A DNA stretch of 64,000 bases. Origin: a virus. The stretch is taken from positions 1 to 64,000 of the IMG/VR virus record IMGVR_UViG_3300032893_000003. One strand, written 5' to 3'. The notes under the pieces are model-generated. The model was not told the origin of the DNA and made no database searches. It worked only from the letters and a program-made list of their open reading frames with translations. Made by a program: the position numbers and the translations under genes. This document shows positions 1-64,000 of this stretch, one piece after another (positions within the stretch are counted from its first letter, which is position 1; each line of letters opens with the position of its first letter).

Positions 1-281
1 GCAATGCCCGCAACTGCTACTGTCGCGGTAGCTTGGATCAGTACATCGATGACATAATCCCAGCTCAAGCGCTTACGTTTCATAAGCTGTCTTGCATAGG
101 GACGTACCTCTTCGATAAAGGTGTTCATTAGACATTCGCGCCGCAAAGCCACGAGGTCTGTACCTTCAGCTACGTGTTCTACGCGCTGATTGTAGAGCGC
201 CTCAGCTTTCTCGCCAATGCCTGCAAAAAAGTTTTCTCCGAAGAGTTCTTCTGCTGTTTCTAATACTTCGTTTTCCTTCAC
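1..281 (-). CDS. Partial hypothetical protein, C-terminus beyond window edge
   Basis: A GTG start at 281 preceded by a purine-rich AAGGGGGAA site opens a frame that runs uninterrupted for 93 codons off the left edge. The visible part begins MKENEVLETAEELFGENFF, is mostly charged and helical, and becomes hydrophobic (IQATATVAVAGI) at the edge. I do not recognise it. It is the first gene downstream of a minus-strand promoter-like element about 70 bases upstream, so it probably belongs to the early/middle class. Confidence 0.7.
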   Translation of the reverse strand, partial: MKENEVLETAEELFGENFFAGIGEKAEALYNQRVEHVAEGTDLVALRRECLMNTFIEEVRPYARQLMKRKRLSWDYVIDVLIQATATVAVAGI

Positions 282-352
282 GTTCTTCCCCCTTAAGGAT
301 GTTGCATTTAAAAATGCTGGTTATTAGATATTGAATGACAACCTTCACTTAA

Positions 353-381
353 CTTATGCCCGAAAATAGGCAAAATTTGCC
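353..381 (-). promoter_or_regulatory. Minus-strand phage promoter element P1
   Basis: On the minus strand GGCAAA (381-376), 17 bases, then CATAAG (358-353). The upstream box lies inside the palindrome-like GGCAAATTTTGCC. The spacer ends in TTTTCGGG, as in other copies of this element. It reads toward the gene starting at 281. Confidence 0.6.
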
Positions 382-428
382 GCATTGCACTATGGTCGAT
401 CCAGGCCTTTTAGGCCGTAGAAAACCTT

Positions 429-457
429 TTAACTTGGTTCGTCAGAAATGCTATAAT
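429..457 (+). promoter_or_regulatory. Candidate sigma70-like promoter for the first plus-strand block
   Basis: TTAACT (429-434), 17 bases, TATAAT (452-457) lies about 33 bases upstream of the ATG at 490. It matches the bacterial consensus fairly well and differs from the minus-strand element family. Confidence 0.4.
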
Positions 458-489
458 TACAAGGACTTCTTAATCTAACGAGGTATGAA

Positions 490-1590
490 ATGTCGCTATG
501 TAACCAAATCTTGGATCTGAATGACGATGTAAATAAAGCCATTTTGACAGCGATTGTCAAAGAAGGCAACGTACCTGAATTGATGAAAAAGGCAAGCGTC
601 GTCGGCCGAGATGAGCGCGCCAAACTTTCACGACACGATTTTGCCCTTGTGGCACTCACTAAAGAGGGTAGAGAACTTCGAAAATACCCCATTAACGATG
701 CAGTCAATACCTGGATCTCCGCGCGATACTTCGAAAAGACAGCCCATAAGCTGCCCGTAAGGGCGCAAGAGATCGCAGCCAGTATGCTTAAAAAAGCGTG
801 TGCGCTCTACCATGTCGAGGAGACGGCTAAACTAAAAGGATTTGAATCTAAAGTCTCAAGTAACTTATACCAAGAACTGCAGGATATGTGCAAAACAGCT
901 CAGCGCACGGAAGTCGAGGTCAGCACACCTGACAACTCAAAACACTTTTACGCACTTCGCGGAAGTTACGCCATGCCTAACCCTGAATACGTCAAAAAGG
1001 CATCGGCTTACTTCTCAGACTATGAAAGTTCGTTTCGAGACGCGGCTGATCGACATGAGTTTGCCAAAAATGTCCTTGAGCGGGCTAAAGAGCTGGATGT
1101 TGCTTTAGACAACAAGGATTCTCTCGAGAAATATGCAAATGCTGACTATGGCGACATCCTGGACGTTCAAATCCGTATGCGCCAAGAGCTTCTCCAAACT
1201 CGTCCTGAAATGTCCGCCGCTTTAGAAAAAGTGGCGGAATATAAGAACACACTAACGGCTCCTGAATTTGCTAAACTCTTGTATGCCTTTGACAAAAAGG
1301 CTTCCCTTGATAAGTATTATGGCGGATATTTGGCGGATTCTTTTAAGGCAACGTTTGAACAGCGCCTCACGAAGAAGGCTTCTGGCTATACTTGGGAATC
1401 CAGGGACGGAGAACTGAAGCTCACAGAAAAAGAGCTTACTACCGCTCTTGAGAAAAAGGCTGAGAAGATAAAAGGATACTTCGGCCCGACCATTGCAGAT
1501 CAGCTTAAAAAGCATGGCTGCAGCATTTTTGAGTCTTTGCCCGATGACGCAAAGGAAACGATCGCTAAGATCGCGAAAGGAAAAATTTGA
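490..1590 (+). CDS. Predicted virion protein with multiple maturation-site-like motifs
   Basis: A 366-residue, mostly helical, lysine-rich protein of no recognised family. ATG at 490 follows GAGG with normal spacing. It contains many short stretches ending in K-x-A, for example MKKAS, FEKTA, LKKAC, VKKAS, LEKVA, DKKAS, TKKAS and LEKKA. The same pattern is enriched in the scaffold-like and capsid precursor proteins at 43705-51660, so I infer that it is a head-internal or core protein cut by the phage protease. It starts a plus-strand operon whose next gene overlaps its stop codon. It could instead be a non-cleaved helical structural protein. Confidence 0.75.
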   Translation: MSLCNQILDLNDDVNKAILTAIVKEGNVPELMKKASVVGRDERAKLSRHDFALVALTKEGRELRKYPINDAVNTWISARYFEKTAHKLPVRAQEIAASMLKKACALYHVEETAKLKGFESKVSSNLYQELQDMCKTAQRTEVEVSTPDNSKHFYALRGSYAMPNPEYVKKASAYFSDYESSFRDAADRHEFAKNVLERAKELDVALDNKDSLEKYANADYGDILDVQIRMRQELLQTRPEMSAALEKVAEYKNTLTAPEFAKLLYAFDKKASLDKYYGGYLADSFKATFEQRLTKKASGYTWESRDGELKLTEKELTTALEKKAEKIKGYFGPTIADQLKKHGCSIFESLPDDAKETIAKIAKGKI

Positions 1591-2450
1591 AGCTAAAACC
1601 CTCGTCACCCACCATTCAGGCTAAACGTGAGCCTACCGATCTAAAGAAAAAGCTGAAGTTGGTGCGGGCAGGGGAAGATATTGCCAAAAGCTTAGCTGAA
1701 GGCGATCTCGAAAAAGCATTCCATAAGACCATCCTCTCAGGGATTAAACTCGCAGCCGGCGAGAACCCCTTCAAAGATCCTACGGTTAATCCTCTAAAGC
1801 TCGCGGCTGCCCTTAAAACCTTTGGCATAGAAGTCCTAGGATGGACGCCCGAAACACTCTTTGCAGCTATCGACAAGCGCTATAACGGCTGGTCAGATGA
1901 TCGCGCAAAACACGCTCTGGATAAATTTCACGACACCGGCATTATCGATTCAGACGTTCCTTACTTAGTTAGACAAAAGATCTACGCAATCCGCATCATA
2001 GCGACCTCAGACACGGCGCAGAATGAATGGCATATCTTCGAGAAAGTTGGAAGCGCCTTCAATGATCGAACGGCTAAGTTTGGTGTCATCGAACGGCTTT
2101 CAGCCGGCGAGTGCGCGCGCACTATCGCCATTATCGAAAATATACGCCCTGATGAATACTCGAAAGAAGTCCAGATTTATATCGCAGCGTCTGCCCATGA
2201 AGATGGGTTTCTCACCGTCGCTCCCTCCAAGTATCTTCGCATGGTCGAACCTATTTTAAAGGAGATAAATGCTGGAGAGATGGGGGCTTCTTATAATCCT
2301 GGCATTGTCGCTAAGATAAGCGAAAAATTGAAGATTCTTCAGTCAGAAAGCGGTAAAATTCAGGAAGTTGCAGACGATTTAATAACAATCCAAGCTTTAA
2401 AGCTCATGGCTATTGATCACATGGGTGATGAAAGTGTAGCGGAAGCATGA
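1587..2450 (+). CDS. Hypothetical virion-block protein, 287 aa
   Basis: Opens at TTG 1587, overlapping the previous stop by four bases, with a GAAAGG site upstream, so translation is probably coupled. The N-terminus is basic (KREPTDLKKKLKLVRAGED) and the body helical, with no signal peptide, membrane span or catalytic motif that I can identify. The tail-fibre genes follow immediately, which suggests a structural or assembly role. Confidence 0.7.
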   Translation: MKLKPSSPTIQAKREPTDLKKKLKLVRAGEDIAKSLAEGDLEKAFHKTILSGIKLAAGENPFKDPTVNPLKLAAALKTFGIEVLGWTPETLFAAIDKRYNGWSDDRAKHALDKFHDTGIIDSDVPYLVRQKIYAIRIIATSDTAQNEWHIFEKVGSAFNDRTAKFGVIERLSAGECARTIAIIENIRPDEYSKEVQIYIAASAHEDGFLTVAPSKYLRMVEPILKEINAGEMGASYNPGIVAKISEKLKILQSESGKIQEVADDLITIQALKLMAIDHMGDESVAEA

Positions 2451-2893
2451 CCTACGCATTAATTAAGAACAATGTAGTCGTATCAATCGAAGTTCTTACA
2501 GCTGACGTAGCTGCATCTCTTCGTTCCCAATACACAGTAATGTCTGTTGATGGAATTACTCCGGCACCGCAGGTAGGCTGGACACTGTCAAACGGAGTCC
2601 TTTCCGGACCCCCTCCGGTTCAGAGCTGGATTATCACAAAACTTGCATTACGAGAACGGTTCACAATGCCGGAACTAATGGGGATAGAAGCTGCTTCAGT
2701 TGGCACATCCACTGAGGCGCTTGAACTTCAGGCTCTTATGGATAACTTAATGGTCGCTTCATATATCGATTTACAGCGTCCAGATACACAGGCAGGTATC
2801 CAAGCCTTAGTTGCTTTCGGACTACTCACGCAGTCGCGCGCGAATGCAATTTTAACGACGCCGCCAGCTGCATCTGAACTGTATAAAGGATAA
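2447..2893 (+). CDS. Tail-fibre-associated or fibre-assembly-like protein
   Basis: 148 residues; its ATG overlaps the preceding TGA. The N-terminus (MTYALIKNNVVVSIEVL, then a P-x-VGW-x-x-x-NG segment) resembles the short N-terminal domains of many tail-fibre assembly and fibre-associated proteins. The C-terminal half is helical and lacks obvious motifs. It sits directly before the adhesin genes. The family call rests on overall pattern rather than on a diagnostic site. Confidence 0.55.
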   Translation: MTYALIKNNVVVSIEVLTADVAASLRSQYTVMSVDGITPAPQVGWTLSNGVLSGPPPVQSWIITKLALRERFTMPELMGIEAASVGTSTEALELQALMDNLMVASYIDLQRPDTQAGIQALVAFGLLTQSRANAILTTPPAASELYKG

Positions 2894-2897
2894 TTAT

Positions 2898-3056
2898 ATG
2901 GGAAACGTTAAAGCTAAAACCGTGCGAAATTTTGACGGAGGAACGTCGAAGAGTGTGAAAGTAAGCACCCCATCGCTAAATGGTGGTTCAGCAAGCACTC
3001 CGAATACATCTTATGTAGGTGTGGCTGCTGACGGAGGATCTTCAAGTGGCCGATAG
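2898..3056 (+). CDS. Small Ser/Gly-rich ORF ahead of adhesin
   Basis: 52 codons from ATG 2898 to TAG 3054-3056. The product is rich in Ser, Thr, Gly and Asn, like a fibre linker. A GGAGG at 3033-3037 inside it serves as ribosome-binding site for the next gene, which starts at GTG 3046 within this frame. It could be a real small fibre-tip protein or a translational leader. I do not recognise it. Confidence 0.5.
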   Translation: MGNVKAKTVRNFDGGTSKSVKVSTPSLNGGSASTPNTSYVGVAADGGSSSGR

Positions 3057-4245
3057 GATACAGCTAGCTAGAGATACATCGACTGCTTGGGCTTCCAACA
3101 ACCCAATCCTTGCGCAAGGGGAGTGGGGATATGAAACCGACACGGGTAAGGCTAAGATTGGCGACGGCGCAACTGCCTGGACCTCTCTGCCTTACGGTGG
3201 CATTACAGGACCAGCGCAAACAAACGTTCTAGAAAGTTTTGGAGATGGCTCAGATGGGCCCGCCACAATAACGACATCAATCAGCCTATCGCGAGATATG
3301 TATTACAGTAACCTCACGATCAGCGGCGGCGGGTCTATAAACACAGACGGTTGGCGAATATTTGTTTCTGGAACTTTGGATTTAAGTGCCGCAGGTGCCG
3401 CGGCAATTTATAACAATGGCAGTAATGGCGGTAGCACAGCTACTAACGCCGCTGGTGCTGCTGGTGCAGCCAATACTGGTAACTCTATTGGAGGCGGCGG
3501 GAACGGCAGTGCTGGTCACGCTGGCACTACAGGTGGGGTTGGAACTGCTGCTACTGCTGCCGCAACGCAAGCAGCAGCCAATGGCGGGACTGGCGGAGCT
3601 GGTGGTGCGGGCGGTGCAGGGAACGCAGGTGCGGGCGGTGGAGGCACTGCTGGTGGAGCTATCACGACAGCTTGTCCCATTAGACGTTGGGAAACAAATC
3701 TTCTTTATGGAAGCACTCAGCTTGTCGGAGGAGCTGGCGGCTCAGGTGGATCTTCTGGAGCTGCGGGAACTACTGGAGCAGGTGGTGGTGGTGGTGGCGG
3801 TGCTTCTGGTGCTGGCGTTGTCGGCATTTGGGCGAACACCATCAATAGAGGCGCAAGTACAGCTGTAGGCGCTATCCAAGCCAACGGTGGCAATGGTGGT
3901 AACGGTGGTGCTCCATCAGGTGCAACTAACGGTGGCGGTGGTGGCGGTGGCGGTGGCTCTGGTGGTGGTTGGATTTTTCTTATGTACAACACCCTTACTG
4001 GGTCTACAGCAACAAATGCTCTTCAAGCAAATGGTGGCACGGGCGGCACTGGAGGCAATGGTACTACAACTGGTTCAGGGGGAACTGGCGGTTCTGGGGG
4101 TTCTGGCGGACGCATATATACTCTGAAAGTCACGACATCAACGAGTGCTTTTAGCTTTGGATCTGCAGGATCTGCAGGTAGTGCCAACTCAGGTGCTACA
4201 GGTGGAGCAGGCGGCGCTGGAAACGTTTTACAAATGAGTTTATAA
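3046..4245 (+). CDS. Glycine-rich adhesin/tail-fibre tip protein 1
   Basis: GTG 3046 is preferred because GGAGG lies eight bases upstream and the protein then starts MADRIQLARDTSTAW, parallel to the paralogue at 4246. Residues 1-50 (NNPILAQGEWGYETDTGKAKIGDGATAW) match the N-terminal domain common in phage receptor-binding proteins such as the major tropism determinant. From about residue 120 most of the protein is Gly-Gly-x repeats interrupted by short non-repetitive segments, such as one around RRWETNLLYGS. This composition resembles the polyglycine-II sandwich of T-even gp38-type adhesins. It probably binds the host surface at a fibre tip. Confidence 0.75.
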   Translation: MADRIQLARDTSTAWASNNPILAQGEWGYETDTGKAKIGDGATAWTSLPYGGITGPAQTNVLESFGDGSDGPATITTSISLSRDMYYSNLTISGGGSINTDGWRIFVSGTLDLSAAGAAAIYNNGSNGGSTATNAAGAAGAANTGNSIGGGGNGSAGHAGTTGGVGTAATAAATQAAANGGTGGAGGAGGAGNAGAGGGGTAGGAITTACPIRRWETNLLYGSTQLVGGAGGSGGSSGAAGTTGAGGGGGGGASGAGVVGIWANTINRGASTAVGAIQANGGNGGNGGAPSGATNGGGGGGGGGSGGGWIFLMYNTLTGSTATNALQANGGTGGTGGNGTTTGSGGTGGSGGSGGRIYTLKVTTSTSAFSFGSAGSAGSANSGATGGAGGAGNVLQMSL

Positions 4246-5478
4246 ATGGCTGATAAAATGCAATTTCGAAACGATACGGCAGCAAATTGGACTAGCAATA
4301 ATCCGATTCTTGCTGTCGCCGAACCCGGACTTGAATATGACACGGGAATGTTTAAATTTGGTGATGGTATTACTCACTGGAATTCCTTAGCATACAGCGG
4401 TAATACTGGCGCTACTCAAACACTTGCCTATCGTAGCTACGGCGACGGATCAGACGGAAGCCAAACTATTAGCACGCAAATCACTCTCGCTAGTGATATG
4501 CATTACAACAATCTTACGTTAGCGGCAGGCGGGCAAATTATCACCAATGGTTGGCGCATCTTTGTTAAAGGCACGCTCGATTTGCGTAACGCAATTGCTG
4601 GCGCTATCCAAAATAACGGTGGTAATGGCGCTAGTGGAGCAGCATTTTTTGGGGGGACTGGCGGCACGGCACCAGGTGCAAACTCGCTAGGCGGTGGAAG
4701 CGCTGGTGGCACGGGTGGTGTGGGCGGTGTATACGGCACTGGAGCTAATGGCGCTACTAGCTCCAATGTAGCTGTAAATGGCGGTACTAATGGGGCTTCC
4801 GGTATCGGGGGAGCCAATGGTAGCGGTATTTCTGGCGGGACTGGTGGAGCTGCGATTGGATTAGGAAATATGTTTCCAGTTCGTCGTTGGTCCACAAATT
4901 TTTTACTTGGAGCAACTCAAATCGCTTCTGGAAATGGGGCTAGAGGCGCTGGCGGCGGCGGTGGAGACGGCGTCTCCAATTATGGCGGCGGTGGTGGCGG
5001 CGGAGGAGCAGGTGGTGGTATAGTAGGAATCTGGGCAAACACCATTCTTAAAGGATCTTCTACAGCTGCATATTGTATTCAGGCTCTTGGTGGAAATGGC
5101 GGCAGCGGTGGAAATGGCGGACCGGATGGAAACACTGGCGGTGGTGGGGGAGCAGGCGGCGGCGGTGGTGGATGGATTTACATCGCCACAAACAATATCG
5201 CAGGAGCCGAGGCTTTTTCTGCTCTCGCAGTTGATGGCGGGGCTGGTGGTAGTGGCGGCACTGGGACGGGTACTGGATTTGGTGGTAATGGAGGCGGCGG
5301 CGGTACAGCTGGTCTTATTACCATTTTTAACGCCTTGACCGGAGCAGGTTATAATTTTGTAGGACCTAGCTCGACTACACAGTACCCCGATTCTTTAGGA
5401 ACTACAGCTGCAAGCGGAATTGTTGTAGCGACGGGCGGGACTGGCGGAAATGCCCTTAAACTTAGCGTATCGTTATAA
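4246..5478 (+). CDS. Glycine-rich adhesin/tail-fibre tip protein 2 (paralogue)
   Basis: 410 residues starting directly after the previous stop. It has the same architecture as 3046-4245: an N-terminal domain (MADKMQFRNDTAANWTSNN and GMFKFGDGITHWNSL), a linker with SYGDGSDG, then long Gly-rich runs with embedded conserved segments (FPVRRWSTNFLLGATQ, VGIWANTI). The conserved islands are shared with the paralogue while the Gly-rich loops differ. Such divergence is expected if the loops contact receptors. The gene pair looks like a tandem duplication. Confidence 0.75.
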   Translation: MADKMQFRNDTAANWTSNNPILAVAEPGLEYDTGMFKFGDGITHWNSLAYSGNTGATQTLAYRSYGDGSDGSQTISTQITLASDMHYNNLTLAAGGQIITNGWRIFVKGTLDLRNAIAGAIQNNGGNGASGAAFFGGTGGTAPGANSLGGGSAGGTGGVGGVYGTGANGATSSNVAVNGGTNGASGIGGANGSGISGGTGGAAIGLGNMFPVRRWSTNFLLGATQIASGNGARGAGGGGGDGVSNYGGGGGGGGAGGGIVGIWANTILKGSSTAAYCIQALGGNGGSGGNGGPDGNTGGGGGAGGGGGGWIYIATNNIAGAEAFSALAVDGGAGGSGGTGTGTGFGGNGGGGGTAGLITIFNALTGAGYNFVGPSSTTQYPDSLGTTAASGIVVATGGTGGNALKLSVSL

Positions 5479-5486
5479 GGAATGTC

Positions 5487-7820
5487 ATGGGTTACGTAAG
5501 AATAGATAATGGAAATAATCTTCTGCTTCGGGTGACATTATCTGATGGCAATTCATCGATGTACCCCCAAGCAAAAGTTTATAGCTCAACAGGCACCCTT
5601 TTAACTACGGTAAGTCTGACAAATGTGAGTGGCGGGCTTTACACAAATACTTCTTATACTCCCGCAAGTGGCGCTGAGTATTTCGCAGTTTACACTGTCT
5701 ATCAAGATGCTGGTCACACCATTGCAGCCAATTACGACATTACATCTGATGTGTTTGACGTGCGCCAAACAGAGCTTTCGTCTGCGGTGTGGACTAACAC
5801 ACGCGCCGCGAATCTGGATAATCTAGATACCACTGTTTCTAGCCGTGCGCCGGCTTCAACAGCCTTATCCACGACCCAGTGGACTAACACACGCGCCGCA
5901 AATCTGGACAACTTAGACACTACCGTTTCGAGCCGAGCTTCTCAGACATCAGTTAACGCGATCCCCACAAATCCTCTGCTAACTACGGACGCGCGGCTAA
6001 ACTCTTTAAGCAACCTCGATGCGACGGTGAGCTCCCGTTTAGCAAGTTCTGACAGCCGTTTGAGCAATCTGGATGCAACTATTTCTAGCCGAGCTTCTCA
6101 GACAAGTGTTACTCAAATACAAAACAACACGCTGGCTGCCTTTGTTGTTCCAGAGATTTTAGTTATCCCAGACTCTGGCTCTACTCCATATAACTTTTAC
6201 GCATATTTTTATAATGAAGTCGGTTCCCCGATCGATCCGGATTCACAGATTGTACACGTAACGATTAAAGATTCTGGAGGGACAATTCTAGAAGGTCCTA
6301 CTGCTATGACCCGAACGGGGCTTGGAATTTACTCCTATCAGACATCTATTAGCTCGATAGATACTGCAAGAACCGAATATGTTTTCTTCGATTATTCAGT
6401 CGATAGCGTCGCTTTAGAGCAAGTGCGTTCAACAAATGTATCACCCTATCAAAGTGATATCGACATTCTCCTTGGACGACTTACCGACCAGCGCGCAGCA
6501 AACTTGGATAATCTCGATGCGACAGTGTCTTCAAGAGCACTGCAAACAACAGCCTTGTCGATTGATGCTCAAACAAGTCAGCTTTCATTTACGGGAAGCA
6601 GCGTAAATTCTAATGTGATTACAAATACGGATAAAACTGGATACGCGCTGACTGCAGGGGAACATACACAAATCACCCTTGATGTATGGGGCGCAACCCT
6701 TGCTTCCTATCAAACAGCCGGTAGCACTGGTAAGGCGCTTAACGATGCGGCTTATAGCGGATCTACCTTGAGCGATCTAGATCTTCAACATATCACTTAT
6801 GCTGTATGGGATGAGCCGATATCTGCCCATACAAATCCAAATACGTTTGGTTCTCGTAATCAAGTTCTGTTTACACAGACAGAGGTCAATAACCTGACAA
6901 ATCTGGACGTGGCGATTTCTACACGCGCTCCAGCTTCTACAGCTATCAGTAGCGGGACACTTACGGTAGGACGTATCACGAATCTGGATAACCTCGATGT
7001 TCCTGTCTCTTCGCGGGCATCAAATGCGGCACTTGCGCCGATCGCAGCGCAAACAGCTCTCATTCCCGCTTCACCGGCAACACAAGGGGCAGTACTTGCG
7101 ATTCCCACAAATCCGCTTCTAGCAAACGATGGTCGTTTAAATAATCTAGACGCGGCAATTTCTACACGCGCCAAGCCTTCTGATTTGGCACCTCTTGCAA
7201 CTGCTGCTGACTTAGATAGCTTTGAGACCAGCATAACAAATGATGTAAACGCTGTTGGTGCGTCTGTCTTAACACGCGCTCAGCCATCAGACATCACGTC
7301 TGCTGTTGCACCACTTGCCACAAGTGCTTCAGTGGCGGCTGTACAGAGTACAGTTAACACAATTGCTAGCGAGCTTCTCACCGCGGCTGATGTGTGGACA
7401 TTTGGCACGCGCTCATTAAACGTACCCGTCGACACGACGGACGATTTAACGCCGCTTGCGACTACGGCGCAACTAAACACAACGCAAAATAACATCATAA
7501 GTGCCGTTGATTACTGGCAGTCCAAACTGACTGTTGCTATCAATCCTACAACCGATCAGATGGATATTGTTGCATGGCTTGAACTCAATGGTCAGGCTTT
7601 GACAACCGCAACGCAAGCCTCTGTAAATATTTACGATCCAAGCAACACACTTGTCCTTGCTGTGGGTCCGGACATGATGACAAATTTCCAAGGCACCTTC
7701 CACTTTACGCGGGCGAACGCGAGCACAGTGCTTTTAGCCAACACAACTTATACGTGTGAGGTGCTTGTAGTGAACAATGCAATTTCTTATCGCGGCATTA
7801 CGCCGATTACGGTGTTCTAA
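5487..7820 (+). CDS. Repeat-containing tail-fibre shaft protein
   Basis: 777 residues. After an N-terminal beta-rich domain (MGYVRIDNGNNLLLRVTL) come about eight copies of a repeat close to R-x-x-NLDNLD-x-x-VSSRA, several introduced by VWTNTRAANLDNLD. Copies are grouped around residues 110-205, 330-350 and 470-620. The same repeat is common in long phage tail-fibre proteins. A globular domain (residues about 215-320) and a C-terminal beta domain (about 675-777) flank the repeats. Its place after the two adhesins supports a trimeric host-recognition fibre. Confidence 0.75.
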   Translation: MGYVRIDNGNNLLLRVTLSDGNSSMYPQAKVYSSTGTLLTTVSLTNVSGGLYTNTSYTPASGAEYFAVYTVYQDAGHTIAANYDITSDVFDVRQTELSSAVWTNTRAANLDNLDTTVSSRAPASTALSTTQWTNTRAANLDNLDTTVSSRASQTSVNAIPTNPLLTTDARLNSLSNLDATVSSRLASSDSRLSNLDATISSRASQTSVTQIQNNTLAAFVVPEILVIPDSGSTPYNFYAYFYNEVGSPIDPDSQIVHVTIKDSGGTILEGPTAMTRTGLGIYSYQTSISSIDTARTEYVFFDYSVDSVALEQVRSTNVSPYQSDIDILLGRLTDQRAANLDNLDATVSSRALQTTALSIDAQTSQLSFTGSSVNSNVITNTDKTGYALTAGEHTQITLDVWGATLASYQTAGSTGKALNDAAYSGSTLSDLDLQHITYAVWDEPISAHTNPNTFGSRNQVLFTQTEVNNLTNLDVAISTRAPASTAISSGTLTVGRITNLDNLDVPVSSRASNAALAPIAAQTALIPASPATQGAVLAIPTNPLLANDGRLNNLDAAISTRAKPSDLAPLATAADLDSFETSITNDVNAVGASVLTRAQPSDITSAVAPLATSASVAAVQSTVNTIASELLTAADVWTFGTRSLNVPVDTTDDLTPLATTAQLNTTQNNIISAVDYWQSKLTVAINPTTDQMDIVAWLELNGQALTTATQASVNIYDPSNTLVLAVGPDMMTNFQGTFHFTRANASTVLLANTTYTCEVLVVNNAISYRGITPITVF

Positions 7821-8059
7821 TGGTAGGCGGACTAAGATGTTTCTCAGGTGGTGCGATCGTAGTTCTTGGGGGCGGAAACTCTCAAGGACCTATTTTACCG
7901 CCACCAGTGCCGCCGCCACAGACTATACCAAATCAAAGCGCTGTAGAGCGCTCTTTGGGGCTTCCGCAGGTGCTTCATCTTGTGGCCTCATATCAAGGAA
8001 ATTTACAGCCAGACATGGGGGTTCCAGCTAATGAGCTCGATCAAAACGAACTTTCTTAA
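7820..8059 (+). CDS. Small Pro/Gly-rich structural protein
   Basis: 79 residues; the ATG overlaps the previous stop (TAATG). It has a short hydrophobic Gly-rich start and a proline run (ILPPPVPPP). There is no recognisable family. The next gene begins inside its 3' end. It is probably a minor fibre or baseplate component. Confidence 0.5.
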   Translation: MVGGLRCFSGGAIVVLGGGNSQGPILPPPVPPPQTIPNQSAVERSLGLPQVLHLVASYQGNLQPDMGVPANELDQNELS

Positions 8060-8198
8060 AGGGTTTGAAAAAACGGCAGGTCTTCCGAAATGGATTCATG
8101 AGGTCGAAGGAAATAAGCCTGTAGCCGGTCAAAGTCGGAAAGGTTTAAAAGGCCTTCTTAAACGCCGCGGGGTTGTCGTCGGGGGCTTACTTGGATGA
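8031..8198 (+). CDS. Small protein with capsid-targeting-like peptide
   Basis: 55 residues, ATG 8031, overlapping the previous gene out of frame. It carries NFLKGFEKTAG at residues 7-17, the motif found at the start of many small genes in this window, followed by a basic glycine-containing tail. I infer a small protein directed into the prohead and cleaved after the alanine. The next gene overlaps its stop (ATGA). Confidence 0.6.
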   Translation: MSSIKTNFLKGFEKTAGLPKWIHEVEGNKPVAGQSRKGLKGLLKRRGVVVGGLLG

Positions 8199-9025
8199 TA
8201 AACCTCACATGGGACGCTTATGCAGATTATGACTGTGATTCCTTCAATATTTATAGGGCTGTGCCTGGGTTTGTTATCAATTTTCCAAACTCCTTGCAAT
8301 CAGGAGATGTGCTTAATTTTGCTGCCACTTCTTCTGTCATACAGTCGATAACTTTCGCAGCTGTAGATATTGACAGTGTCGTTTCAACCTTCAACGACAA
8401 CGCACTGGGCGCTATCGCTACGAAAACGATGGCAGGAACTGCGATCATCATAAGGCTGACTGCTACAACCGATCCGCGGTTGAAGCTTTATCCATGCACG
8501 TTTTTGACCCATCTTGGGGAAGAGCCACGCATCATTGTTCCAGGTCTAGAGTTTAACCTCATCGGAAATGTGCCAACTGCTATCAACACGACAGGCTATA
8601 GCTTTACCGACAACGACGGCACTCAGTATGACGCCTATGACATCACATCAGTTAAAAGCAGCGTTGAGTCACTCCCCTCGCTTACTTTGGTGCCTCAGAT
8701 AGGCACTGACCTTCTCTGCGCCGTTGAAGGCCGGTTTTGTGATAGCCAGAACAAGCCAGTCGTAGGTCTGCTCGTTACGGCTAAGGTCTCAACAAACCCC
8801 CATACCGCGGATGACCGCGGTCTTTATGGCTATCCGGTATCAACTAAAACCGACACTTATGGTCGCTTTTCGCTATCACTGACACGCAACGCTATTTATA
8901 TTCTCTCCATCCCAGACGTTGGGTATAATTGGAGTGTTAAAATCCCCGACCTGCCGGCCACTGACTTTGTTTATCTCGTGCCGACAGTCGAAGATCGCTT
9001 TTCACCGTTTGGAGATCCTCAATAA
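8195..9025 (+). CDS. Virion structural protein with Ig/FN3-like and CarboxypepD-reg-like domains
   Basis: 276 residues. The start (INLTWDAYADYDCDSFNIYRA) reads like a fibronectin-III A strand with the typical W and Y. The C-terminal part (residues about 180-260: EGRFCDSQNKPVVGLLVTA, then TDTYGRFSLSL) resembles carboxypeptidase-regulatory-like beta domains that decorate phage virions. ATGA overlaps join it to its neighbours and place it between fibre and portal genes. A decoration or neck role is inferred. Confidence 0.55.
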   Translation: MINLTWDAYADYDCDSFNIYRAVPGFVINFPNSLQSGDVLNFAATSSVIQSITFAAVDIDSVVSTFNDNALGAIATKTMAGTAIIIRLTATTDPRLKLYPCTFLTHLGEEPRIIVPGLEFNLIGNVPTAINTTGYSFTDNDGTQYDAYDITSVKSSVESLPSLTLVPQIGTDLLCAVEGRFCDSQNKPVVGLLVTAKVSTNPHTADDRGLYGYPVSTKTDTYGRFSLSLTRNAIYILSIPDVGYNWSVKIPDLPATDFVYLVPTVEDRFSPFGDPQ

Positions 9026-10887
9026 TGGACGGTTTTGGACAGGAAGCCCAGGTTGACCCTAGTCAAAGGATGTTTGGAGATCCGAGAAATAAAGTTCGGT
9101 ATCCTTCGCCGTTTTTTGACATCTCTCAGCAATACATTCCGCCGACCATCAAAGAACTCTTTAAGTGGGTTTATTTCTACTCAACGAACAACTCATTTCT
9201 TGGTCCAGCACTGGGAAAAATTGCGCGCTATCCAGTTACAGACGTTATCCTTGAGGATTCAAACACAAAGCTTGTTGAGTTTTGGAAGACCCTTTTAAAT
9301 AACACACTTCAACTTAAGTCTTTCAACATGGAAGCAAACCTCGATCTTGTTACATACGGGAACGGGTTTATCACCATTAATTATCCGTTTACGCGATTTC
9401 TTGAGTGTCAGTCTTGTAAACAAAGAACTCCTTGGAGAATTGCACAAAAGAAAATCGATAACCTGAATTTCAAATTAAAATGTCCGAAATGCGGCAGCAC
9501 CGGGAAAGCCAAGCTTGTCGATATTCCCTATAAATCCTTGGAAAACGTGCGGCTCATTCGCATTAACCCTGAGTTTATCGACATCAAGTATAATGAATCA
9601 TCTGGTCGGCATACGTATCTCTATGCGATTCCGGACAAGCTTCGCCGCATGATCATGGCAGGTGATCCAGACATCTTAGAAGATACGCCTATGATTTATA
9701 TCGAGGCGATCAAACAGCGCCGTAAAATAAAACTCTCAGGTCAGAATCTTTTCCATTTGAAAACTCCAACGCTCGCTGGAAAAGATATGGGCTGGGGTCT
9801 TCCGCGCATCGCCGTTGCTCTTAAGGATCTTTATTATTTCTACACACTTCGCCGTGGACAGGAAGCTGTTATCAACGAGCATATCGTGCCTTTTGATATG
9901 ATCTTCCCGCAAGCCAACGGCAAGATGGATCCTTACGTTCACACTGATCTTTCGAGCTGGCGTAAAGAGATGACAAAGCAGCTTGCAACACGCAGGCGTG
10001 ACCCGAACTACAAGGCTATTTTGCCATTCCCCGTGGGCTATGAGCGCATCGGCGGTGACGGTAAAGCCTTGATGCTAACTCCCGAGCTTGATTTCTTATC
10101 TAAGACCATTGTGGGTGCCTGCGGGATACCGCAGGAGTTTGTTTACGGTGGGACGATGAACTGGACAGGTTCAAGCGTTTCTTTACGAACTCTCGAGAAT
10201 GACTTCTTACATCACCGCACACAGCTTCTTCAGATGAACATCTGGCTCATCGAAAGACTTAGACTTTATTTAGGCATTGCAGCTCCGCGGACTATTCGTT
10301 TCAGCGATTTCAAAATGGCTGACGATATTCAAAAGCTTCAAGTCATGGTCGGCATGGCTTCAAACAATGAATGGCCTTGGGAAGAGATCTGGCAAGAGAT
10401 GGGCCGCGATCCCGAAGTTGTTAAGAAGAAACTCGAAAAAGAAGCCGACTTCAGAGGCAAACTTGCCGAAATTGAAGCTCTGCGTCAAGCTGAAGCTGCC
10501 ACCAAAGCAAGCCAGCTTCAAAAGCGGCTTGATACAAAAGCGGCCATCGAAGATGCGACCCCACCTCCGGAAGACGTCAGTGAAACTGGTCCTGGGGCTA
10601 CGCCGGACAAACAAAAAACTGTCGGCTTCATGGCTAAAAAGCTCATGCAACAAACTCCTGAGATGCGAGCTCAGGCATTAAACCGCATGGAACAAATGGA
10701 TCCGGAGTTCGCCCACGCACTTAAAGATGCACTTCTAGCGCTCGAGCAACAGCAAGCAGGCGCGGAACAGCAAAATGTTCCACGTGGAACATCTCCACAA
10801 CAACCAGCTAAAAAACCACAAAAGCCGATCGTAAACATGAAGCCTATGCCTCAGCAAAAGCCTCCGCGGCGCGCGGGAGGAGTCTAA
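9025..10887 (+). CDS. Portal protein with inserted zinc-ribbon
   Basis: 620 residues. The order of segments fits a phage portal: an N-terminal region (FKWVYFYSTNNSFLGPALGKIA), a middle region with PYKSLENVRLIRINPEFID, LPRIAVALKDLYYFYTLRRG, GACGIPQEFVYGG and WTGSSVSLRTLENDF, then a charged helical, Q/P-rich C-terminus. A Cys4 cluster C128-x2-C131 with C153-x2-C156 looks like a zinc ribbon inserted in the clip/wing region. The portal forms the dodecameric DNA channel at one capsid vertex and docks the terminase. The C-terminal tail may be a maturation or scaffold-binding extension. Confidence 0.8.
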   Translation: MDGFGQEAQVDPSQRMFGDPRNKVRYPSPFFDISQQYIPPTIKELFKWVYFYSTNNSFLGPALGKIARYPVTDVILEDSNTKLVEFWKTLLNNTLQLKSFNMEANLDLVTYGNGFITINYPFTRFLECQSCKQRTPWRIAQKKIDNLNFKLKCPKCGSTGKAKLVDIPYKSLENVRLIRINPEFIDIKYNESSGRHTYLYAIPDKLRRMIMAGDPDILEDTPMIYIEAIKQRRKIKLSGQNLFHLKTPTLAGKDMGWGLPRIAVALKDLYYFYTLRRGQEAVINEHIVPFDMIFPQANGKMDPYVHTDLSSWRKEMTKQLATRRRDPNYKAILPFPVGYERIGGDGKALMLTPELDFLSKTIVGACGIPQEFVYGGTMNWTGSSVSLRTLENDFLHHRTQLLQMNIWLIERLRLYLGIAAPRTIRFSDFKMADDIQKLQVMVGMASNNEWPWEEIWQEMGRDPEVVKKKLEKEADFRGKLAEIEALRQAEAATKASQLQKRLDTKAAIEDATPPPEDVSETGPGATPDKQKTVGFMAKKLMQQTPEMRAQALNRMEQMDPEFAHALKDALLALEQQQAGAEQQNVPRGTSPQQPAKKPQKPIVNMKPMPQQKPPRRAGGV

Positions 10888-11250
10888 ATGGACCCAACTG
10901 ATGATCGAAGTTTAATCGGCGAAGCCATAGAAAAAACCGTCCAAGTCGAACGAAGTCCCATGGTCGAAGGCTTCGTTGCGGGTCTCAAAGCAGCTCTCAT
11001 GGGCGTTCCGATCGGGGCCGGCATCCAAGCACTCCGCGGAAAAGACCCAGTCACAGGAGCCATCGTTGGGGGCGTCGTGCCAGGACTTTTGGCTGGATTA
11101 ACGCGCGCCAGCGAACAAAAGCTTAAAAATTTAAATACCGAGGCCATTATTAGGTACCACACACAAAACATTAAAGAGCGCGAGCCGATGTTCTTCATGC
11201 CGCCTCGGCAGTTTTTAGGACGGTACTTTAGTCGCCGCTTTGGGGGCTAA
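10888..11250 (+). CDS. Small glycine-zipper/hydrophobic virion protein
   Basis: 120 residues, starting one base after the portal stop. A central stretch (about residues 33-75: FVAGLKAALMGVPIGAGIQ and GAIVGGVVPGLLAGL) is Gly/Ala/Val-rich, like paired hairpin membrane-inserting segments. The C-terminus is basic (FLGRYFSRRFGG). It could help DNA cross the host membrane during ejection. This is inferred from composition only. Confidence 0.6.
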   Translation: MDPTDDRSLIGEAIEKTVQVERSPMVEGFVAGLKAALMGVPIGAGIQALRGKDPVTGAIVGGVVPGLLAGLTRASEQKLKNLNTEAIIRYHTQNIKEREPMFFMPPRQFLGRYFSRRFGG

Positions 11251-11251
11251 A

Positions 11252-11464
11252 ATGCTTATCGAAAAAGCGAAGATCGAAAGCCGGATTTTTAATTTGGATA
11301 ATGAGAGCGATCAATCAGAGTATAATGCCTTAATAGATAATCCTGGCGTACGAATACTCGATAAGCGATGGATTGACCATAATGAAGTTCACGTCGAAGG
11401 ACGTGAACGGACTGAAGTTAAAGAACCTCATCTTTATGTAGAGTGGGAAGAATGTTCACTGTAG
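11252..11464 (+). CDS. Small hypothetical protein, 70 aa
   Basis: ATG 11252 with GGGGG upstream is chosen over an upstream TTG. The product is acidic and charged (ESDQSEYNALIDNPGVRILDK) and ends WEECSL. No family is recognised. It overlaps the next gene, which starts at 11452. Confidence 0.55.
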   Translation: MLIEKAKIESRIFNLDNESDQSEYNALIDNPGVRILDKRWIDHNEVHVEGRERTEVKEPHLYVEWEECSL

Positions 11465-11859
11465 GTTTTAAAAAGTCAGCTAATGCTTTCGACCACAACA
11501 ATCAAGGGCTCGAATTCCGTATGTCGGACTTCGGGAACCCTATGATTGGTCCAGGTGGAATGGGCCCAAGCGGTGATGAAACCTACCAGCCGATCGAACC
11601 TTCAGTTAAAGGCTACATGAAGAAGAAAAAGTCCCTAAAAGAAATGGGTCGCGCGGCTATGCAAAAATTCTATAAACTAAGCTCAGATATGAATGATGGC
11701 GGTTTATCAAGTGGCGGCGGTGGCTTGGATATTGCGCCAACAACCGTTGATCAGTTAAAATGGACTTCTAGCAACGGCCCAGATCTTGAAGCTGAAGCCG
11801 ATGATCGTCAGGAACAAAGAAATCGTCGAAAAGCACTTTTAAAATCGAGGAAAAAATGA
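11452..11859 (+). CDS. Capsid-targeted-type small virion protein
   Basis: ATG 11452 gives MFTVGFKKSANAF, the shared N-terminal peptide. A GTG at 11443 in the same frame is less likely. 135 residues, with Gly/Pro-rich loops and a basic C-terminus (RNRRKALLKSRKK). The next gene starts in its stop codon. No known family; inferred to be a head-internal protein. Confidence 0.65.
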   Translation: MFTVGFKKSANAFDHNNQGLEFRMSDFGNPMIGPGGMGPSGDETYQPIEPSVKGYMKKKKSLKEMGRAAMQKFYKLSSDMNDGGLSSGGGGLDIAPTTVDQLKWTSSNGPDLEAEADDRQEQRNRRKALLKSRKK

Positions 11860-12059
11860 GCTTCTTAAAAGGTTTTATAAAAGAATCTGGCACCATGGAT
11901 ACGATCGGCAAAGGCATTCGAACCGCTACGACTATGGGCAAGCGCTATGGCAAACAAGCTTTGCGATGGTCGGAAAAGAATCCAAAGAAGGCTATGGGAA
12001 TCACGGGGGCAGCCGGCCTTGGCGCTGGTTATGCTCTCGGGGGAAATAAGGAACAATGA
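11856..12059 (+). CDS. Capsid-targeted-type small protein (MSFLKGFIKES)
   Basis: 67 residues; ATGA overlap with both neighbours. After the shared start comes a basic segment (TTMGKRYGKQALRWSEKNPK) and a Gly/Ala hairpin (ITGAAGLGAGYALGG). The combination of basic patch and glycine zipper recurs in the family and suggests binding to DNA or membrane after cleavage. Confidence 0.65.
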   Translation: MSFLKGFIKESGTMDTIGKGIRTATTMGKRYGKQALRWSEKNPKKAMGITGAAGLGAGYALGGNKEQ

Positions 12060-12391
12060 GCTTTGTAAAAGGTTTTTCTAAGATAGCCGCAGACCCTATC
12101 GTGTTTAGCAATATCGGTAAATCACTTGCCGCGGGCGCGCGCGAGGCCGGCAAACATACCGTCGCAGATACGCTCAAACTCAAAGGTCTTAAGCATCTGA
12201 AAGATGCCGTGACAGAAGCGGGCGGGATGGGGAAAGCTTTTACTACACAAAGCGGCCGCGAGGCTCTGGCAAAGGGTGTGGGCAGAGCCGCGCCAGCTAT
12301 CGGCATGGCAGGATTATATGCAGCTGGTGGGAAAAAGATTTATGATAAGGCCAAAGGGCAGGCTTCTGATCCGTATTATTACGCGCCGTAA
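12056..12391 (+). CDS. Capsid-targeted-type small protein (MSFVKGFSKIA)
   Basis: 111 residues. Begins with the shared peptide, then an amphipathic basic helix region (KHTVADTLKLKGLKHLKDA) and a Gly/Ala segment (APAIGMAGLYAAGGKKIYD). Translationally coupled to the previous gene. Function unknown apart from predicted packaging into the head. Confidence 0.65.
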   Translation: MSFVKGFSKIAADPIVFSNIGKSLAAGAREAGKHTVADTLKLKGLKHLKDAVTEAGGMGKAFTTQSGREALAKGVGRAAPAIGMAGLYAAGGKKIYDKAKGQASDPYYYAP

Positions 12392-12400
12392 GGAGTTATT

Positions 12401-12631
12401 GTGTTTGTAAAAGGCTTCAAAAAAACCTCTCAAGACACAGCCGGAACTATCGCGCGGGCTGGTGGTGGTCCTCCTATAAATCAACGAAATATGGCAGCCC
12501 TTCAGGCTGGCTTTGAACGCGGCAACACGCAAACGTTAGCATCCGGTTGGCAAAACGTTAAAAACGAAATCGGCGGTCTCTTCGGTATGGGCCCGAAACC
12601 CGCGACAGATAAACCTGTCTGGAGACAATAG
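12401..12631 (+). CDS. Capsid-targeted-type small protein (MFVKGFKKTS)
   Basis: 76 residues from GTG 12401, preceded by AAGGAG. Only the GTG start restores the shared peptide MFVKGFKKTS. The remainder is hydrophilic, with Gly and Asn (ARAGGGPPINQRNMAAL). It is the last gene of the first plus-strand block and is followed by a strong terminator. Confidence 0.65.
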   Translation: MFVKGFKKTSQDTAGTIARAGGGPPINQRNMAALQAGFERGNTQTLASGWQNVKNEIGGLFGMGPKPATDKPVWRQ

Positions 12632-12633
12632 CT

Positions 12634-12667
12634 AAAAGAAAGCACCCTTTAAGGTGCTTTCTTTTTT
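12634..12667. terminator. Bidirectional intrinsic terminator
   Basis: AAAAGAAAGCACC pairs with GGTGCTTTCTTTT around a CTTTAA centre, with T-runs in both directions. It separates the convergent genes ending at 12631 (+) and 12670 (-). Confidence 0.85.
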
Positions 12668-12669
12668 CA

Positions 12670-13125
12670 TTACCACGCGCCAGAACTCCGACCCCAACCC
12701 TCATCAAATACACTGCCTCTCCAACTCGTTTGCTGGCTTGGCTGTCCTGAAGACGGAGCTGCGGGTGCTTGATGCTGCCCGCCGTAATAAACACTCTCGC
12801 TTGTTATATCAATGCCCTTTTTGTGCTTGTTTAGTATCGCAGAACTGACGGCTGCGATCACCATCGCGCACAGTTCTACAACAAACTTCGAGATCGCTAT
12901 TTCTACAGCCTGCTGTAGAAACTTTAGAAAATGCTTAAACATCTTCACAACCCATTCTTTTGTCTGTTTGGCTACCTTACCAAGAACAGACTTCTTTGGT
13001 GGATTGTTACAAAAGTTCCTTATAAACCCAGCCGCGCTCCATGGCTTTGCTGCCGTTGTTTCCTTGCTCTCGCTAAAAACGTTTTCGGCACTAAAAGCAT
13101 CCATCGCTGTGAAGTTCCCCTCCAT
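12670..13125 (-). CDS. Hypothetical membrane-associated protein
   Basis: 151 residues, ATG with AGGGGG upstream and its own promoter element at 13174-13202. Residues about 85-110 (FVVELCAMVIAAVSSAIL) form a probable transmembrane helix. The N-terminus is polar and the C-terminus Pro/Ser/Gln-rich. It is the only minus-strand gene between two virion blocks, transcribed away from the RNA polymerase gene. Function unknown. Confidence 0.7.
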   Translation of the reverse strand: MEGNFTAMDAFSAENVFSESKETTAAKPWSAAGFIRNFCNNPPKKSVLGKVAKQTKEWVVKMFKHFLKFLQQAVEIAISKFVVELCAMVIAAVSSAILNKHKKGIDITSESVYYGGQHQAPAAPSSGQPSQQTSWRGSVFDEGWGRSSGAW

Positions 13126-13173
13126 CTGTATCCCCCTAGACTTGTTTTAAGTACATTCATCTGTACCTAAAGA

Positions 13174-13202
13174 CTTATAACGAAAACCCTTTTATTTTTG
13201 CC
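13174..13202 (-). promoter_or_regulatory. Minus-strand phage promoter element P2
   Basis: Minus strand: GGCAAA (13202-13197), 17 bases including GGGTTTTCG, then TATAAG (13179-13174). It reads toward the gene starting at 13125 and lies just upstream of the oppositely oriented RNA polymerase gene. Confidence 0.65.
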
Positions 13203-13234
13203 TGACGCGTTATGGTAGGTGTAGAATAAAAGCC

Positions 13235-16200
13235 ATGCGCACATTTTCAGGCTCTGACCAATTTAAAGAACTCCAGAACGTTATTGTTGAATCCTACTCA
13301 AAACTTTTCCCGGCCGAGAGTAACGGGCACCGCTTGGAGCTCAGTAAAATCTGGCTCGATGACACAAGCGTTGATCCAAAAGATTACGCCGATCAGAAAA
13401 AAGTAAAGCTCGCCGGCAATACTTGGGGCGCTCCGCTTTACGCTTCGCTCGTGCTCAAAGATCCGGATGGAAAAGTTCTTGATAAGATGGATAAGGTGAG
13501 ACTTGCGACCATTCCGCGACTTACTCCACGCGGCTCATACATCGTAAAGGGTAACGAATATCAGGTTGCAAATCAGATGATTAGAAAGCCTGGAGCCTAT
13601 GTTGTAAAAAGCCAGAAGGGTGACCAGTTTAAAGGAATGCTTGCGATCGGTGGCGATCGCACACAAAACTTTGAAGTCCATTTCGATCCCGCAAATAACA
13701 AATATAAACTTCAAGTAAAGCAAGCCTCGATCCCCTTATATCCTCTTTTAAAATCCTTGGGCGCTTCCGATAAAGAGCTCATCGATGCGTGGGGTGAAAA
13801 GATTTTCCTGGCAAATCGACAAGACAGACCAGGTGACTACACGAAGCTTGCCGACAAGCTGACGGGACAAAAAACCGATAACAAGCAGACTGCGATTGAG
13901 TATATACAAGCATATACAAAGACAACTAAGATCGATCCCAACATCACGAAACTTACATTGGGGCATCCTTATGATAATCTCAGCCGTGGACTTTTGCTTG
14001 ATACCTCGAAAAAAATCTTGGGGACATATCAAGGTAAGATTGAGCCCGACGATCCCGAAAACTTGCTCTTTAAAGAAATACGATCCGTCGAGGATATGTT
14101 ACAAGATCGACTTGGAAGTAAAAAGGAACAAGAGGGTCTTAAAAGAATGCTGAGCCGTCATCTCGGCAAAAGAAATTCAATTAAGCAGCTTATCGATTTT
14201 AAAAAACTTACGTCTCCCGTAGAAACTTTTTTCACGCTCGATAATAGGACGTCCACGCCTGAACAATATAACCCCATCAACATGGTGGCTGAGCAAAATA
14301 AGCTTACTGTGCACGGGACAGGCGGTATTCAATCAGCCCACGCTGTGAGCGCTAGTTTGCGCGAGGTCCATCCGTCACATATGGGATTTGTTGACCCCAT
14401 GCACACACCAGAAAGCGAAAAAACGGGTACAGTTCTCCATCTTGCCAGTGCCACCGTTAAAGATGGCCGCAATGTGCGTACATTCGTACGCAATGTGCGT
14501 ACAGGGAAGATGGAACTTCTCACCCCTCAGGAACTTTATTTTAAGACGGTTGCTTTTCCTGATGAAATGGAAAACGGTAAGTTTAAAAATCCAAGTTCTG
14601 TCCGTGCCCAATCGCAAGGGAAGATGGATGTCTTTTCGTCAGCCAAAGTCGACTATGTTCTGCCGCATCCTACAGCGCTCTTTAGCCATTCGACAAATCT
14701 CGTCCCATTCCTGAAAAACGATCAGGGCAATCGCACGATGATGGCAGCTAAAATGTTGGGTCAGGCTATTCCTCTCGTGAACCGAGAAGCCCCCAATGTT
14801 CAAACGATGTCACCATCAGGCAGAACATTCCACGAAGAATTTGGCGAAAGGTTTTCGCTTAAAGCGCCCGCCGAAGGCACCGTTACGGCTGTCACTCCTG
14901 ACTACATTAAAATCGGAAACGAGAAGATAACGCTTTATAATAATTTTCCTCTCAATCAAAAAACAAGTGTCCATCACCAGCCCCTTGTCAAAGTGGGAGA
15001 TAAAGTTCGAAAAGGGCAGCTCATAGCAGATAGCAATTACACCCAAGGTGGAACCCTTGCAGTCGGTAAGAATCTAAATGTCGCTTATTTAGCTTATCCT
15101 GGCTACACTTTCGAAGATGGTATTGTCATCACCGAAAGTGCCGCGAAAAAGTTAGCTGCTGAACAGACTTATAAACACGCCTTTAAACTCGAAGCTGGAA
15201 AAAAGGAAACAAATCTTCGACGGTTTTTAAGTTATTATCCGAACACCATGACCAAAGATATGATGGGCTTGTATGATCCAGAAGGCGTTATAAAAAAGGG
15301 CAGCGTTGTTAAGCCAGGTCAAATCCTGATTGCGGGTCTTAACTATGCCGCCCATTCGCCAGAGAACATGACCCTCAGACGCTTAAGCCGCACGCTTACA
15401 ATCCCGTGGTCAAATGCAGCCGTGAAATATACGGGCGAATTTGAAGGTGTTGTCACTGATGTTGTAAAGCGCGGAGATGAAATCAACGTCTTCGTTAAGG
15501 CTATAGAACCTGCTAGAGAGTCGGATAAGCTAGCCGGCGTCCATGGAAATAAAGGTGTTATCACGAAAGTCATTCCAGATAGCGAAGCTCCCCGGACTAA
15601 GGATGGTCGCATCCCTGATATCCTACTTAATCCACATGGTATCATCGGTCGGATTAATATGGGGCAGCTTTACGAATCAGCAGCTGGAAAGATTGCTCAA
15701 AAGACTGGAAAACCTTACGTTGTTACGAACTTTGATGAGCACGAGACAAATAAAAAAGTCGAAGCTGATTTAAAAAAGCACGGGCTTTCCGATACGGAAG
15801 AAATGTTCACAGCAGACGGCAAGTCGCTCGGGCACGTGAACTTTGGAAGCCCTTATATCCTAAGACTAGCAAAGACTGGTAAAACCGGATTCTCAGCGCG
15901 TATGCCTGGTCAAGGATACGATGTGAATCGACAACCTGTTAAAGGTGGCGAAGAGGGCTCTAAAGCTCTTGACCAACTAACATTCTTCTCCATGCTTTCT
16001 CACGGCGCTAAGAAGAACTTACTCGATGCTCACGTAAAATCTGAGCGAAATGACGAGTATTGGCATGCTATTGAAATGGGTAAGATTCCCCCCACTCCAC
16101 ACACGACTTTTGCATTTGATAAGTTTATGAGTCTATTGCGAGGTGCTGGGATCAATGCGGACAAGCGCGGACCTGAGTTCGTGCTCGCCCCTATGACTGA

Positions 16201-19200
16201 TGAAACGACAAAGAAATTAAGCAAAGGAAAGATCAGCGAATTTAATTTTCTTTACGGTAAGAATTTAAAAGAAATCAAAGGCGGGATGTTTGATACTCAA
16301 ATCACAGGCGGCATGAATGGAACAAACTATGCCCATATCGAACTGCCGGAGCGTATGCCAAATCCCGTGTTTGAAAACGCGATTAAGTCCTTAGCTAACA
16401 TCAAGCAGCCTCAGTATGACGCGCTGGTTGCAGGGACTATGCATCTCGGAAAAGATGGAAGGCTATCTCAGACCCCATCTCCTGGTTCAAAGACAGGCGG
16501 TCCGGCAATTGCGGAGTTACTAAAAAACGTAAATCCGGAAACAGAGATCCCGCGGTTAAAATTGCTTTTAAAGAAAACCACTAATGAATCGGACATAAAT
16601 AAAATCAACAAAAAGATTCGTTATCTGGCAGCTTTAAGAGACATGGGCACTTCGGCTGATGAAGCCTATACGCGCAAACTTGTTCCAGTAGTTCCTCCGC
16701 AATATCGGCCAATCCAAGAGATTCAAAATCGCGGGCTTGTGGTCTCGCCACCCAACTACTTATATCAAAGTTTAGGAATACTATCCGAGGCTCACGATCA
16801 TCCGGTTATGAAGTTCCTTGATGATTCTGAAAAGACACAGTTGCGCGCCGAAACCTACAAGGCTTCGCGGGCATTAGCAGGACTTGAAGATGTCTACACC
16901 CGCGGCAAAAGTCAGCCCACTAGGGGATTCATTTCCCAGATTACCAACGCCACGCCGAAACAAGGCTTCTTCCTTGATAAGCTCATCACAAAGAAACAAG
17001 ATATCGCCGGCCGCGGAGTTATCGTAAATGGACCTGATTTACACATGGATGAGATCGGCATACCCGAGAAAATGGCAAAAACCATCTTCAGACCATTCAC
17101 CGTACGAGAGTTTACAACTGCCGGCTACAAACCAGATATGGCAAGAAAAGAAATAGAAGCAGGGACCCCGCTTGCAAAGCGTATGCTTGAAGCTGCAATG
17201 TCTAAGCGCACAGTTCTCATGAATCGCGCTCCTTCGCTCCACAAGTTTTCCGTCATGGCTTTTAAACCACGGCTCACAGAGGGTCTTGCTGTCCGCGTTC
17301 CGCCTCTTGTGTTTAAAGGTTACAATGCCGACGTTGACGGCGATACGGTCACTCTACACGTGCCCGTAAGTGAAGAAGCCATTCGCGAATCAACGAAGAT
17401 GTTTCCGTCAAATAACTTATGGAAACCTGGCACGGGCGAGCTCATGACAACTCCTTCACAAGAAGCCGCCATTGGACTTTATTTCTTGTCTCAGAGCGAA
17501 AAGGGCCGCGGTGTGATTAATAACGCCTTACCGCCAAAGTATCACGTAACAAGCACCTTATCAGCTAGGGCCGCAAAAGAGCTCTATAACAAAATCGCTA
17601 AAGAAGACCCTGTCAAATTCCCGAACATCGTCCACAATCTGAAACTCTTAGGCGATAAGTATGCTTATGAAAGTGGATTTACTTCCACCATCAGCGACAC
17701 TATTGCCGATACTAAAACGCGAGATGCCCTCTTTAAAAAAGCTGATATCGAGGCAGATAAGCTCAGAAAAGCGATGAAGCCTGGTCTTGAGCGCGACAAC
17801 AAAATCGCAACGCTTTACGAAAAGGCAGCGCAAGACTCTTATCAAAACATCAAAGAACAGCTCAAGAAAAAGGACTCAAGCTTTTACCACATGGTTGAAT
17901 CTGGCGCGCGTGGGAAAAACGAACAGCTCATGCAAATGGTCTCAGCTCCAGGGATCGTGATGGATGCAAAGAACCACAAAGTTCCAGTACCTCTTAAGAA
18001 GTCCTATGCCGAGGGAGTCTCGACTTCCGATTACTTCATGTCAGCCTATGGTGTTCGTAAAGGGATGATGGACAGATCCATCCAAACAGAAAAACCTGGC
18101 GCTATGAACAAGGACATCATGGCGGCTGCAGCTGACCACATTGTTCACGAAGTTGATTGCGGCTCTAAAAAAGGTGTGACGCTACCGCTATCAAGTTCGG
18201 ATGTGCAAGACCGAGTTTTGGCGCATGACCAGCACGGACTTGCGCGCAATACACCCGTCACTCCACAAGTGGTTGCCGCTCTCACAAAAGCCGGAATTAA
18301 AGACGTGACAGTCAGAACCCCTTTGCGTTGTAATTCCTCTAAGGGAGTTTGTGCCCACTGCTTTGGTAAAGATGAATTTGGTCAGCTTCCGCAAGTGGGA
18401 GACAACGTCGGAGCCAAATCGGGCCAGACAATGACAGAGCCTGTAACGCAATTCGTCATGAAAACTTTCCACACAGGCGGCGTATCGACAGGCGCACCCA
18501 CAGCCAAAGGCTTTGAACGCGTCAGCCAGCTTCTCAATATGCCTAGCTACGTGTCTGGTGAAGCAGCCCTAGCCCGCCACAAAGGCCGCGTGACAAAGAT
18601 CTCTAAAACGCCAGCCGGAGGTTATGATATTCAAGTTGAGGGAACTCCCCACATCGCACGCCCCGGGCTCACACCTCAAGTTAAAGTTGGGGATGTCGTC
18701 GAGGCTGGAGACAAGCTCACAGACGGTGTTATTCGACCCCAGGAGCTTTTAAAACACAAAGGAATGCTCGCTGCCCAGAATTACATCGTCGATGAGCTTA
18801 AGAAAACCTACGCCCAACAGGGCGTTCCCATGCAGCGAAAAGTCTTTGAAACCGTAGTTAGAGCCGCCACAAACAACACTCGAGTTGTCGAAGCTCCTAA
18901 GCACACAGACTTTTTACCAGGGGATATTATCCCCTATACCACAGCGCTTCATTACAATGAGACCAGGAACGTGACAGTTCCGACAGACTCGGCTGCCGGG
19001 TATTTCTTAAAAGAGCCTGTTGGCAAGCTACCACAGTTTCACGAAGTGACCCCAAAAGATGTACAATACCTAAAAGATATGGGCCATAAGCAGCTCTCTG
19101 TCTTAAAAGATCCGCTTATCCATGCGCCCATTATCAAAGGTATAACCGAAGTTCCAGCCTTCCGTAAAGACTGGATGGCGCAGCTTGGATATCGCTACTT

Positions 19201-19318
19201 AAAACGCACACTCACTGAGGGTGCGGCGCAAGCTTGGAAATCGAATGTCGAAGGAGCACATCCGGTGCCAGCATTCGCTTACGGAGCAGGTTTTGGTAAA
19301 AAGAAGGAGCACTACTAA
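13235..19318 (+). CDS. Single-chain (fused beta-beta') multisubunit-type RNA polymerase
   Basis: 2027 residues. Beta motifs come first: RLTPRGSYIVKGNEYQVANQ (about 95-115), REVHPSHMGFVDPMHTPES (about 375-395), GNRTMMAAKMLGQAIPL (about 497), KNLNVAYLAYPGYTFEDGI (about 610), LAGVHGNKGVITKVIPD (about 765) and a C-terminal GGEEGSKALDQLTFFSML region (about 900). Beta-prime motifs follow: VPVVPPQYRPI (about 1152), IAGRGVIVNGPDL (about 1253), LMNRAPSLHKFSVMAF (about 1327), catalytic NADVDGD (D1366, D1368, D1370), the bridge-helix region YFMSAYGVRKGMMD, four zinc cysteines (DCGS, RCNSSKGVCAHC) and trigger-loop TEPVTQFVMKTFHTGG. The N-terminal beta-prime zinc ribbon is absent. It is about 700 residues shorter than E. 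coli beta plus beta-prime. No alpha, omega or sigma gene is visible. It probably transcribes phage genes; whether it is packaged is unknown. Confidence 0.95.
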   Translation: MRTFSGSDQFKELQNVIVESYSKLFPAESNGHRLELSKIWLDDTSVDPKDYADQKKVKLAGNTWGAPLYASLVLKDPDGKVLDKMDKVRLATIPRLTPRGSYIVKGNEYQVANQMIRKPGAYVVKSQKGDQFKGMLAIGGDRTQNFEVHFDPANNKYKLQVKQASIPLYPLLKSLGASDKELIDAWGEKIFLANRQDRPGDYTKLADKLTGQKTDNKQTAIEYIQAYTKTTKIDPNITKLTLGHPYDNLSRGLLLDTSKKILGTYQGKIEPDDPENLLFKEIRSVEDMLQDRLGSKKEQEGLKRMLSRHLGKRNSIKQLIDFKKLTSPVETFFTLDNRTSTPEQYNPINMVAEQNKLTVHGTGGIQSAHAVSASLREVHPSHMGFVDPMHTPESEKTGTVLHLASATVKDGRNVRTFVRNVRTGKMELLTPQELYFKTVAFPDEMENGKFKNPSSVRAQSQGKMDVFSSAKVDYVLPHPTALFSHSTNLVPFLKNDQGNRTMMAAKMLGQAIPLVNREAPNVQTMSPSGRTFHEEFGERFSLKAPAEGTVTAVTPDYIKIGNEKITLYNNFPLNQKTSVHHQPLVKVGDKVRKGQLIADSNYTQGGTLAVGKNLNVAYLAYPGYTFEDGIVITESAAKKLAAEQTYKHAFKLEAGKKETNLRRFLSYYPNTMTKDMMGLYDPEGVIKKGSVVKPGQILIAGLNYAAHSPENMTLRRLSRTLTIPWSNAAVKYTGEFEGVVTDVVKRGDEINVFVKAIEPARESDKLAGVHGNKGVITKVIPDSEAPRTKDGRIPDILLNPHGIIGRINMGQLYESAAGKIAQKTGKPYVVTNFDEHETNKKVEADLKKHGLSDTEEMFTADGKSLGHVNFGSPYILRLAKTGKTGFSARMPGQGYDVNRQPVKGGEEGSKALDQLTFFSMLSHGAKKNLLDAHVKSERNDEYWHAIEMGKIPPTPHTTFAFDKFMSLLRGAGINADKRGPEFVLAPMTDETTKKLSKGKISEFNFLYGKNLKEIKGGMFDTQITGGMNGTNYAHIELPERMPNPVFENAIKSLANIKQPQYDALVAGTMHLGKDGRLSQTPSPGSKTGGPAIAELLKNVNPETEIPRLKLLLKKTTNESDINKINKKIRYLAALRDMGTSADEAYTRKLVPVVPPQYRPIQEIQNRGLVVSPPNYLYQSLGILSEAHDHPVMKFLDDSEKTQLRAETYKASRALAGLEDVYTRGKSQPTRGFISQITNATPKQGFFLDKLITKKQDIAGRGVIVNGPDLHMDEIGIPEKMAKTIFRPFTVREFTTAGYKPDMARKEIEAGTPLAKRMLEAAMSKRTVLMNRAPSLHKFSVMAFKPRLTEGLAVRVPPLVFKGYNADVDGDTVTLHVPVSEEAIRESTKMFPSNNLWKPGTGELMTTPSQEAAIGLYFLSQSEKGRGVINNALPPKYHVTSTLSARAAKELYNKIAKEDPVKFPNIVHNLKLLGDKYAYESGFTSTISDTIADTKTRDALFKKADIEADKLRKAMKPGLERDNKIATLYEKAAQDSYQNIKEQLKKKDSSFYHMVESGARGKNEQLMQMVSAPGIVMDAKNHKVPVPLKKSYAEGVSTSDYFMSAYGVRKGMMDRSIQTEKPGAMNKDIMAAAADHIVHEVDCGSKKGVTLPLSSSDVQDRVLAHDQHGLARNTPVTPQVVAALTKAGIKDVTVRTPLRCNSSKGVCAHCFGKDEFGQLPQVGDNVGAKSGQTMTEPVTQFVMKTFHTGGVSTGAPTAKGFERVSQLLNMPSYVSGEAALARHKGRVTKISKTPAGGYDIQVEGTPHIARPGLTPQVKVGDVVEAGDKLTDGVIRPQELLKHKGMLAAQNYIVDELKKTYAQQGVPMQRKVFETVVRAATNNTRVVEAPKHTDFLPGDIIPYTTALHYNETRNVTVPTDSAAGYFLKEPVGKLPQFHEVTPKDVQYLKDMGHKQLSVLKDPLIHAPIIKGITEVPAFRKDWMAQLGYRYLKRTLTEGAAQAWKSNVEGAHPVPAFAYGAGFGKKKEHY

Positions 19319-19506
19319 TGTTTACCAAAGGGTTTGAAAAAACAGCGATCCGCCTCAGTAGAATCGGCAGTAAAGCCGGCCGTCATCTCGCGCGCCACCG
19401 GAAAGATTATCTCATGGGAGCTGCAGCCGTGGGCTCGTTAGGCACCGCTTACGGAGCCAATAAAAGTAAGGAACTTGAAAAAGACCAGGCCTCAATTAGT
19501 GCCTAA
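19318..19506 (+). CDS. Capsid-targeted-type small basic protein (MFTKGFEKTA)
   Basis: 62 residues, ATG overlapping the polymerase stop (TAATG). After the shared peptide comes an Arg/His-rich segment (RIGSKAGRHLARHRKDY) and a Gly/Ala stretch (LMGAAAVGSLGTAYGA). Translational coupling to the polymerase gene indicates co-expression. Predicted head-internal. Confidence 0.65.
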   Translation: MFTKGFEKTAIRLSRIGSKAGRHLARHRKDYLMGAAAVGSLGTAYGANKSKELEKDQASISA

Positions 19507-19519
19507 AGGAGCATTATCA

Positions 19520-20080
19520 ATGTCCGATGAAATGGTAAAACTTGCGACTGAAGAGCTTAGAGAAATCGCAGAAGCTAAAGAATTAAAAAAGCATGGTTTT
19601 GTGGGCGGGTTTAAAAAGACGGCTGGAAAAAAGAAAAATAAACTTCGCTTTAGCCCGATGATGAGCCAAAAAGAAATCTGCAAATACATTGATAAAAAAT
19701 CCGATCACGTTCCAAAGACTGGCTATGCAGAAGGTCCCGCCGATCAATATGTCTGGCACTTTGAAAAATCACTTCCGTTAGAGTTTGCGAAAGCGATTAA
19801 AAAAGACTGGCTCGGATGGTTCCAGGACGAACAAGACGAATGGAAGTATAACCACGGACCCTATGAACGGTCCAATCACTTTGATAAATGGTCTGATGAG
19901 CCAGAGCTAAAACCCATTATTGTGGTCAAAGGAACTGACGGCAGACTCCATATTTGGGACGGACACCATCGTATAGGCAAGTGCTTAACGATAGGTAAAA
20001 AAGAAATCCCAGCTATAGTTGGGGTACGAAAAGATGGTAAATCTGATCGCGGAAAACCCGTTGCAGAAAAGAAAAAATAG
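19520..20080 (+). CDS. ParB/sulfiredoxin-fold-like protein with internal targeting motif
   Basis: ATG 19520 has AAAGGAG upstream; the longer frame from 19475 lacks one. 186 residues. A leader of about 25 residues (ATEELREIAEAKELKKHG) precedes GFVGGFKKTAGKKK, the same motif found at the N-terminus of neighbours, so cleavage may release residues from about 36 on. The C-terminal half has IIVVKGTDGRLHIWDGHHR followed by KEIPAIVGV, matching the ParB N-terminal nuclease-like fold (DGHHR motif). Proposed head-packaged DNA-acting protein; activity is not established. Confidence 0.65.
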   Translation: MSDEMVKLATEELREIAEAKELKKHGFVGGFKKTAGKKKNKLRFSPMMSQKEICKYIDKKSDHVPKTGYAEGPADQYVWHFEKSLPLEFAKAIKKDWLGWFQDEQDEWKYNHGPYERSNHFDKWSDEPELKPIIVVKGTDGRLHIWDGHHRIGKCLTIGKKEIPAIVGVRKDGKSDRGKPVAEKKK

Positions 20081-20082
20081 CC

Positions 20083-20394
20083 ATGTTCACCAACGGATTT
20101 TTAAAAATAGCTAAATTTGATATAGCCGCTGCCGATAAAGAAATCGACAAAGGTGTTCATAAGATTCAGGTCGATACTGCCTATAAATGGGGTGGACTTG
20201 CTATCGCGGCTTACCAGAGATATCTCAAGACTAAGGACCCCAAATGGCTATTTGATGGCGATGAGTACTATCACGAATCGGTTGAACATGCGGCTTTAAC
20301 TGAATACAAAAACCCCAAAACTCTGAAAGCTGTGCAAAGACAAGTGGGGCCAATCAGAGAGAAATCCCATAAAGAATTTGGCGCACTGGAGTAA
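20083..20394 (+). CDS. Capsid-targeted-type protein (MFTNGFLKIA)
   Basis: 103 residues. The shared peptide is followed by a helical domain (KEIDKGVHKIQVDTAYKWG, then AAYQRYLKTKDPKWLFDGD) that has no Gly zipper, unlike several relatives. No family recognised. It lies between the ParB-like gene and the ligase gene, with spacing of two bases on each side. Confidence 0.6.
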   Translation: MFTNGFLKIAKFDIAAADKEIDKGVHKIQVDTAYKWGGLAIAAYQRYLKTKDPKWLFDGDEYYHESVEHAALTEYKNPKTLKAVQRQVGPIREKSHKEFGALE

Positions 20395-20396
20395 CA

Positions 20397-21554
20397 ATGT
20401 TTATCGAGGGGTTCTTAAAAATAGCTTATCTCGAAAAGCGCCCTTACAAGTCGCTCGAGATCGGTAAGCTCAACCCCTCAAAAGAAGATGAAGCCTGGAC
20501 TGCCAAAATCGACGGAGCGCATACAATCATCAACATGAAAAAGGGAAAAATGCCGAGGCTTTTTTCCCATAGAATTTCAAAACGCACGGGCAATCCTATC
20601 GAATACACTCCAAAGCTCACTCATATTAAGAACAAAAGTCCTGTGACAGCAGTTCTGCGTGGCGAAACCTTTGCAGTCGATGAAAAAGGCAAAGCTGTCC
20701 ATCCAGATACCGTCACAGCCATGCTCAACAGAACGGTTGAAAGATCTCTAGAACTTCAGAAAGAAAAGGGCATAAAAACTAAAGTTGCTCTCATCGATGT
20801 CGACGAGATTGGCGGCAAATCTGCCTACAATAAGCCCTTTGAATTTAAGAGAAAATTTATGGAAGGAATAGCAAAGAAGAACCCAGACTTTGTTCTACCT
20901 TCTATTGCCTACACCCAGTCTGAAAAAAAGACTTTACTCAAAAAAATTCAGACCCATAAACTTCCAGAGACTAAAGAAGGACTCATCGTCCACAACCTCC
21001 ATGAGCCTGAAAAACCCTTTGCAAAAGCTAAGATAACCGCTGACCATGATGTCTACGTGACAGGGATTTACAAAGAAGAAAGCCCTACTGGCCGTCAGCC
21101 TATGGCCGGGGGTTTTGAATATTCCTGGGATCCTGGTGGCGAGATGGTAGGTCGAGTAGGAACTGGCTTTAGCCACGCGATGAAAGTGGACATGCTTAAA
21201 AATCCTGAAGATTACATCGGACGGGCAGCCAAAGTAACGGCCCACGATATCTCTCGAAACAAGGTCTTAATGAAGCCTTCTTTTCAGGGCTGGCACGTGG
21301 AAAAGAATATAGGGGATAACCCAGGGTTTGCTAAGCAAACCGTGATCATAGATAAATCACTGGTCAAGGATAGGGCTCACGCCCAGACCCTGGCCAAACC
21401 CTTTGCCGATCGCATTTATACGTCCAGGGAGACGGGCTCTAGCTTTCGTTTTAGACAGCTTCCGCCAGGAAAATTCGTCCCAGGGACGTTTAAGACCTTC
21501 AAACCTAAGGAAGGAATTGCTATAGTGTATGGACAGCTTAAAAAGGAGAAGTGA
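20397..21554 (+). CDS. ATP-dependent DNA ligase with capsid-targeting-like N-terminus
   Basis: 385 residues beginning MFIEGFLKIAYLEKR. Nucleotidyltransferase motifs appear in order: motif I K37-I-D-G40 (adenylated lysine), motif III with E90 (AVLRGETFA), IIIa (LIDVDEIGG, 132-140), motif IV EGLIV (194-198) and motif V K210-A-K212. A C-terminal OB-like part follows, with GRAAKVTAHD and KPSFQGWHVEKN. This is the usual small ligase layout, sealing nicks with ATP. The first ten residues match the family peptide of neighbouring small proteins, so the enzyme may be packaged in the head and delivered with the DNA. The ligase identity is firm; packaging is inference. Confidence 0.85.
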   Translation: MFIEGFLKIAYLEKRPYKSLEIGKLNPSKEDEAWTAKIDGAHTIINMKKGKMPRLFSHRISKRTGNPIEYTPKLTHIKNKSPVTAVLRGETFAVDEKGKAVHPDTVTAMLNRTVERSLELQKEKGIKTKVALIDVDEIGGKSAYNKPFEFKRKFMEGIAKKNPDFVLPSIAYTQSEKKTLLKKIQTHKLPETKEGLIVHNLHEPEKPFAKAKITADHDVYVTGIYKEESPTGRQPMAGGFEYSWDPGGEMVGRVGTGFSHAMKVDMLKNPEDYIGRAAKVTAHDISRNKVLMKPSFQGWHVEKNIGDNPGFAKQTVIIDKSLVKDRAHAQTLAKPFADRIYTSRETGSSFRFRQLPPGKFVPGTFKTFKPKEGIAIVYGQLKKEK

Positions 21555-21556
21555 CC

Positions 21557-21817
21557 ATGTTTACCGACGGATTTAACAAGGTGGCAAAAGAGCTTACTAC
21601 CGCTGCGCGTAAAAAAATACCGAAGAGCGAGTTTGCTCTGCCTGGTGCACACAAAGGCGAAGCCAATGAAGGAAAGTATCCGATTCCTGATAAGGCTCAT
21701 GCTCGAAATGCTTTGGCCCGCGTAAGTGCGTATGGCACACCGGAAGAAAAAGCCAAAGTGCGCGCGAAAGTGCATAAGGAATTTCCGGAGATCGGCAAAG
21801 ATCATAAAGAAGACTAG
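21557..21817 (+). CDS. Targeted small protein with HKGEANEGKYPIPDKAHARN domain
   Basis: ATG 21557 after AAAGGAG gives MFTDGFNKVAKEL; a GTG six bases upstream is in frame but less likely. 86 residues. The body (KYPIPDKAHARNALARVSAY, GTPEEKAKVRAKVHKEFP) matches, from memory, a short conserved domain seen in many phage and bacterial proteins (DUF6582-like). The domain function is unknown. Confidence 0.65.
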   Translation: MFTDGFNKVAKELTTAARKKIPKSEFALPGAHKGEANEGKYPIPDKAHARNALARVSAYGTPEEKAKVRAKVHKEFPEIGKDHKED

Positions 21818-21819
21818 CC

Positions 21820-21987
21820 ATGTTCGTCCGCGGCTTTGAAAAAACTGCTAAAATAAAAAAGCCGCAGAAGAAATGCGTCTGTGCTGACGATCGCCCTGGT
21901 ATTGACCAAAATATTCGGGCACAGCGGCCAGCGGAATTAGTCGATCGCCCGCTTGAAGGAGGACACGATGTTTACAGCTGGGTTTGA
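21820..21987 (+). CDS. Very small targeted protein (MFVRGFEKTAK), 55 aa
   Basis: ATG 21820 lies two bases after the previous stop, and the frame ends at TGA 21985-21987. After the shared peptide come a lysine-rich stretch, one CVC pair and a polar tail. The last 20 bases overlap the next gene in another frame, and the GAAGGAGG for that gene lies inside this one, which indicates coupled translation. Confidence 0.6.
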   Translation: MFVRGFEKTAKIKKPQKKCVCADDRPGIDQNIRAQRPAELVDRPLEGGHDVYSWV

Positions 21988-22441
21988 AAAAACAGCCCTC
22001 TCAGTACCAAGCCCGGGTGCCGCTATCGGCGCTCTGAAAGGTACTGCGCGATCAGCGACTAAAGCTGTAAAAGGTGCCGTTGAAAAGTTCAAAGGGCGAG
22101 AGTACGAAAAAGGTGTTCAAGCCTTTAGAAAAGCGACCACTGGAAAAGCTCGCGAAACAGGCACTAGTCTTTATGGAGCGCGCGCGCGAAAGCTCCAAGC
22201 CAAAGGCAAAGCTCCATCTTTTGAAGAAGCTGAGCAGATGGCTAGAAAATCAAAAGCAGATGTCTATAAAAGAAAAGCCACCATGGCAGAAAGTAAAAAA
22301 GCACGCGAGCCCTCTTTCGCCCGCAAGCATCCTTTCCTGACTGCAGGCGGTTTGTATTTAGCCGGCCGCGCAGCTTTTGGCGGCGGTGATGAAGATAAGC
22401 AGACCTCGCCACAACCGCAAGTTTATCAACCTAACTATTGA
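21968..22441 (+). CDS. Capsid-targeted-type basic protein (MFTAGFEKTA)
   Basis: ATG 21968 with a strong GAAGGAGG is chosen over an in-frame TTG at 21953. 157 residues, strongly basic (GRARKLQAKGK-like segments, many Lys/Arg/Ala), with a C-terminal Gly/Ala hydrophobic piece (FLTAGGLYLAGRAAFGGG) and a polar end. Predicted to bind DNA in the head. It is the last gene of this plus-strand block. Confidence 0.65.
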   Translation: MFTAGFEKTALSVPSPGAAIGALKGTARSATKAVKGAVEKFKGREYEKGVQAFRKATTGKARETGTSLYGARARKLQAKGKAPSFEEAEQMARKSKADVYKRKATMAESKKAREPSFARKHPFLTAGGLYLAGRAAFGGGDEDKQTSPQPQVYQPNY

Positions 22442-22444
22442 TAG

Positions 22445-22468
22445 GTAATTAAAAGCCCTTGTGGGCTT
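22445..22468 (-). terminator. Intrinsic terminator, minus direction
   Basis: AAGCCC (22453-22458) pairs with GGGCTT (22463-22468) around TTGT. On the minus strand the stem is followed by TTTTAATTAC. It would stop transcripts arriving from promoter element P3 before they enter the convergent gene. Confidence 0.6.
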
Positions 22469-22829
22469 GACACGGGGATCGCCCCCGCAGCGTTTCCCAA
22501 AGCTTGCCGCCTTGGGATAGGCTACGGCACACCCAGCTCGTGGTTGGCGAAGAATGCTCTTTCTCAGCGTGTATAACAAAGAATGCTTAGGTGACGACTT
22601 CATCTTGACCTTTCTAAACTGACGAAACTCTACAACTAGAACACTTTTGAAAGACACAGGCAGTTTCGAGATCCTCGCAGTTCCCCTCGAACTGGCGAAG
22701 ACATCCTTGTGGTATTTGACAACATACATACCATATAATGAATGCAATCCATTACGTCTCCCCTGAACACAGGAAGCTGTCTGTCCTCTTCGTACTCGCA
22801 AGCGACAATTCTGACGATTGTCTCTATTA
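22450..22829 (-). ncRNA. Candidate ~380-nt non-coding RNA
   Basis: No convincing protein lies between 22442 and 22852. The open frame on the minus strand there has an unnatural composition and runs past the terminator. The stretch is bounded by a TATAAG element (22835-22840) and a terminator (22445-22468), both in minus orientation. Internal pairing includes CAGTTC with GAACTG and GGGG with CCCC around GCGAT-type loops. It does not show the RNase P, tmRNA or 6S signatures I know. It could also be an untranslated trailer of the upstream operon. Confidence 0.4.
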
Positions 22830-22834
22830 CTATT

Positions 22835-22857
22835 CTTATACCCGAAAAAGGGCTATT
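22835..22857 (-). promoter_or_regulatory. Minus-strand promoter-like element P3 (weak upstream box)
   Basis: TATAAG (22840-22835) preceded by AGCCCTTTTTCGGG, almost identical to elements P5 and P6. The hexamer 17 bases upstream is CCCTAA rather than GGCAAA and overlaps the end of the upstream gene. It reads toward the non-coding stretch. Confidence 0.45.
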
Positions 22858-23293
22858 TTAGGGGCTTATAAGCCGGACAACATACATCCCCGGGCGCGGT
22901 CCCAAGAAGAATGCAAGAATCCTCCTCTTTGCCGTCTTCGAGGCAGGGTCCATGCCTAAAGTAAGAACATCCCGCACACCGCGGAAGCTCACCTGAAGCA
23001 GACATAGCCTGCTTCACGGCGAGTGGATAATCTTTAAATTGGATGGGTTTCCAGATGCGTTTTAGGCGCTTGTGGTTACGCGCTTCTTGCCATAGAGGCC
23101 CCAGGTACATGAGCTTACTCTTTTCTTCGTACATAAGATCAGAGAGCTGCTCATCTGGAGCATCTATGAACTGTTTAAGGACAGGCCGCTCGTTAGAGAG
23201 GTCCTTGATAAAAGCTCTAAAACCATCGATGTCGTGATTAACATAGATCGCGTGGAGTCTCTTTCGTTCTCTTTTTAAAGCTGCCTTGTCCAT
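22853..23293 (-). CDS. Cysteine-cluster protein, possible metal-binding
   Basis: 146 residues. The N-terminal two thirds are charged and helical (KRERKRLHAIYVNHDIDGF, PIQFKDYPLAVKQAM). The last 45 residues carry seven cysteines (RCAGCSYF, HGPCLED, DSCILL, DVCCPAY), resembling an iron-sulfur or zinc site. It is the second gene after the SSB in the same unit. I do not recognise the family; a DNA-transaction role is suggested only by its neighbour. Confidence 0.65.
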   Translation of the reverse strand: MDKAALKRERKRLHAIYVNHDIDGFRAFIKDLSNERPVLKQFIDAPDEQLSDLMYEEKSKLMYLGPLWQEARNHKRLKRIWKPIQFKDYPLAVKQAMSASGELPRCAGCSYFRHGPCLEDGKEEDSCILLGTAPGDVCCPAYKPLK

Positions 23294-23305
23294 AATTACC
23301 TCAGA

Positions 23306-23734
23306 TCAAAAGGGTATAGCATCGTCTTGGTTAAAGGTCGGAGGTGGTGTTGCACTTCCTGGAGGAACAGGATCCGGAGCGCCAGCGCCGGCACGACCGT
23401 CAGGATTACCGCCTAAGAACTGAACAGTACTTGCTACAACTTCTGTCGTGTAATGCTTTTGTCCTTGTTGGTCATCCCAGCTTCGAGTTTGGAGTTCGCC
23501 TTCGACGTAAACTTGGCGACCCTTCTTGAGATACTTACCGCAGCTCTCAGCAATTTTGTTCCAGGCGATGACCCGATGCCACTCGACCTTTTCCTGTTTT
23601 TGTCCTTGGTTGTCCGTCCATTTTTTAGACGTTGCAATTGAGAGTTTAGCGACAGTCGCTCCTCCGTTTTGCAGAACCTTTACATCTGGATCTGCACCCA
23701 GATTCCCAATTAACTGGACTTTGTTTAAACTCAC
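23306..23734 (-). CDS. ssb: Single-stranded DNA-binding protein (bacterial SSB type)
   Basis: GTG 23734 sits just downstream of GAGGAGG and yields the typical start MSLNKVQLIGNLGADPD; a longer frame to 23755 is less likely. 142 residues: one OB fold (KLSIATSKKW, EWHRVIAWNKIAESC, KKGRQVYVEGELQTRSW) followed by a Pro/Gly linker and the acidic tip DDAIPF. That tip in bacterial SSBs docks repair and replication proteins, so this protein may recruit host or phage partners. It is driven by promoter element P4. Confidence 0.92.
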   Translation of the reverse strand: MSLNKVQLIGNLGADPDVKVLQNGGATVAKLSIATSKKWTDNQGQKQEKVEWHRVIAWNKIAESCGKYLKKGRQVYVEGELQTRSWDDQQGQKHYTTEVVASTVQFLGGNPDGRAGAGAPDPVPPGSATPPPTFNQDDAIPF

Positions 23735-23795
23735 CTTATCCTCCTCTCCCACCAATCGGCAGGCATCATGAAAGCATAATTGCTTTCTTAAAATT

Positions 23796-23824
23796 CTTAT
23801 TACCTAAAGTAGGCTAAATTTGAC
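23796..23824 (-). promoter_or_regulatory. Minus-strand phage promoter element P4
   Basis: Minus strand: GTCAAA (23824-23819), 17 bases, AATAAG (23801-23796). It reads into the SSB unit, leaving a leader of roughly 55 bases. One of several elements with the same 17-base spacing. Confidence 0.55.
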
Positions 23825-24043
23825 CTATTCTAGATATTTACCAAGCCGTTCCCATCCAAGTCTTTCCCATACAAACAAGGGATAAGCATTTGGCATCATC
23901 TTTACAATACTGCCCTTATCATCAAAAATGGACATCGTAAAAAATGTCAGGTCGCCATTAGGAATGGCAAGAAATATATCTCCTTCTGGACTGAGCCACC
24001 ATTCCGAATGCTGGGCAACATCGATACCTTTTTGAGTTTCCAT
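23825..24043 (-). CDS. Small hypothetical protein, 72 aa
   Basis: ATG 24043 is chosen; a TTG six bases upstream is also in frame. The product has many aromatic residues (EWWLSPEGDIFLAIPNG, PLFVWERLGWERLGKYLE). No signal, membrane span or family seen. The 3' end touches promoter element P4. The start region overlaps an AGGCAA-ATA-TTGCCT inverted repeat that could regulate it. Confidence 0.55.
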   Translation of the reverse strand: METQKGIDVAQHSEWWLSPEGDIFLAIPNGDLTFFTMSIFDDKGSIVKMMPNAYPLFVWERLGWERLGKYLE

Positions 24044-24058
24044 AGGCAAATATTGCCT
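24044..24058. promoter_or_regulatory. Operator-like inverted repeat
   Basis: AGGCAA (24044-24049), ATA, TTGCCT (24053-24058) lies between divergent genes (24043 minus, 24102 plus). It resembles the GGCAAATTTTGCC palindrome at promoter element P1, so the two could share a binding protein or polymerase contact. Confidence 0.35.
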
Positions 24059-24101
24059 AGTGAGATGACCGCAGTCAACAGTTGTGGTAGGATTTAGACC
24101 T

Positions 24102-25070
24102 ATGAAAGAAAAAAGCCCCTACGAAGGGACGCTAGATAAGCTTAACGGGAGAATGTGTCTTGGCCGCGTCATATTCATTGACAGCACTTCCCGCACTTGC
24201 CGCGTCCGAACTATCGGTGCTGCAATGTTCGGAACCGATGATCAAGACCTCCAAAACGTTAAATGTCAGCACCTTCTCTGGGATGGGGCTGGCAGTTACG
24301 CCGTCGCTATGCCAACTGTTGGAACCTACGTTATCATTGCCTTTGTCAACTCAGAGCCAGTGATCGTAGGAGTCTATCCCTTAAGCAACACACTTGGCGG
24401 CGGCGGCAGAACTAATCAGCAAGATCTTTTACCTGGAGATCTGGCCTTCGTTACAGCCACAGGTAGCCGCGTGGTTATTCGCTCGGCCGGCACAGTTGAA
24501 ATCGAGAGCACTAAAGGCTGCCGCACCTACTGGTTTCCGACCAAAGAAACCATCAACACTGTCTGCCAAAACTACGAGCTTGAACCTACTGGCGGGTACC
24601 TTCACTGGACAGTCGATCAGGATACAGGCGCTACGGTTTTAGACATCAAGGCTTTTGACAATGCAACCGTGACAAATGCCACTCGCCTTCAATTTGGAAG
24701 TGCTGATTCTGGTGCACTATTAGATCTTGCTATCGGTCCTGTTGATGAGAACCTAGATATCACAAGCCCCGTCATGACCCTTCAAGTGCAGCCAGATGGC
24801 GGTACGACAATCAACGTCGGTGGAGGTCAGGTCACAATCTCTGTCACGCCTGATGGAAAAATAGATGTAAACACATCGGGAGATGCGAATATCACTGCAG
24901 GTGGAGATATCAACGTGACAGCTTCGGGAAATGCTAACGTAAAAGCGGCTCAAATTGCGCTCAACGGCACATCGTCTGGGATTACCACTGCCAACTCTCA
25001 CATGGGCGTCATCGATCTAATCACGGGTGCTCCGGTCATGCCTAGCACTACGACATTTGGAGATGTGTGA
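24102..25070 (+). CDS. Baseplate central spike protein (gpV/gp5 C-terminal-like)
   Basis: ATG 24102 follows a TAGGA site; a GTG at 24084 is possible. 322 residues: an N-terminal OB-like domain (CLGRVIFIDSTSRTCRVRT, GTYVIIAFVNSEPVIVGVY), a middle domain, then a C-terminal beta-helix with repeated turns (DGKIDVNTSGDANITAGGD, NVTASGNANVKAA). This is the usual layout of the membrane-piercing spike at the tip of contractile tails. Small genes follow in the same operon. The metal-binding tip motif is not seen here and may be a separate protein. Confidence 0.75.
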   Translation: MKEKSPYEGTLDKLNGRMCLGRVIFIDSTSRTCRVRTIGAAMFGTDDQDLQNVKCQHLLWDGAGSYAVAMPTVGTYVIIAFVNSEPVIVGVYPLSNTLGGGGRTNQQDLLPGDLAFVTATGSRVVIRSAGTVEIESTKGCRTYWFPTKETINTVCQNYELEPTGGYLHWTVDQDTGATVLDIKAFDNATVTNATRLQFGSADSGALLDLAIGPVDENLDITSPVMTLQVQPDGGTTINVGGGQVTISVTPDGKIDVNTSGDANITAGGDINVTASGNANVKAAQIALNGTSSGITTANSHMGVIDLITGAPVMPSTTTFGDV

Positions 25071-25279
25071 TGTTTGGAAGCAGCTGGCGAAAGCCAACAT
25101 TTGAAGATTATCTGAAAGACGAAGGAAGCCTGGCAATGAGTGGCGGTGATCGCTATGAAGAAAAAAAGCGCAAGCTTGAGCGCGCTAAAGAAATAGCTGA
25201 TGGCACGACACTTGGCACCTTTGAGCGCGACGATGAAGTATGGGATCTAGTTAATAGAATCGAACAAGAGGAGATTTAA
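25070..25279 (+). CDS. Small baseplate-block protein, 69 aa
   Basis: ATG overlaps the spike stop (TGATG). Charged and helical (DRYEEKKRKLERAKEIADG), resembling a coiled coil. The family is unknown. It may be a baseplate assembly helper because of its tight coupling to the spike gene. Confidence 0.55.
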   Translation: MFGSSWRKPTFEDYLKDEGSLAMSGGDRYEEKKRKLERAKEIADGTTLGTFERDDEVWDLVNRIEQEEI

Positions 25280-25280
25280 A

Positions 25281-25571
25281 ATGGGATTAAAATGGTTTTG
25301 CGATCTAACCGGCAAAGAAATTTTTATGAACCCACCTACGGAGCCTAAACCTACTGAAAACATTATTCAGTACAAAACTATGGGCCCTAACGGAAAGCTT
25401 CAAGTGCACAGTATGCTCAAACCTAAATATGTAAAAGAGAAGGCTTACCTCTTACGTCTTGCTGCAGGGTTTAGCGAAATCCAGCTCAGTCTCAGCGAAG
25501 AAGGAATGGAGCAACTAAAGCCAGAGATAGACGCTCTTTTTAACAAAATGGAGAATATTTTAAACAAATGA
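25281..25571 (+). CDS. Small hypothetical protein, 96 aa
   Basis: Starts one base after the previous stop, with GAGGAG upstream. Begins MGLKWFCDLTGKEIFMNPP and ends in a helical segment (KPEIDALFNKMENIL). No diagnostic motif. Overlaps the next start by four bases. Confidence 0.6.
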   Translation: MGLKWFCDLTGKEIFMNPPTEPKPTENIIQYKTMGPNGKLQVHSMLKPKYVKEKAYLLRLAAGFSEIQLSLSEEGMEQLKPEIDALFNKMENILNK

Positions 25572-26161
25572 TCAGTGGAGCAGCCTGGGCCGCAGACTTG
25601 TATGCACAGTTTACCGGTATCGGCTTTGACGGTGCTCAGCTTAGCAACTTCACAAGTTTTGTTGGAAACGGATCCGCGAATCACGTCATAGGTCAGAGTT
25701 TTATGACCATGGACACTGGAGTTGTAGCCGGAAGTGGAATGGGCACCGGTATGGGAATAACTGGCATCTCCTCTTCGAATATTTCGGATAATATCTATTC
25801 CCTGTGCGTACAATCCTTTGGGCAAGCAGGTCCAAAACTTCGCGATTTCACGGATGCGATCGGTCGCGCCTGCGTGACAGCACTTGGACAGGCAACTTTA
25901 ATGTCCACAGATAGCCCAGTCTTCGCGGGGACGGGCATGATTGATATTGGCTCAATCACGGTGAGCGGAGACGCCTGGGGGTCCAGTATAGAGACGCAGG
26001 GCGCAAGTTTTGTTGGCTCTCAGTGGCCAAACTTCACAAAAGCTATTGGGCAGGGACAAGCTATGGAAGTCCTTGCCGCGGGTACCGGAACGCTTACAAT
26101 AACTGGCACAGGCTCCCCCGGGTCGCCTGGCACTGGGACAGGAACTGGAACGATTTCCTAG
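25568..26161 (+). CDS. Virion protein with three internal repeats
   Basis: 197 residues, rich in Gly, Ser, Thr and Ala. About three repeats are visible, each with F-T-x-x-(V/I)-G-x-x-x-A followed by a GTG-rich turn: FTSFVGNGSANHVIGQ, FTDAIGRACVTALGQ and FTKAIGQGQAMEVLA. It ends in a GTGTGTG tail. It may be a beta-structured baseplate or needle-associated protein. The repeat reading is direct; the role is inferred from position after the spike. Confidence 0.6.
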   Translation: MISGAAWAADLYAQFTGIGFDGAQLSNFTSFVGNGSANHVIGQSFMTMDTGVVAGSGMGTGMGITGISSSNISDNIYSLCVQSFGQAGPKLRDFTDAIGRACVTALGQATLMSTDSPVFAGTGMIDIGSITVSGDAWGSSIETQGASFVGSQWPNFTKAIGQGQAMEVLAAGTGTLTITGTGSPGSPGTGTGTGTIS

Positions 26162-26270
26162 ATTGCAGCCTTTTGAGATGCTAAAATAACAGGGTCTCGT
26201 CACTTTAGAGGCTAGACCACTTGTTTTATATGACATATATAGTTAATCTTGACATTAGGAGTAAAAGCGC

Positions 26271-28442
26271 ATGGCCCTCGAAAACTTATTTGCGATAGAA
26301 CCTACTCTACCGAACGTTCAAACCCACAAGATGCCGGATAACTCCGAGCGTTGGGCCGAAGCTTTGACCACGTACATCCGCGAACAATATCCGGACATTG
26401 CAAAGATGCCCGTGACGGTTGAGATCCGTAAAAAAGATGAGCAAACCGGAACAGCTATCGGTGCCCTTCACATCATGTCTGAAGAAGCAAAAAAAGAAGT
26501 CCTTGTTCCGTTTGTTATCCGCAAGTTTGAACTGAGTCCCCTTGATATCTGGATGGAACCAAAAACTCAGGAAGTTCACGCTCTTACGAAAGACACGTTT
26601 AAGGAACTTTTCTTCGTTCAAAGCCCTGCTGAGGGGCTTGATGCGCGTCCCACAGATTCAACTGGCACTTACTTCAATGATCCGAGCCTTTGGACTACAA
26701 ACTATCCGCCGCTCCAAGGTCGTTACTCCTATGCGTCGGCCGGCTTTCAAATGCTTGATGCACTTTCTGACACATTCTCTGCAGTCGATGGTGAAGTTTT
26801 CAAGCAAACTCTTCGTGAAAATCCGATGCTTGTAGCGAAATTCCAAAAGCATGGCTACGCCGAAGTTATTGAAAAGCTTGCCAGAAAAGTCTATCCGAAT
26901 AGCAATGATTACACAGCGGCCGCCATGCAATTAATTCCTGTTGCGGCAGCCAGTGTTAAAAAAGAAGATCCTGATAAGTACTCTCTACTTTCCAGCATCG
27001 AGGGTCTCTTTGATACCATGCAGGTGCAAAAGTTAGATCGCCAGGATATGCAAAAGTTCCTTTCTAAAATCACAGGCAATCCGCAAGATTTCTTAAATGA
27101 AGTCGACGCCGAAGGTGAAAAAATGCTTGTCGTAAGGAAGCCTGCGCCTGGCATCTTCGTCTATGATGAGATGGCACAGCAACCGGCTCCTGAAATGGCC
27201 ACTGACTTTGCTCTCTACCGCGTTAAGACCAAAACCGGTATGCAGGTCGACGGGATCGTAATTCCTAGTGTTGTGAACTTCAGTGGCGGTCGCTTGCCCA
27301 TGAAACTCTTTATCTCGCGCACACACTCAAGCTTCCAGCCTAATATCGCAGGCATCCGCCTTGTCGATACCGATGATAAAGACATGACAAAAAAGATCCT
27401 ACAACCATGGGATATTCGTGTTGGCGCAACTGGCACTTTTATCTACATCGATGATGGTAAAGCTGTCGCGACCGAACCCGTAACAATTAAAGCCATTGAG
27501 GATTATTGCGGTCCCTTGACCGTCGTGGATATGAAAGGGCGTACGTTTAAAGTTGAGCGCGGCTTCGGTGATTTCTTCACAAAAGAAGAACGCGAATCAA
27601 GTGCTCCTATGACGGCACAGCCAAAAATGCCTGGTGCTCCTAAGCAAAAGCGCGTTTATCTCGATGCCCACGGATTTCTCGAAGTTCGAAAAGACATCTT
27701 CGTTATCCCGCGCAAAATGTGCTGGGTCCCTATGAGCGGCTTTAACGACGTTACCGCTTCTCCTGGAGAATGGATTACCAAAGAAGCTGCCGCAAAAATG
27801 GAGCTTGATCCTCTCACTATCCACTATACAGGGATTGTCTACGATGTTAGCGGAGCCGGTCTTCCAAAGCTCGCCCTAAGTGAGCGGGAAACCAAAGTTC
27901 TTCTCGCTACCGCAGGCGTTCCGCTCGAGAAGATTGCAGCTATCTTAAAGCGCGCCAAATCGCCTTTAAAAGCTAAAGTCCACGGGGTTGATCGCCTGGA
28001 GCCCAAAGCTTCGAAGGTTTCTAAAAACGCTAAGCTCATTGCAAAAATCTCATCGATTGTCGATGGCTTAAAGAAAAACCTCATCAAAGAAGCAGCCGAT
28101 CTGCCCGAGGATAGTGATGCCACCGTTGATGCTTTACTGTCTCTTAACTTTCTAAATCCAAACAATCTGGCTAAATTCGTGGCCTATAAGCCCGTCTTTG
28201 ATAAGGTCTTAGACTATTTAGCCGAACTCACGCTTGCCTCACGACTTGGACTAAAAGACATTAATGAAGGGTCGACGGTTCTTGCCATGTCAAAGCTCAT
28301 GGAGGTCTGCGACGGTCTTCATAAATTACAGGCTTCAGTCAAACGTCCAAGCACTAAGACAGCAGCAACCGTACCCCCTACAAAGGGTAAACGGTATTTA
28401 CCCTCCAAACGGGGTAAACTCATCGCTGCGATCGGCGGGTAA
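26271..28442 (+). CDS. Large virion structural protein, 723 aa
   Basis: ATG 26271 with AGGAG upstream. The product has an N-terminal mixed domain (WAEALTTYIREQYPDIAK, VLVPFVIRKFELSPLDIWM), a central beta-rich region and a Lys/Ala-rich C-terminus with K-x-A sites (LIKEAADLPED, TKTAATVPP). Its length and plus-strand location suggest a major baseplate, tail or head-internal protein. No family recognised. A 110-base AT-rich gap upstream contains TATAGT at 26238-26243, a possible late promoter core. Confidence 0.7.
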   Translation: MALENLFAIEPTLPNVQTHKMPDNSERWAEALTTYIREQYPDIAKMPVTVEIRKKDEQTGTAIGALHIMSEEAKKEVLVPFVIRKFELSPLDIWMEPKTQEVHALTKDTFKELFFVQSPAEGLDARPTDSTGTYFNDPSLWTTNYPPLQGRYSYASAGFQMLDALSDTFSAVDGEVFKQTLRENPMLVAKFQKHGYAEVIEKLARKVYPNSNDYTAAAMQLIPVAAASVKKEDPDKYSLLSSIEGLFDTMQVQKLDRQDMQKFLSKITGNPQDFLNEVDAEGEKMLVVRKPAPGIFVYDEMAQQPAPEMATDFALYRVKTKTGMQVDGIVIPSVVNFSGGRLPMKLFISRTHSSFQPNIAGIRLVDTDDKDMTKKILQPWDIRVGATGTFIYIDDGKAVATEPVTIKAIEDYCGPLTVVDMKGRTFKVERGFGDFFTKEERESSAPMTAQPKMPGAPKQKRVYLDAHGFLEVRKDIFVIPRKMCWVPMSGFNDVTASPGEWITKEAAAKMELDPLTIHYTGIVYDVSGAGLPKLALSERETKVLLATAGVPLEKIAAILKRAKSPLKAKVHGVDRLEPKASKVSKNAKLIAKISSIVDGLKKNLIKEAADLPEDSDATVDALLSLNFLNPNNLAKFVAYKPVFDKVLDYLAELTLASRLGLKDINEGSTVLAMSKLMEVCDGLHKLQASVKRPSTKTAATVPPTKGKRYLPSKRGKLIAAIGG

Positions 28443-28466
28443 TATGCGTGAGGGAATGGCTTATGA

Positions 28467-29390
28467 ATGACAAATTCTCGCCTGCCGTTCCACAAGCATC
28501 TTAAATGGCTTATTCTCGAAGGTAACTCGTACGAGAATGTCTGCGAGTTTTACGAAAATTTACAGTTCCCAGAGCCCACAGAATCTTATTTCCAGAACCT
28601 AAAGGACGATGTTGATAGCCTTCCCATTCCGCCTATCACAAGGCGCAGGCTCGGGAAAAAAATTTACCACGAAAACGACGTTTTTGTGTGGAAAAAGCTC
28701 GATCTTGAAGAGATCTATCTTCATCGACTAAAAGGCGCTAAATGGAGCGGAGTCTTAAAGATTCTAAATAATCCAATCCTGCGGGTGGCAATTGATTGTT
28801 GCCTCATTGCCAGTGTCGACCTTGAGGAGCTAGGGCAGCTCGTTATCACAGCATACAATACCGAGATCGATGAGAACTCAGCAAAGATATATAAAAAATA
28901 TTTCTTCGATGCTGAGTTGATGAAGCGAAATGATTGGCAGAGTTATCTTAATTTGCTGGCTAGCGATCGCTATACCTATACGCGGGTATTTGCAGCGCTC
29001 ACAAAGAGCCGTGATGAGGTCTTGCATCTCGTAGGGATGCCAACCAAGGCACAGTTCGGAACTATGCTTAAAAACGTCATGAACACCGCTCATTACCGCT
29101 TTGAGTACTTCGCTAGGCAGAACGGTCCGGATGCTCAAGAGCAGGCTAGGAAGTGGGCTAAGATTCTTATGGATGCCGGCGCGAAACATGAGAAGTTTGG
29201 GGCTACGGACGCCACAGATTTCGCCAACCTCATCCAAACAGAATTCCACTACATAGAAAGCGACATACAAACAGTGACCCCCGAAATGCTCGCCGACGCT
29301 AAGCCAAAAGCGCTTGAAAAAGAGCCCGAACGCAATGTCCCAATTCCTCCTGAAGGCGCAGCGTCAGGCAGACCCGCGAACGACATTTAA
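28467..29390 (+). CDS. Hypothetical protein, 307 aa, upstream of terminase region
   Basis: Starts 24 bases after the previous gene. Helical throughout, with tryptophan- and tyrosine-containing segments (WLILEGNSYENVCEFYENL, DWQSYLNLLASDRYTYTR). The C-terminus is Pro/Glu-rich. The size and location would be compatible with a small terminase-like or connector protein, but no helix-turn-helix could be read with confidence, so the role is unassigned. Confidence 0.65.
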   Translation: MTNSRLPFHKHLKWLILEGNSYENVCEFYENLQFPEPTESYFQNLKDDVDSLPIPPITRRRLGKKIYHENDVFVWKKLDLEEIYLHRLKGAKWSGVLKILNNPILRVAIDCCLIASVDLEELGQLVITAYNTEIDENSAKIYKKYFFDAELMKRNDWQSYLNLLASDRYTYTRVFAALTKSRDEVLHLVGMPTKAQFGTMLKNVMNTAHYRFEYFARQNGPDAQEQARKWAKILMDAGAKHEKFGATDATDFANLIQTEFHYIESDIQTVTPEMLADAKPKALEKEPERNVPIPPEGAASGRPANDI

Positions 29391-29471
29391 CGCCCAGCGC
29401 ATTTGGAAAATTTGAAAAAGCACCCAGTTGACACCCGCCGCGTCATCATGACGTTTTCGTAATAATTCTAC

Positions 29472-29498
29472 GCACAGCGTCTACTAGACACACTGTGC
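29472..29498. repeat. Nested inverted repeat
   Basis: GCACAG (29472-29477) pairs with CTGTGC (29493-29498), and inside it GTCTA-C-TAGAC (29479-29489) is a perfect small palindrome. The nested layout suggests a protein-binding site or cruciform rather than a terminator, since no T-run follows. Confidence 0.5.
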
Positions 29499-29888
29499 TA
29501 ATCCAATAGGATACTTTTATACCGTATAGTTAAAGTAGTGAATCATGTTACAGTGACAATTTTTGCGCTGCCTTTAAAAAGGGCACTCTGTGCATCAAGA
29601 TGATGAAACTGCTCGGATAAAAAATTGATGCAGCGGGTGTCATTAATGTAATAGGAAAACGCTATAATATATATGTGTGCGTAATGAAAAATTAAACACA
29701 AATATATATTTACCCGCATTTTTCAAAATTATTTTTTCCATATACCCTTCTTATTTTGTAAGAGGTTTTAGATTACAAACCTATCTTGTTTAGTTACGAC
29801 TCGGAAAGTCATTTCCTATTTGGATGTCACACAAATTTGCATCATGTCTTGTGTCACATCCCTCCCGTTTATGTAACGAGTTTTATAG

Positions 29889-29925
29889 CGTCGGCGATAT
29901 AAAGGCTTGTCTATATCGCCGAACG
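29889..29925. repeat. Long perfect hairpin CGGCGATATA
   Basis: CGGCGATATA (29892-29901) and TATATCGCCG (29912-29921) flank a 10-base loop. Pairing extends by CGT/ACG with a one-base bulge. It has no T-run on either strand, so a regulatory or origin-type role is more likely than termination. Confidence 0.6.
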
Positions 29926-30043
29926 TATAGAATCGCGTTTATAGAGCCACCCTGTGCGTCCTAGATGCCTTTTAACTTGCCCTCCAGATGTTTCTAGCTC
30001 ATCATTCAGGAATAAACTTTTACACCGCCAAAAGGGGGACTCA

Positions 30044-30460
30044 ATGAAACGCACTTTGTTATTTTGTTTGTCGGCTGTGGCTCTGACATTAGCCGGCTGC
30101 CATTCGTCTGTTGTAAACAACGTCGTCTGTCCGGTTGAGACAGCCGTTGTAAATACTGTCGCAGTCACAATCGCTTCTGACCTTCAGTGCTCTAATCAAG
30201 CAGCCATCGTGACTTCAATTCAGGCAGTCGCTGCTAAAGCCAATATCTGTACTTCAACTGCAGCTATGCAGATTGGAAAACCCAAAGCCAAGGTACCGCT
30301 TAAGTCTGTTGGTAGCGATATCTGTCAGACAGTGGCCGATGGTCTTGTTGGGACTTTGGTCTCTGGCGCTATTCCCACAGCTTGGGGATGTACCGCGACC
30401 ACAGCCACAGCCTCGCTTACGACTCTCGTGAACGGCGCTTGTGCTAAAGCCTTTCCGTGA
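30044..30460 (+). CDS. Small phage-encoded lipoprotein
   Basis: ATG 30044 follows AAAGGGGG; the open frame further upstream is not coding. 138 residues: a signal peptide with lipobox LAGC (residues 16-19; lipidated C19), then an Ala/Thr/Val-rich domain with several spaced cysteines. Phage lipoproteins of this type often act in superinfection exclusion or lysis; the role here is open. It is the only lipoprotein on the plus strand and is followed by its own terminator. Confidence 0.75.
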   Translation: MKRTLLFCLSAVALTLAGCHSSVVNNVVCPVETAVVNTVAVTIASDLQCSNQAAIVTSIQAVAAKANICTSTAAMQIGKPKAKVPLKSVGSDICQTVADGLVGTLVSGAIPTAWGCTATTATASLTTLVNGACAKAFP

Positions 30461-30469
30461 ACATAGTCT

Positions 30470-30497
30470 AGCGCCCTCTTGCGGGGGCGCTTCCTTT
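30470..30497 (+). terminator. Intrinsic terminator after lipoprotein gene
   Basis: AGCGCCC (30470-30476) pairs with GGGCGCT (30485-30491), followed by TCCTTT. It separates the lipoprotein gene from the HNH/terminase pair. Confidence 0.65.
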
Positions 30498-30515
30498 GGT
30501 GCACTATGACTGGAT

Positions 30516-31154
30516 ATGCACCGCAAACCACCACACTTCATCCCAATAATCAGAGACGGAATTAAATACTGCGGAGTCCCCGATTGCGAACGCCCCCAGA
30601 AAGCGCGCGGTGTTTGTTCTGTTCATTATCAGCGCATTACTACAGGCGGCGGAGATGCTTTGAGAGATAGTCGTCTATCAGAAGCTATTTGTAAATTTCC
30701 TAAATGTAAGCGGAAACATTATGCCAAAAATATGTGCCGTTGGCATTATAATCGCGACCCTGATACGCAGGTCCGTATTCGCACTTGGTGGCGTTCAGAG
30801 AAAGGTCGACAGCTTTCTAAAAAGACCAACGATACTCGCCGCTTTTCTCCTGAAGGCCGTTATTCTATGGGTCAGTATCATGCAAAGACGCGCCAAAGGG
30901 AATGGACCCTATCCCTACAAAAATTTTCGGAACTGATTAAACTTCCGTGTTCCTATTGTGGAACTCTTCCGCCACCGAAATACTGCGGAATCTGGTTAGA
31001 TCGTAAAGATACGGATGGCAACTACTCAGAAGATAACGTGACTCCCTGTTGCGCTCTCTGTAATCGCTTGAAAAATGATTTGCTAACACACGAAGAAACT
31101 CTGGAATTAATCAAGCGCCTCCGAGAACTACGTGGCGGTGTCGTTTGGTCATAG
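30516..31154 (+). CDS. HNH endonuclease-like protein with two N-terminal zinc knuckles
   Basis: 212 residues. Two similar Cys-His units, CGVPDCERPQKARGVCSVHY (residues 19-38) and CKFPKCKRKHYAKNMCRWHY, precede a C-terminal HNH-type region: LPCSYCGTLPPPKYCG, IWLDRKDTDGNYSEDNVTPC and CALCNRLKNDL. This arrangement is common in phage HNH proteins. Its end overlaps the large terminase gene by ten bases. It may assist terminase cutting or be a freestanding homing endonuclease; the sequence does not decide between them. Confidence 0.8.
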   Translation: MHRKPPHFIPIIRDGIKYCGVPDCERPQKARGVCSVHYQRITTGGGDALRDSRLSEAICKFPKCKRKHYAKNMCRWHYNRDPDTQVRIRTWWRSEKGRQLSKKTNDTRRFSPEGRYSMGQYHAKTRQREWTLSLQKFSELIKLPCSYCGTLPPPKYCGIWLDRKDTDGNYSEDNVTPCCALCNRLKNDLLTHEETLELIKRLRELRGGVVWS

Positions 31155-32869
31155 AAGATGAAGATGTCGAAACAGACGGGAAGAACCCTTTAGAATACAA
31201 TAAATACGCGTCTTCGCGCCAACGATTAGAAAAAGCGATTCGGCCCCATAATGCGTTCAAAGTCAGTGAAAGTTTTTTTACCAAATACGGCCAGAAAAAT
31301 ATTTTTAGGGCAGCCAAATCGCAGTGGGTTCATAACCTAATTTATTTAGATGGAAAAAGATTTGATTTCACTGGGCGAGATTATCTTCGCCCCATCTATG
31401 ACTCAAATTACCAACACAAACTTTTAAAAACTGGGAGACAGGTTGAAAAATCGACCATGCTTGCAAATGAGTTTATTACGAACTCCTGCATTATCCCTTA
31501 TTTCAAAACACTGTATGTCAGTCCTAGCCATGATCAGACACGGCAATTTTCAAACGCTAAACTGAAGCCGTGGATAGAAGACTCTCCAGTCATTATGAAG
31601 TACCTGCAGTCAAGTTCCGTAAGTCGCCAAGTTTTCGAAAAAAGTTTTTCCAATGGCTCCATAGGATTTTTACGTTCAGCTTTTTTAAGTGCGGATCGTA
31701 CCCGTGGAATCTCAGCGGATTGTTTAAATATAGATGAAATTCAAGACATTCTGACTGCTAATATTCCGGTAATGCTTGAGACTCTATCCCACTCTAAATA
31801 CGGATGGAAACTATTTTCCGGTACCCCGAAGACTTTGGATAATCCCATAGAATTTTATTGGCAAGAATCATCTCAGTGTGAATGGCTAGTAATTTGTGAT
31901 CATCATGTCCCTGTACATTATAACTATTTAGACGAGAAGTGTATCGGGCAAGAAGGAATTATTTGCAATAAATGCGGTCATCCGATCGATCCCCAGAAGG
32001 GCAAGTGGATCGCATTTAGTAGTAATCGCGATATTATGGGATTTAGAATTTCTCAGCTCCAGGTTCCTTGGATGCACACTCCAACAAAGTGGAAGGAAAT
32101 TTTATGGAAACTGAAAAACTATTCTAAAGGGCTATTTTATAATGAGGTTTTGGGCATTAGTTGGGATAGTGCTTCAAAGCCTGTCACGCGCACAGAGCTT
32201 ATTGCGTGTTGTTCCTCAAGCCACGCCTTCCGGATTGTTCCAGATGGTTTTACAAAATCAAATCATGTCTTTGCTGGAATTGATTGGGGGGAAGGTTCAG
32301 ATGGAAGTGAGCGCGGGATGAAGGGGAAACTTAAAAATGCCTCTTATACGGTCTTAACTTTGGGGTGTTATCTCACGCCTCATGTTTTTTATCCGTTCTT
32401 CATGAAGCGCTATACAGGTGAGGAAGCGCTTCCTTCAAACTGCGTGAGAGATATTATTAAAATTTGTAAGCTTTTTAATGTGGCATGTATCGGTGCTGAC
32501 TGGGGACATGGATGGGGAGTGAATGAACAGCTTGAACAAGCGTTTGGAGTCCCTAAGGTTATAAAATGGCAGTATGTCGGAATGCAGCGCGAGCGTAAAA
32601 AATTTGATCCTGTTGGATTAAAAATCCAAATCAATAGAACTGAAGTGATGACGGATTTTTTCACAGATATAAAAAAACAAAGATACTGTTTCCCGCCCTG
32701 GGCCATCATGCAGTCCTTTCTGTGTGATGTGGAGCATATCCACGCGGAATTTGGCACCGCCATTGCGACAAATCTTATTAAGTATGATCACAGACCGAGT
32801 GAGCCGGATGATGCGGCTCACTCCATCATTTTGTGCCGCGAGACTGCGGATCATTTTTATCACCCCTGA
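31145..32869 (+). CDS. terL: Terminase large subunit (packaging ATPase-nuclease)
   Basis: 574 residues from a TTG at 31145 inside the end of the HNH gene; the exact start is uncertain. The ATPase part has a Walker A-like G97-RQVEKS-T104, with Glu where Gly/Ser is usual, a Walker B LNIDE (D197, E198) and a coupling motif FSGTP (224-228). The nuclease part has acidic residues D380 (GIDWGEG), D452 (GADWGHG) and D555/D556 (PDDAAHS), as in RNase H-fold terminases. A CNKCG and neighbouring Cys/His residues suggest a zinc insertion around 265-280. It pumps DNA into the prohead through the portal. Confidence 0.9.
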   Translation: MVIEDEDVETDGKNPLEYNKYASSRQRLEKAIRPHNAFKVSESFFTKYGQKNIFRAAKSQWVHNLIYLDGKRFDFTGRDYLRPIYDSNYQHKLLKTGRQVEKSTMLANEFITNSCIIPYFKTLYVSPSHDQTRQFSNAKLKPWIEDSPVIMKYLQSSSVSRQVFEKSFSNGSIGFLRSAFLSADRTRGISADCLNIDEIQDILTANIPVMLETLSHSKYGWKLFSGTPKTLDNPIEFYWQESSQCEWLVICDHHVPVHYNYLDEKCIGQEGIICNKCGHPIDPQKGKWIAFSSNRDIMGFRISQLQVPWMHTPTKWKEILWKLKNYSKGLFYNEVLGISWDSASKPVTRTELIACCSSSHAFRIVPDGFTKSNHVFAGIDWGEGSDGSERGMKGKLKNASYTVLTLGCYLTPHVFYPFFMKRYTGEEALPSNCVRDIIKICKLFNVACIGADWGHGWGVNEQLEQAFGVPKVIKWQYVGMQRERKKFDPVGLKIQINRTEVMTDFFTDIKKQRYCFPPWAIMQSFLCDVEHIHAEFGTAIATNLIKYDHRPSEPDDAAHSIILCRETADHFYHP

Positions 32870-33060
32870 TGTTCTAACGGAACTTCGTCGCCCTCTTCAA
32901 GCTGATTTTCTAGAAAACTTTCTCTTCGAAGCTCTGCTTGATACTCCAGCATTTCAAGGCGATTTTGCGCTTCACGCTCAATTTCCCAACTCATGGGCCT
33001 TCTGCCGAGAGTGGTTTCTAAATGCTCTTCTGCGTCATAGTAGATGTCTTTGTAATCCAT
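32860..33060 (-). CDS. Small acidic protein, 66 aa
   Basis: ATG 33060 after AGGAGG; the 3' end overlaps the convergent terminase gene by ten bases. A single charged helix region (EEHLETTLGRRPMSWEIER, EAQNRLEMLEYQAELRRES). No family. Second gene of the unit driven from 33319-33347. Confidence 0.6.
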   Translation of the reverse strand: MDYKDIYYDAEEHLETTLGRRPMSWEIEREAQNRLEMLEYQAELRRESFLENQLEEGDEVPLEHQG

Positions 33061-33296
33061 TTGTCCTCCTCGTTGACTTCTGTGATGTGTAAGCCTTCAG
33101 CCTCTGTCCATAAAATTTTCCGAGTCCATTCTCCGTAGATCCAGAGCCTTGAACCCCAGTCACTCATGTCTTCTTTATCCACAGACTGCATGGCTTTTCT
33201 CTTTGCTTCTTCAATACTCTCAGCCTGAACATAAACGGTTCCGACTGCCGGAACCATCACTTGTCCAGTGACTTTGAAAGTTTTTTCTTCGTGCAT
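33018..33296 (-). CDS. Small protein, 92 aa
   Basis: ATG 33296 with AAAGGAGG and its own promoter element about 25 bases upstream. Beta-rich first half (KTFKVTGQVMVPAVGTVYVQ, then AESIEEAKRKAMQ), reminiscent of small domains with a beta-hairpin plus helix. The acidic end overlaps the next gene. Likely early host-interaction protein; function unknown. Confidence 0.65.
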   Translation of the reverse strand: MHEEKTFKVTGQVMVPAVGTVYVQAESIEEAKRKAMQSVDKEDMSDWGSRLWIYGEWTRKILWTEAEGLHITEVNEEDKWITKTSTMTQKSI

Positions 33297-33318
33297 TTTA
33301 TTAAACCTCCTTTGTTTA

Positions 33319-33347
33319 CTTATAACAACAAAGGTTTGGTTTTTGAT
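33319..33347 (-). promoter_or_regulatory. Minus-strand phage promoter element P9
   Basis: ATCAAA (33347-33342), 17 bases, TATAAG (33324-33319), then a short leader with AAAGGAGG before the ATG at 33296. A terminator for the upstream unit lies immediately before it. Shares CC-G/T-ATCAAAAA and TTGTTAT with the element at 35576-35604. Confidence 0.65.
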
Positions 33348-33351
33348 CGGT

Positions 33352-33390
33352 AAAAAAAGAAGAAGAAGGAGGGGCTTTTAAACCCCTCCT
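33352..33390 (-). terminator. Intrinsic terminator, minus direction
   Basis: AGGAGGGG (33367-33374) pairs with CCCCTCCT (33383-33390), followed on the minus strand by a CTTCTTCTTCTTTTTTT tail. It would end transcripts that traverse the 1.2-kb periodic tract. Confidence 0.8.
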
Positions 33391-34617
33391 CAAGATGACA
33401 CCTTACGGTACCCTGCTAAAGCTGTAGCTCGCAACACTTTACCTATACTATGCCACGCTGTACTTCGCTTTTGCCCAACATAACGATGCGACGCCTTGCC
33501 TTCACGTTACTTTACCTCGAGATACTACGCCCTCGCTTTGCCATAGGGCACGCCACCTCGCCCTGCCGCTACTTGACATTGGCTGACCATATTGCGCTTC
33601 GCCTCACCTTGCCAGAGCTAGACAAGAGACCGCCTCACTTTGCCTTCACATTGCTAGACTAAACTTCGCCATAACCTTACTGTAGGGAGCTTCGCCATAC
33701 TTATGCCGCAACGAGACCTTGCCTTACTTCGCCAAACCATAACCACGCAATGGGGTACACCAGATCGCTTTACCTCTACGCCACCGCAAAATTACGATAC
33801 TTGACCTCAAGATACCATACCATCGCTGAACCTGAGTTCACGACACCTGTGCCTAATATGACATTACTTTACCTTAACTGGGCTGTGCGTCGCAAAACCA
33901 AACCAAAACGATGCCTCGTGGGACTTTACCATACTCCACTCGCGCCGGATCTTACTTCGCGCTAGGGTGCCACAACGTTACCGCGTAAAACAGGGCTTCG
34001 CCGCAACGTAGCTTTACCATACCTTGCCGACACGAGACCCCAAACGAACTCAACCGGATCACACTGAAGCTGTACCAAATATGGCTTTACTGTGCCTTTA
34101 CCGTGTTAGACATAACTGGACCGTGCCCTTACTATACCTCAAGCGACACCGCCCCACTGTACCTCTGCCATACGTGACAAGCTAGACTGTACTATACCAA
34201 CACTCTGCACGACATCACAGTGCCTGTGCTAGACTGTACTAGGCTTATGCGTGACATCGCTATAGTTCACCCAGCCGTTGCAAAACAAAGGAAAACGTCA
34301 GAATGCCGTGGCCTCACTGCGCCCAACTTAAGCTCTACTGAAAATAACTAGGCGGTGCTTTACGAAAGCAAAACTTGATTTTACTCTGCCATACCTTGGC
34401 GCAACACCAAGTCACCTCAGCACACGATGCCGTTACTATACTAAACTATGCCCTACAATACTCACACAGCACATCAGAATGCCTGAGCGTGCAAAAACTT
34501 TGCTACACCAGACTGTCGGTACAATGCCGGCACTATATTGCACTCCACCTTGCCCTAACAGGACACAACGCAGCTATAAGACACTTTGCCCTAGCGGGGC
34601 ACAGCGTAGCAATGCAG
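33391..34617 (-). repeat. 1.2-kb degenerate periodic tract (ACTWYRCC on plus strand)
   Basis: No natural-looking protein on either strand. The plus strand is C-rich over G and is filled with variants of ACTTTACC, ACTTCGCC, ACCTTGCC, ACTATGCC and GCTTTACC. Successive units end, for example, at 33443, 33454, 33500, 33516, 33531, 33542, 33603, 33613, 33634, 33644, 33670, 33696, 33707, 33723 and 33733. Intervals cluster near 10-11, 15-16, 20-21 and 26, that is multiples of about 5.2 bases. It begins at the stop codon of 34618-35532 and ends at a terminator, so it would be the 3' part of that transcript. A protein-binding array, segregation or packaging site, or structured RNA are all possible. 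Confidence 0.7.
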
Positions 34618-35532
34618 TTACTGAACAGCTTCGGCGCGCTTATCGCGATAGTCATGAAGTGCGTTTAGCTCATGAGAAAATACCCCCCAGCCTGCGTTCC
34701 TCCATTGTCCGAGTCCGCAGAAATACTCCCCGTATTCAAAGAGTGTGCGCAACACGTCCTCTGTAACAGCGGAGTTTTTCAACACTCGGATATTAAATTC
34801 AAAAGAAGCGCCGGCTGGGATGATCTCGGACTTAGCTAACGTCACCCGCGGCCCTTGAGCTGTAATGACCCGAAGAGAGCGCTGGAGATGTTTGGGATTC
34901 CCATGCTCATCGCGCCTGATATCACGGTCAGCTACAATGAACTGCTCTGTGCACCTAACGTGTTGGTTAATCAGCATCTGCGTGTAGGAAGCTGAGTGGA
35001 GCACTGTGCCCTTTTTAGCAGGCATTGTGCGCGCAATAGCTTCAGCCGCAGCCTTTAAGTAGCCATAGATCATGTGATCGCCAATACAAGGCCGGTTTGT
35101 TTTTTTATCCCAAAAGAAGATCGTTGTTCCTTTGGTATCAAGCTCTTCGAAGGTTTCTTTAAGCTCGTCGAGCTTTCCAGAAAGTGCCGCTTCCCGCTGT
35201 TCAGGGGTGAATTTGTAGCCAACCATCTCTTCGAGTTTGTCGATAGTGCGCTCAATCTCCTCTTTGCTTTTCTCAGGCGAGATGTCCATTTGTCCTAAGT
35301 ACTTGTTGATGGTCGTATTGATCTTACTTTTTTCCATGATGAGCTTTCGCTGCTTCTCATGGATGTGGGTGTCAAGTACATAAGGGTCAGCAGGGTTAGT
35401 GCCGAGCATATCACGGATGAGCGTGAGCTTGACCCGGTATTCATCGAAGATTTTTGAAGGCCCGCTTGGAGTTTGCTTGGCAAGCGTTGCCGAGACTGCC
35501 TGGGCTTTTCCTTCAGTTGTTGTTTGGGACAT
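34618..35532 (-). CDS. Hypothetical protein, 304 aa, faint RAMP/RRM-like C-terminus
   Basis: ATG 35532 after AAAAGGAG. The N-terminal half is charged and helical. The C-terminal half has TAQGPRVTLAKSEIIPAGAS, FEFNIRVLKNS and then the glycine-containing loop GLGQWRNAGWGVFS. Such a beta strand plus G-x-G-loop ending loosely recalls RAMP (Cas7/Cas5-type) RNA-binding folds, but this is a weak resemblance and no repeat-spacer array is present. It is driven by P10 and followed directly by the 1.2-kb periodic tract in its own transcript. Function unassigned. Confidence 0.65.
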   Translation of the reverse strand: MSQTTTEGKAQAVSATLAKQTPSGPSKIFDEYRVKLTLIRDMLGTNPADPYVLDTHIHEKQRKLIMEKSKINTTINKYLGQMDISPEKSKEEIERTIDKLEEMVGYKFTPEQREAALSGKLDELKETFEELDTKGTTIFFWDKKTNRPCIGDHMIYGYLKAAAEAIARTMPAKKGTVLHSASYTQMLINQHVRCTEQFIVADRDIRRDEHGNPKHLQRSLRVITAQGPRVTLAKSEIIPAGASFEFNIRVLKNSAVTEDVLRTLFEYGEYFCGLGQWRNAGWGVFSHELNALHDYRDKRAEAVQ

Positions 35533-35575
35533 AGGATCTCCTTTTGTTTGACTGCGGATTTATTTCCGCACACGA

Positions 35576-35604
35576 CTCATAACAATAAAGGAGTGTTTTT
35601 TGAT
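35576..35604 (-). promoter_or_regulatory. Minus-strand phage promoter element P10
   Basis: ATCAAA (35604-35599), 17 bases, TATGAG (35581-35576). Located between a terminator (35609-35632) and the gene starting at 35532. Confidence 0.6.
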
Positions 35605-35608
35605 AGGT

Positions 35609-35632
35609 AAAAAAAGCCCCTTGGGAGGGGCT
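35609..35632 (-). terminator. Intrinsic terminator, minus direction
   Basis: AGCCCC (35615-35620) pairs with GGGGCT (35627-35632), followed on the minus strand by TTTTTTTACC. It overlaps the stop codon of 35631-35816. Confidence 0.8.
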
Positions 35633-35816
35633 ATGCGGGATCTTCGCCAATGATCTTTGCTACAAAATCATCTACGAAGGCATCAAACTCATCTGGTTCA
35701 ACAGCGGAATGCACCTCCACTTCTATTTTATTCGGATACCGTATAAGTAATATCGTACCCACAGCTTTTCCCGTGGGATCCCTCGCAACTAGAACTAATT
35801 TCCTTGTAAATTCCAT
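35631..35816 (-). CDS. Small beta-rich protein, 61 aa
   Basis: ATG 35816 after AAAGGAG. Alternating hydrophobic strands (RKLVLVARDPTGKAVGTILL, IRYPNKIEVEVHS) followed by an acidic helix. No family recognised. Flanked by terminators on both sides, so possibly a single-gene unit, although no promoter of the common type is seen directly upstream. Confidence 0.6.
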   Translation of the reverse strand: MEFTRKLVLVARDPTGKAVGTILLIRYPNKIEVEVHSAVEPDEFDAFVDDFVAKIIGEDPA

Positions 35817-35830
35817 CCGTTCTCCTTTCG

Positions 35831-35862
35831 AATAAAGAGCCCCCTTGGTAGGGGGGGGCTCT
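35831..35862 (-). terminator. Intrinsic terminator, minus direction
   Basis: AGAGCCCCC (35836-35844) pairs with GGGGGCTCT (35854-35862), followed by TTATTCG on the minus strand. It closes the unit ending with the gene at 35871. Confidence 0.6.
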
Positions 35863-35870
35863 AGCTTTGG

Positions 35871-36197
35871 CTAATCTGTCGGATCCTTGGGGCCAAATAT
35901 CTTATCCACGGCCTTGTCTGCTTTCCGAAGAATTTCGTTAAAGACTTCATGTCCCTCCGGATCTATAATCTTATCGATAAATTCTCCAGCATCTTGGGCT
36001 TTATCTAGCACTTCTCCAATAATTTTCAAGAGAGGTTCTGGGTCGAGATGGGAGCCTCCGTAGCTGAGCGTTACGAGCTGCTTAATCATATCTTTGGCAT
36101 CCTCGTAATGCATATCTCTACCGTCCGGATCATCAGCAGTTTTCTGGAAAAAATGCTGTGCTATAAGCCTGAATAGTTCTGATTCTTCAAATTTCAT
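35871..36197 (-). CDS. Small acidic helical protein, 108 aa
   Basis: Overlaps the stop of the upstream gene (ATGA). Begins MKFEESELFRLIAQHFFQKT; the rest is amphipathic helix with many Asp, Glu, Lys. No recognisable motif. Part of a multigene minus-strand operon running from 38959 to 35871. Confidence 0.6.
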   Translation of the reverse strand: MKFEESELFRLIAQHFFQKTADDPDGRDMHYEDAKDMIKQLVTLSYGGSHLDPEPLLKIIGEVLDKAQDAGEFIDKIIDPEGHEVFNEILRKADKAVDKIFGPKDPTD

Positions 36198-36499
36198 CGC
36201 CCCTCCTTCTCGGCCAAAGCCGCAAGTTCAACTACAATATCGTCCGCAGCGTCCATAGACTTTGCGAGCTCCTTAAGATCCAATTCCACGCTGTAGCTAT
36301 TGATTGTACAGATACGGAACTGTAGATCTCCTAGGAGTAACAAGTCCTTCCTCCATTTTTCATACGTCTGATCTAGGACGCCGCCTGCCCGTGCATGATC
36401 AAAGCGTTCCTTAACACTCTCCATAACGGGCTTTAAGTTTTCAATCCAGCGGTCAGCCCGTTTTAGAATTTGTTTTTGTTCGTCAGTCAGCGTTTTCAT
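36194..36499 (-). CDS. Small helical protein, 101 aa
   Basis: ATG with AAAGGAG. Entirely helical and charged (MKTLTDEQKQILKRADRWIE), possibly coiled coil. Its first 17 bases overlap the upstream lipoprotein gene. Function unknown. Confidence 0.6.
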   Translation of the reverse strand: MKTLTDEQKQILKRADRWIENLKPVMESVKERFDHARAGGVLDQTYEKWRKDLLLLGDLQFRICTINSYSVELDLKELAKSMDAADDIVVELAALAEKEGR

Positions 36500-36758
36500 G
36501 GATCTCCTTTCGTGATTTCTTTTTAATCTTCTTTTTAATATTTCTTTTCTTCGTAGCTGGTGCGCGCTTAACTACTGGCTTTTCGGCGTAAAATGCTTTT
36601 TCAAGCTCAGCATCTGAGTCGGCAGCAACGGTCATCGTTTGGGGCGGTGGTTTACTTGTATCGACAACGATCTCGTTATTTGGCAAATCTATGCCCGTCA
36701 TGAGTCCACTACAGCCTGTCAGTAGCACGGCGATTAGAAAGAATTTTAGTTCGTCCAT
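36483..36758 (-). CDS. Small lipoprotein, possible outer-membrane spanin-like component
   Basis: 91 residues. The N-terminus DELKFFLIAVLLTGCSG contains a lipobox-type LLTGC with C16 as the lipidated residue. A Pro-containing linker and a strongly basic tail (RAPATKKRNIKKKIKKKSRK) follow. Short lipoproteins may serve as o-spanins, but the basic tail is not typical. Role open; expressed with other envelope proteins of this operon. Confidence 0.65.
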   Translation of the reverse strand: MDELKFFLIAVLLTGCSGLMTGIDLPNNEIVVDTSKPPPQTMTVAADSDAELEKAFYAEKPVVKRAPATKKRNIKKKIKKKSRKEIHENAD

Positions 36759-36782
36759 AATGTCTCCTTTTAAATAGGAATT

Positions 36783-36806
36783 AGGTCCCTCTTGGGAGAG
36801 GGACCT
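36783..36806 (-). terminator. Hairpin between operon genes, weak terminator
   Basis: AGGTCCCTCT (36783-36792) pairs perfectly with AGAGGGACCT (36797-36806) around TGGG. The minus-strand tail AATTCCTATTTAAAAG has only a weak T-run, so it may attenuate rather than stop transcription. Confidence 0.5.
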
Positions 36807-36814
36807 GTCTTTGG

Positions 36815-37093
36815 CTATTTGTGCGTTGCGCGCCAGTAGGCCACGAGAACCCTGAATATTTCTGAGGCACCCATTCCAAGAAAGGCAAAGGCTATTCGCT
36901 CATACCACAAAGATTCTTCAAGGGCTTTATAGGCTCCTTTGAACTTCTTTGATGCCTTTCTCAGTTTATGGATCCAGAGAGGTTCTAATACCGTTTTGGT
37001 TGCAGGTCCTGTTATCTTAAGCGTTGGGTCTGTTACTGGTACTAATTTCCCTTCGGTATTCTCGCGCATTTTTATTGCTTTATTGCCATCCAT
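36815..37093 (-). CDS. Small membrane-tail protein, 92 aa
   Basis: ATG after AAAGGAG. The first 60 residues are hydrophilic and basic (HKLRKASKKFKGAYKAL). The end (IAFAFLGMGASEIFRVLVAYW) could be a C-terminal membrane helix. Likely inner-membrane associated. No family recognised. Confidence 0.6.
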   Translation of the reverse strand: MDGNKAIKMRENTEGKLVPVTDPTLKITGPATKTVLEPLWIHKLRKASKKFKGAYKALEESLWYERIAFAFLGMGASEIFRVLVAYWRATHK

Positions 37094-37103
37094 TCAGACT
37101 CCT

Positions 37104-37886
37104 TTAGTTTGGTACGAATACAACTTGCGGTGGATATGCTACGCTGAGGGGCATACTAGTTGTCACAGCCGTTACAGGAGTGTCATCGTATCCGGTGATG
37201 GCGGTATTCTTACACGAGGAGCTAGTATTTAGATCTATATATGAGGCGTACGTAATCTGGCGTACCGAAGGACCTGTTGCCTTATATATCAATCCTGTAC
37301 TTGCTGTAGTACCAGCAAAATGTGTGAGTGAGTTCATAATGGCTGGTGCTTGCATATAAGTGGACCCTGTGCAATTGGCTCCTGTGTAATATAGCAGGTA
37401 CCACGATTGCATCACAGCCACTGTATTGCCCGCGCCTCCTATTTGTAATACCGGCACATAGGTGACTACCGCGCTATCTGTGCTGTCATAAACCGTGAAG
37501 TTGCCGTTATACTGAAGCCCCAGGTATTGGGTCCCGATTTGCACTCCATTGGCATCCTTCGCCACGAAACCTCCATTCCCTCCAGCAGGACCTGTAGGAC
37601 CTGTAGCGCCCTGCGGACCCGTGGCACCCGTAGCGCCAGTAGGACCTTGAGGTCCTTGCGGACCTGTGGCTCCAGTGGCACCTGTTGCGCCGTTAGCCGC
37701 TAGAGCTGAAGAGCCATCAGAACATGAGAATTCGGCACCTCCGGCTGCTTGATTTACAGAGCAGCCGCTAGAGGCTAGAGCATTAGGTGCGCCTACTGAA
37801 GGAGCCGAAGCTGTCGTCGTGGTGCTAGTGCCTCCAAGGCAGGCAGTAAGTGACAACGATGCGAGTAATAGAATTAGATATTTCAT
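37104..37886 (-). CDS. Lipoprotein with collagen-like Gly-X-Y repeats
   Basis: 260 residues. A signal peptide with lipobox LTAC (C16) is followed by a Thr/Ser/Ala linker. About 12 Gly-x-y triplets (GATGATGATGPQGPQGPTG and continuing) lie around residues 66-102, then a beta-rich C-terminal domain of about 155 residues with a few cysteines. Collagen-like segments trimerise, so this may form a surface-exposed trimeric stalk on the infected cell. Superinfection exclusion or receptor masking is conceivable; the sequence does not prove it. Its ATG follows a clear GGAG site. Confidence 0.75.
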   Translation of the reverse strand: MKYLILLLASLSLTACLGGTSTTTTASAPSVGAPNALASSGCSVNQAAGGAEFSCSDGSSALAANGATGATGATGPQGPQGPTGATGATGPQGATGPTGPAGGNGGFVAKDANGVQIGTQYLGLQYNGNFTVYDSTDSAVVTYVPVLQIGGAGNTVAVMQSWYLLYYTGANCTGSTYMQAPAIMNSLTHFAGTTASTGLIYKATGPSVRQITYASYIDLNTSSSCKNTAITGYDDTPVTAVTTSMPLSVAYPPQVVFVPN

Positions 37887-37906
37887 ATAAATCTCCTTTA
37901 ATTAGT

Positions 37907-38125
37907 TTATTTTAAAGCTCCGGGTCTTTCTGCGCAGAGATCGTGAAATCCCTGAAACCCGATTGCTGGAATGGCTAATACACCATAGATTACATTGAAC
38001 ATACAAACCTGGACGGTCTCTACATTCTCTGCATATCTCTGGCTTAGGTCGCGCTTCTCGGCACTGGCGCACCCCATGACGGCCAGAAACAGAAGCATCA
38101 CGATGAACAGAAAGAATAGTTTCAT
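37907..38125 (-). CDS. Small lipoprotein, 72 aa
   Basis: Begins MKLFFLFIVMLLFLAVMGCA, a signal peptide with lipobox-like AVMGC (C19). A second hydrophobic patch (NVIYGVLAIPAIGF) and two further cysteines follow. ATG after AGGAGG. Likely envelope protein in the same operon as the collagen-like lipoprotein. Confidence 0.65.
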   Translation of the reverse strand: MKLFFLFIVMLLFLAVMGCASAEKRDLSQRYAENVETVQVCMFNVIYGVLAIPAIGFQGFHDLCAERPGALK

Positions 38126-38134
38126 TTAAACCTC

Positions 38135-38434
38135 CTATGGCACCAGCGCAAGAGCTACGTCTCGTGCCATTTTCTTAAATACTTCTTTTCTGAGTTCCGC
38201 GAGGCATTCATCAATACACTCATACGTGAAGTTATCCACGTCGCCCTTTTCGGCAGCGTCATAGAGCAGATTTCTTATGAACGTTAAGTGATTGATCGTT
38301 TTCTTGATCCCTCCGGATTGTTCTCTCAGATAAACACGATCTTCTTGCGGTATCTTTTTCATATAGGCGGTGGCTTCTCTTCGTGAATAGCCCACCACTT
38401 TTACGAGCAGATCTTTGATTTCTTTGGTCGTCAT
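38135..38434 (-). CDS. Small helical protein, 99 aa
   Basis: Start overlaps the upstream stop (ATGA). Basic N-terminus with a KKIPQEDRVYLREQSGGIKK stretch and an acidic C-terminus. Resembles a small DNA- or protein-binding helical domain, with no definite motif. Function unknown. Confidence 0.6.
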   Translation of the reverse strand: MTTKEIKDLLVKVVGYSRREATAYMKKIPQEDRVYLREQSGGIKKTINHLTFIRNLLYDAAEKGDVDNFTYECIDECLAELRKEVFKKMARDVALALVP

Positions 38435-38799
38435 AACTCCTCCACAATTTGCTTAAACTTCTGATATGTTGAAAACTCTTTAAACCTGAGCAGCCTGGCG
38501 ATCCACCGTTTCGGAAGACACGTTTCTTGTGCCCAGCCATTTAGACAATCTTCAACCGTCTGTACATGGCCTCTTAAAATCTTTAGGACATATTGATCAA
38601 CTTGATGGGGATCGAGCACGACAACAAGTTCTGTATCGTCGGCAATCTCTTCCATCAATGTCAGGCCAATATTGTCGGTCAGATCTATCACAGACTGTGT
38701 CGCACCTTTTTGTTTTACGAGACTGACTGCTTTCTCTCTGACCTTTTTTGCGACTATAAGAGACATTTGCTTTTGGATATCAAATAACTCTGGCTTCAT
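38431..38799 (-). CDS. Hypothetical protein, 122 aa
   Basis: ATG 38799 with AAAGGAG is chosen; a frame to 38835 overlaps the upstream gene. Helical with a basic/hydrophobic pattern (KQMSLIVAKKVREKAVSLVK), an acidic middle (DTELVVVLDPHQVDQYVLK) and CLNGWAQETCLPKRWIARLL. No family recognised. Confidence 0.6.
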   Translation of the reverse strand: MKPELFDIQKQMSLIVAKKVREKAVSLVKQKGATQSVIDLTDNIGLTLMEEIADDTELVVVLDPHQVDQYVLKILRGHVQTVEDCLNGWAQETCLPKRWIARLLRFKEFSTYQKFKQIVEEL

Positions 38800-38815
38800 A
38801 ATAAATCTCCTTTGT

Positions 38816-38959
38816 TTATTCCTCTTCATTTTCATAGATCAGAAACTCGATAAAGGATGCTAGAACCCACAAAACAATGAGCCCTATAATCACTAAACCT
38901 GTTTTCCAGATCCATGGATTTGCGATAACAAGAAAGTAGATCCAGATTGGGATCACCAT
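38816..38959 (-). CDS. Tiny inner-membrane protein, 47 aa
   Basis: ATG 38959 directly after GGAGGTTTAT. Sequence MVIPIWIYFLVIANPWIWKT then GLVIIGLIVLWVLASFIEF gives two hydrophobic segments and an acidic tail (YENEEE). Probably a small double-spanning membrane protein, first gene of the operon downstream of promoter element P5. Confidence 0.65.
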   Translation of the reverse strand: MVIPIWIYFLVIANPWIWKTGLVIIGLIVLWVLASFIEFLIYENEEE

Positions 38960-39002
38960 ATAAACCTCCATAGTTAAGTCGAATCTTGATTAGTCCTTTG
39001 GA

Positions 39003-39044
39003 AGCCCTACACTAAAAGGTGTTCTGCACTCTTAGTGTAGGGCT
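39003..39044. repeat. 13-bp stem hairpin in operon leader
   Basis: AGCCCTACACTAA (39003-39015) pairs perfectly with TTAGTGTAGGGCT (39032-39044) around a 16-base loop. No T-run follows in the minus direction. It lies in the 5' leader between P5 and the small membrane protein, so it may act as a regulatory leader or RNA-stability element. Confidence 0.6.
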
Positions 39045-39074
39045 GACGGTATGGACAAATACCGTATAAATTTG

Positions 39075-39096
39075 TTGAAGGAATTGCTTCCTTCAA
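39075..39096. repeat. 5'-end hairpin downstream of P5
   Basis: TTGAAGGAA (39075-39083), TTGC, TTCCTTCAA (39088-39096) forms a perfect 9-bp stem a few bases downstream of the TATAAG of P5. The transcript would start within or at this hairpin, an arrangement known to protect mRNA 5' ends. Confidence 0.55.
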
Positions 39097-39100
39097 AGAC

Positions 39101-39129
39101 CTTATACCGGAAAAAGGGGTTATTTTGCC
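39101..39129 (-). promoter_or_regulatory. Minus-strand phage promoter element P5
   Basis: GGCAAA (39129-39124), 17 bases with CCCCTTTTTCCGG, TATAAG (39106-39101). Drives the small-membrane-protein and lipoprotein operon (38959 downward). One of the best matches to the family consensus. Confidence 0.7.
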
Positions 39130-39164
39130 TCTGTATAGAATAGGTAAGTTTTCAGCTGGTCCTT

Positions 39165-39250
39165 AGAAAGAAAGCCCCTACATGGACATATATCCATGTA
39201 GGGGCGAAAGGAAAGTTCAAGGCCAATTCCAAAGTTTAAATTTTGCCTCT
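39165..39250 (-). ncRNA. Candidate ~80-nt small RNA
   Basis: Promoter element P6 would start transcription near 39250. A perfect 13-bp hairpin GCCCCTACATGGA/TCCATGTAGGGGC (39174-39205), followed by TTTCTTTC in the minus direction, would end it near 39165. No start codon with a plausible reading frame lies between. The product would be a short RNA ending in a terminator hairpin. Inferred from promoter and terminator only. Confidence 0.4.
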
Positions 39251-39256
39251 AAAATT

Positions 39257-39285
39257 CTTATACCCGAAAAAGGGCTGTTTTTGCC
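39257..39285 (-). promoter_or_regulatory. Minus-strand phage promoter element P6
   Basis: GGCAAA (39285-39280), 17 bases with GCCCTTTTTCGGG, TATAAG (39262-39257). Nearly identical core to P3 and P5. The first structure downstream is a terminator, not a gene. Confidence 0.7.
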
Positions 39286-39473
39286 TAGGCGTTTGGACCT
39301 GGTTTTTGACCTTTTACATAGCCACTTACGTTGACTTCTGGCGGGGTGCCGATATCGATGTATTTCGCACCAGTGCGTAGCTTTAGCCGATCGCGCGCGA
39401 TGGAAGGACCTAATGTTTTAGCTATTTGAGTTTCTCCGCGGAGTGCTTTGGTTAGTCCTTTTAAAAAGCTCAT
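39285..39473 (-). CDS. Targeting-peptide-type small protein on minus strand
   Basis: ATG 39473 gives MSFLKGLTKALRGETQIAKT, close to the MSFLKGF peptides of virion-block genes at 11856, 12056 and 58709. 62 residues with a basic middle and Pro/Gly-rich end. It is the only family member on the minus strand. No good ribosome-binding site is visible. It may be a displaced virion gene or a weakly expressed copy. Confidence 0.5.
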   Translation of the reverse strand: MSFLKGLTKALRGETQIAKTLGPSIARDRLKLRTGAKYIDIGTPPEVNVSGYVKGQKPGPNA

Positions 39474-39512
39474 AGGCACATTGTGCCAGAAAGTCTGAGT
39501 AAGTTCAATTTG

Positions 39513-39905
39513 TTATCTCGTGGGCGGTTTTTGTGTAATTTGGCTACGCGGCACAAACCCGTAGGAATGCTGGACTGGGGGTTTTTGTGTAATCTCCCGC
39601 AGCAGCCTTAAGTACAGCTGTCCTATCACGCTATTCCCCCTATGAATTGTAATTATATCTGAAGCTATTATCACTTCTTCAGGTATACCGAATTCCGGAA
39701 TAATAACGGCGTTTGAACATTGGCAAGAACTTTCCGTTTTACCAAGATTGAAAGAAAACTCGATGGGATATCCCAGTCGCATTGAAGTTGGTTCAACCTC
39801 GATGGGGTCTTCGATGACCCCAACAAGAGTTGTGACTTCTAATGAGACCATAGCGACAAAAAGGTCAGCGGGTTCTTTTGAAGTGAGCGCGGCAAGTGAA
39901 ATCAT
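39513..39905 (-). CDS. Hypothetical protein downstream of DNA polymerase
   Basis: ATG 39905 after AGGAG; a longer frame to 39968 overlaps the polymerase end. 130 residues: MISLAALTSKEPADLFVAM, mostly beta strands, one C-x-C pair (SCQCSN), and a short repeated end (REITQKPPVQHS, SQITQKPPTR). Possibly a polymerase accessory or immunity-type protein; unknown. Confidence 0.55.
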   Translation of the reverse strand: MISLAALTSKEPADLFVAMVSLEVTTLVGVIEDPIEVEPTSMRLGYPIEFSFNLGKTESSCQCSNAVIIPEFGIPEEVIIASDIITIHRGNSVIGQLYLRLLREITQKPPVQHSYGFVPRSQITQKPPTR

Positions 39906-39926
39906 AATATATCTCCTACTGAATAA

Positions 39927-39955
39927 CCTATACCATAAATAACGCTTATTTAGTC
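39927..39955 (-). promoter_or_regulatory. Weak promoter element of the minus-strand family
   Basis: GACTAA (39955-39950), 17 bases, TATAGG (39932-39927), overlapping the end of the DNA polymerase gene and upstream of the gene at 39905. Four of six matches in the upstream box. Confidence 0.3.
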
Positions 39956-41838
39956 CAACAGGGAGCAAGGTGCCCCTCGACCTGCATTGGTACTTTTGAA
40001 AGCATTTTATTGGCTTCCTCGATCATGATTTTCTTTTGAAGTTCATGAGCTTCTTGACCGCAGGATGCGGCTACGTCTTGGACGATCTCATCATAGACAG
40101 AGTTGTACATTCGCGCGTCGTAGCCCCGCTTTTTATTCTCCTTTCGTATGCGAGCCATGGAGCGTTTTGTAAAATCCGCGTTAAGTGACTGGATATGGAA
40201 ATTGGCACCCTCTCTGCGGATGGCTGAAAGGTGTGCATTAACGCGTCTATCGACTTCAGCCTTGATGTCCCATTCCATAGATTCGCTAACTGGAATCCGC
40301 CCGTTTTTTGTCAGCTCTGCCGTTACCTTTTCTTTGAGCATTTCTTCATTGGGTCTGAACCACGAGCGTCGTCGACCGTTGATGTTGGAAGCGTGGAAAT
40401 CTCTGGAGGCTGCGTATTGTTTATCGGTCAGCCATTTGATGGTTGTTCTAAATGTGCTCTTATATTTGTCAAAGAGCTTTACACAATCATCGAATGTGAT
40501 GGGGCTACCCATACCATTTAGTTGTTCATAAAGCGAGCCGGGGCCCATTCCGTAGGCAAGTCCGAAGTTTAGCGTTTTTGTCGGATCGCGCAGGGCTTTA
40601 TTTTCATTTGTTTTTGTTACTTCTTTATTAAAAAGCATTGTCGCAACAAAGCAGTGAAAATCTACCCCTGAGTTAAACCCCTTGACCATCAGCTCGTCAC
40701 CACTAAGATCGGCCATGATGCGAAGTTCGGCGGCTGAATAGTCAACCGTCGAAATCAGGCGGTTATCATCAGTGACGAAAGCATTCCGATATCGCTTATC
40801 CCTCGGGATGTTCAGACAGTTTAGCCCGCCATAGCAAGCGGGTCTTCCTGTCTCAGTTCCATATGGGTTCATGCGGAAGTGAACACGCCCTGTGACGGGG
40901 TGGATGGCTTTTAGGTATTGATCCCCGTACGTCCCAGTAAGTTTGACAGCGGATCTGTAAGCTTCAAGGGCTTGAATGACGGGATAAGACCTGATTTTTC
41001 GCTGGGTCTTTTTATTGGTGTTTTGAATGAGCGCGCCATCAACTTTAATGTTGAGCCGCTGAAGAGCTGACAAAACGTCCGGCTGGGAATCGTAGTTGAT
41101 GACGAGCTCACCAAAGAGATCTCGATCGCATACCGGATCTAAGATCGCATCCAATCTTAGCTTAGCCTCCTTTGCTTTCGCTTCGTTTTCTGTCATGATG
41201 CGTTTCCAGGCGGCTTCATTGATCTTTTGCCCGTAAAACTCGATATCGCCAAAGGCCTGAATAGCGGCGCACTCTGTATTGATCCAGGTGTTGAGGACTC
41301 CTAACTCTTTTGCCTTTTCCTGCATCGCTTTTGCTAGCGGAAACATATAGAAGGAGTCAGTAGCTGAGTACTCAATCTGTTCTTTGGAGAAATCGCCGCG
41401 GTGACCAATGAAAGAAGCCTGGAGGGTTTTATCGACTTCGATGTTACAGTATTTCTTTAGGACGTCGTCCAAACCGTAGCCTGAGAACTGACTTCCAGCA
41501 GTCATGGCATATTCGCCAAGCATTGTGCAATAAAGGCGTTCCGTGTCGACGCCTATAGTGCCTTTGCTCATCAAATACTCAAACACGGCGTTGTGGGAGA
41601 GCTTTATGATATCTTCGCTCTCTAGAAGCGGGGCCATAATTTTTAAATTATCGGCATTTCGCGTATCAACAACATAGGCGTGTTTTTCAGTTGAAAAGGA
41701 GGCGAGGGTTGCGACATCTCGGTGTGGATCTGTTCCAGTAGTCTCAAGGTCGTATCCAAGAACGCGCTCATTCCTGAGTTCTTGGCATACGCGTTCAGCG
41801 TGTGCAGGTTCTCTAACGTAAGTGTGTGGTATTGCCAT
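39946..41838 (-). CDS. Family A DNA polymerase with 3'-5' exonuclease domain
   Basis: 630 residues. Exonuclease domain: Exo I D30-L-E32, Exo II around H82-N83 with E87 where Asp is usual, Exo III Y157-x3-D161. Polymerase domain: motif A D366-Y-S-A-A-E-L-R, motif B R417-x3-K421-x3-F425-G-x2-Y-G, motif C V-Y-D583-E584. There is no 5' nuclease domain, as in phage T7-type enzymes. The Phe in the O-helix position favours dNTP over ddNTP. This is the probable replicative polymerase. It lies in the minus-strand early block after a glycosyltransferase gene. RBS AAGGAGG. Confidence 0.93.
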   Translation of the reverse strand: MAIPHTYVREPAHAERVCQELRNERVLGYDLETTGTDPHRDVATLASFSTEKHAYVVDTRNADNLKIMAPLLESEDIIKLSHNAVFEYLMSKGTIGVDTERLYCTMLGEYAMTAGSQFSGYGLDDVLKKYCNIEVDKTLQASFIGHRGDFSKEQIEYSATDSFYMFPLAKAMQEKAKELGVLNTWINTECAAIQAFGDIEFYGQKINEAAWKRIMTENEAKAKEAKLRLDAILDPVCDRDLFGELVINYDSQPDVLSALQRLNIKVDGALIQNTNKKTQRKIRSYPVIQALEAYRSAVKLTGTYGDQYLKAIHPVTGRVHFRMNPYGTETGRPACYGGLNCLNIPRDKRYRNAFVTDDNRLISTVDYSAAELRIMADLSGDELMVKGFNSGVDFHCFVATMLFNKEVTKTNENKALRDPTKTLNFGLAYGMGPGSLYEQLNGMGSPITFDDCVKLFDKYKSTFRTTIKWLTDKQYAASRDFHASNINGRRRSWFRPNEEMLKEKVTAELTKNGRIPVSESMEWDIKAEVDRRVNAHLSAIRREGANFHIQSLNADFTKRSMARIRKENKKRGYDARMYNSVYDEIVQDVAASCGQEAHELQKKIMIEEANKMLSKVPMQVEGHLAPCWTK

Positions 41839-41855
41839 AAAGTACCTCCTTAGTT

Positions 41856-41884
41856 CTTATTACAGGAGTCTTTAAAGTTTGGCG
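41856..41884 (-). promoter_or_regulatory. Weak promoter element before DNA polymerase
   Basis: CGCCAA (41884-41879), 17 bases, AATAAG (41861-41856), within the end of the glycosyltransferase gene and upstream of the polymerase start. Imperfect match; could give internal initiation. Confidence 0.3.
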
Positions 41885-42828
41885 TAGATGCTATCAAAAT
41901 ATTTCACGAATGTTTCGGGGTTCCAGTAAGTTTCCATCCAGGCGCGCGCTCTTTGTCCTAATGACTTAGCCGCGGCGTGATCATACATAATGGACTCGAT
42001 GGCTTTGGGGAGATCGTAAATGTCCGATTGGATGTACGGCAACTTTCGGACATTTTCCTCACCTATGACTTTTGCCATTGCCTGTTTGGTGAGATCATCG
42101 AGATTGCCGATTGTGGCGCACCCGAAGGCTAGATATTCAAGAAAGGATAGGTGGTAAGATCCCGTTATCACTTCCTCAATTCCAATAGTTGACCAGCGTT
42201 TGCGCATCATTGTGTCTTCGTAAGGTGTGTTAACGATGATATCAACAGGAACGCGCCGGCCAATCTTTTGAAGAAGCGGCATAATAGTTGGATAGCCTTT
42301 GTCATCCCACCCCTTTAGATTCGTATTGCTTGGGGCGTAAGAAATCATCGTTTGTTTAAAGTCTCTGGGAAGACATCTGTACAGATTGTCAAAAATGGGA
42401 AGAACGTTTGGGACAACAAAGTCCACTTCTGGGTAAAGGCGCACCTGATATTGCGCCACAATGGCTCGCTTACCAGCGAAGAACTGATCGTTGAGGGTAT
42501 CTTCGAAGGATTCAATCCCTTGGCGCGGGGAATGGTATTGAATCAAGCATCTTTTTTTCTTAACTATTTCAATTAAGTGCGGGTGCACTTTAAAGATTTC
42601 TTGCGACCAGGCGAAGTTGTGGAAATGAACGATGTCAGCTTCCTCAACGTACGCCGTTATTTGTTCCTGGGTCATGGTTGTCCAGATCTTCCCACCGACA
42701 AATATCTTGTTTGTGTTCGATTGCCGGTGCAACACAGCCTGTGCGCTGTGTCCGAATTGGCGCTGGATGTTTGCCAGATTCGACGGCGAGTTAGAAAGTG
42801 GGGTGTTACTTAAGTGCAGGATGTTCAT
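41872..42828 (-). CDS. GT-B fold glycosyltransferase
   Basis: 318 residues. The N-terminal Rossmann half has MNILHLSNTPLSNSP and ADIVHFHNF. The C-terminal half has ISYAPSNTNLKGWDDKGY, then SYHLSFLEYLAFGCATIGN, where the E-x-x-A-F-G-C-x-x-I segment is the sugar-nucleotide-binding signature of family 4-type enzymes. ATGA overlap with the upstream gene. The substrate is unknown: it could modify phage DNA, a virion protein or host surface glycans. A short C-terminus suggests a compact phage version. Confidence 0.8.
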   Translation of the reverse strand: MNILHLSNTPLSNSPSNLANIQRQFGHSAQAVLHRQSNTNKIFVGGKIWTTMTQEQITAYVEEADIVHFHNFAWSQEIFKVHPHLIEIVKKKRCLIQYHSPRQGIESFEDTLNDQFFAGKRAIVAQYQVRLYPEVDFVVPNVLPIFDNLYRCLPRDFKQTMISYAPSNTNLKGWDDKGYPTIMPLLQKIGRRVPVDIIVNTPYEDTMMRKRWSTIGIEEVITGSYHLSFLEYLAFGCATIGNLDDLTKQAMAKVIGEENVRKLPYIQSDIYDLPKAIESIMYDHAAAKSLGQRARAWMETYWNPETFVKYFDSIYAKL

Positions 42829-43247
42829 GGGATTATTAGCTCTTTAACGAAAAGATCTTGGAACTTTTTTGAAAAGCGGATCCATATCGGCTTTGCAGGG
42901 TCGAAGTTGTATTCGAAAATCTCCACCCCACTTTCGTCGGTGTAATGGATATAGCCACGCTTTCTAAGCCCGTTTAGACCCGCTGCGACATGGCGGGGGT
43001 CAAAGCCGCACTGTTCAAACCCCCAGATGATATTGCCCATCATTCCCTCGGCGACGAATCCAGCTTTTTTAAAGCATTTGTTGAGTTCAATAAAGACCAT
43101 GGTGTCGGGCCCGTTTGCGGCTGCAAGTTCAGAAGGAACGTGCGTGATGCCCCGATACGGTGTTAAAATGATTTTTAACGGTTCTTTTGTTGGATCAACT
43201 AGAAGGCTAGATGGTAAAATAACTGACGGCTGTGGCTTAGGGTCCAT
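42825..43247 (-). CDS. Hypothetical protein with possible winged-helix segment
   Basis: ATG 43247 after ATGGAG. 140 residues; VAAGLNGLRKRGYIHYTDES resembles a recognition helix and wing. The remainder is unrecognised. It is the first gene of the glycosyltransferase-polymerase unit, so a regulatory role is possible. Confidence 0.55.
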   Translation of the reverse strand: MDPKPQPSVILPSSLLVDPTKEPLKIILTPYRGITHVPSELAAANGPDTMVFIELNKCFKKAGFVAEGMMGNIIWGFEQCGFDPRHVAAGLNGLRKRGYIHYTDESGVEIFEYNFDPAKPIWIRFSKKFQDLFVKELIIP

Positions 43248-43310
43248 CAAAGTAAATCTCCATAAACGTCTTAAAAAGGGCGCTTAATGAAGGATACCGA
43301 GCCTAATTGT

Positions 43311-43339
43311 CTTAAACAAGTATATTGTGGCGTGTTGAT
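43311..43339 (-). promoter_or_regulatory. Minus-strand phage promoter element P11 (moderate)
   Basis: ATCAAC (43339-43334), 17 bases, TTTAAG (43316-43311). Upstream of the gene at 43247 and divergent from the plus-strand head block starting at 43363. Confidence 0.4.
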
Positions 43340-43362
43340 CGAGCTGATAAACTTGGAGCGTT

Positions 43363-43701
43363 ATGTTTATAAAAGGATTCCATAAGCTGGCTGTGGCTGT
43401 CGTGACCATGACTCCTGAAGAATATTTCCAAACGGTTGGGGAAAAAGATCCCTACATGGGTGCCGTAGGCGGTGCAGCTCTCGGGGCTTTGCATGGGCTG
43501 CGCAAAGGTAAAAAGGGCGGCAAAGGTAAGGCTGGTTTGATCGGGGCTGCGGCCGGTGGGGCGGCAGGCGCGACGGCTGGCCATTACGGCGGCAAACTCT
43601 TGCGGCGCTATCAAACAGGTAAAGTACATCGAATGGCTGAAGAATTGAAATTGCGATCAACGCCGGCTCGAAAAGCCTATATGCATCACGAGGAGGACTA
43701 A
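43363..43701 (+). CDS. Capsid-targeted-type glycine-zipper protein (MFIKGFHKLA)
   Basis: 112 residues, ATG 43363, first gene of the head block. After the shared peptide and a polar segment comes a Gly/Ala-rich region (AVGGAALGALHGL, GLIGAAAGGAAGATAGHYGG) with a lysine-rich spacer (RKGKKGGKGKAG) and a basic end. It resembles membrane-inserting ejection proteins; inferred. Confidence 0.65.
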   Translation: MFIKGFHKLAVAVVTMTPEEYFQTVGEKDPYMGAVGGAALGALHGLRKGKKGGKGKAGLIGAAAGGAAGATAGHYGGKLLRRYQTGKVHRMAEELKLRSTPARKAYMHHEED

Positions 43702-43704
43702 GTC

Positions 43705-44556
43705 GTGACATTTTCTAAAGAAGTTCTTAACGAATTTGCCAAACTAGCTGCTGACAATTATTTGAAAAATAAAACGCCTCTTAACAAATCTCTGCAAAAG
43801 ATTGCAAAAGACGAATCTTTGGAACCCCATCAAATTGAATACGTTGCGGCGACTGCTAACCACAACGTCTGGGAAAAGCTCTATGGGATGGACAAAAAGG
43901 CAAGTTACGATTTCCCCGTTGCCGACCCCGTGGCCATTATTGGCGATCTTCAGGTAAAGCCTAAAGTCATCAAGGAAGCATCTCTTGATTATTTGGGCGC
44001 TCCATCAGCGCACGGGTTTACCGAAAAGACGGCCTCTATTGAACTTGATAGCCTTGACAAAATTGCTGCAAAAAAACGTCTTCTTAAAAAACAGCTCCAA
44101 GAACGTATGGAGAAATGCTCTGTCGCAAAGGAGGAGTTTGAGCGTCAGATGTTCGTTCTTCATTCCCGCTATGAAGAGCATGAGCGCGACCTGATTAAGC
44201 AAGCCCGGACTCTGATCCTTGAGCAGCCGTTTGAGCTGCGCGGCGAGGCTATGATAAAAATTGCTGAATTTGTAAACGCAGCCTGTGGTGATGAAAAGAC
44301 CTTTGCCCGCGGAATCATGAAAAAGCTTGCGGCTGTTGTTAAGGGTCAAGGGCTTATTAAGCAGGCCGATCTCAAAGCGCCGGAAGAGTATATCGCTGAT
44401 AAACTCCCCGCTAAGATCGTAAATGGTCGCCACGCGCTTTACATTACGATCCAAACTCTTCGAAATATCCGTCAAGAATATGATTCTTTGAACCGCGGCT
44501 ATGAAATCGTGGATAGCTCGCTACCGGAGTTGAAGGAGAAGATCCGTGGTCTCTAA
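43705..44556 (+). CDS. Head core/scaffold-like protein rich in K-x-A sites
   Basis: GTG 43705 after GAGGAGG. 283 residues, helical. Candidate processing sites include FAKLA, LQKIA, MDKKAS, IKEAS, TEKTAS, LDKIAA, IKQAR, IKIAE, MKKLAA and LIKQAD. The high density suggests an internal core protein degraded or trimmed during maturation, as with T4 internal core proteins. The next gene begins within its last 11 bases. Confidence 0.65.
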   Translation: MTFSKEVLNEFAKLAADNYLKNKTPLNKSLQKIAKDESLEPHQIEYVAATANHNVWEKLYGMDKKASYDFPVADPVAIIGDLQVKPKVIKEASLDYLGAPSAHGFTEKTASIELDSLDKIAAKKRLLKKQLQERMEKCSVAKEEFERQMFVLHSRYEEHERDLIKQARTLILEQPFELRGEAMIKIAEFVNAACGDEKTFARGIMKKLAAVVKGQGLIKQADLKAPEEYIADKLPAKIVNGRHALYITIQTLRNIRQEYDSLNRGYEIVDSSLPELKEKIRGL

Positions 44557-44725
44557 GGGATTTGTTAAAGGCTTTTCTAAAACTTCTGGTGTACTTGGCA
44601 CTGTTGCAAAGAAAACTATCGGTGCTTTGGGCGGTCCTTTGAACGTTGGGCTAACCCTTTTGGGTGCTGGTTCTGAGGCGGCCGAAGGCATGAAGAAGAT
44701 GAAAGCGGCTGGTGTGAGGACTTAA
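44546..44725 (+). CDS. Small targeted-type protein, 59 aa (MVSKGFVKGFSKTS)
   Basis: GTG 44546 in a different frame from the overlapping previous gene, ending TAA 44723-44725 which overlaps the next ATG. The sequence has two tandem GF-x-K-like turns (KGFVKGFSKTS), then a Gly/Ala/Leu segment (GALGGPLNVGLTLLGAG). A member of the shared-peptide family. No other motif. Confidence 0.6.
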   Translation: MVSKGFVKGFSKTSGVLGTVAKKTIGALGGPLNVGLTLLGAGSEAAEGMKKMKAAGVRT

Positions 44726-45939
44726 TGAAGAAAGTTGCTGAACAAGCTCAACATGATTTAGATTGTCTCTTGAAGCTCGCGGCGACCCGCAAAGGCATCA
44801 ACTGGGAGTGGGCTAAGTCTGTTGCAGCACCTTTGCTTGGGACTTTGGCGGCGGCTGGCACAACGGGTCTTGCGGCATATTACTTCAGCAAAAAAGACCG
44901 TGAAAGACACGAACAAGATTTGACTAATAGTCTCAATGTTTTGAGGAAGAGCCCTGAACTCGCTAAGAAAGAACCGCAGAAATTAATTGAGCGGTTTGGT
45001 GAGTTGACGGTTATTTCTCCGACTATTGCAAAGAGCCCGACACTCGCGGCAAAACTTCTTCAAAATAAAATCGATACGGGATTTGACCCTGATGATATCC
45101 ACAGACTGACTGCAATTGAAAGTGGTGTTGCTCATCAGGGGGGCATCCACCCGGGCGCGGCCGGTATGGCGAGTGCAGCGTCCACGTTTCGGACAATGGT
45201 TCAAACTTTTGGACCGACTATGTATCACCACATCCATGAAAGCACAAAGAAACGCGGCCGGCAGTTAGAGGATCTTGAGAAAAAAGAAGAAGAGCAAAAT
45301 CTTGAGGCAATGGCTGAACGTTTCGCAGACAAAATGATGAAAAAAACTCAGGCGGGGTCTATGGAAAAAAAGAGTTCTGAACAACGTGTGAGCGATGAAT
45401 GCTTAGGGCAGATGCTTGCTGAACGCTTTATATTATTGAAGACGGCAGGTGTAGGCGATCTTCTAGCAGGGGGCGCTAAGCGTTTTGGCGAACAGCTTTT
45501 GTGGGCAGCTCCCGCTCTGGCTTTGGGTGGCGGCATCGAGCTTGTAAGACAAGCTATCGAAAGCCGGCGAAACAGAGCTCTTGAAGACCAGGCCGATAAG
45601 AACTTTAAAGTCATTATGAAGGATAGCGATGTCGCTAAGGGAAATCCGCAGATTGCTCTAGAGGCATTTAATACGTTAAAGGCTGTTGCTCCGTCTTTAG
45701 CTGCGCGGCCGCTTGTAGCAAATACGTTTATTGATCATGTTGTCACTCAAGGACGTTTGGCACCGGATACCGTTCAGCAAATCGCTGAAGCTGAGAACCA
45801 AGTTCGTGGCATTGGGGCTCCTGGACAAAAGCGCCCGAGCTTTGGCTTTATGTCCGAGCTTAAAGGAGCTATGGGTCTCATGGAATCAAAGTCAGATATG
45901 CCTAAAAGTCGTACCGCCAAGAAGGGGTATCTAAAATAA
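44725..45939 (+). CDS. Duplicated-domain head protein with cleavage sites between copies
   Basis: 404 residues formed by two homologous halves. Each half is preceded by LLK-x-A (residues 15-19 and 237-241) and contains a hydrophobic segment (APLLGTLAAAGTTGLAAYYF; LLWAAPALALGGGIELV), then similar domains (SPELAKKEPQKLIERFGELT against DSDVAKGNPQIALEAFNTLK; SPTIAKSPTLAAKLLQNK against APSLAARPLVANTFIDHV). Between them lies a charged linker with more Lys-rich sites. The phage protease could release two related mature proteins from one precursor. Probable membrane-interacting internal protein. Confidence 0.7.
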   Translation: MKKVAEQAQHDLDCLLKLAATRKGINWEWAKSVAAPLLGTLAAAGTTGLAAYYFSKKDRERHEQDLTNSLNVLRKSPELAKKEPQKLIERFGELTVISPTIAKSPTLAAKLLQNKIDTGFDPDDIHRLTAIESGVAHQGGIHPGAAGMASAASTFRTMVQTFGPTMYHHIHESTKKRGRQLEDLEKKEEEQNLEAMAERFADKMMKKTQAGSMEKKSSEQRVSDECLGQMLAERFILLKTAGVGDLLAGGAKRFGEQLLWAAPALALGGGIELVRQAIESRRNRALEDQADKNFKVIMKDSDVAKGNPQIALEAFNTLKAVAPSLAARPLVANTFIDHVVTQGRLAPDTVQQIAEAENQVRGIGAPGQKRPSFGFMSELKGAMGLMESKSDMPKSRTAKKGYLK

Positions 45940-45942
45940 TAT

Positions 45943-47784
45943 ATGGACAAGCGGCTCATCTTTCCCAAGAATAACGGCCGCGAACGAGACATCTTTTTTG
46001 TCCGTGAGGACCGTCTTTATCTTCAGAAACACGCGACCGCTTATCATCCGCGCGTTCAAGAATACATCTCTAAAGCAAAGCCCATGGAGGGTCTGATACA
46101 GATTCTTCTAACTGCCCTTGGCGGCTGGCCCTATTGGCCACAAAACGTGAATGGAGATCGATTTTCTGTGCCGGCACTGTCCCACGAGGGACAAGATTAC
46201 GGCTATCAGACATTCGTGAGTAACGCTAACTACTTCGTCCATCACGTGAATAAAGATCCGGCTCTGGCGAAGGGCAAAGTTTTAGCGGCTGTGTGGAATG
46301 AAAGGGCAAAGCGAGTCGAGCTTGTGATCGGAATTAATCCTGAGCTTGACCCCGATGCTGTTCGCGAGATCGATGCTGGGAATAATTTGGCATTTAGTAT
46401 GGGCTGTAAACTCCCGTTTGATGTTTGCTCTATTTGTGAAAATAAAGCAAAGACCAGACTCGAGTATTGCGATCATCTTCGCTATCAAATGAACCAAATA
46501 GATCCTGTAACTGGCATGCTTGTGGGTGCCTGGAATCCATTTCCCAAGTTCTTCGACATTTCCCGCGTTCTTATTCCGGCCGACAAGACGGCTTATATGT
46601 GGGAGAAGATTGCAAGTGCTGCCACTCCCCTATCTAAAATGGGTTCTGCGGAGCTTGCAGAAACGCCGGCAAAATACTGGTTTGATGAGCAGTATCTAAC
46701 CGAAAAAGTGGCAATGAAAACCGAGGCTTGGGCTGAGAAAACGTCAGCAAAAAAGTCGGCGAGTATCAACAAGCGCTCCACCATCACCAAGGAAATCCCC
46801 GTGACGAGTGTTAAACCTCTATTTATAGAGAAGATGCGACGAACAATACCGGTCATTAAGAATCTTCTCGACAAGTCGGCTGCCGACCTGGACATGGACC
46901 AATTAAAGGGATTTTCTTTACCTCAAATTTTGAGCACCCTTTTGGCATTGGGCGTGGTGCCAAAAGCTTCGGAGTCTAGCACGATTTATAACCTCTTTTC
47001 TAAGGACTCTAACCAAGATGCTAATGCATTCGGGCCGCAGGCTTTTTCACCGCTTCTTGCACAGAGACTTTTACCAGTCGCCGCAGAGCGTTCATTTGCG
47101 CGGCCAGTGCTACTTCGACGAATCGTGTTACTTTCTTGCAAACCAACAGAAGAGTTAAAGAAAATGGCTGCCGACGAGCGTCACAAGGGCTCATTTAACG
47201 CGGGGCTCGGTGCGGGATTGTTAGCCGCGGCTTTGGCGTTCAGTGGCAATCATGTTGTGCTGGGAAATTTGCTTGCCGAACATCCCTTTTTGACAGCCTT
47301 ATTTGGGGCGACCATGATTCGCACTTTGCGAAGCCTTGGGGATTCGCGGCCGATAACAACCGGACAATATACTCTTGCGGAACCTGGCAATCCTTTATAT
47401 AATAACGACTGGCAGAGACGTTTTGCCGAAGCGCAAGCACGACCTGTCACGGTTATAAAAACCGGTGCTGAGAACGAAAATTTATTCGAAAATACTTTTG
47501 GAGGCATTCCATTTTTGTTTGCCATTGAAGGTGTTAATCAGCAACCGGCAATCAAATTGTTTGAAAACAATCCGAACATTTTTAACAGTAGCTTGATGAC
47601 AAAAGAGTCCAGCGACGTAGGGCAAGAGATTTCCCATCTTTTAACCTCCGCGCGCAGATTCCTAAAATCAGCTTCCTTGGAAGACCTAAACTTCTTGGAA
47701 GCCGTACCAGATCCAAGCCGAAATTCAGTCTGGGATTTAGCGATACTCAATGCTGCGGATAAGATTGTAAGGAAGTTAAGCTAA
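45943..47784 (+). CDS. Prohead maturation serine protease with long C-terminal extension
   Basis: 613 residues. The first 230 residues fit the herpesvirus assemblin/T4 gp21-type fold: a conserved YFVHHVNKDP with catalytic His100 or His101, VELVIGINPELDPDAVREID, then LAFSMGCKLP with Ser152, a His-Ser gap of about 52 as in T4 gp21. A CSICENKAKTRLEYCDHL Cys/His segment and KFFDISRVLIPADKTAYMW follow, typical of jumbo-phage proteases. The remaining 380 residues carry K-x-A sites (MWEKIAS, LDKSAAD, LKKMAAD, LKSASLED) and a hydrophobic stretch, so the enzyme probably doubles as a scaffold and is itself cut. It lies just before the scaffold and capsid genes. Confidence 0.75.
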   Translation: MDKRLIFPKNNGRERDIFFVREDRLYLQKHATAYHPRVQEYISKAKPMEGLIQILLTALGGWPYWPQNVNGDRFSVPALSHEGQDYGYQTFVSNANYFVHHVNKDPALAKGKVLAAVWNERAKRVELVIGINPELDPDAVREIDAGNNLAFSMGCKLPFDVCSICENKAKTRLEYCDHLRYQMNQIDPVTGMLVGAWNPFPKFFDISRVLIPADKTAYMWEKIASAATPLSKMGSAELAETPAKYWFDEQYLTEKVAMKTEAWAEKTSAKKSASINKRSTITKEIPVTSVKPLFIEKMRRTIPVIKNLLDKSAADLDMDQLKGFSLPQILSTLLALGVVPKASESSTIYNLFSKDSNQDANAFGPQAFSPLLAQRLLPVAAERSFARPVLLRRIVLLSCKPTEELKKMAADERHKGSFNAGLGAGLLAAALAFSGNHVVLGNLLAEHPFLTALFGATMIRTLRSLGDSRPITTGQYTLAEPGNPLYNNDWQRRFAEAQARPVTVIKTGAENENLFENTFGGIPFLFAIEGVNQQPAIKLFENNPNIFNSSLMTKESSDVGQEISHLLTSARRFLKSASLEDLNFLEAVPDPSRNSVWDLAILNAADKIVRKLS

Positions 47785-47795
47785 GGAGAAAACTC

Positions 47796-48452
47796 ATGGC
47801 CACATTGGAAGAAATTTTGGCAGAGGTAGGGCTTGGCGAATCTTCGCAAACGAAGACAGCAAGCGCTGCAGCTCCAAGTACAAAGGAAGTGAACGAAGTT
47901 TTGGAAAACCTAGGTCTTAATGAAAAAGTTGTTGAGGCTGAGGGCGTAACCAAAACTGCATCTGACGAAAGGACAAGTATGGGACTGACAGATCTTTACG
48001 AAAACATTTTCGGTAGCAATGGTGAAACCGCTGCCGCTGCTCCTGCCGCTGAAGCCGGCGCTGAAAAAACCGCTGCTGCTACAGCCGAAGCTGCTCCCGC
48101 AGGCGAAGTTTCCGACGAACCCTCTACAAATTTGGGTGAGTTGACTGGCATTTATTTCAATGTCATGCACGATGCTTGCATTGAAAAGATCGCTGGCGAT
48201 CTTGAGATGGAAGCTGGCTCTGGCTACAAACCGCAAGAGCACGCTGGTTCTACTGGCGAATTGTCTCGGATTGTTGGTCAGGAAGGCGACCCCGCTGTAC
48301 CGAACAACTATGACGCCTCAAGCGGTGCCGGTTTGAAAGCCAACCCCGGTAACCAAACTCCCTATTCGCTGAAAGCTCAAGCTCAAATCAAGGCGATTTT
48401 AAAACGTCGCACGAAGATGGAGCCGGGCGATGTCGGCGGATATAACGAGTAA
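47796..48452 (+). CDS. Scaffold-like Ala/Glu-rich protein
   Basis: 218 residues after AAGGAG. Low complexity, acidic, with TKTAS (QTKTASAAAPS, VTKTASDERTS), AEKTAAATAE and IEKIAGDLE sites. Composition and place between protease and capsid genes fit an assembly core or scaffold protein that is proteolysed. The C-terminal 70 residues are more ordered (HAGSTGELSRIVGQEGDPAV). Confidence 0.65.
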   Translation: MATLEEILAEVGLGESSQTKTASAAAPSTKEVNEVLENLGLNEKVVEAEGVTKTASDERTSMGLTDLYENIFGSNGETAAAAPAAEAGAEKTAAATAEAAPAGEVSDEPSTNLGELTGIYFNVMHDACIEKIAGDLEMEAGSGYKPQEHAGSTGELSRIVGQEGDPAVPNNYDASSGAGLKANPGNQTPYSLKAQAQIKAILKRRTKMEPGDVGGYNE

Positions 48453-48479
48453 CTTTGAGAAGAAAGAAGGAGTTCAAAT

Positions 48480-49304
48480 ATGGATTTAGAGCAAGTAATT
48501 GAAAAAATGAGTCCGGAAGAACAAAAAAAGTTCTTGAATCTGGAGTTGCCTGAGGAACTGGAAAAAGAAGCCGCTGCCGAAGTTGCAGAAGCTGATTTCC
48601 AAAACGCTCTGTACGCCTACGGTGCTTTGACAGCCGATGTAGAAATCGAGTCTGAAGAAGCCGGCGAAGCGGGTCTTAGCAAAGAAGCTTCTGAAAACTT
48701 CTCTGCTGCTGAAGCTGAGATTGCTGAAGCCATCGAAAACGGCTATTCCGAGCTTGGCTTGGATGAAGTCGAGAGCGATGAAGAGCTTCACAAAACGGCC
48801 ATGGCCGCTGCTGCTTTGATTTTTGAAGGCTACTGCGATCAGATGGAAAAAGTCGCAAAAGGCAAAGTTAAGGGCTTCATGGGCGCTATGAAAAAGCACA
48901 TGGGCCGCGCAGCTGAAAAAGCAAAAGCTCTTGGTTCTGCTGCTATGAAGCACGGCAAAAAGGGTGTGGCTCTTGTTAAAAAGCACCCGGGTAAAGCAGG
49001 CCTTATCGCTGCTGGTACCGCTGCTGCTGGCTACGGCGCTCATCGCATGATGAAGAAAAAAGCCGATGAGCTGACAGCTGCTGAGCTCGTGGACATGGCA
49101 CTTGAGAAACAAGCTACTTTGGATGTTATCGCTGACGGCGTTGAAAAACTAGCCGCCCACGGTAAAGGAAAAGGTGGTATGATTGCTAAAGGTCTGAAAC
49201 ACCTGAAAGCCCACGGCAAAAAGCACGGTAAAATGTACGGTGCGGGTGCCGCTGGCGGTGTGGCAGGCTACTTAGCAGGTCGTATGCACAAGAAGCATGA
49301 GTAA
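48480..49304 (+). CDS. Scaffold/internal protein: acidic N-half, basic C-half
   Basis: 274 residues. The acidic N-terminus (EELEKEAAAEVAEADF) is followed by LSKEAS, LHKTAM, MEKVAK, LEKQAT and VEKLAA sites that separate segments. The C-terminal half is Lys/His/Gly-rich (GKVKGFMGAMKKHMGRAAEK, KGLKHLKAHGKKHGKMYGAG). Cleavage would release small basic peptides like the internal peptides that bind DNA in T4 heads. The sequence supports segmentation; the peptide fate is inferred. Confidence 0.65.
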   Translation: MDLEQVIEKMSPEEQKKFLNLELPEELEKEAAAEVAEADFQNALYAYGALTADVEIESEEAGEAGLSKEASENFSAAEAEIAEAIENGYSELGLDEVESDEELHKTAMAAAALIFEGYCDQMEKVAKGKVKGFMGAMKKHMGRAAEKAKALGSAAMKHGKKGVALVKKHPGKAGLIAAGTAAAGYGAHRMMKKKADELTAAELVDMALEKQATLDVIADGVEKLAAHGKGKGGMIAKGLKHLKAHGKKHGKMYGAGAAGGVAGYLAGRMHKKHE

Positions 49305-49307
49305 GAA

Positions 49308-49778
49308 ATGGCAGTTAAACCGCTTAAGGATCTTTTAAAGGAAGCAGATGAGTTTAGCCGTACACTCGGCGAAAGCAAAACTGCTTCTCCTAAAGTGGCC
49401 GTTTCTGACGAGGTTGCTGAGTTCGCACAAGCGCTTTTGAATGCAGATTCGATTAGCGTACGAGATGAAGGGTTTGAAAAGACGGCACTAGCATTAAATA
49501 GAGCCGAAGCCTTACTGCAAATCCAGACCCTTCAGAAGATCGCCCAGTTCCGGAAGCAAGCTGCTGCGGCAGGTTTCTCACCGGAACAAATTGAAGAAGC
49601 GATCAACAAAATAGCAGCTAAGAAAGTTCACGAGAATTTACGTATTCTCACGGCTGTAGATGGCATCGCTTACCAAGGTAAGGATACATCGCTTGAGAAA
49701 AAGAAGATCCTCGCGCAACAAATGGGTCAAGCCAAGGACGACAAAGACTTGACCAAAAGTTTGGGGTACGGGCTATGA
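49308..49778 (+). CDS. Head assembly protein with internal targeting-like motif
   Basis: 156 residues, three bases after the previous gene. Contains ESKTASPKVAV and DEGFEKTALALNRAE, a GFEKTA sequence identical in core to the N-terminal targeting peptides, plus LQKIAQ and INKIAA. Helical. Probably another core or scaffold component cut at these sites. Confidence 0.65.
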   Translation: MAVKPLKDLLKEADEFSRTLGESKTASPKVAVSDEVAEFAQALLNADSISVRDEGFEKTALALNRAEALLQIQTLQKIAQFRKQAAAAGFSPEQIEEAINKIAAKKVHENLRILTAVDGIAYQGKDTSLEKKKILAQQMGQAKDDKDLTKSLGYGL

Positions 49779-50125
49779 GCAAGACGATTACTGTTGAACA
49801 GGTAAAGCTCGCCGGAGAACTTTTGAGACGTGAACACGTAGCTCGTTTGACGATTGAAAAAGAGGCAAACGACTTAAAGCTTGAAAAGCGCGCGATGAAA
49901 GTTGCATTTCGTGAAGTAGAGCTTGGAATTTCTGAGCCTTATAAAACGCACGATGAGTTCCTAAACAAGATCGCGAATCTTGTAAAAGAGGACTTAGATG
50001 TTGTGGAAAAGGCTCTCGAACTTGGATACGGATCAGCTCGCAAAAATGGTGAGCTGGCTGAATCGGCGGGAAAAGAAATGGACCCGCTGTCACGTTGGGT
50101 AAGACACGGCGAAGTAACTGATTAA
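49775..50125 (+). CDS. Small head-block helical protein
   Basis: 116 residues; ATGA overlap with the previous gene. Repeated IEKEAN, LEKRAM, LNKIAN and VEKAL motifs in an alpha-helical context, ending in a polar tail (DPLSRWVRHGEVTD). Likely scaffold-related. No family recognised. Confidence 0.6.
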   Translation: MSKTITVEQVKLAGELLRREHVARLTIEKEANDLKLEKRAMKVAFREVELGISEPYKTHDEFLNKIANLVKEDLDVVEKALELGYGSARKNGELAESAGKEMDPLSRWVRHGEVTD

Positions 50126-50142
50126 GAAAAGGAGTATTAACT

Positions 50143-50613
50143 ATGGCTACGCAAAGTGAATTAGTCGCACCAATTACAGTTGACCTACGGGCACCTGACT
50201 TGGATTTCGACATCATCAAAGGTATCGAGCACGTCAACTATCAAGACGGCGCGCTTGTGGACAAAACGTTAACAGTCGCTCCCGGTGACTGGATGACCAA
50301 AGCTTCAAACGGCTTTGTCGTTCCTGCAACTGGTAACGCTGTTCCGAACGTTTACCCTGTTTGTGTTGGTAACACTCAGTATGATTCTATCGCTACTGGT
50401 GATCTGACCGTGATTGTAAACGGCGGGTTCTTGTACCAAACGAACAAATTCGTCGCAGGTTCTTACACTGTAGGTCAAAACCTCTGTGTTAAAGACTTGG
50501 GCGGTGGTGAGCGCGTTCCGTCGGCCGCAGGGTCGAACGACGCGATCGTTGCTCGGGTTTATGATTATGATTCTGTAAAAGGAATCATGACCATTCAGGT
50601 TCTGGATCGATAA
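50143..50613 (+). CDS. Capsid decoration/head-stabilisation-like protein
   Basis: 156 residues after AAGGAG. All-beta sequence without K-x-A clusters: VDKTLTVAPGDWMTKASNG, FVVPATGNAVPNVYPVCVG, GDLTVIVNGGFLYQTNKF. Such a fold and its position directly before the major capsid gene suit a decoration protein or accessory capsomer protein. No direct family signature. Confidence 0.65.
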   Translation: MATQSELVAPITVDLRAPDLDFDIIKGIEHVNYQDGALVDKTLTVAPGDWMTKASNGFVVPATGNAVPNVYPVCVGNTQYDSIATGDLTVIVNGGFLYQTNKFVAGSYTVGQNLCVKDLGGGERVPSAAGSNDAIVARVYDYDSVKGIMTIQVLDR

Positions 50614-50621
50614 TCCCCGCG

Positions 50622-50692
50622 GGTCGTAAACGACCTGTTGTGGAGATGCTTTTGCATCTCTTTGGGGTACGGGCGGTTGTTTATTCAGCCGC
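50622..50692 (+). promoter_or_regulatory. Three consecutive hairpins upstream of major capsid gene
   Basis: GGTCGT-AA-ACGACC (50622-50635), GGAGATGC-TTTT-GCATCTCT (50642-50661) and GCGGTTG-TTTATT-CAGCCGC with one G-T pair (50673-50692). Only the second has a short T-run. They may attenuate read-through, process or stabilise the capsid mRNA, or set the decoration-to-capsid ratio. Confidence 0.6.
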
Positions 50693-50736
50693 TTTGAAAT
50701 GCTAACGAAACGCCAACCTATGAAGGAGGAGGCAAA

Positions 50737-51660
50737 ATGTTTTCAGAAGAAGCAGCAACATTTAACAACCTGTTTATCGAGCGGATGGACACGCAAGATG
50801 GACAGACGAAGACTGCTCAGGCAGGTCAAGCGTTTGTACGCTCGTTCCTGCGTGAACATTCTGTTGCGCGCAAGATTTTACCACCCGAGTCAGTTACGCG
50901 CGCAGATCTGACTCGCTCTACCCGCCATGACACGCTGATCAAAATCGTAGATTTTGAGCATCCGTCGACTGCGGCTGCGATTAACTTTCGCTCGGCTGGC
51001 CGTGAGCGCTACCTCCAAGGTAAGCGCTATGCTGTGCCCTTCTTCAAAGTAGAGAGCGATCTCTTCACGAAGAATGAAGCTGAGTTGCTCGCTTACGAGT
51101 ACCCGATTACTAAAGTAATCGAAGAAAACTCGATCAAGGACATCATGTTCGTAGAGGACTCTGTGTTCTTGTCAGCATCTGCTGGTGCTGTATTCAATAG
51201 CGGTAAACAAATCGCTTCTGCCGATACGCAAGTATCGCGCGCCAACTTGAACAAACTGTTCAAGATGATCGATGTGGATAAACTCCAGTCGATGATTTGT
51301 TTGATGACCAACGTCGATTTCGACGATTGGCAAACCCAACAGGCCACGGATGTCGGTTCGCCGATGGCATCTGCGATGACCGTTGACGGCTACAAACACG
51401 ACCATATTATGCGTCGTCGTTTGATCGTCACGAACAAAGTGGACCTGCTGACCCCCGGGACTCTGTATGCCTACACGGATCCTCAGTTCTTGGGTAACTT
51501 CTTCATCTTGAACGATGTTAAGTTCTGGATTAAGAAGGAAGCTGATAAGGTTTTCTGGAAGACCTGGGAATATGTTGGCATGGGTATCGCCAACCTGCAC
51601 TCTGTTTCTCAGATCACTTTGCAGGTTCCGCAAATTATCCCTGGCGGCGGAAGCTTCTAA
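50737..51660 (+). CDS. Major capsid protein (HK97-fold) precursor
   Basis: 307 residues after GGAGGAGG. The first 27 residues end in QTKTA, then Q28 AGQAFVRSFL. Cleavage after A27 would remove an N-terminal pro-peptide as in T4 gp23, at the same K-x-A-type site seen in the scaffold proteins. The body has features of phage capsid proteins: HDTLIKIVDFEHPSTAAAIN, GKRYAVPFFKVESDLFTKNE, DVKFWIKKEADKVFWKTWEY and a Gly-rich end. Strong position evidence: after the decoration gene and with its own terminator downstream. Confidence 0.8.
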   Translation: MFSEEAATFNNLFIERMDTQDGQTKTAQAGQAFVRSFLREHSVARKILPPESVTRADLTRSTRHDTLIKIVDFEHPSTAAAINFRSAGRERYLQGKRYAVPFFKVESDLFTKNEAELLAYEYPITKVIEENSIKDIMFVEDSVFLSASAGAVFNSGKQIASADTQVSRANLNKLFKMIDVDKLQSMICLMTNVDFDDWQTQQATDVGSPMASAMTVDGYKHDHIMRRRLIVTNKVDLLTPGTLYAYTDPQFLGNFFILNDVKFWIKKEADKVFWKTWEYVGMGIANLHSVSQITLQVPQIIPGGGSF

Positions 51661-51685
51661 TAGCTTTCGTCTTTATAGACGGCTT

Positions 51686-51726
51686 AAAAAGGCTGGGCGC
51701 TGTATGGCACCCGGCCTTTTGTTTTT
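51686..51726 (+). terminator. Intrinsic terminator after major capsid gene
   Basis: AAAAGGCTGGGCGC pairs with GCACCCGGCCTTTT (one G-T pair and one C-A mismatch) around TGTATG, followed by GTTTTTATT. Typical of a highly expressed capsid transcript end. Confidence 0.8.
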
Positions 51727-51785
51727 ATTGCCTACTTTGGTTGCTCATTGTATGCTTATAGTGGACTTATTAAAGGAGACACAAT

Positions 51786-52385
51786 ATGTCAGAAGAAAAT
51801 AAAAGACCCACCAAAATACGTGTTACCAACATCACCAGAAACCCAGGCGCTTGCTTTCTGGACCCGGGCGAAAAGTATGGCAATAAGCTCATAGCTCCAG
51901 GGCACTCGATGTTTTTCGATTGCCCGAACGGGAACTATCCGGAATGCACTGATGCATGGATCCAGAATAAGCAGGTTCGCATCGAGGATGCTAATTCTGG
52001 AACGCTACTATCGGGTGCGCCCATTAGTGGTGAGATTACGCCTGGGCTTGTATCGCCGGTTCGTCCGATGAGCGGTAGCCGCGATGATGATATGGATCCG
52101 TTTGGTGAAGATGACATCAATCTTGACGACGCTCGAGAAGCGGTTCTTCCTGGCCAACTGGCTGGGCACTCTCCGGTTGAAAATCGCGCACCTATGCGTC
52201 CGGATACACGACAGATGCAGGGCAATGCCCGAGTCAGTCTTGGAACGCGGGATGAAGGTAACGTGGTGGCTGGCGAGCTTTCGCCTATCCCTGGCGATCG
52301 GCCGCGGTCGGTTGATGAGTCTGACAAATTCACAATAAAAGCGCCGCGATCTCACTCAGTTGGGGCTGTAATCGGCAAAAGGTAG
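51786..52385 (+). CDS. Hypothetical head/neck protein, 199 aa
   Basis: ATG after AAAGGAG. A small N-terminal beta domain (KIRVTNITRNPGACFLDPGE, IAPGHSMFFDCPNGNYPEC, AWIQNKQVRIEDA) is followed by a disordered Pro/Arg/Asp-rich tail. It follows a terminator and a TATAGTGGAC (51757-51766) that may belong to a late promoter. Possibly a decoration or connector protein. Confidence 0.6.
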   Translation: MSEENKRPTKIRVTNITRNPGACFLDPGEKYGNKLIAPGHSMFFDCPNGNYPECTDAWIQNKQVRIEDANSGTLLSGAPISGEITPGLVSPVRPMSGSRDDDMDPFGEDDINLDDAREAVLPGQLAGHSPVENRAPMRPDTRQMQGNARVSLGTRDEGNVVAGELSPIPGDRPRSVDESDKFTIKAPRSHSVGAVIGKR

Positions 52386-52418
52386 TCTGTGTAAATAAGC
52401 CGTGGTATCCTATATACT

Positions 52419-52898
52419 ATGGCTTTATTTGACATGAGCGAACTAGACCAGAGGCGTATGAGTAAGGCGAAGAAATTCCTTCGCCTTTTTACCCAAGATA
52501 CTCCCGAACTTAACCGCTTAATCCGAGGTTATGAACTCAATGATGATAAGCTTGAGCTTGCTCTCATACTCACTATTAGCGATTGGAATACGACTACTCC
52601 CGTTATTGGTAAGACCACTATTGGGAACTTTCCGTCACTTTATCTTCTCCTTCATGGGGGTGCTATCCAGTGCTTGAAGATGGCGGGTCTTTATCAGTCG
52701 CGCAATGAGCTGACTTATTCATCGGGCGGGACTAGCTTCATCCGTTCAAATAAGACTCCGTATTATCAATCATGGATTCAGAACTTCGCTTCTGAGTATG
52801 AGGCTAAGAAGTTAAATTACAAAATACAACGCAACGTCGAAGGCGGATACGGTAAGGGCCTAGGTAGCGAGTACGATTTAATTGGCTATGACTGGTAG
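52419..52898 (+). CDS. Head-tail connector-like protein, 159 aa
   Basis: ATG 52419; no clear ribosome-binding site. Begins MALFDMSELDQRRMSKAKKF. The middle contains ELALILTISDWNTTTPVIG and LLLHGGAIQCLKMAGLYQSR, helical and similar in outline to neck/connector proteins. Its position between capsid and tail genes supports a neck role. Confidence 0.6.
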   Translation: MALFDMSELDQRRMSKAKKFLRLFTQDTPELNRLIRGYELNDDKLELALILTISDWNTTTPVIGKTTIGNFPSLYLLLHGGAIQCLKMAGLYQSRNELTYSSGGTSFIRSNKTPYYQSWIQNFASEYEAKKLNYKIQRNVEGGYGKGLGSEYDLIGYDW

Positions 52899-52906
52899 GC
52901 TTCGCA

Positions 52907-53818
52907 ATGGTTGATGTTTCATTCAAACTTTTCCAAGCGCTCCCTCTATCTCGCTTTCCGGCGAAGGTTCTTGTCACATGGCAAATGAACAAGGGTGGTG
53001 CTGACCTCGCGGACTACGAATTCTATGTAGAGCGCGGTGAGGCGACGGAGAATATTCCTGGGTTTCAGCACGTAGACATCTATCAAAACCCGCTGCCGGC
53101 GACAGAGCATTCGCCTACTGTAAACTTTGTTGCTATCAGTAAAGCAATCAGTGGTCTTGATAATCTTCAATACCTTGATTATTCAACTCTACTTGAGAGC
53201 TTAGCTAGAAATTTTTGGTACCGTATTCGTTGCAGGAAAATATCTACTCAAGAAGATATCCTTTCGAGTATGTTTTCTTACGAGGGGGTTCTTGATCCGG
53301 TAGGGATTTATGTCACTGATGAAATCAATTTCCAGTTGGAAGACGTGAGTGGTGTGCCCTCACTTGTGTATAATCGCAGACGTGGTGGAGTGCCGTGCGG
53401 TAAATGCTTTGATCCGATCCAGAAGAAGAGGCTTATCTCTCAGTGCACGAACTGCTATGGGACGAACTGGGAGAAGGGGTTTTACGATCCAATTGATTGC
53501 TATGTCGGCTATGACCCAAATCCTAAAAATGCCTTGATCACTCAGTGGGGTGAAGTTCAGGAAAATCAGTCACGTCTTTTGATGTCTAATTTTCCGGTAC
53601 TTCAGCCAGGTGATATTATTCGAGAGATACGGACCAATAGGCTTTGGAGAGTGGTGCGCGTAGATCTGACTGAGAAGCGCAGGACTTTGCTGCTTCAATT
53701 TCCAGTTGTAATGGAGATCAAGCCAGGAGACGTCGAATACCACATCGTGCAAGACGAGCGGCTTGCAGTCGATAAGATGGAAGAATTATCAAAAACCAAG
53801 AAGCTTCGGGAGTTTTAA
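52907..53818 (+). CDS. Neck/connector protein with Cys4 zinc motif
   Basis: 303 residues. Beta-rich (ALPLSRFPAKVLVTWQMNKG) with a C-x-x-C pair GVPCGKCFDP and another, QCTNCYGT, about 15 residues apart, like a zinc ribbon. The C-terminal third (LQPGDIIREIRTNRLWRVVR, VDLTEKRRTLLLQFPVVM) reads like a structural barrel. Part of the head-tail joining set. Stop overlaps the next start. Confidence 0.65.
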   Translation: MVDVSFKLFQALPLSRFPAKVLVTWQMNKGGADLADYEFYVERGEATENIPGFQHVDIYQNPLPATEHSPTVNFVAISKAISGLDNLQYLDYSTLLESLARNFWYRIRCRKISTQEDILSSMFSYEGVLDPVGIYVTDEINFQLEDVSGVPSLVYNRRRGGVPCGKCFDPIQKKRLISQCTNCYGTNWEKGFYDPIDCYVGYDPNPKNALITQWGEVQENQSRLLMSNFPVLQPGDIIREIRTNRLWRVVRVDLTEKRRTLLLQFPVVMEIKPGDVEYHIVQDERLAVDKMEELSKTKKLREF

Positions 53819-54297
53819 TGTTCACGGAAGGTTTTGTTAAGACCGCTTACGACGAGCGGGAAGAGTATGAGAAAGCCAACAAGGTTGATAATGCCATCAG
53901 CAAATTCCCTCATGGAGAGAAACTCAAAGCCGGCGATCGTGTCGTTTATTACAACGATGATCGTGGATGGAAACGCGGTCCATGGGCCCACCATACGAAG
54001 GGCTGCTCACATGATGAAGCAATGGATAAGCCGAGGGATGCCTATGAAAAGGCTCTTAAGAAAAAGGGCATTAAAGACGGCTTTGAACTTTCGCGCGAAG
54101 TGGATAAAAAGTTCCCGCGGCATCATAATGGTGACTGGAAAAAACACGCAGTAGGCATTGGTGATCTGGGGACAGTCGTTAAGGTTGATAAAAAAGGCGG
54201 TCTACCGCGCTATGATATTACGTGGGACAAGCATCCGGATTGCATCTGGCCTGGCTATCAGGCGCACGAGCTCAAAGTTCCGCCGAAGGGTATGTAA
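53818..54297 (+). CDS. Targeted-type protein with SH3-like domain (MFTEGFVKTA)
   Basis: 159 residues. After the shared peptide come a Lys/Asp/His-rich helical region and a beta segment (KAGDRVVYYNDDRGWKRG, IGDLGTVVKVDKKGGLPRYD) resembling small SH3-type barrels. Its start and stop overlap both neighbours (TAATG). Possibly a packaged regulatory or DNA-binding protein. Confidence 0.65.
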   Translation: MFTEGFVKTAYDEREEYEKANKVDNAISKFPHGEKLKAGDRVVYYNDDRGWKRGPWAHHTKGCSHDEAMDKPRDAYEKALKKKGIKDGFELSREVDKKFPRHHNGDWKKHAVGIGDLGTVVKVDKKGGLPRYDITWDKHPDCIWPGYQAHELKVPPKGM

Positions 54298-54668
54298 TGT
54301 TTACAAAGGGCTTTAAAAAGAAAAAAGACGCGGCGCGTATCAATACTGCCCAATTCTCTGAACTTGAGTCTGAGAATAAGCCGCTTTATCCCGCCCCGAA
54401 CATAATTCAAAATGTTTCTGGTGCTGATAAATACGCCGCGGCAATGCCTGGATTTCAGCCTAATAAAGCCCCTCTTCAGGGATCGCACGGCGGTCTTAAG
54501 TCCCTTTCAGGGCCGGCCCGTGTGACAACGGACCTTGGCAACTACGGCGCTCCCAAGGGGGCTGTGGGTGTGACAGGGGTCTCGAACACAAAGCCCTTCC
54601 AGAGGGCTATAGGTAAGTTTGGGCGCAAAGCGCGGATGGGGTTAACCCGAATAAAACGGGGGTTTTAG
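54297..54668 (+). CDS. Targeted-type basic protein (MFTKGFKKKK)
   Basis: ATG 54297 overlaps the previous stop (TAATG). 123 residues: the shared peptide, in which the usual T-A is replaced by K-K, then an Asn/Pro/Gly-rich middle and a basic end (KFGRKARMGLTRIKRGF). Because of the altered peptide it may be packaged without being cut, or cut elsewhere. Confidence 0.6.
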   Translation: MFTKGFKKKKDAARINTAQFSELESENKPLYPAPNIIQNVSGADKYAAAMPGFQPNKAPLQGSHGGLKSLSGPARVTTDLGNYGAPKGAVGVTGVSNTKPFQRAIGKFGRKARMGLTRIKRGF

Positions 54669-54979
54669 TGATAACCCTGCAGTCGATTGAACCGCTATTC
54701 TCTGAGGAATCGCCGATACCGAAAGACACGCTAAAAGCTGAGATCATAGAGGATTTTAAATTAAAGGAACTGACCGGCATCCCTGATCAAAACCTGGAAA
54801 TCTCTTTTAACCCAGATGAAGGCAGTGATATAATAATTAAGCTGATAGACCCGCACGCGGCATCGGGATATCTCGTCTTTCAAGACGAAGCAGCCTATAA
54901 TGATTGGGTCAGCCGACAGCTCTATGAGCCGTCGCAGGGCGAAATCGAGGAGGCGGCTAACCGTGGCACAGGGTCCTAA
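54668..54979 (+). CDS. Small tail/neck-block protein, 103 aa
   Basis: GTG overlapping the upstream TAG. An acidic N-terminus (SEESPIPKDTLKAEIIEDFK), then a beta segment with GYLVFQDEAAYNDW. No known family. Overlaps the start of the following gene. Possibly a small head-tail joining protein. Confidence 0.55.
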   Translation: MITLQSIEPLFSEESPIPKDTLKAEIIEDFKLKELTGIPDQNLEISFNPDEGSDIIIKLIDPHAASGYLVFQDEAAYNDWVSRQLYEPSQGEIEEAANRGTGS

Positions 54980-55613
54980 CGCACATTTCATCGATCCGAA
55001 CGAACGTTTCCCCAATAGCCTCAGATTCATGGAGAATGCTTTTTTGATTTTTCTCCAGGGAATGTTCTCGGCCTTTGACCCCGATGCAAACGGAAGTCTC
55101 CACTATGATGACAATGATGCGCTGACCAAAATACGTATCGAAGGACAAAATACCGACAACCTCGAGGCAGTCGACACTAGACCAAAGATCGTGGTAGCTC
55201 GCGGACCGGTAGGAATTCTAAAGAGCGGAATTAATAATTTCATTGGCTCTAGGAATCTATCTCCTGAAATGCGACGGTTTGCGACTATACGTAGTGGAAC
55301 TGTAGGCATTAGTTGTTATAGCCGTAACGACCTTGAAGCTGATAGAATAGCTGAGATTTGTGCAGATGGCATCGAGTCGATGGTTAACGTGATCAGGACC
55401 TTTGGGTTCCTAGAAGTTAGATCACAACAAATTGGCCAACGTGCTATGATAAAGTCTGATTCAAGACCCGAGCTTTTTGTAACTCCGGTGCTTATTAAAG
55501 CGCAGGTAACAAAGAACTATAAGCTTAATGTTGTGGATCCGGTAAAGCTCAGACAAATTATTTATGAGTTTATCGTCAATCCAGTGAATTTGAAAATACC
55601 ACCCACTGTATAG
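54963..55613 (+). CDS. Tail completion/neck-like protein, 216 aa
   Basis: GTG 54963 preceded by GAGGAGG nine bases upstream is chosen over an upstream ATG at 54900 that lies inside the previous gene. Features: NGSLHYDDNDALTKIRIEGQ, ARGPVGILKSGINNFIG, MRRFATIRSGTVGISCYSR and SRPELFVTPVLIKAQVTKNY. Such beta-rich proteins directly before the tail sheath gene are often tail terminator or completion proteins. Assigned by position. Confidence 0.6.
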   Translation: MAQGPNAHFIDPNERFPNSLRFMENAFLIFLQGMFSAFDPDANGSLHYDDNDALTKIRIEGQNTDNLEAVDTRPKIVVARGPVGILKSGINNFIGSRNLSPEMRRFATIRSGTVGISCYSRNDLEADRIAEICADGIESMVNVIRTFGFLEVRSQQIGQRAMIKSDSRPELFVTPVLIKAQVTKNYKLNVVDPVKLRQIIYEFIVNPVNLKIPPTV

Positions 55614-55642
55614 TGGACAGAAGTTTAAAAAGGAGTGTGTAA

Positions 55643-57604
55643 ATGGCATCACTTGATTCTTTACCGCCATATCGTCAACCAGGTGTGACCGTAGAAGAAG
55701 TTTTTACTGGTGTAACACCGGCATTGGCGCTTTTTAGCTTAACTAACATCAATGTGGGCCCTGCCTTTCAAGTTGTTAGCTTAGGTTCCGCTGGAACTTA
55801 CGATGGAAATCTGGACACGTTTTCGTACCCAGGTCAGATTGCGGGAAGTCTTGTCGACACTCGTGCATCTAACCCGAGTGATTTAATCAACTATCCGGTT
55901 CAGGTCTTGCTCAATAGCACGGTTATTTCATACTTAACCGGAACGGCCGGCGTTGTGACGAGCGGAAACTTAAACACGTTTAGCGACAGCACTCCTAGCC
56001 AGTTTCAGAATGTTAAGGCTGGCGATGTTATCGTCGTCACTGGCTCTTCAAACGGGAATGACGGCTCTTACACAGTTCGCTCTGTTACGGATGATAACGA
56101 CGTTCAGACAAATGAAACTTTCGCGGCGGCTGAAACCGGACTTCATTACACGATTCGCCGAAATGTTCAGGCGACAGCTGGCAATATCGATGTGACAGCG
56201 TCAGCGGTTATCACTCAAGCTAACTTTCAGTTGCCGGCTGGTTTAACCTACACCGATCCGAATCTTGGCACTCAGCCGGTTGTTTCAGCAACTGTGCTGG
56301 TAAATTACCGCGCACAACGTTTGGAATTGTCTGCTGACGTAGCGACTTTTACTACTCCGCAAGACATTCAGGCTGCTTTTGGGGTTGATCAGATTGTTCC
56401 TGAAAACCCGCTCGCGTTTGCTGCAAATCTGGCTCTCAATAACCAAGCTCCTTCGACGGACGTTTTGGCTCTTGATTTTCAGTTCTTGAATGACGAAGTT
56501 CTGTCTTACGAAGATGCCTTTGCGATTCTCGAAAATAACGATGAGTACGCCATAAACGTACTTACGCAGAACATCGCTGTTCACACAGCTCTTCAAGCAC
56601 ACGTGGATGCTATGTCTGAGCCGACCGCGAAGCTCGAGCGTGTGGGCATTATCAATGCTCAGCTTGTTACGACTGCGGTTGTTGTTGACGAAATTACCAC
56701 TACCGGTGGCGATGGCATCACAGGACCTTCTGGTGGTCCGTTCCTGACGCTCTTGTCTAGCGCCAGCCACTTCTTAACAGACGGTGTTGTGCCGGGAATG
56801 TTCGTGAACGTAACGGCTCCTTCTGGTGTTGTCGGACGCTACCAAATTGCCGCAGTTAACAGTCAAACGAAAATAACCCTAGCAACGGGCCCTGCAACCT
56901 CTGCTACTGGCGTTACTTTCTTCATCGACATGAACCTAAGCCTCGATCAGCAAGCAAGCACGATGGCTGCTTATGCTGCGAGCCTTGGCGATCGCCGCCT
57001 GGTAATGACCTGGCCGGATGTCGTTAAGATTCCGTCTGGATCACAGACGCGCACATTGCCAGGATATTTCCTTGGCTGTTCCGTGGGCGCTTTGACCACG
57101 GCACTTCCGACGCAGCAAGGGTTCACTAACCAGAACGTTGCCGTGTACACAGGCGTTGTTCACAGTACTAAGTACTTCAGCAATGCTCAGTTGAACGTGC
57201 TGGCCTCTGGCGGGGTGATGATCTTCGTTCAAGATATCTTGAACGTAACGGCTCTTTACATCCGCCATCAGTTAACAACTGACAGGTCGGCAATCAAGTT
57301 TCAGGAATACTCAATCACCAAAAACGTGGATTTCATTGCGAAATTTATTCGCAAAACGCATCAGCAGTTCATCGGCAAGTACAACATTGTCGACAACGCT
57401 TTTGATGATTTGAAGACCAACGCTGGCGGTATCGTGACCTTCTTGAAGGATACGACGAAGAAGCCGAAAATCGGCGGCGTTATTAGAAGTGGTAAGCTCT
57501 TAAGCGCGGTTCAGGATCCTGTCAACATTGACTCAATTGTTGAGCAATGGAGTTTGGATATCCCGATTCCGCTTAATAACCTTGAAATCACAATATTCGT
57601 GTAA
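55643..57604 (+). CDS. Tail sheath protein
   Basis: 653 residues after AAAAGGAG. The N-terminal start (PPYRQPGVTVEEVFTG) is the usual contractile-sheath opening, and the C-terminal segment (DPVNIDSIVEQWSLDIPIPL, NNLEITIFV) is the conserved sheath end with sheath-to-sheath handshake strands. The middle contains an insertion with TGSSNGNDGSYTVRSV-like Ig-type folds. The sheath contracts to push the tube through the host envelope, so the phage is a myovirus. Confidence 0.9.
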   Translation: MASLDSLPPYRQPGVTVEEVFTGVTPALALFSLTNINVGPAFQVVSLGSAGTYDGNLDTFSYPGQIAGSLVDTRASNPSDLINYPVQVLLNSTVISYLTGTAGVVTSGNLNTFSDSTPSQFQNVKAGDVIVVTGSSNGNDGSYTVRSVTDDNDVQTNETFAAAETGLHYTIRRNVQATAGNIDVTASAVITQANFQLPAGLTYTDPNLGTQPVVSATVLVNYRAQRLELSADVATFTTPQDIQAAFGVDQIVPENPLAFAANLALNNQAPSTDVLALDFQFLNDEVLSYEDAFAILENNDEYAINVLTQNIAVHTALQAHVDAMSEPTAKLERVGIINAQLVTTAVVVDEITTTGGDGITGPSGGPFLTLLSSASHFLTDGVVPGMFVNVTAPSGVVGRYQIAAVNSQTKITLATGPATSATGVTFFIDMNLSLDQQASTMAAYAASLGDRRLVMTWPDVVKIPSGSQTRTLPGYFLGCSVGALTTALPTQQGFTNQNVAVYTGVVHSTKYFSNAQLNVLASGGVMIFVQDILNVTALYIRHQLTTDRSAIKFQEYSITKNVDFIAKFIRKTHQQFIGKYNIVDNAFDDLKTNAGGIVTFLKDTTKKPKIGGVIRSGKLLSAVQDPVNIDSIVEQWSLDIPIPLNNLEITIFV

Positions 57605-57634
57605 TCAAGGACGAACTTTTTAAGGAGTGATTAA

Positions 57635-58357
57635 ATGGCAGCAATTACGGATTTTTCAAACTGGGACTATAGCAATTACCACGTCCAGCAGGAGCTGCAG
57701 GGCGGACAATTCGTTTCGGCTGAGACAAGCTTGATCGCTTCGGGTCCGCCGCAACTAAATGGTACTGGCCCTTACTCTGAAGTTCCTGTCGGGCAGGTCG
57801 GTGCTGTTTACCCTTTGGGTCTTATAGAGAACGCCGGTATTTCGCAATCCAAACAGATCCAGAAGATCTTTGAGATCGGTTCTAGCCGCTCGTATTTCAT
57901 CCCAGGACGCGTGATCGGCTCTGTGAGCATGGGCAGGATCTTTTACTACGGTCCGTCGCTCTTACGCGTGCTGTATGCGTATTACTTCAACAACACGAAT
58001 AACATCAATATCGGTACGGTCGATCCGTCGACAAACATTACCCTTGCCGACGGCAGCTTGGCACAGTCACCATTAGCGCGGCTGCTTGATACCGGCTCGA
58101 ATACCTATCACCAAGTTCGGATGTCGCCTGGTGAAGATCATTTCTACATCAACCTGGCTTCTGACCTGTTTAACCAAGGATTCGGGCTTGCCTTCTACTT
58201 TAAGGATGCAAACTTCAACTCCGTTGGTGCTTTCTACTTAGAAAACACTTACCTTCAAGGCCATCAGTTCAGCGTGAGCTCCGGTTCAGTGCTGATCATG
58301 GAAGGCGTAAGCGCGCAGTATGATCGTATTGTGCCGATTAAACTTCTGAATGACTAA
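57635..58357 (+). CDS. Tail tube protein
   Basis: 240 residues after TAAGGAG. Located directly after the sheath, as is typical. Contains VGAVYPLGLIENAGISQSKQ, QKIFEIGSSRSYFIPGR and a C-terminal region ending in GSVLIMEGVSAQYDRIVPIK, like tube proteins of T4-type phages, with charged inner-surface and beta-rich domains. It assembles the inner tube around the tape measure. Confidence 0.8.
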   Translation: MAAITDFSNWDYSNYHVQQELQGGQFVSAETSLIASGPPQLNGTGPYSEVPVGQVGAVYPLGLIENAGISQSKQIQKIFEIGSSRSYFIPGRVIGSVSMGRIFYYGPSLLRVLYAYYFNNTNNINIGTVDPSTNITLADGSLAQSPLARLLDTGSNTYHQVRMSPGEDHFYINLASDLFNQGFGLAFYFKDANFNSVGAFYLENTYLQGHQFSVSSGSVLIMEGVSAQYDRIVPIKLLND

Positions 58358-58367
58358 GAGGTGAGTC

Positions 58368-58703
58368 GTGTTCGTTAAGGGATTTGAGAAGACAGCGATG
58401 CTTACCGGCGCAGCGATTGGTGCACTTGGTGGTGGGGAACGTGATCCCCATACCGGCAAGAAAAAACACCGCGGTATCGGTGCCCTTCGAGGGGCTGCTA
58501 CCGAACTTGGAGCTGGTGTCGGAGCCGGTCTAGGACGGTTGGCAGGACATCTCGCTACGCGAAAGTCTAAGGACCTTATGGTGCCTCTTTACGGGCAGGC
58601 AATCGGCAGCTTAGCGGGCTTCCTTCCAGGGGCTTTGGCAGGCTACCGGCTGACCAAAAAGTATGGTCCCAAGTACGAGCATGAAGTAAAGCATAAGAAA
58701 TAA
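58368..58703 (+). CDS. Capsid-targeted-type glycine-zipper protein (MFVKGFEKTA)
   Basis: GTG 58368 after AAGAGGTGAG. 111 residues: the shared peptide, then a GAAIGALGGG segment, basic spacers (DPHTGKKKHRGIGALRG) and a long Gly/Ala/Leu region (AVGAGLGRLAG-like, IGSLAGFLPGALAGYRL) with a Lys-rich end. A member of the packaged set. It follows the tail genes rather than head genes. Confidence 0.65.
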   Translation: MFVKGFEKTAMLTGAAIGALGGGERDPHTGKKKHRGIGALRGAATELGAGVGAGLGRLAGHLATRKSKDLMVPLYGQAIGSLAGFLPGALAGYRLTKKYGPKYEHEVKHKK

Positions 58704-58708
58704 GGCCT

Positions 58709-58780
58709 ATGTCTTTTCTTAGCGGGTTTTTAAAACTATCAGCTCAAAGGTTATCCAAAGAAGCTAAAGAGACGAAGTAA
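58709..58780 (+). CDS. 23-residue peptide gene carrying only the targeting-type motif
   Basis: ATG 58709 to TAA 58778-58780 encodes MSFLSGFLKLSAQRLSKEA plus four residues. It begins five bases after the previous stop. The whole product is essentially the shared M-x-F-x-x-G-F-x-K-x-S/A peptide with a second LSKEA site. It may be a minimal packaged peptide or a decoy substrate, or a truncated former gene. Convergent with the minus gene at 58781. Confidence 0.5.
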   Translation: MSFLSGFLKLSAQRLSKEAKETK

Positions 58781-59266
58781 CTACTTCATCAGGATATAAA
58801 CCATCCACAAATAAACAATTCCATAAGCCGAGTAAGTAATACCCGTAGCCCACCAGAAGTACTTATTGCTGTCTGATTTGGCTTGGGCTGCGGCGACGAC
58901 GGCCGGATCAGAGCTTTTGTAGTCTTGGGCAATTTGGGCCATTTCGGCTGCGGAGGCCACTTGGAACTGTCCGAAAAGTTCAGGATCGACTTTAAAACGA
59001 TCGATTATGATGTGCGCGAGCATATCTATCGAGGCTACACAGATCATCAATAAAAGCGAAAAGTCCGCGCCTGAGACGATGTAATATACAAAGGTCAGTA
59101 CAAGGGTTGAAATCGCGTGAATGGCCGCACGGATCATGAGAGGTCTAACCCAGGCATTGCCAGGGGCGGTGGAAAGTCCTTCAGCGGTGTAGGCTGTTTG
59201 AAGCGGATAGTTCGCTATCCAGTGCTTTATCAAAAAGGCTCCTGCGAGCAAAAGGGCTGATCCCAT
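58781..59266 (-). CDS. Multi-pass membrane protein, DUF3307-like
   Basis: 161 residues. Begins MGSALLLAGAFLIKHWIANY followed by PLQT and later SIDMLAHIIIDRFKV and NKYFWWATGITYSAYGIVYL. The K-H-x3-(D/N)-(F/Y)-x-L-Q and H-x2-I-D-x2-K pattern fits the DUF3307 family of small phage/plasmid membrane proteins. About four membrane segments. Function unknown in the family. Last gene of a minus-strand operon that begins near 62648. Confidence 0.65.
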   Translation of the reverse strand: MGSALLLAGAFLIKHWIANYPLQTAYTAEGLSTAPGNAWVRPLMIRAAIHAISTLVLTFVYYIVSGADFSLLLMICVASIDMLAHIIIDRFKVDPELFGQFQVASAAEMAQIAQDYKSSDPAVVAAAQAKSDSNKYFWWATGITYSAYGIVYLWMVYILMK

Positions 59267-59274
59267 AATACCTC

Positions 59275-59997
59275 CTATGGCTTGTGCGCGTCGTTTCCAA
59301 TGACTCTTTTAGAATTCTCTCTTATATAGCGCTCTTTTACCATGATTTTATCACGGCGATCGCTATCGAAGATAAACGCGCTCTGCGGCATAAAGAGCAT
59401 GGGGAGTGGATCTGAACCTTCGGTGGGGGATCGGTAACCATATATCCAGACTTTATTTTGCAAATAGACCGGAAGTTCCGTGAGCTCAGGATCTTCTTTA
59501 TGAAGGATCAGGTCGCAATCAAATGTAGATAAAAACTCTGGATTTACTTTCGTATGGCCGGCGCAGTAGATGCGCGCGAATTCTAGCTGAAAGCCGTAAG
59601 TCCCGTTGGAGTTTGGAATGAAATTAATGGCTTCTGTGATGTGTTCTTCAGTGATGTTGATCTTTTTTACTGCCCGTTTTTGAAAACCTTCGATGTAGGA
59701 TACGCGCTCAGCTACCTTATCAAGAAGTCGCTGCGGACAGGCTAGATAGGGCTTGTCGGCTGCATCGGCAAACACGGCTCCTATTTCGTCAAGACCACCG
59801 ATGTCCATATTTGAAGCTCCGAGAGGCACGATCATCCCGATCTTGTTAAGTGGTATGCCTAGAATCTCTAGGCGCGCTGGAGCTTGCGGTGGGCAGCCAA
59901 TGAGTACGTTACTGTCGTGAGTTTGGATAAGCCAGCACGCAGGGATATTCGGCCATCTACAAAAAAGATTTCCTGTGCCTAAGGCTCTAAGCTTCAT
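59275..59997 (-). CDS. Metallo-beta-lactamase-fold-like protein lacking metal ligands
   Basis: 240 residues. The start MKLRALGTGNLFCRWPNIPA and then HDSNVLIGCP, with IGMIVPLGASNMDIGGLDEI, follows the outline of the MBL fold (x-T-H-x-H-x-D-H-x-G-G-L). The His and Asp residues are replaced (ASNMDIGGL), and the later YCAGHTKVNP retains one His. It may be a pseudoenzyme or use a different site. Overlaps its upstream neighbour by four bases. The fold call is from the N-terminal pattern. Confidence 0.55.
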   Translation of the reverse strand: MKLRALGTGNLFCRWPNIPACWLIQTHDSNVLIGCPPQAPARLEILGIPLNKIGMIVPLGASNMDIGGLDEIGAVFADAADKPYLACPQRLLDKVAERVSYIEGFQKRAVKKINITEEHITEAINFIPNSNGTYGFQLEFARIYCAGHTKVNPEFLSTFDCDLILHKEDPELTELPVYLQNKVWIYGYRSPTEGSDPLPMLFMPQSAFIFDSDRRDKIMVKERYIRENSKRVIGNDAHKP

Positions 59998-60509
59998 GTT
60001 CCCATACAGACCTTGCCGATCTGTTCCATCAGTTGAGGTATAGCGATATTTTCTAAGTTGGCGGCATCTAAGTTCCAGGCTTCGGCACCTTCGCGGATAA
60101 CAAAACTTATTGCTTTAAGTTCATAATCAGCGCGCGGGAGGAAGATGTCCACCTGAAGGTTTGGAGGGATGATCTTATTTAAAATGATAACTGCCTCGCG
60201 CACGGCTCTGTCCAGAGCTTTTGGATTTGTCAGGTTCTTGTGCGGATGGAGCGGAGTGATATGGATCGCGTAGTTCGATTGTATGATTCCAAATTCAATG
60301 TCGAGCAGGCTATTTTTGGAATGCTTGGTTTTAACGACGTCAGCTTCGGCTTTGAGGGTATCTCCGAGAGCTATAGCAGCGTCCCCCTCCTTGATGAAGC
60401 CGTCTTTTTTTAAGACATCGATGAACGTATTTGTGTGCTCGCCCCAAGTCAGTCCTGTTTCCTCTTTAGCTTCTGGGTCTTCTTCGAAAAAGAATCTGTT
60501 GTTTCCCAT
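59994..60509 (-). CDS. Hypothetical protein, 171 aa
   Basis: Begins MGNNRFFFEEDPEAKEETG, then mixed alpha/beta with QSNYAIHITPLHPHKNLTNP and LQVDIFLPRADYELKAISFV. No metal or catalytic motif identified. Tightly coupled between the nuclease-like gene and the MBL-like gene, so it may act in the same nucleic-acid process. Confidence 0.6.
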   Translation of the reverse strand: MGNNRFFFEEDPEAKEETGLTWGEHTNTFIDVLKKDGFIKEGDAAIALGDTLKAEADVVKTKHSKNSLLDIEFGIIQSNYAIHITPLHPHKNLTNPKALDRAVREAVIILNKIIPPNLQVDIFLPRADYELKAISFVIREGAEAWNLDAANLENIAIPQLMEQIGKVCMGT

Positions 60510-61001
60510 TTAAGGCTTCCTCGCATCTTCGAGTGACGTGAAACAATCGACGGCTAAGTTAAGTGTATAGCGCCGTACAACCCCTAAAAAAAGATCGATG
60601 TCCCAGCGACCTTTGCGCCTCTGTATTGTAAAGCACTTTGTAGGGTCTAGCACTTCTTCGAGTGTGTAGTTGGACTTAATTTCTTTCATAACTACAGCTA
60701 CATCTGGGAAGCCTATTAGAACTGCTGCGTGATTTGAGGTGCCACGAATATTGTTTAGAAAGTCTGCTTGTTTAGCAGATACCTCGTGCTTTAGGCACTT
60801 CGATTCTTTCCGCTTGGGGAGTTCTCTTACGAACTTGGCTTCGATAGCGTAAAAGCCGCCTTGATGAGATACACAGAAGTCTGGAAGGCCGACAACAAAC
60901 CTATCGGTATTCGTCCAGATGACGGCTTCTTTGTGGTAATCTTTTAGATCACGTCTGAAGCTACTTTTAAAATCACTCTCGTTCGTCGCCAAGTTCCACA
61001 T
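60510..61001 (-). CDS. PD-(D/E)XK nuclease-like protein
   Basis: 163 residues. VVGLPDFCVSHQGGFYAIEA followed by KFV matches the G-x-P-D then F-x-A-I-E-A-K core of VRR-NUC/Holliday-resolvase-like nucleases; VSAKQADFLNNIRG with AAVLIGF completes the fold. It could process DNA ends, branches or host DNA. Overlaps the 3' end of the OB-fold gene by 29 bases. Confidence 0.75.
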   Translation of the reverse strand: MWNLATNESDFKSSFRRDLKDYHKEAVIWTNTDRFVVGLPDFCVSHQGGFYAIEAKFVRELPKRKESKCLKHEVSAKQADFLNNIRGTSNHAAVLIGFPDVAVVMKEIKSNYTLEEVLDPTKCFTIQRRKGRWDIDLFLGVVRRYTLNLAVDCFTSLEDARKP

Positions 61002-61323
61002 CCGCTGGTAAGATATTGAAACATCGAACTCTTACGCGCTCTTCGCCGTTAATACTGTCGGCGCGCATATAGCCTTCGACCAAGTACTCGTTGCCAACGA
61101 TTAGGTCATTTAAGTAGGCGTCCACATTCTTACCCAATACTTCATAGGTAAAAAAATTCTCGTGAAGACCTGGGGAACCGTCAGCTAAAGTGAAATGTTC
61201 ATCAACTCTTAAAGTGAATGAGAGGATTTTTTTATAGTTTTTTAGGGTGATCACTTTGGGCTCATCAACCAACACGCCTGTGTGCGTCGTTTTGTTAATG
61301 TGCCGTCTAACCTTGCGTCGCAT
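60973..61323 (-). CDS. OB-fold (SSB/PriB-like) protein
   Basis: ATG 61323 after GAGGAG is chosen over an upstream frame at 61368. 116 residues. It has strands GVLVDEPKVITLKNYKKILS, FTLRVDEHFTLADG and FFTYEVLGKNVDAYLNDLIV, then NEYLVEGYMRADS, the order of a primosomal/SSB-type OB fold. It lacks the SSB acidic tip. It may load a nuclease or helicase onto single-stranded DNA, given the adjacent nuclease gene. Confidence 0.65.
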   Translation of the reverse strand: MRRKVRRHINKTTHTGVLVDEPKVITLKNYKKILSFTLRVDEHFTLADGSPGLHENFFTYEVLGKNVDAYLNDLIVGNEYLVEGYMRADSINGEERVRVRCFNILPADVELGDERE

Positions 61324-61364
61324 AAATCTCCTCATGGGCACACGGGGCACCCATGAGGATAGTA

Positions 61365-62648
61365 TCAAGCCATTGGCGCAGCGGTCAATTGCTTGGTTCT
61401 TTGTTGAGTTAAAGCTCTAAGTCGGGCGGCCTGTCCAGGATGGTGGGGGCACTTGACTGCTGGACATATGGCACGGCCGCAGGCAAACCCGTCACCCAGG
61501 TTATTGACTGCGTTGAACATACAGCGCTGGCATACGTAACCGCTCCTTGGGGGATGTACGCGCCTGTAGGCTTCGCAAGCCATGGAATAGTGGTCATAAG
61601 CATGGTTGCCTGAATGAAGGGGGTTTATAACGTCGCCACAAGAACAGAGCGGATGTCGTAAAGCCGTCACATTGACGTGCTTTGAGCAGTGTGTAGCAAT
61701 CCCGCACAAGACACAAGTATCTGGAGCCTGATTGGGCAGCTTCTCTAAGTCAGCCAGCGTATAAATCGAACAGCCATCGACGATAGCTTCGCCGCCTGTT
61801 TTAACATCTGGGATTAGTTTTCCATTATCCCCGACATCGAAGAGACTGCTATAAATGATGTGGTAGCGCGCTAAAAACGGCAAAGCTCTGGGGCTTTTAA
61901 ACCACGTCATAACTCCCAGTGTGCACGCAAGCCAAAACAAATAATCCCCTGCAAGACCATCTTGAACTCTCGTGCGATCGTAGACGTCCTTCACGCGGCG
62001 ATCTTCATAGATGAAGCATTCCAAGTGATCGTTTAACATCTCATCCACGAAGTTTTCAAGCCAACCAAAAGACCCCCAGACCACTTCCGACATTTTACTT
62101 AAAATGTGTTTCATAGCGGCTTCGCGATCTTTAAATTGCGGTGGGATGACGTTGTTGCGCAAGAAGTGTCGCATTCCTTCGTGCTCCATCATATTCTGGA
62201 TAACTTTGTATGGCTTAAAGTCCCACCCTGGCTGATACTTGAAAACTTCCATCCGCGTTGGATCTAAGATGTCCTTTGTTACCCTGTGCTGATAGGTTAT
62301 GAGCGAGGCGTCGTATTCTAATTGCACTAGGGTATCGACAAGGAAGAAGTAGGGCTCGCTATACTCGATTCGGCGAATGACTTCGTTACATGCGTCACGC
62401 ACGGAGGAAAATTCCGAGCAAGATATACGCAGCTCCGACACAAAACCATCTACAAATTCGAGAAGATCTCGCGGAAGTTTGCCTTGTTGGATAACGTAAT
62501 CAAACTGGCTGCACTCCCAAGTTTCAGTTGTTATCTCAACGATCGGGCTTGTGCGCTTTGTAAACTTTTCTTCTGGAACTTCTAGAAAGTCGTCGTTAAC
62601 TTTCCAGAGCTTAGAGTGATCGAGTAGTAGGTCAGCTGCATTATTCAT
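61365..62648 (-). CDS. Hypothetical protein with C-terminal Cys/His clusters, 427 aa
   Basis: ATG 62648 with GGAGG and promoter element P7 upstream. Helical N-terminal region (DHSKLWKVNDDFLEVPEEKF), a middle with NMMEHEGMRHFLRNNVIPP, and a final 115 residues with clustered Cys and His (DTCVLCGIATHCSKHVNVT, LRHPLCSCGDVINPLHSGNH, YVCQRCMFNAV, CPAVKCPHHPG), most likely several zinc sites. First gene of its minus-strand operon. Unrecognised. Confidence 0.65.
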   Translation of the reverse strand: MNNAADLLLDHSKLWKVNDDFLEVPEEKFTKRTSPIVEITTETWECSQFDYVIQQGKLPRDLLEFVDGFVSELRISCSEFSSVRDACNEVIRRIEYSEPYFFLVDTLVQLEYDASLITYQHRVTKDILDPTRMEVFKYQPGWDFKPYKVIQNMMEHEGMRHFLRNNVIPPQFKDREAAMKHILSKMSEVVWGSFGWLENFVDEMLNDHLECFIYEDRRVKDVYDRTRVQDGLAGDYLFWLACTLGVMTWFKSPRALPFLARYHIIYSSLFDVGDNGKLIPDVKTGGEAIVDGCSIYTLADLEKLPNQAPDTCVLCGIATHCSKHVNVTALRHPLCSCGDVINPLHSGNHAYDHYSMACEAYRRVHPPRSGYVCQRCMFNAVNNLGDGFACGRAICPAVKCPHHPGQAARLRALTQQRTKQLTAAPMA

Positions 62649-62671
62649 AAGTCCTCCATGTTTCTAGAGGA

Positions 62672-62700
62672 CTTATACCTAAAAATAAATTATTTTTTCC
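62672..62700 (-). promoter_or_regulatory. Minus-strand phage promoter element P7
   Basis: GGAAAA (62700-62695), 17 AT-rich bases, TATAAG (62677-62672), about 24 bases before the ATG at 62648. It partly overlaps the 3' end of the upstream gene. Confidence 0.6.
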
Positions 62701-63169
62701 TTTGATTTCGCTTACTTACAACTTCTGTTTTGGGTTCTTCTTCAACTTTTAGTTCACCCACAATCGTCTTTGGGGCTGCGACGACCGGAACATCTCCCAC
62801 TAATTTTGTGGGATTTTTTTCAAGAAGTACAACTTCCGGCTTTGCTGCCAGTTCGATGTCCGGCAAGCCAAACGAATCCTTCCCGGTCTTGTAGTGAACT
62901 TTAAAGGAGTGCTCTTTAGGAACATAAAAGCGTCCTGTGCGCGCTTTTGTTTGTCCCACCCATGCACGACCCTCAACCCAGGCTTCCCATTGGTCCTTGT
63001 CTTTGTTCATGCTGTGGAATTTTTCAACATGGATTTTACTTTTCTCAACCCAGTAAATAGTGTCCCGAGTGTTCAATGCCTTTATAGCGCGGGTGACCGC
63101 GTGAGGAATAGCTTCTTTGGCATTTAGCTTGATAGCGTCGCCTCTGCGACTGATCCCTTTGATAAGCAT
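62690..63169 (-). CDS. Hypothetical protein, 159 aa
   Basis: Start overlaps the previous stop (TAATG). A small domain (MLIKGISRRGDAIKLNAKEA), then a Trp-rich stretch (QWEAWVEGRAWVGQTKARTG), and a Val/Glu/Lys-rich low-complexity C-terminus. Likely DNA- or protein-binding; no family recognised. Confidence 0.6.
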   Translation of the reverse strand: MLIKGISRRGDAIKLNAKEAIPHAVTRAIKALNTRDTIYWVEKSKIHVEKFHSMNKDKDQWEAWVEGRAWVGQTKARTGRFYVPKEHSFKVHYKTGKDSFGLPDIELAAKPEVVLLEKNPTKLVGDVPVVAAPKTIVGELKVEEEPKTEVVSKRNQRKK

Positions 63170-63585
63170 TATTTTGCTCCTTTGATACGTTTTTCATGAA
63201 CTTTCATGAATGTTTGTTTATAGCCTTTTGTGGTCACGCTACGAGACAGTTCTCTGAAGCGGATTGGATCTTCTTTCTGCATCTTGCGCAACTTGTCGCC
63301 AGGAATGTTGCCAATATTTTTTTCCCATTGAAGTCTGGTTGCTGAAACTGTGCGGGGCTTGCCGTCGCCTGAGTCGATTTTGTAGGCGACAAGTCCGTTA
63401 CGCTCGAACTGGACTTTAAACGTCAAGTTAACTTTACAAGGGAGCATATGGCTTTTTGTATAAACGTGGCCTTCGAATTTCACCACATCTTGAGGCTCTT
63501 CCTTGGCCGGATACTCGATTATCAGTTCCTTGCCGTCCTCATCTAGGTAAACGTACTGGATGTCCCGATCTTCTAGCCAGCTCAT
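63169..63585 (-). CDS. Hypothetical protein, 138 aa
   Basis: ATG 63585 after AAGGAG is chosen over a longer frame that has no ribosome-binding site and overlaps a terminator. Begins MSWLEDRDIQYVYLDEDGKE, with a beta-rich middle (EGHVYTKSHMLPCKVNLTFK) and a basic C-terminus (KQTFMKVHEKRIKGAK). Function unknown. Confidence 0.6.
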   Translation of the reverse strand: MSWLEDRDIQYVYLDEDGKELIIEYPAKEEPQDVVKFEGHVYTKSHMLPCKVNLTFKVQFERNGLVAYKIDSGDGKPRTVSATRLQWEKNIGNIPGDKLRKMQKEDPIRFRELSRSVTTKGYKQTFMKVHEKRIKGAK

Positions 63586-63621
63586 AAATCTCCTTAAAAC
63601 CATACTCCCATATTTGATAGG

Positions 63622-63648
63622 TAAAAACAAGAAGCCCCGCGAGGGGCT
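63622..63648 (-). terminator. Intrinsic terminator, minus direction
   Basis: AGCCCC (63633-63638) pairs with GGGGCT (63643-63648) around GCGA, followed on the minus strand by TCTTGTTTTT. It ends the unit of the gene at 63653. A TACCTATCAAA, resembling the upstream part of P9 and P10, lies just beyond, but no TATAAG at 17 bases was found. Confidence 0.75.
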
Positions 63649-63652
63649 CCTT

Positions 63653-64000
63653 TTAAGCCTTGTAGCTTCCAAACCGCGTACTGCGATCTTTAACCACAAA
63701 CTCTTTTAACATCTCAAGTAGCCCTGGTTTATCAAGCCTCCAGAGATTCTTAAGCTTTTGGGACTGCCATTCCCTAAAGGTATTTGGGTCAATACCCCAG
63801 TGCTTAAGAACAGCCGCCAAATCCGGCAACCTAGCCATAAGTTCATACTTAATTCGCTCGGCGTCTGTGAGCTGTTCAGGGCTCACTAAAAGCTGCTTTG
63901 CGCGGTTGGATTCTTCTCTGATCTTCAGATCAGTCGAAACCCAGTCTACCGCTTCATCGCCAGCTTTAAATCCATACCATTCCCCTTCAATATCTACCCG
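63653..64000 (-). CDS. Partial hypothetical protein, N-terminus beyond window edge
   Basis: The frame is open from the right edge (64000) to 63653, so the GTG at 63886 is probably not the true start. The visible part reads EWYGFKAGDEAVDWVSTDL, then a Glu/Arg-rich helix and DLAAVLKHWGIDPNTFREWQ, which resembles a small helix-turn-helix, with a basic end (VVKDRSTRFGSYKA). Possibly a DNA-binding regulator; family unknown. Confidence 0.65.
   Translation of the reverse strand, partial: RVDIEGEWYGFKAGDEAVDWVSTDLKIREESNRAKQLLVSPEQLTDAERIKYELMARLPDLAAVLKHWGIDPNTFREWQSQKLKNLWRLDKPGLLEMLKEFVVKDRSTRFGSYKA

Follow-up and report, generated by a model that had tools for sequence, protein, structure and literature searches.

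A single-chain β–β′ RNA polymerase gene in a phage genome and the phage family that keeps both subunits joined

The polymerase gene and its surroundings

We analysed a 64,000-nucleotide stretch of virus DNA (the window), positions 1 to 64,000 of the 175-kb record IMGVR_UViG_3300032893_000003. An earlier note on the window had described one uninterrupted 2027-codon gene at positions 13235-19318 in which β motifs are followed by β′ motifs of a multisubunit-type RNA polymerase (RNAP). Both points held: the frame contains no internal stop, and the Pfam order as well as the alignment with RpoB and RpoC place β ahead of β′ in one frame. The parts of the gene are as follows.

13235..19318, + strand: single-chain β–β′ RNAP gene, 2027 aa
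13235..16162, + strand: β module, residues ~1-976, with fork/Rif region, flap, β double-psi barrel carrying K765/K773, and β C-terminal clamp
16160..16198, + strand: β/β′ junction, residues ~976-988, unbroken in 85/85 phage relatives
16199..19315, + strand: β′ module, residues ~989-2027, without the N-terminal zinc-binding domain
17324..17344, + strand: catalytic motif NADVDGD, residues 1364-1370, with aspartates D1366/D1368/D1370
18158..18361, + strand: second zinc site, Cys1642/1699/1706/1709, all four cysteines kept
18458..18481, + strand: trigger-loop core MKTFHTGG, residues 1742-1749, H1746 corresponding to E. coli H936

Along the chain, Rpb2 domains 3 and 6 are followed by Rpb1 domains 2, 4 and 5. 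The PDB sequence matches are bacterial β′ (E down to 1e-106) and the PHROG matches are bacterial-type subunits, while the Salmonella alignments gave 26.0% identity over 960 β positions of RpoB and 26.9% over 977 β′ positions of RpoC. Both marks of a two-barrel RNAP are present, namely DxDxD in the β′ barrel and two lysines in the β barrel, K765 and K773, which are the equivalents of β K1065 and K1073 in the RpoB alignment. The bridge-helix motif is SAYGVRKG. The gene, which gives the only polymerase match in the whole record, is predicted to encode the entire catalytic core of a bacterial-type RNAP in one polypeptide. Only ~12 residues (976-988) separate the last β motif from the first β′ motif, so that the sequence indicates an almost end-to-end fusion.

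In the RpoC alignment the chain lacks the N-terminal β′ zinc site (C70/72/85/88), and enterobacterial β 936-1047 and β′ 1014-1152 have no counterpart in the chain. The earlier note had put the shortfall relative to bacterial enzymes at about 700 residues. This figure stands against E. coli, taking the generally known E. coli total, and is in part due to lineage inserts; it does not stand against the smaller bacterial β plus β′ pairs compared (~2400 aa), from which the chain falls short by ~370 residues. At the rifampicin pocket, E343, E353, K356, T358 and H360 are found in place of D516, H526, R529, S531 and L533, and these changes predict a rifampicin-resistant enzyme.

The β and β′ halves were folded separately with AlphaFold (AF2), using viral-contig relatives, and yielded mean pLDDT values of 87.7 and 80.1, respectively. 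In Foldseek searches of the PDB, bacterial-type β chains made up the whole top list for the β model (TMq 0.74-0.78) and bacterial-type β′ chains that for the β′ model (TMq up to 0.80). According to these models of the separate halves, each half has the bacterial β or β′ fold.

An inspection of the surrounding genes revealed several head and packaging functions.

9025..10887, + strand: portal gene, 5′ of the polymerase gene, 27% identity to the Arash gp204 portal (E 2e-78)
10888..11250, + strand: small conserved ORF between portal and polymerase, 46-50% identity to the ORFs in the same position in loci L002-L005
12056..12391, + strand: small conserved ORF between portal and polymerase
19318..19506, + strand: 62-aa ORF beginning MFTKGFEKTA, whose first base is the last base of the polymerase stop codon
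31145..32869, + strand: terminase large subunit (phrog_675, E 4e-68; PF05876)
45943..47784, + strand: homologue of the Arash virion protein gp222, with a weak head-maturation-protease match
50737..51660, + strand: major head protein candidate (phrog_2522, E 8e-12), with a homologue in D69

The capsid-targeting-like peptides that the earlier note had pointed out are real and lie on neighbouring short ORFs, one of them starting at 19318: a start peptide of the MFTKGFEKTA type opens ~10 ORFs in the window and others in the relatives. The polymerase itself does not carry such a peptide, and therefore the peptides are no evidence for its packaging.

Relatives, the β/β′ junction and the family tree

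Four contigs encode full-length relatives at ~60% identity. The alignment query gave 207 viral stretches encoding relatives, of which 80 were kept, and the junction was read in 85 phage loci comprising viral contigs and the isolates Arash, D69 and D181. One frame runs through the β/β′ junction in all 85. The earlier note had named residues about 940 to 980 as the place where homologues might prove to be split; none is split there, and the cuts that do occur in family members fall elsewhere, at ~1429-1440, after the active-site barrel, in Arash, D69 and many contigs, and additionally at ~1069-1083 in a subgroup of these split members. With another member as the query we found 44 further loci with single frames of 1086-1825 aa. 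A Rhizobium phage RNAP used as the query found no viral-contig relatives. A scan of genome contigs returned only bacterial rpoBC loci and gave no clue to the host.

The Mg aspartates are kept in 76-79 of 80 family sequences, the two β lysines in 83/83, and the trigger-loop motif is kept in the family. A motif of the family's own, DPxxTPES, contains an aspartate, D387, that all of 83 phage sequences share and whose place is taken by C in the bacteria compared. The chain belongs to a large, little-described phage family that keeps β and β′ joined.

A tree was built from 73 sequences with six bacterial references and quick SH-aLRT supports, leaving out one locus with a branch length of 10 (L077). 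The phage family stands apart from the six references and the split members group in a single clade, each with an SH-aLRT of 100, and the single-chain members occupy the remaining branches, the deepest included. By parsimony, a single change of state accounts for the 28 single-chain and 38 split members. Together with the deepest branches being single-chain, this makes the single chain most simply the ancestral form in the family and the two-gene form the derived one. The phages GN1, Carin-5 and RHph_TM30, which have separate β and β′ genes, fall outside the family in the β′ region (SH-aLRT 99).

These results bear on two other possible origins of the gene. Since the record is derived from a metagenome and the bacterial references have separate genes, an assembly join or a missed stop and start might have fused rpoB with rpoC. 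This is ruled out to near certainty by a junction that is unbroken in 85/85 independent relatives, isolates among them, and by the single frames of the 44 further loci. Fused rpoBC genes are also reported from bacteria, namely Helicobacter and Wolbachia, with the same gross architecture, so that the phage might have captured such a gene recently. A capture of this kind is very improbable: the family forms a separate clade with full support against the six references, a set without Helicobacter and Wolbachia, and its members share losses as well as signatures such as DPxxTPES.

Sigma factor, virion evidence and a proposed early role

The earlier note had found no alpha and no sigma gene. For alpha this remains the case, as PF01000 was not found in the record, which is possibly incomplete, while 13 of 14 controls matched. 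For sigma it is right for the 64-kb window and wrong for the record: with the Arash sigma Gp10 as the query, we found an orthologue of 293 aa at positions 148556-149437 (E 1e-14), outside the window. The orthologue matches Pfam Sigma70_r3 (5.8e-6) and a PHROG sigma family (2.7e-7); the Pfam models for sigma regions 2 and 4 found nothing in it, and the second sigma of D69 as a query also found nothing. A profile built from two sequences of the Gp10 type matched 15/15 other large family contigs as well as Arash and D69, and none of six unrelated large phages (T4, AR9, phiKZ, SPO1, Carin-5 and RHph_TM30). Co-occurrence, homology and the flap and clamp-helix sequence retained in the chain suggest that this sigma would pair with the phage core RNAP.

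Tandem mass spectrometry of Arash particles has been reported (PMC10585845). Gp206, the β–β′N chain of this split homologue, ranked first among all proteins with 3516 spectra, compared with 1210 for Gp216 (β′C), 467 for the sigma Gp10 and 1333 for the major capsid protein. Per residue, these counts amount to 2.3 for Gp206, 2.0 for Gp216, 2.0 for Gp10 and 1.5 for the portal; although semi-quantitative, they are compatible with a stoichiometric 1:1:1 complex. The Arash virion list runs to 116 proteins, replication enzymes among them, and the authors concede that abundant enzymes may have been carried over; the paper makes no mention of Gp196, the second Arash sigma (PMC10585845). RNAP subunits and a sigma have likewise been found with the particles of YerA41, which is more distantly related (PMC7354516). 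Of the 78 loci with enough sequence, 66 have the portal gene upstream of the RNAP gene and in the same orientation. By analogy with the Arash virion, and with the conserved portal–RNAP synteny, the polymerase is probably packaged in the virion of the present phage, as the earlier note had proposed; its other suggestion, a late transcription enzyme, is less likely.

We consider it likely that the chain acts as a virion-packaged, sigma-dependent, alpha-free core polymerase for early transcription. In this mechanism, β joined to β′ in one chain would work without alpha or omega partners. Chain and sigma would be packaged in the head and delivered with the DNA, whereupon sigma would direct the chain to phage early promoters, early transcription would start there, and infection could begin without the host RNAP.

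Three functional alternatives compete with this proposal. The enzyme might be absent from the virion and instead be produced in the infected cell to transcribe middle or late genes, the homologues in virions being carry-over. The gene does lie in a late-type block, some phages carry separate nvRNAPs, and the Arash authors themselves raise carry-over for packaged enzymes (PMC10585845). We nevertheless regard this as unlikely, as the total spectra of Gp206 exceed those of the major capsid protein, Gp216 and Gp10 are found at about equal spectra per residue while Gp196 goes unmentioned (PMC10585845), the portal–RNAP synteny is conserved, and the record holds a single polymerase match. The great abundance of the homologue in Arash virions (PMC10585845) might also be expected if the protein were a structural part of the head, descended from a polymerase but no longer active, a reading which the near-complete retention of the Mg aspartates, the two β lysines and the trigger-loop motif makes highly implausible. 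The sigma, for its part, might redirect the host RNAP, leaving the phage core to work with a different specificity factor or without one. Sigmas for the host RNAP occur in many large phages (PMC13282480), and the RNAPs of group-1 jumbo phages have no sigma (PMC7824862). The chance of this is small, given that the sigma type tracks the RNAP family in 15/15 contigs, Arash and D69 against 0/6 controls, that Arash packages its sigma together with the RNAP (PMC10585845), and that the alignment indicates a retained flap and clamp helix.

Beyond the single phage, there is a wider proposal, to which we give slightly better than even chances: that a widespread lineage packages a host-independent holoenzyme consisting of one full-size β–β′ chain and its own sigma, that the one-chain form is ancestral, and that later cuts inside β′ produced the two- and three-piece forms. 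Multi-gene phage polymerases could then have their origin in a fused chain that broke up, and not in subunits that had been kept apart. The family would be a concrete case of fusion first and splitting later, with a bearing on the origins of many-piece phage polymerases. On this proposal, early transcription in cultured phages, Arash and D69 among them, should be resistant to rifampicin and independent of the host. If active alone, the chain would be a natural one-chain cellular RNAP core that has a simple sigma and lacks an assembly platform, and useful for asking why alpha, omega and the separation of subunits are needed.

Comparison with known polymerases

The closest described systems are Arash (Gp206/Gp216) and the Vibrio phages D69, D148 and D181, whose proteins show ~29-32% identity to the chain over its full length. 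The present phage has the marks of this type, namely a continuous junction giving a fused β–β′N, a same-strand portal gene ahead of the polymerase, and a Gp10-type sigma. It differs in that the Arash/D69 type has β′ cut after the active site, with the remainder in a second gene. As the Arash/D69 polymerases are annotated plainly as β or β′ subunits or as hypothetical proteins, their fusion has not been noted, and in the open-access literature we came across no account that describes the family as fused.

The multi-subunit RNAP-encoding Caudovirales (mReC) are known for deep-branching phage β/β′ (Weinheimer and Aylward 2020, PMC7481178). The present chain resembles theirs in having β and β′ that are detectable by cellular models and in forming a clade apart from bacteria, judged here against six references only. 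All major capsid proteins (MCPs) found in mReC match PF07068 (PMC7481178); this model is absent from 15 family records including the present one, whereas T4, Carin-5, GN1 and RHph_TM30 match it. The PF03237 terminase, a mark of mReC, is absent from the record, where PF05876 is found instead, and scores above the cut-off in four family records. In the text searched, the mReC report makes no mention of fusion of its own enzymes, of sigma or of packaging (PMC7481178). Filing the present phage as an mReC was considered and rejected, for the PF07068 MCP is absent and the 97 mReC contigs, with which the family may overlap, gave no match by name.

The virion RNAP (vRNAP) of the phiKZ/AR9 types is likewise a virion-packaged two-barrel enzyme for early genes without alpha or omega, and a break in its β′ follows the catalytic barrel, like the one in the split family members (PMC7824862). 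The core of these types consists of four, five or more polypeptides with no sigma homologue by sequence (PMC13282480; PMC7824862), whereas the present polymerase is one chain with a sigma gene in the record; phiKZ/AR9-type matches to the chain are short and weak. Single-chain two-barrel RNAPs are found in crAss-like phages, YonO and P23-45 and are highly divergent (PMC7481178, PMC10770324); the P23-45 vRNAP is packaged and fused to the tape measure protein (PMC10770324). These enzymes share with ours the presence of both barrels in one chain and are short of cellular features, while the β/β′ architecture of the present chain is detectable by ordinary HMMs. Compared with bacterial RpoB and RpoC, it has the same fold and motifs at 26-27% identity, and differs in being one chain without the β′ N-terminal zinc domain, with no alpha gene, a phage-specific sigma and a clade of its own. 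Phage-borne, packaged and fused two-barrel polymerases are thus each already known; what is new is a family of full-size fused chains linked to a sigma.

Separate-subunit RNA polymerases

Gp23-type capsid proteins are encoded by GN1 (L013), Carin-5 (L014) and RHph_TM30 (L015), all of which are phages with separate-subunit RNAPs. Branching places these three phages outside the portal-linked fused-RNAP family. The capsid type together with this branching indicates that phage RNAPs of such kind occur in at least two lineages.

Tail-fibre-like genes and a shared N-terminal peptide

Two adjacent genes in the window are receptor-binding or tail-fibre-like, and about 10 window ORFs begin with a common peptide of the form MF..GFEKTA. 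The peptide, which is possibly a sorting tag, is also present in the compared phage loci L002, L004, L017 and L018.

Features of the window
3019-4245: receptor-binding or tail-fibre-like gene, first of the pair
4246-5478: receptor-binding or tail-fibre-like gene, second of the pair (Mtd N-terminal domain PF18454, E 8e-10)
11443, 19318, 21820, 21953, 49437, 53818, 58368 and others: starts of MF..GFEKTA ORFs

Inserts and interruptions in RNAP genes

The RNAP ORFs of L004/L005 (8001-15665), L032, L033 and L052 carry in-frame inserts of ~450-510 aa, several of them with LAGLIDADG-type motifs; the insert of L004 immediately follows the catalytic DxDxD motif. These inserts look like inteins. In-frame inserts of ~350 aa with an intein-like TPNHR motif are found in the RNAPs of L072 (7914-15128) and L092 (5745-11345) at one common site in beta, which lies within TPES and follows the residue corresponding to residue 394 of the window polymerase.

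In L073 (7905-14274), two overlapping frames break the RNAP within beta at profile position ~650, which is either a frameshift error or a genuine split. A gene for a homing endonuclease, along with small ORFs, breaks up the beta-beta'N chain (the fused chain with beta' cut after the active site) of Vibrio phage D181 (L016, 2968-8482). The interruption lies at profile position ~517, a site at which the beta-beta'N of its close relative D69 is uninterrupted.
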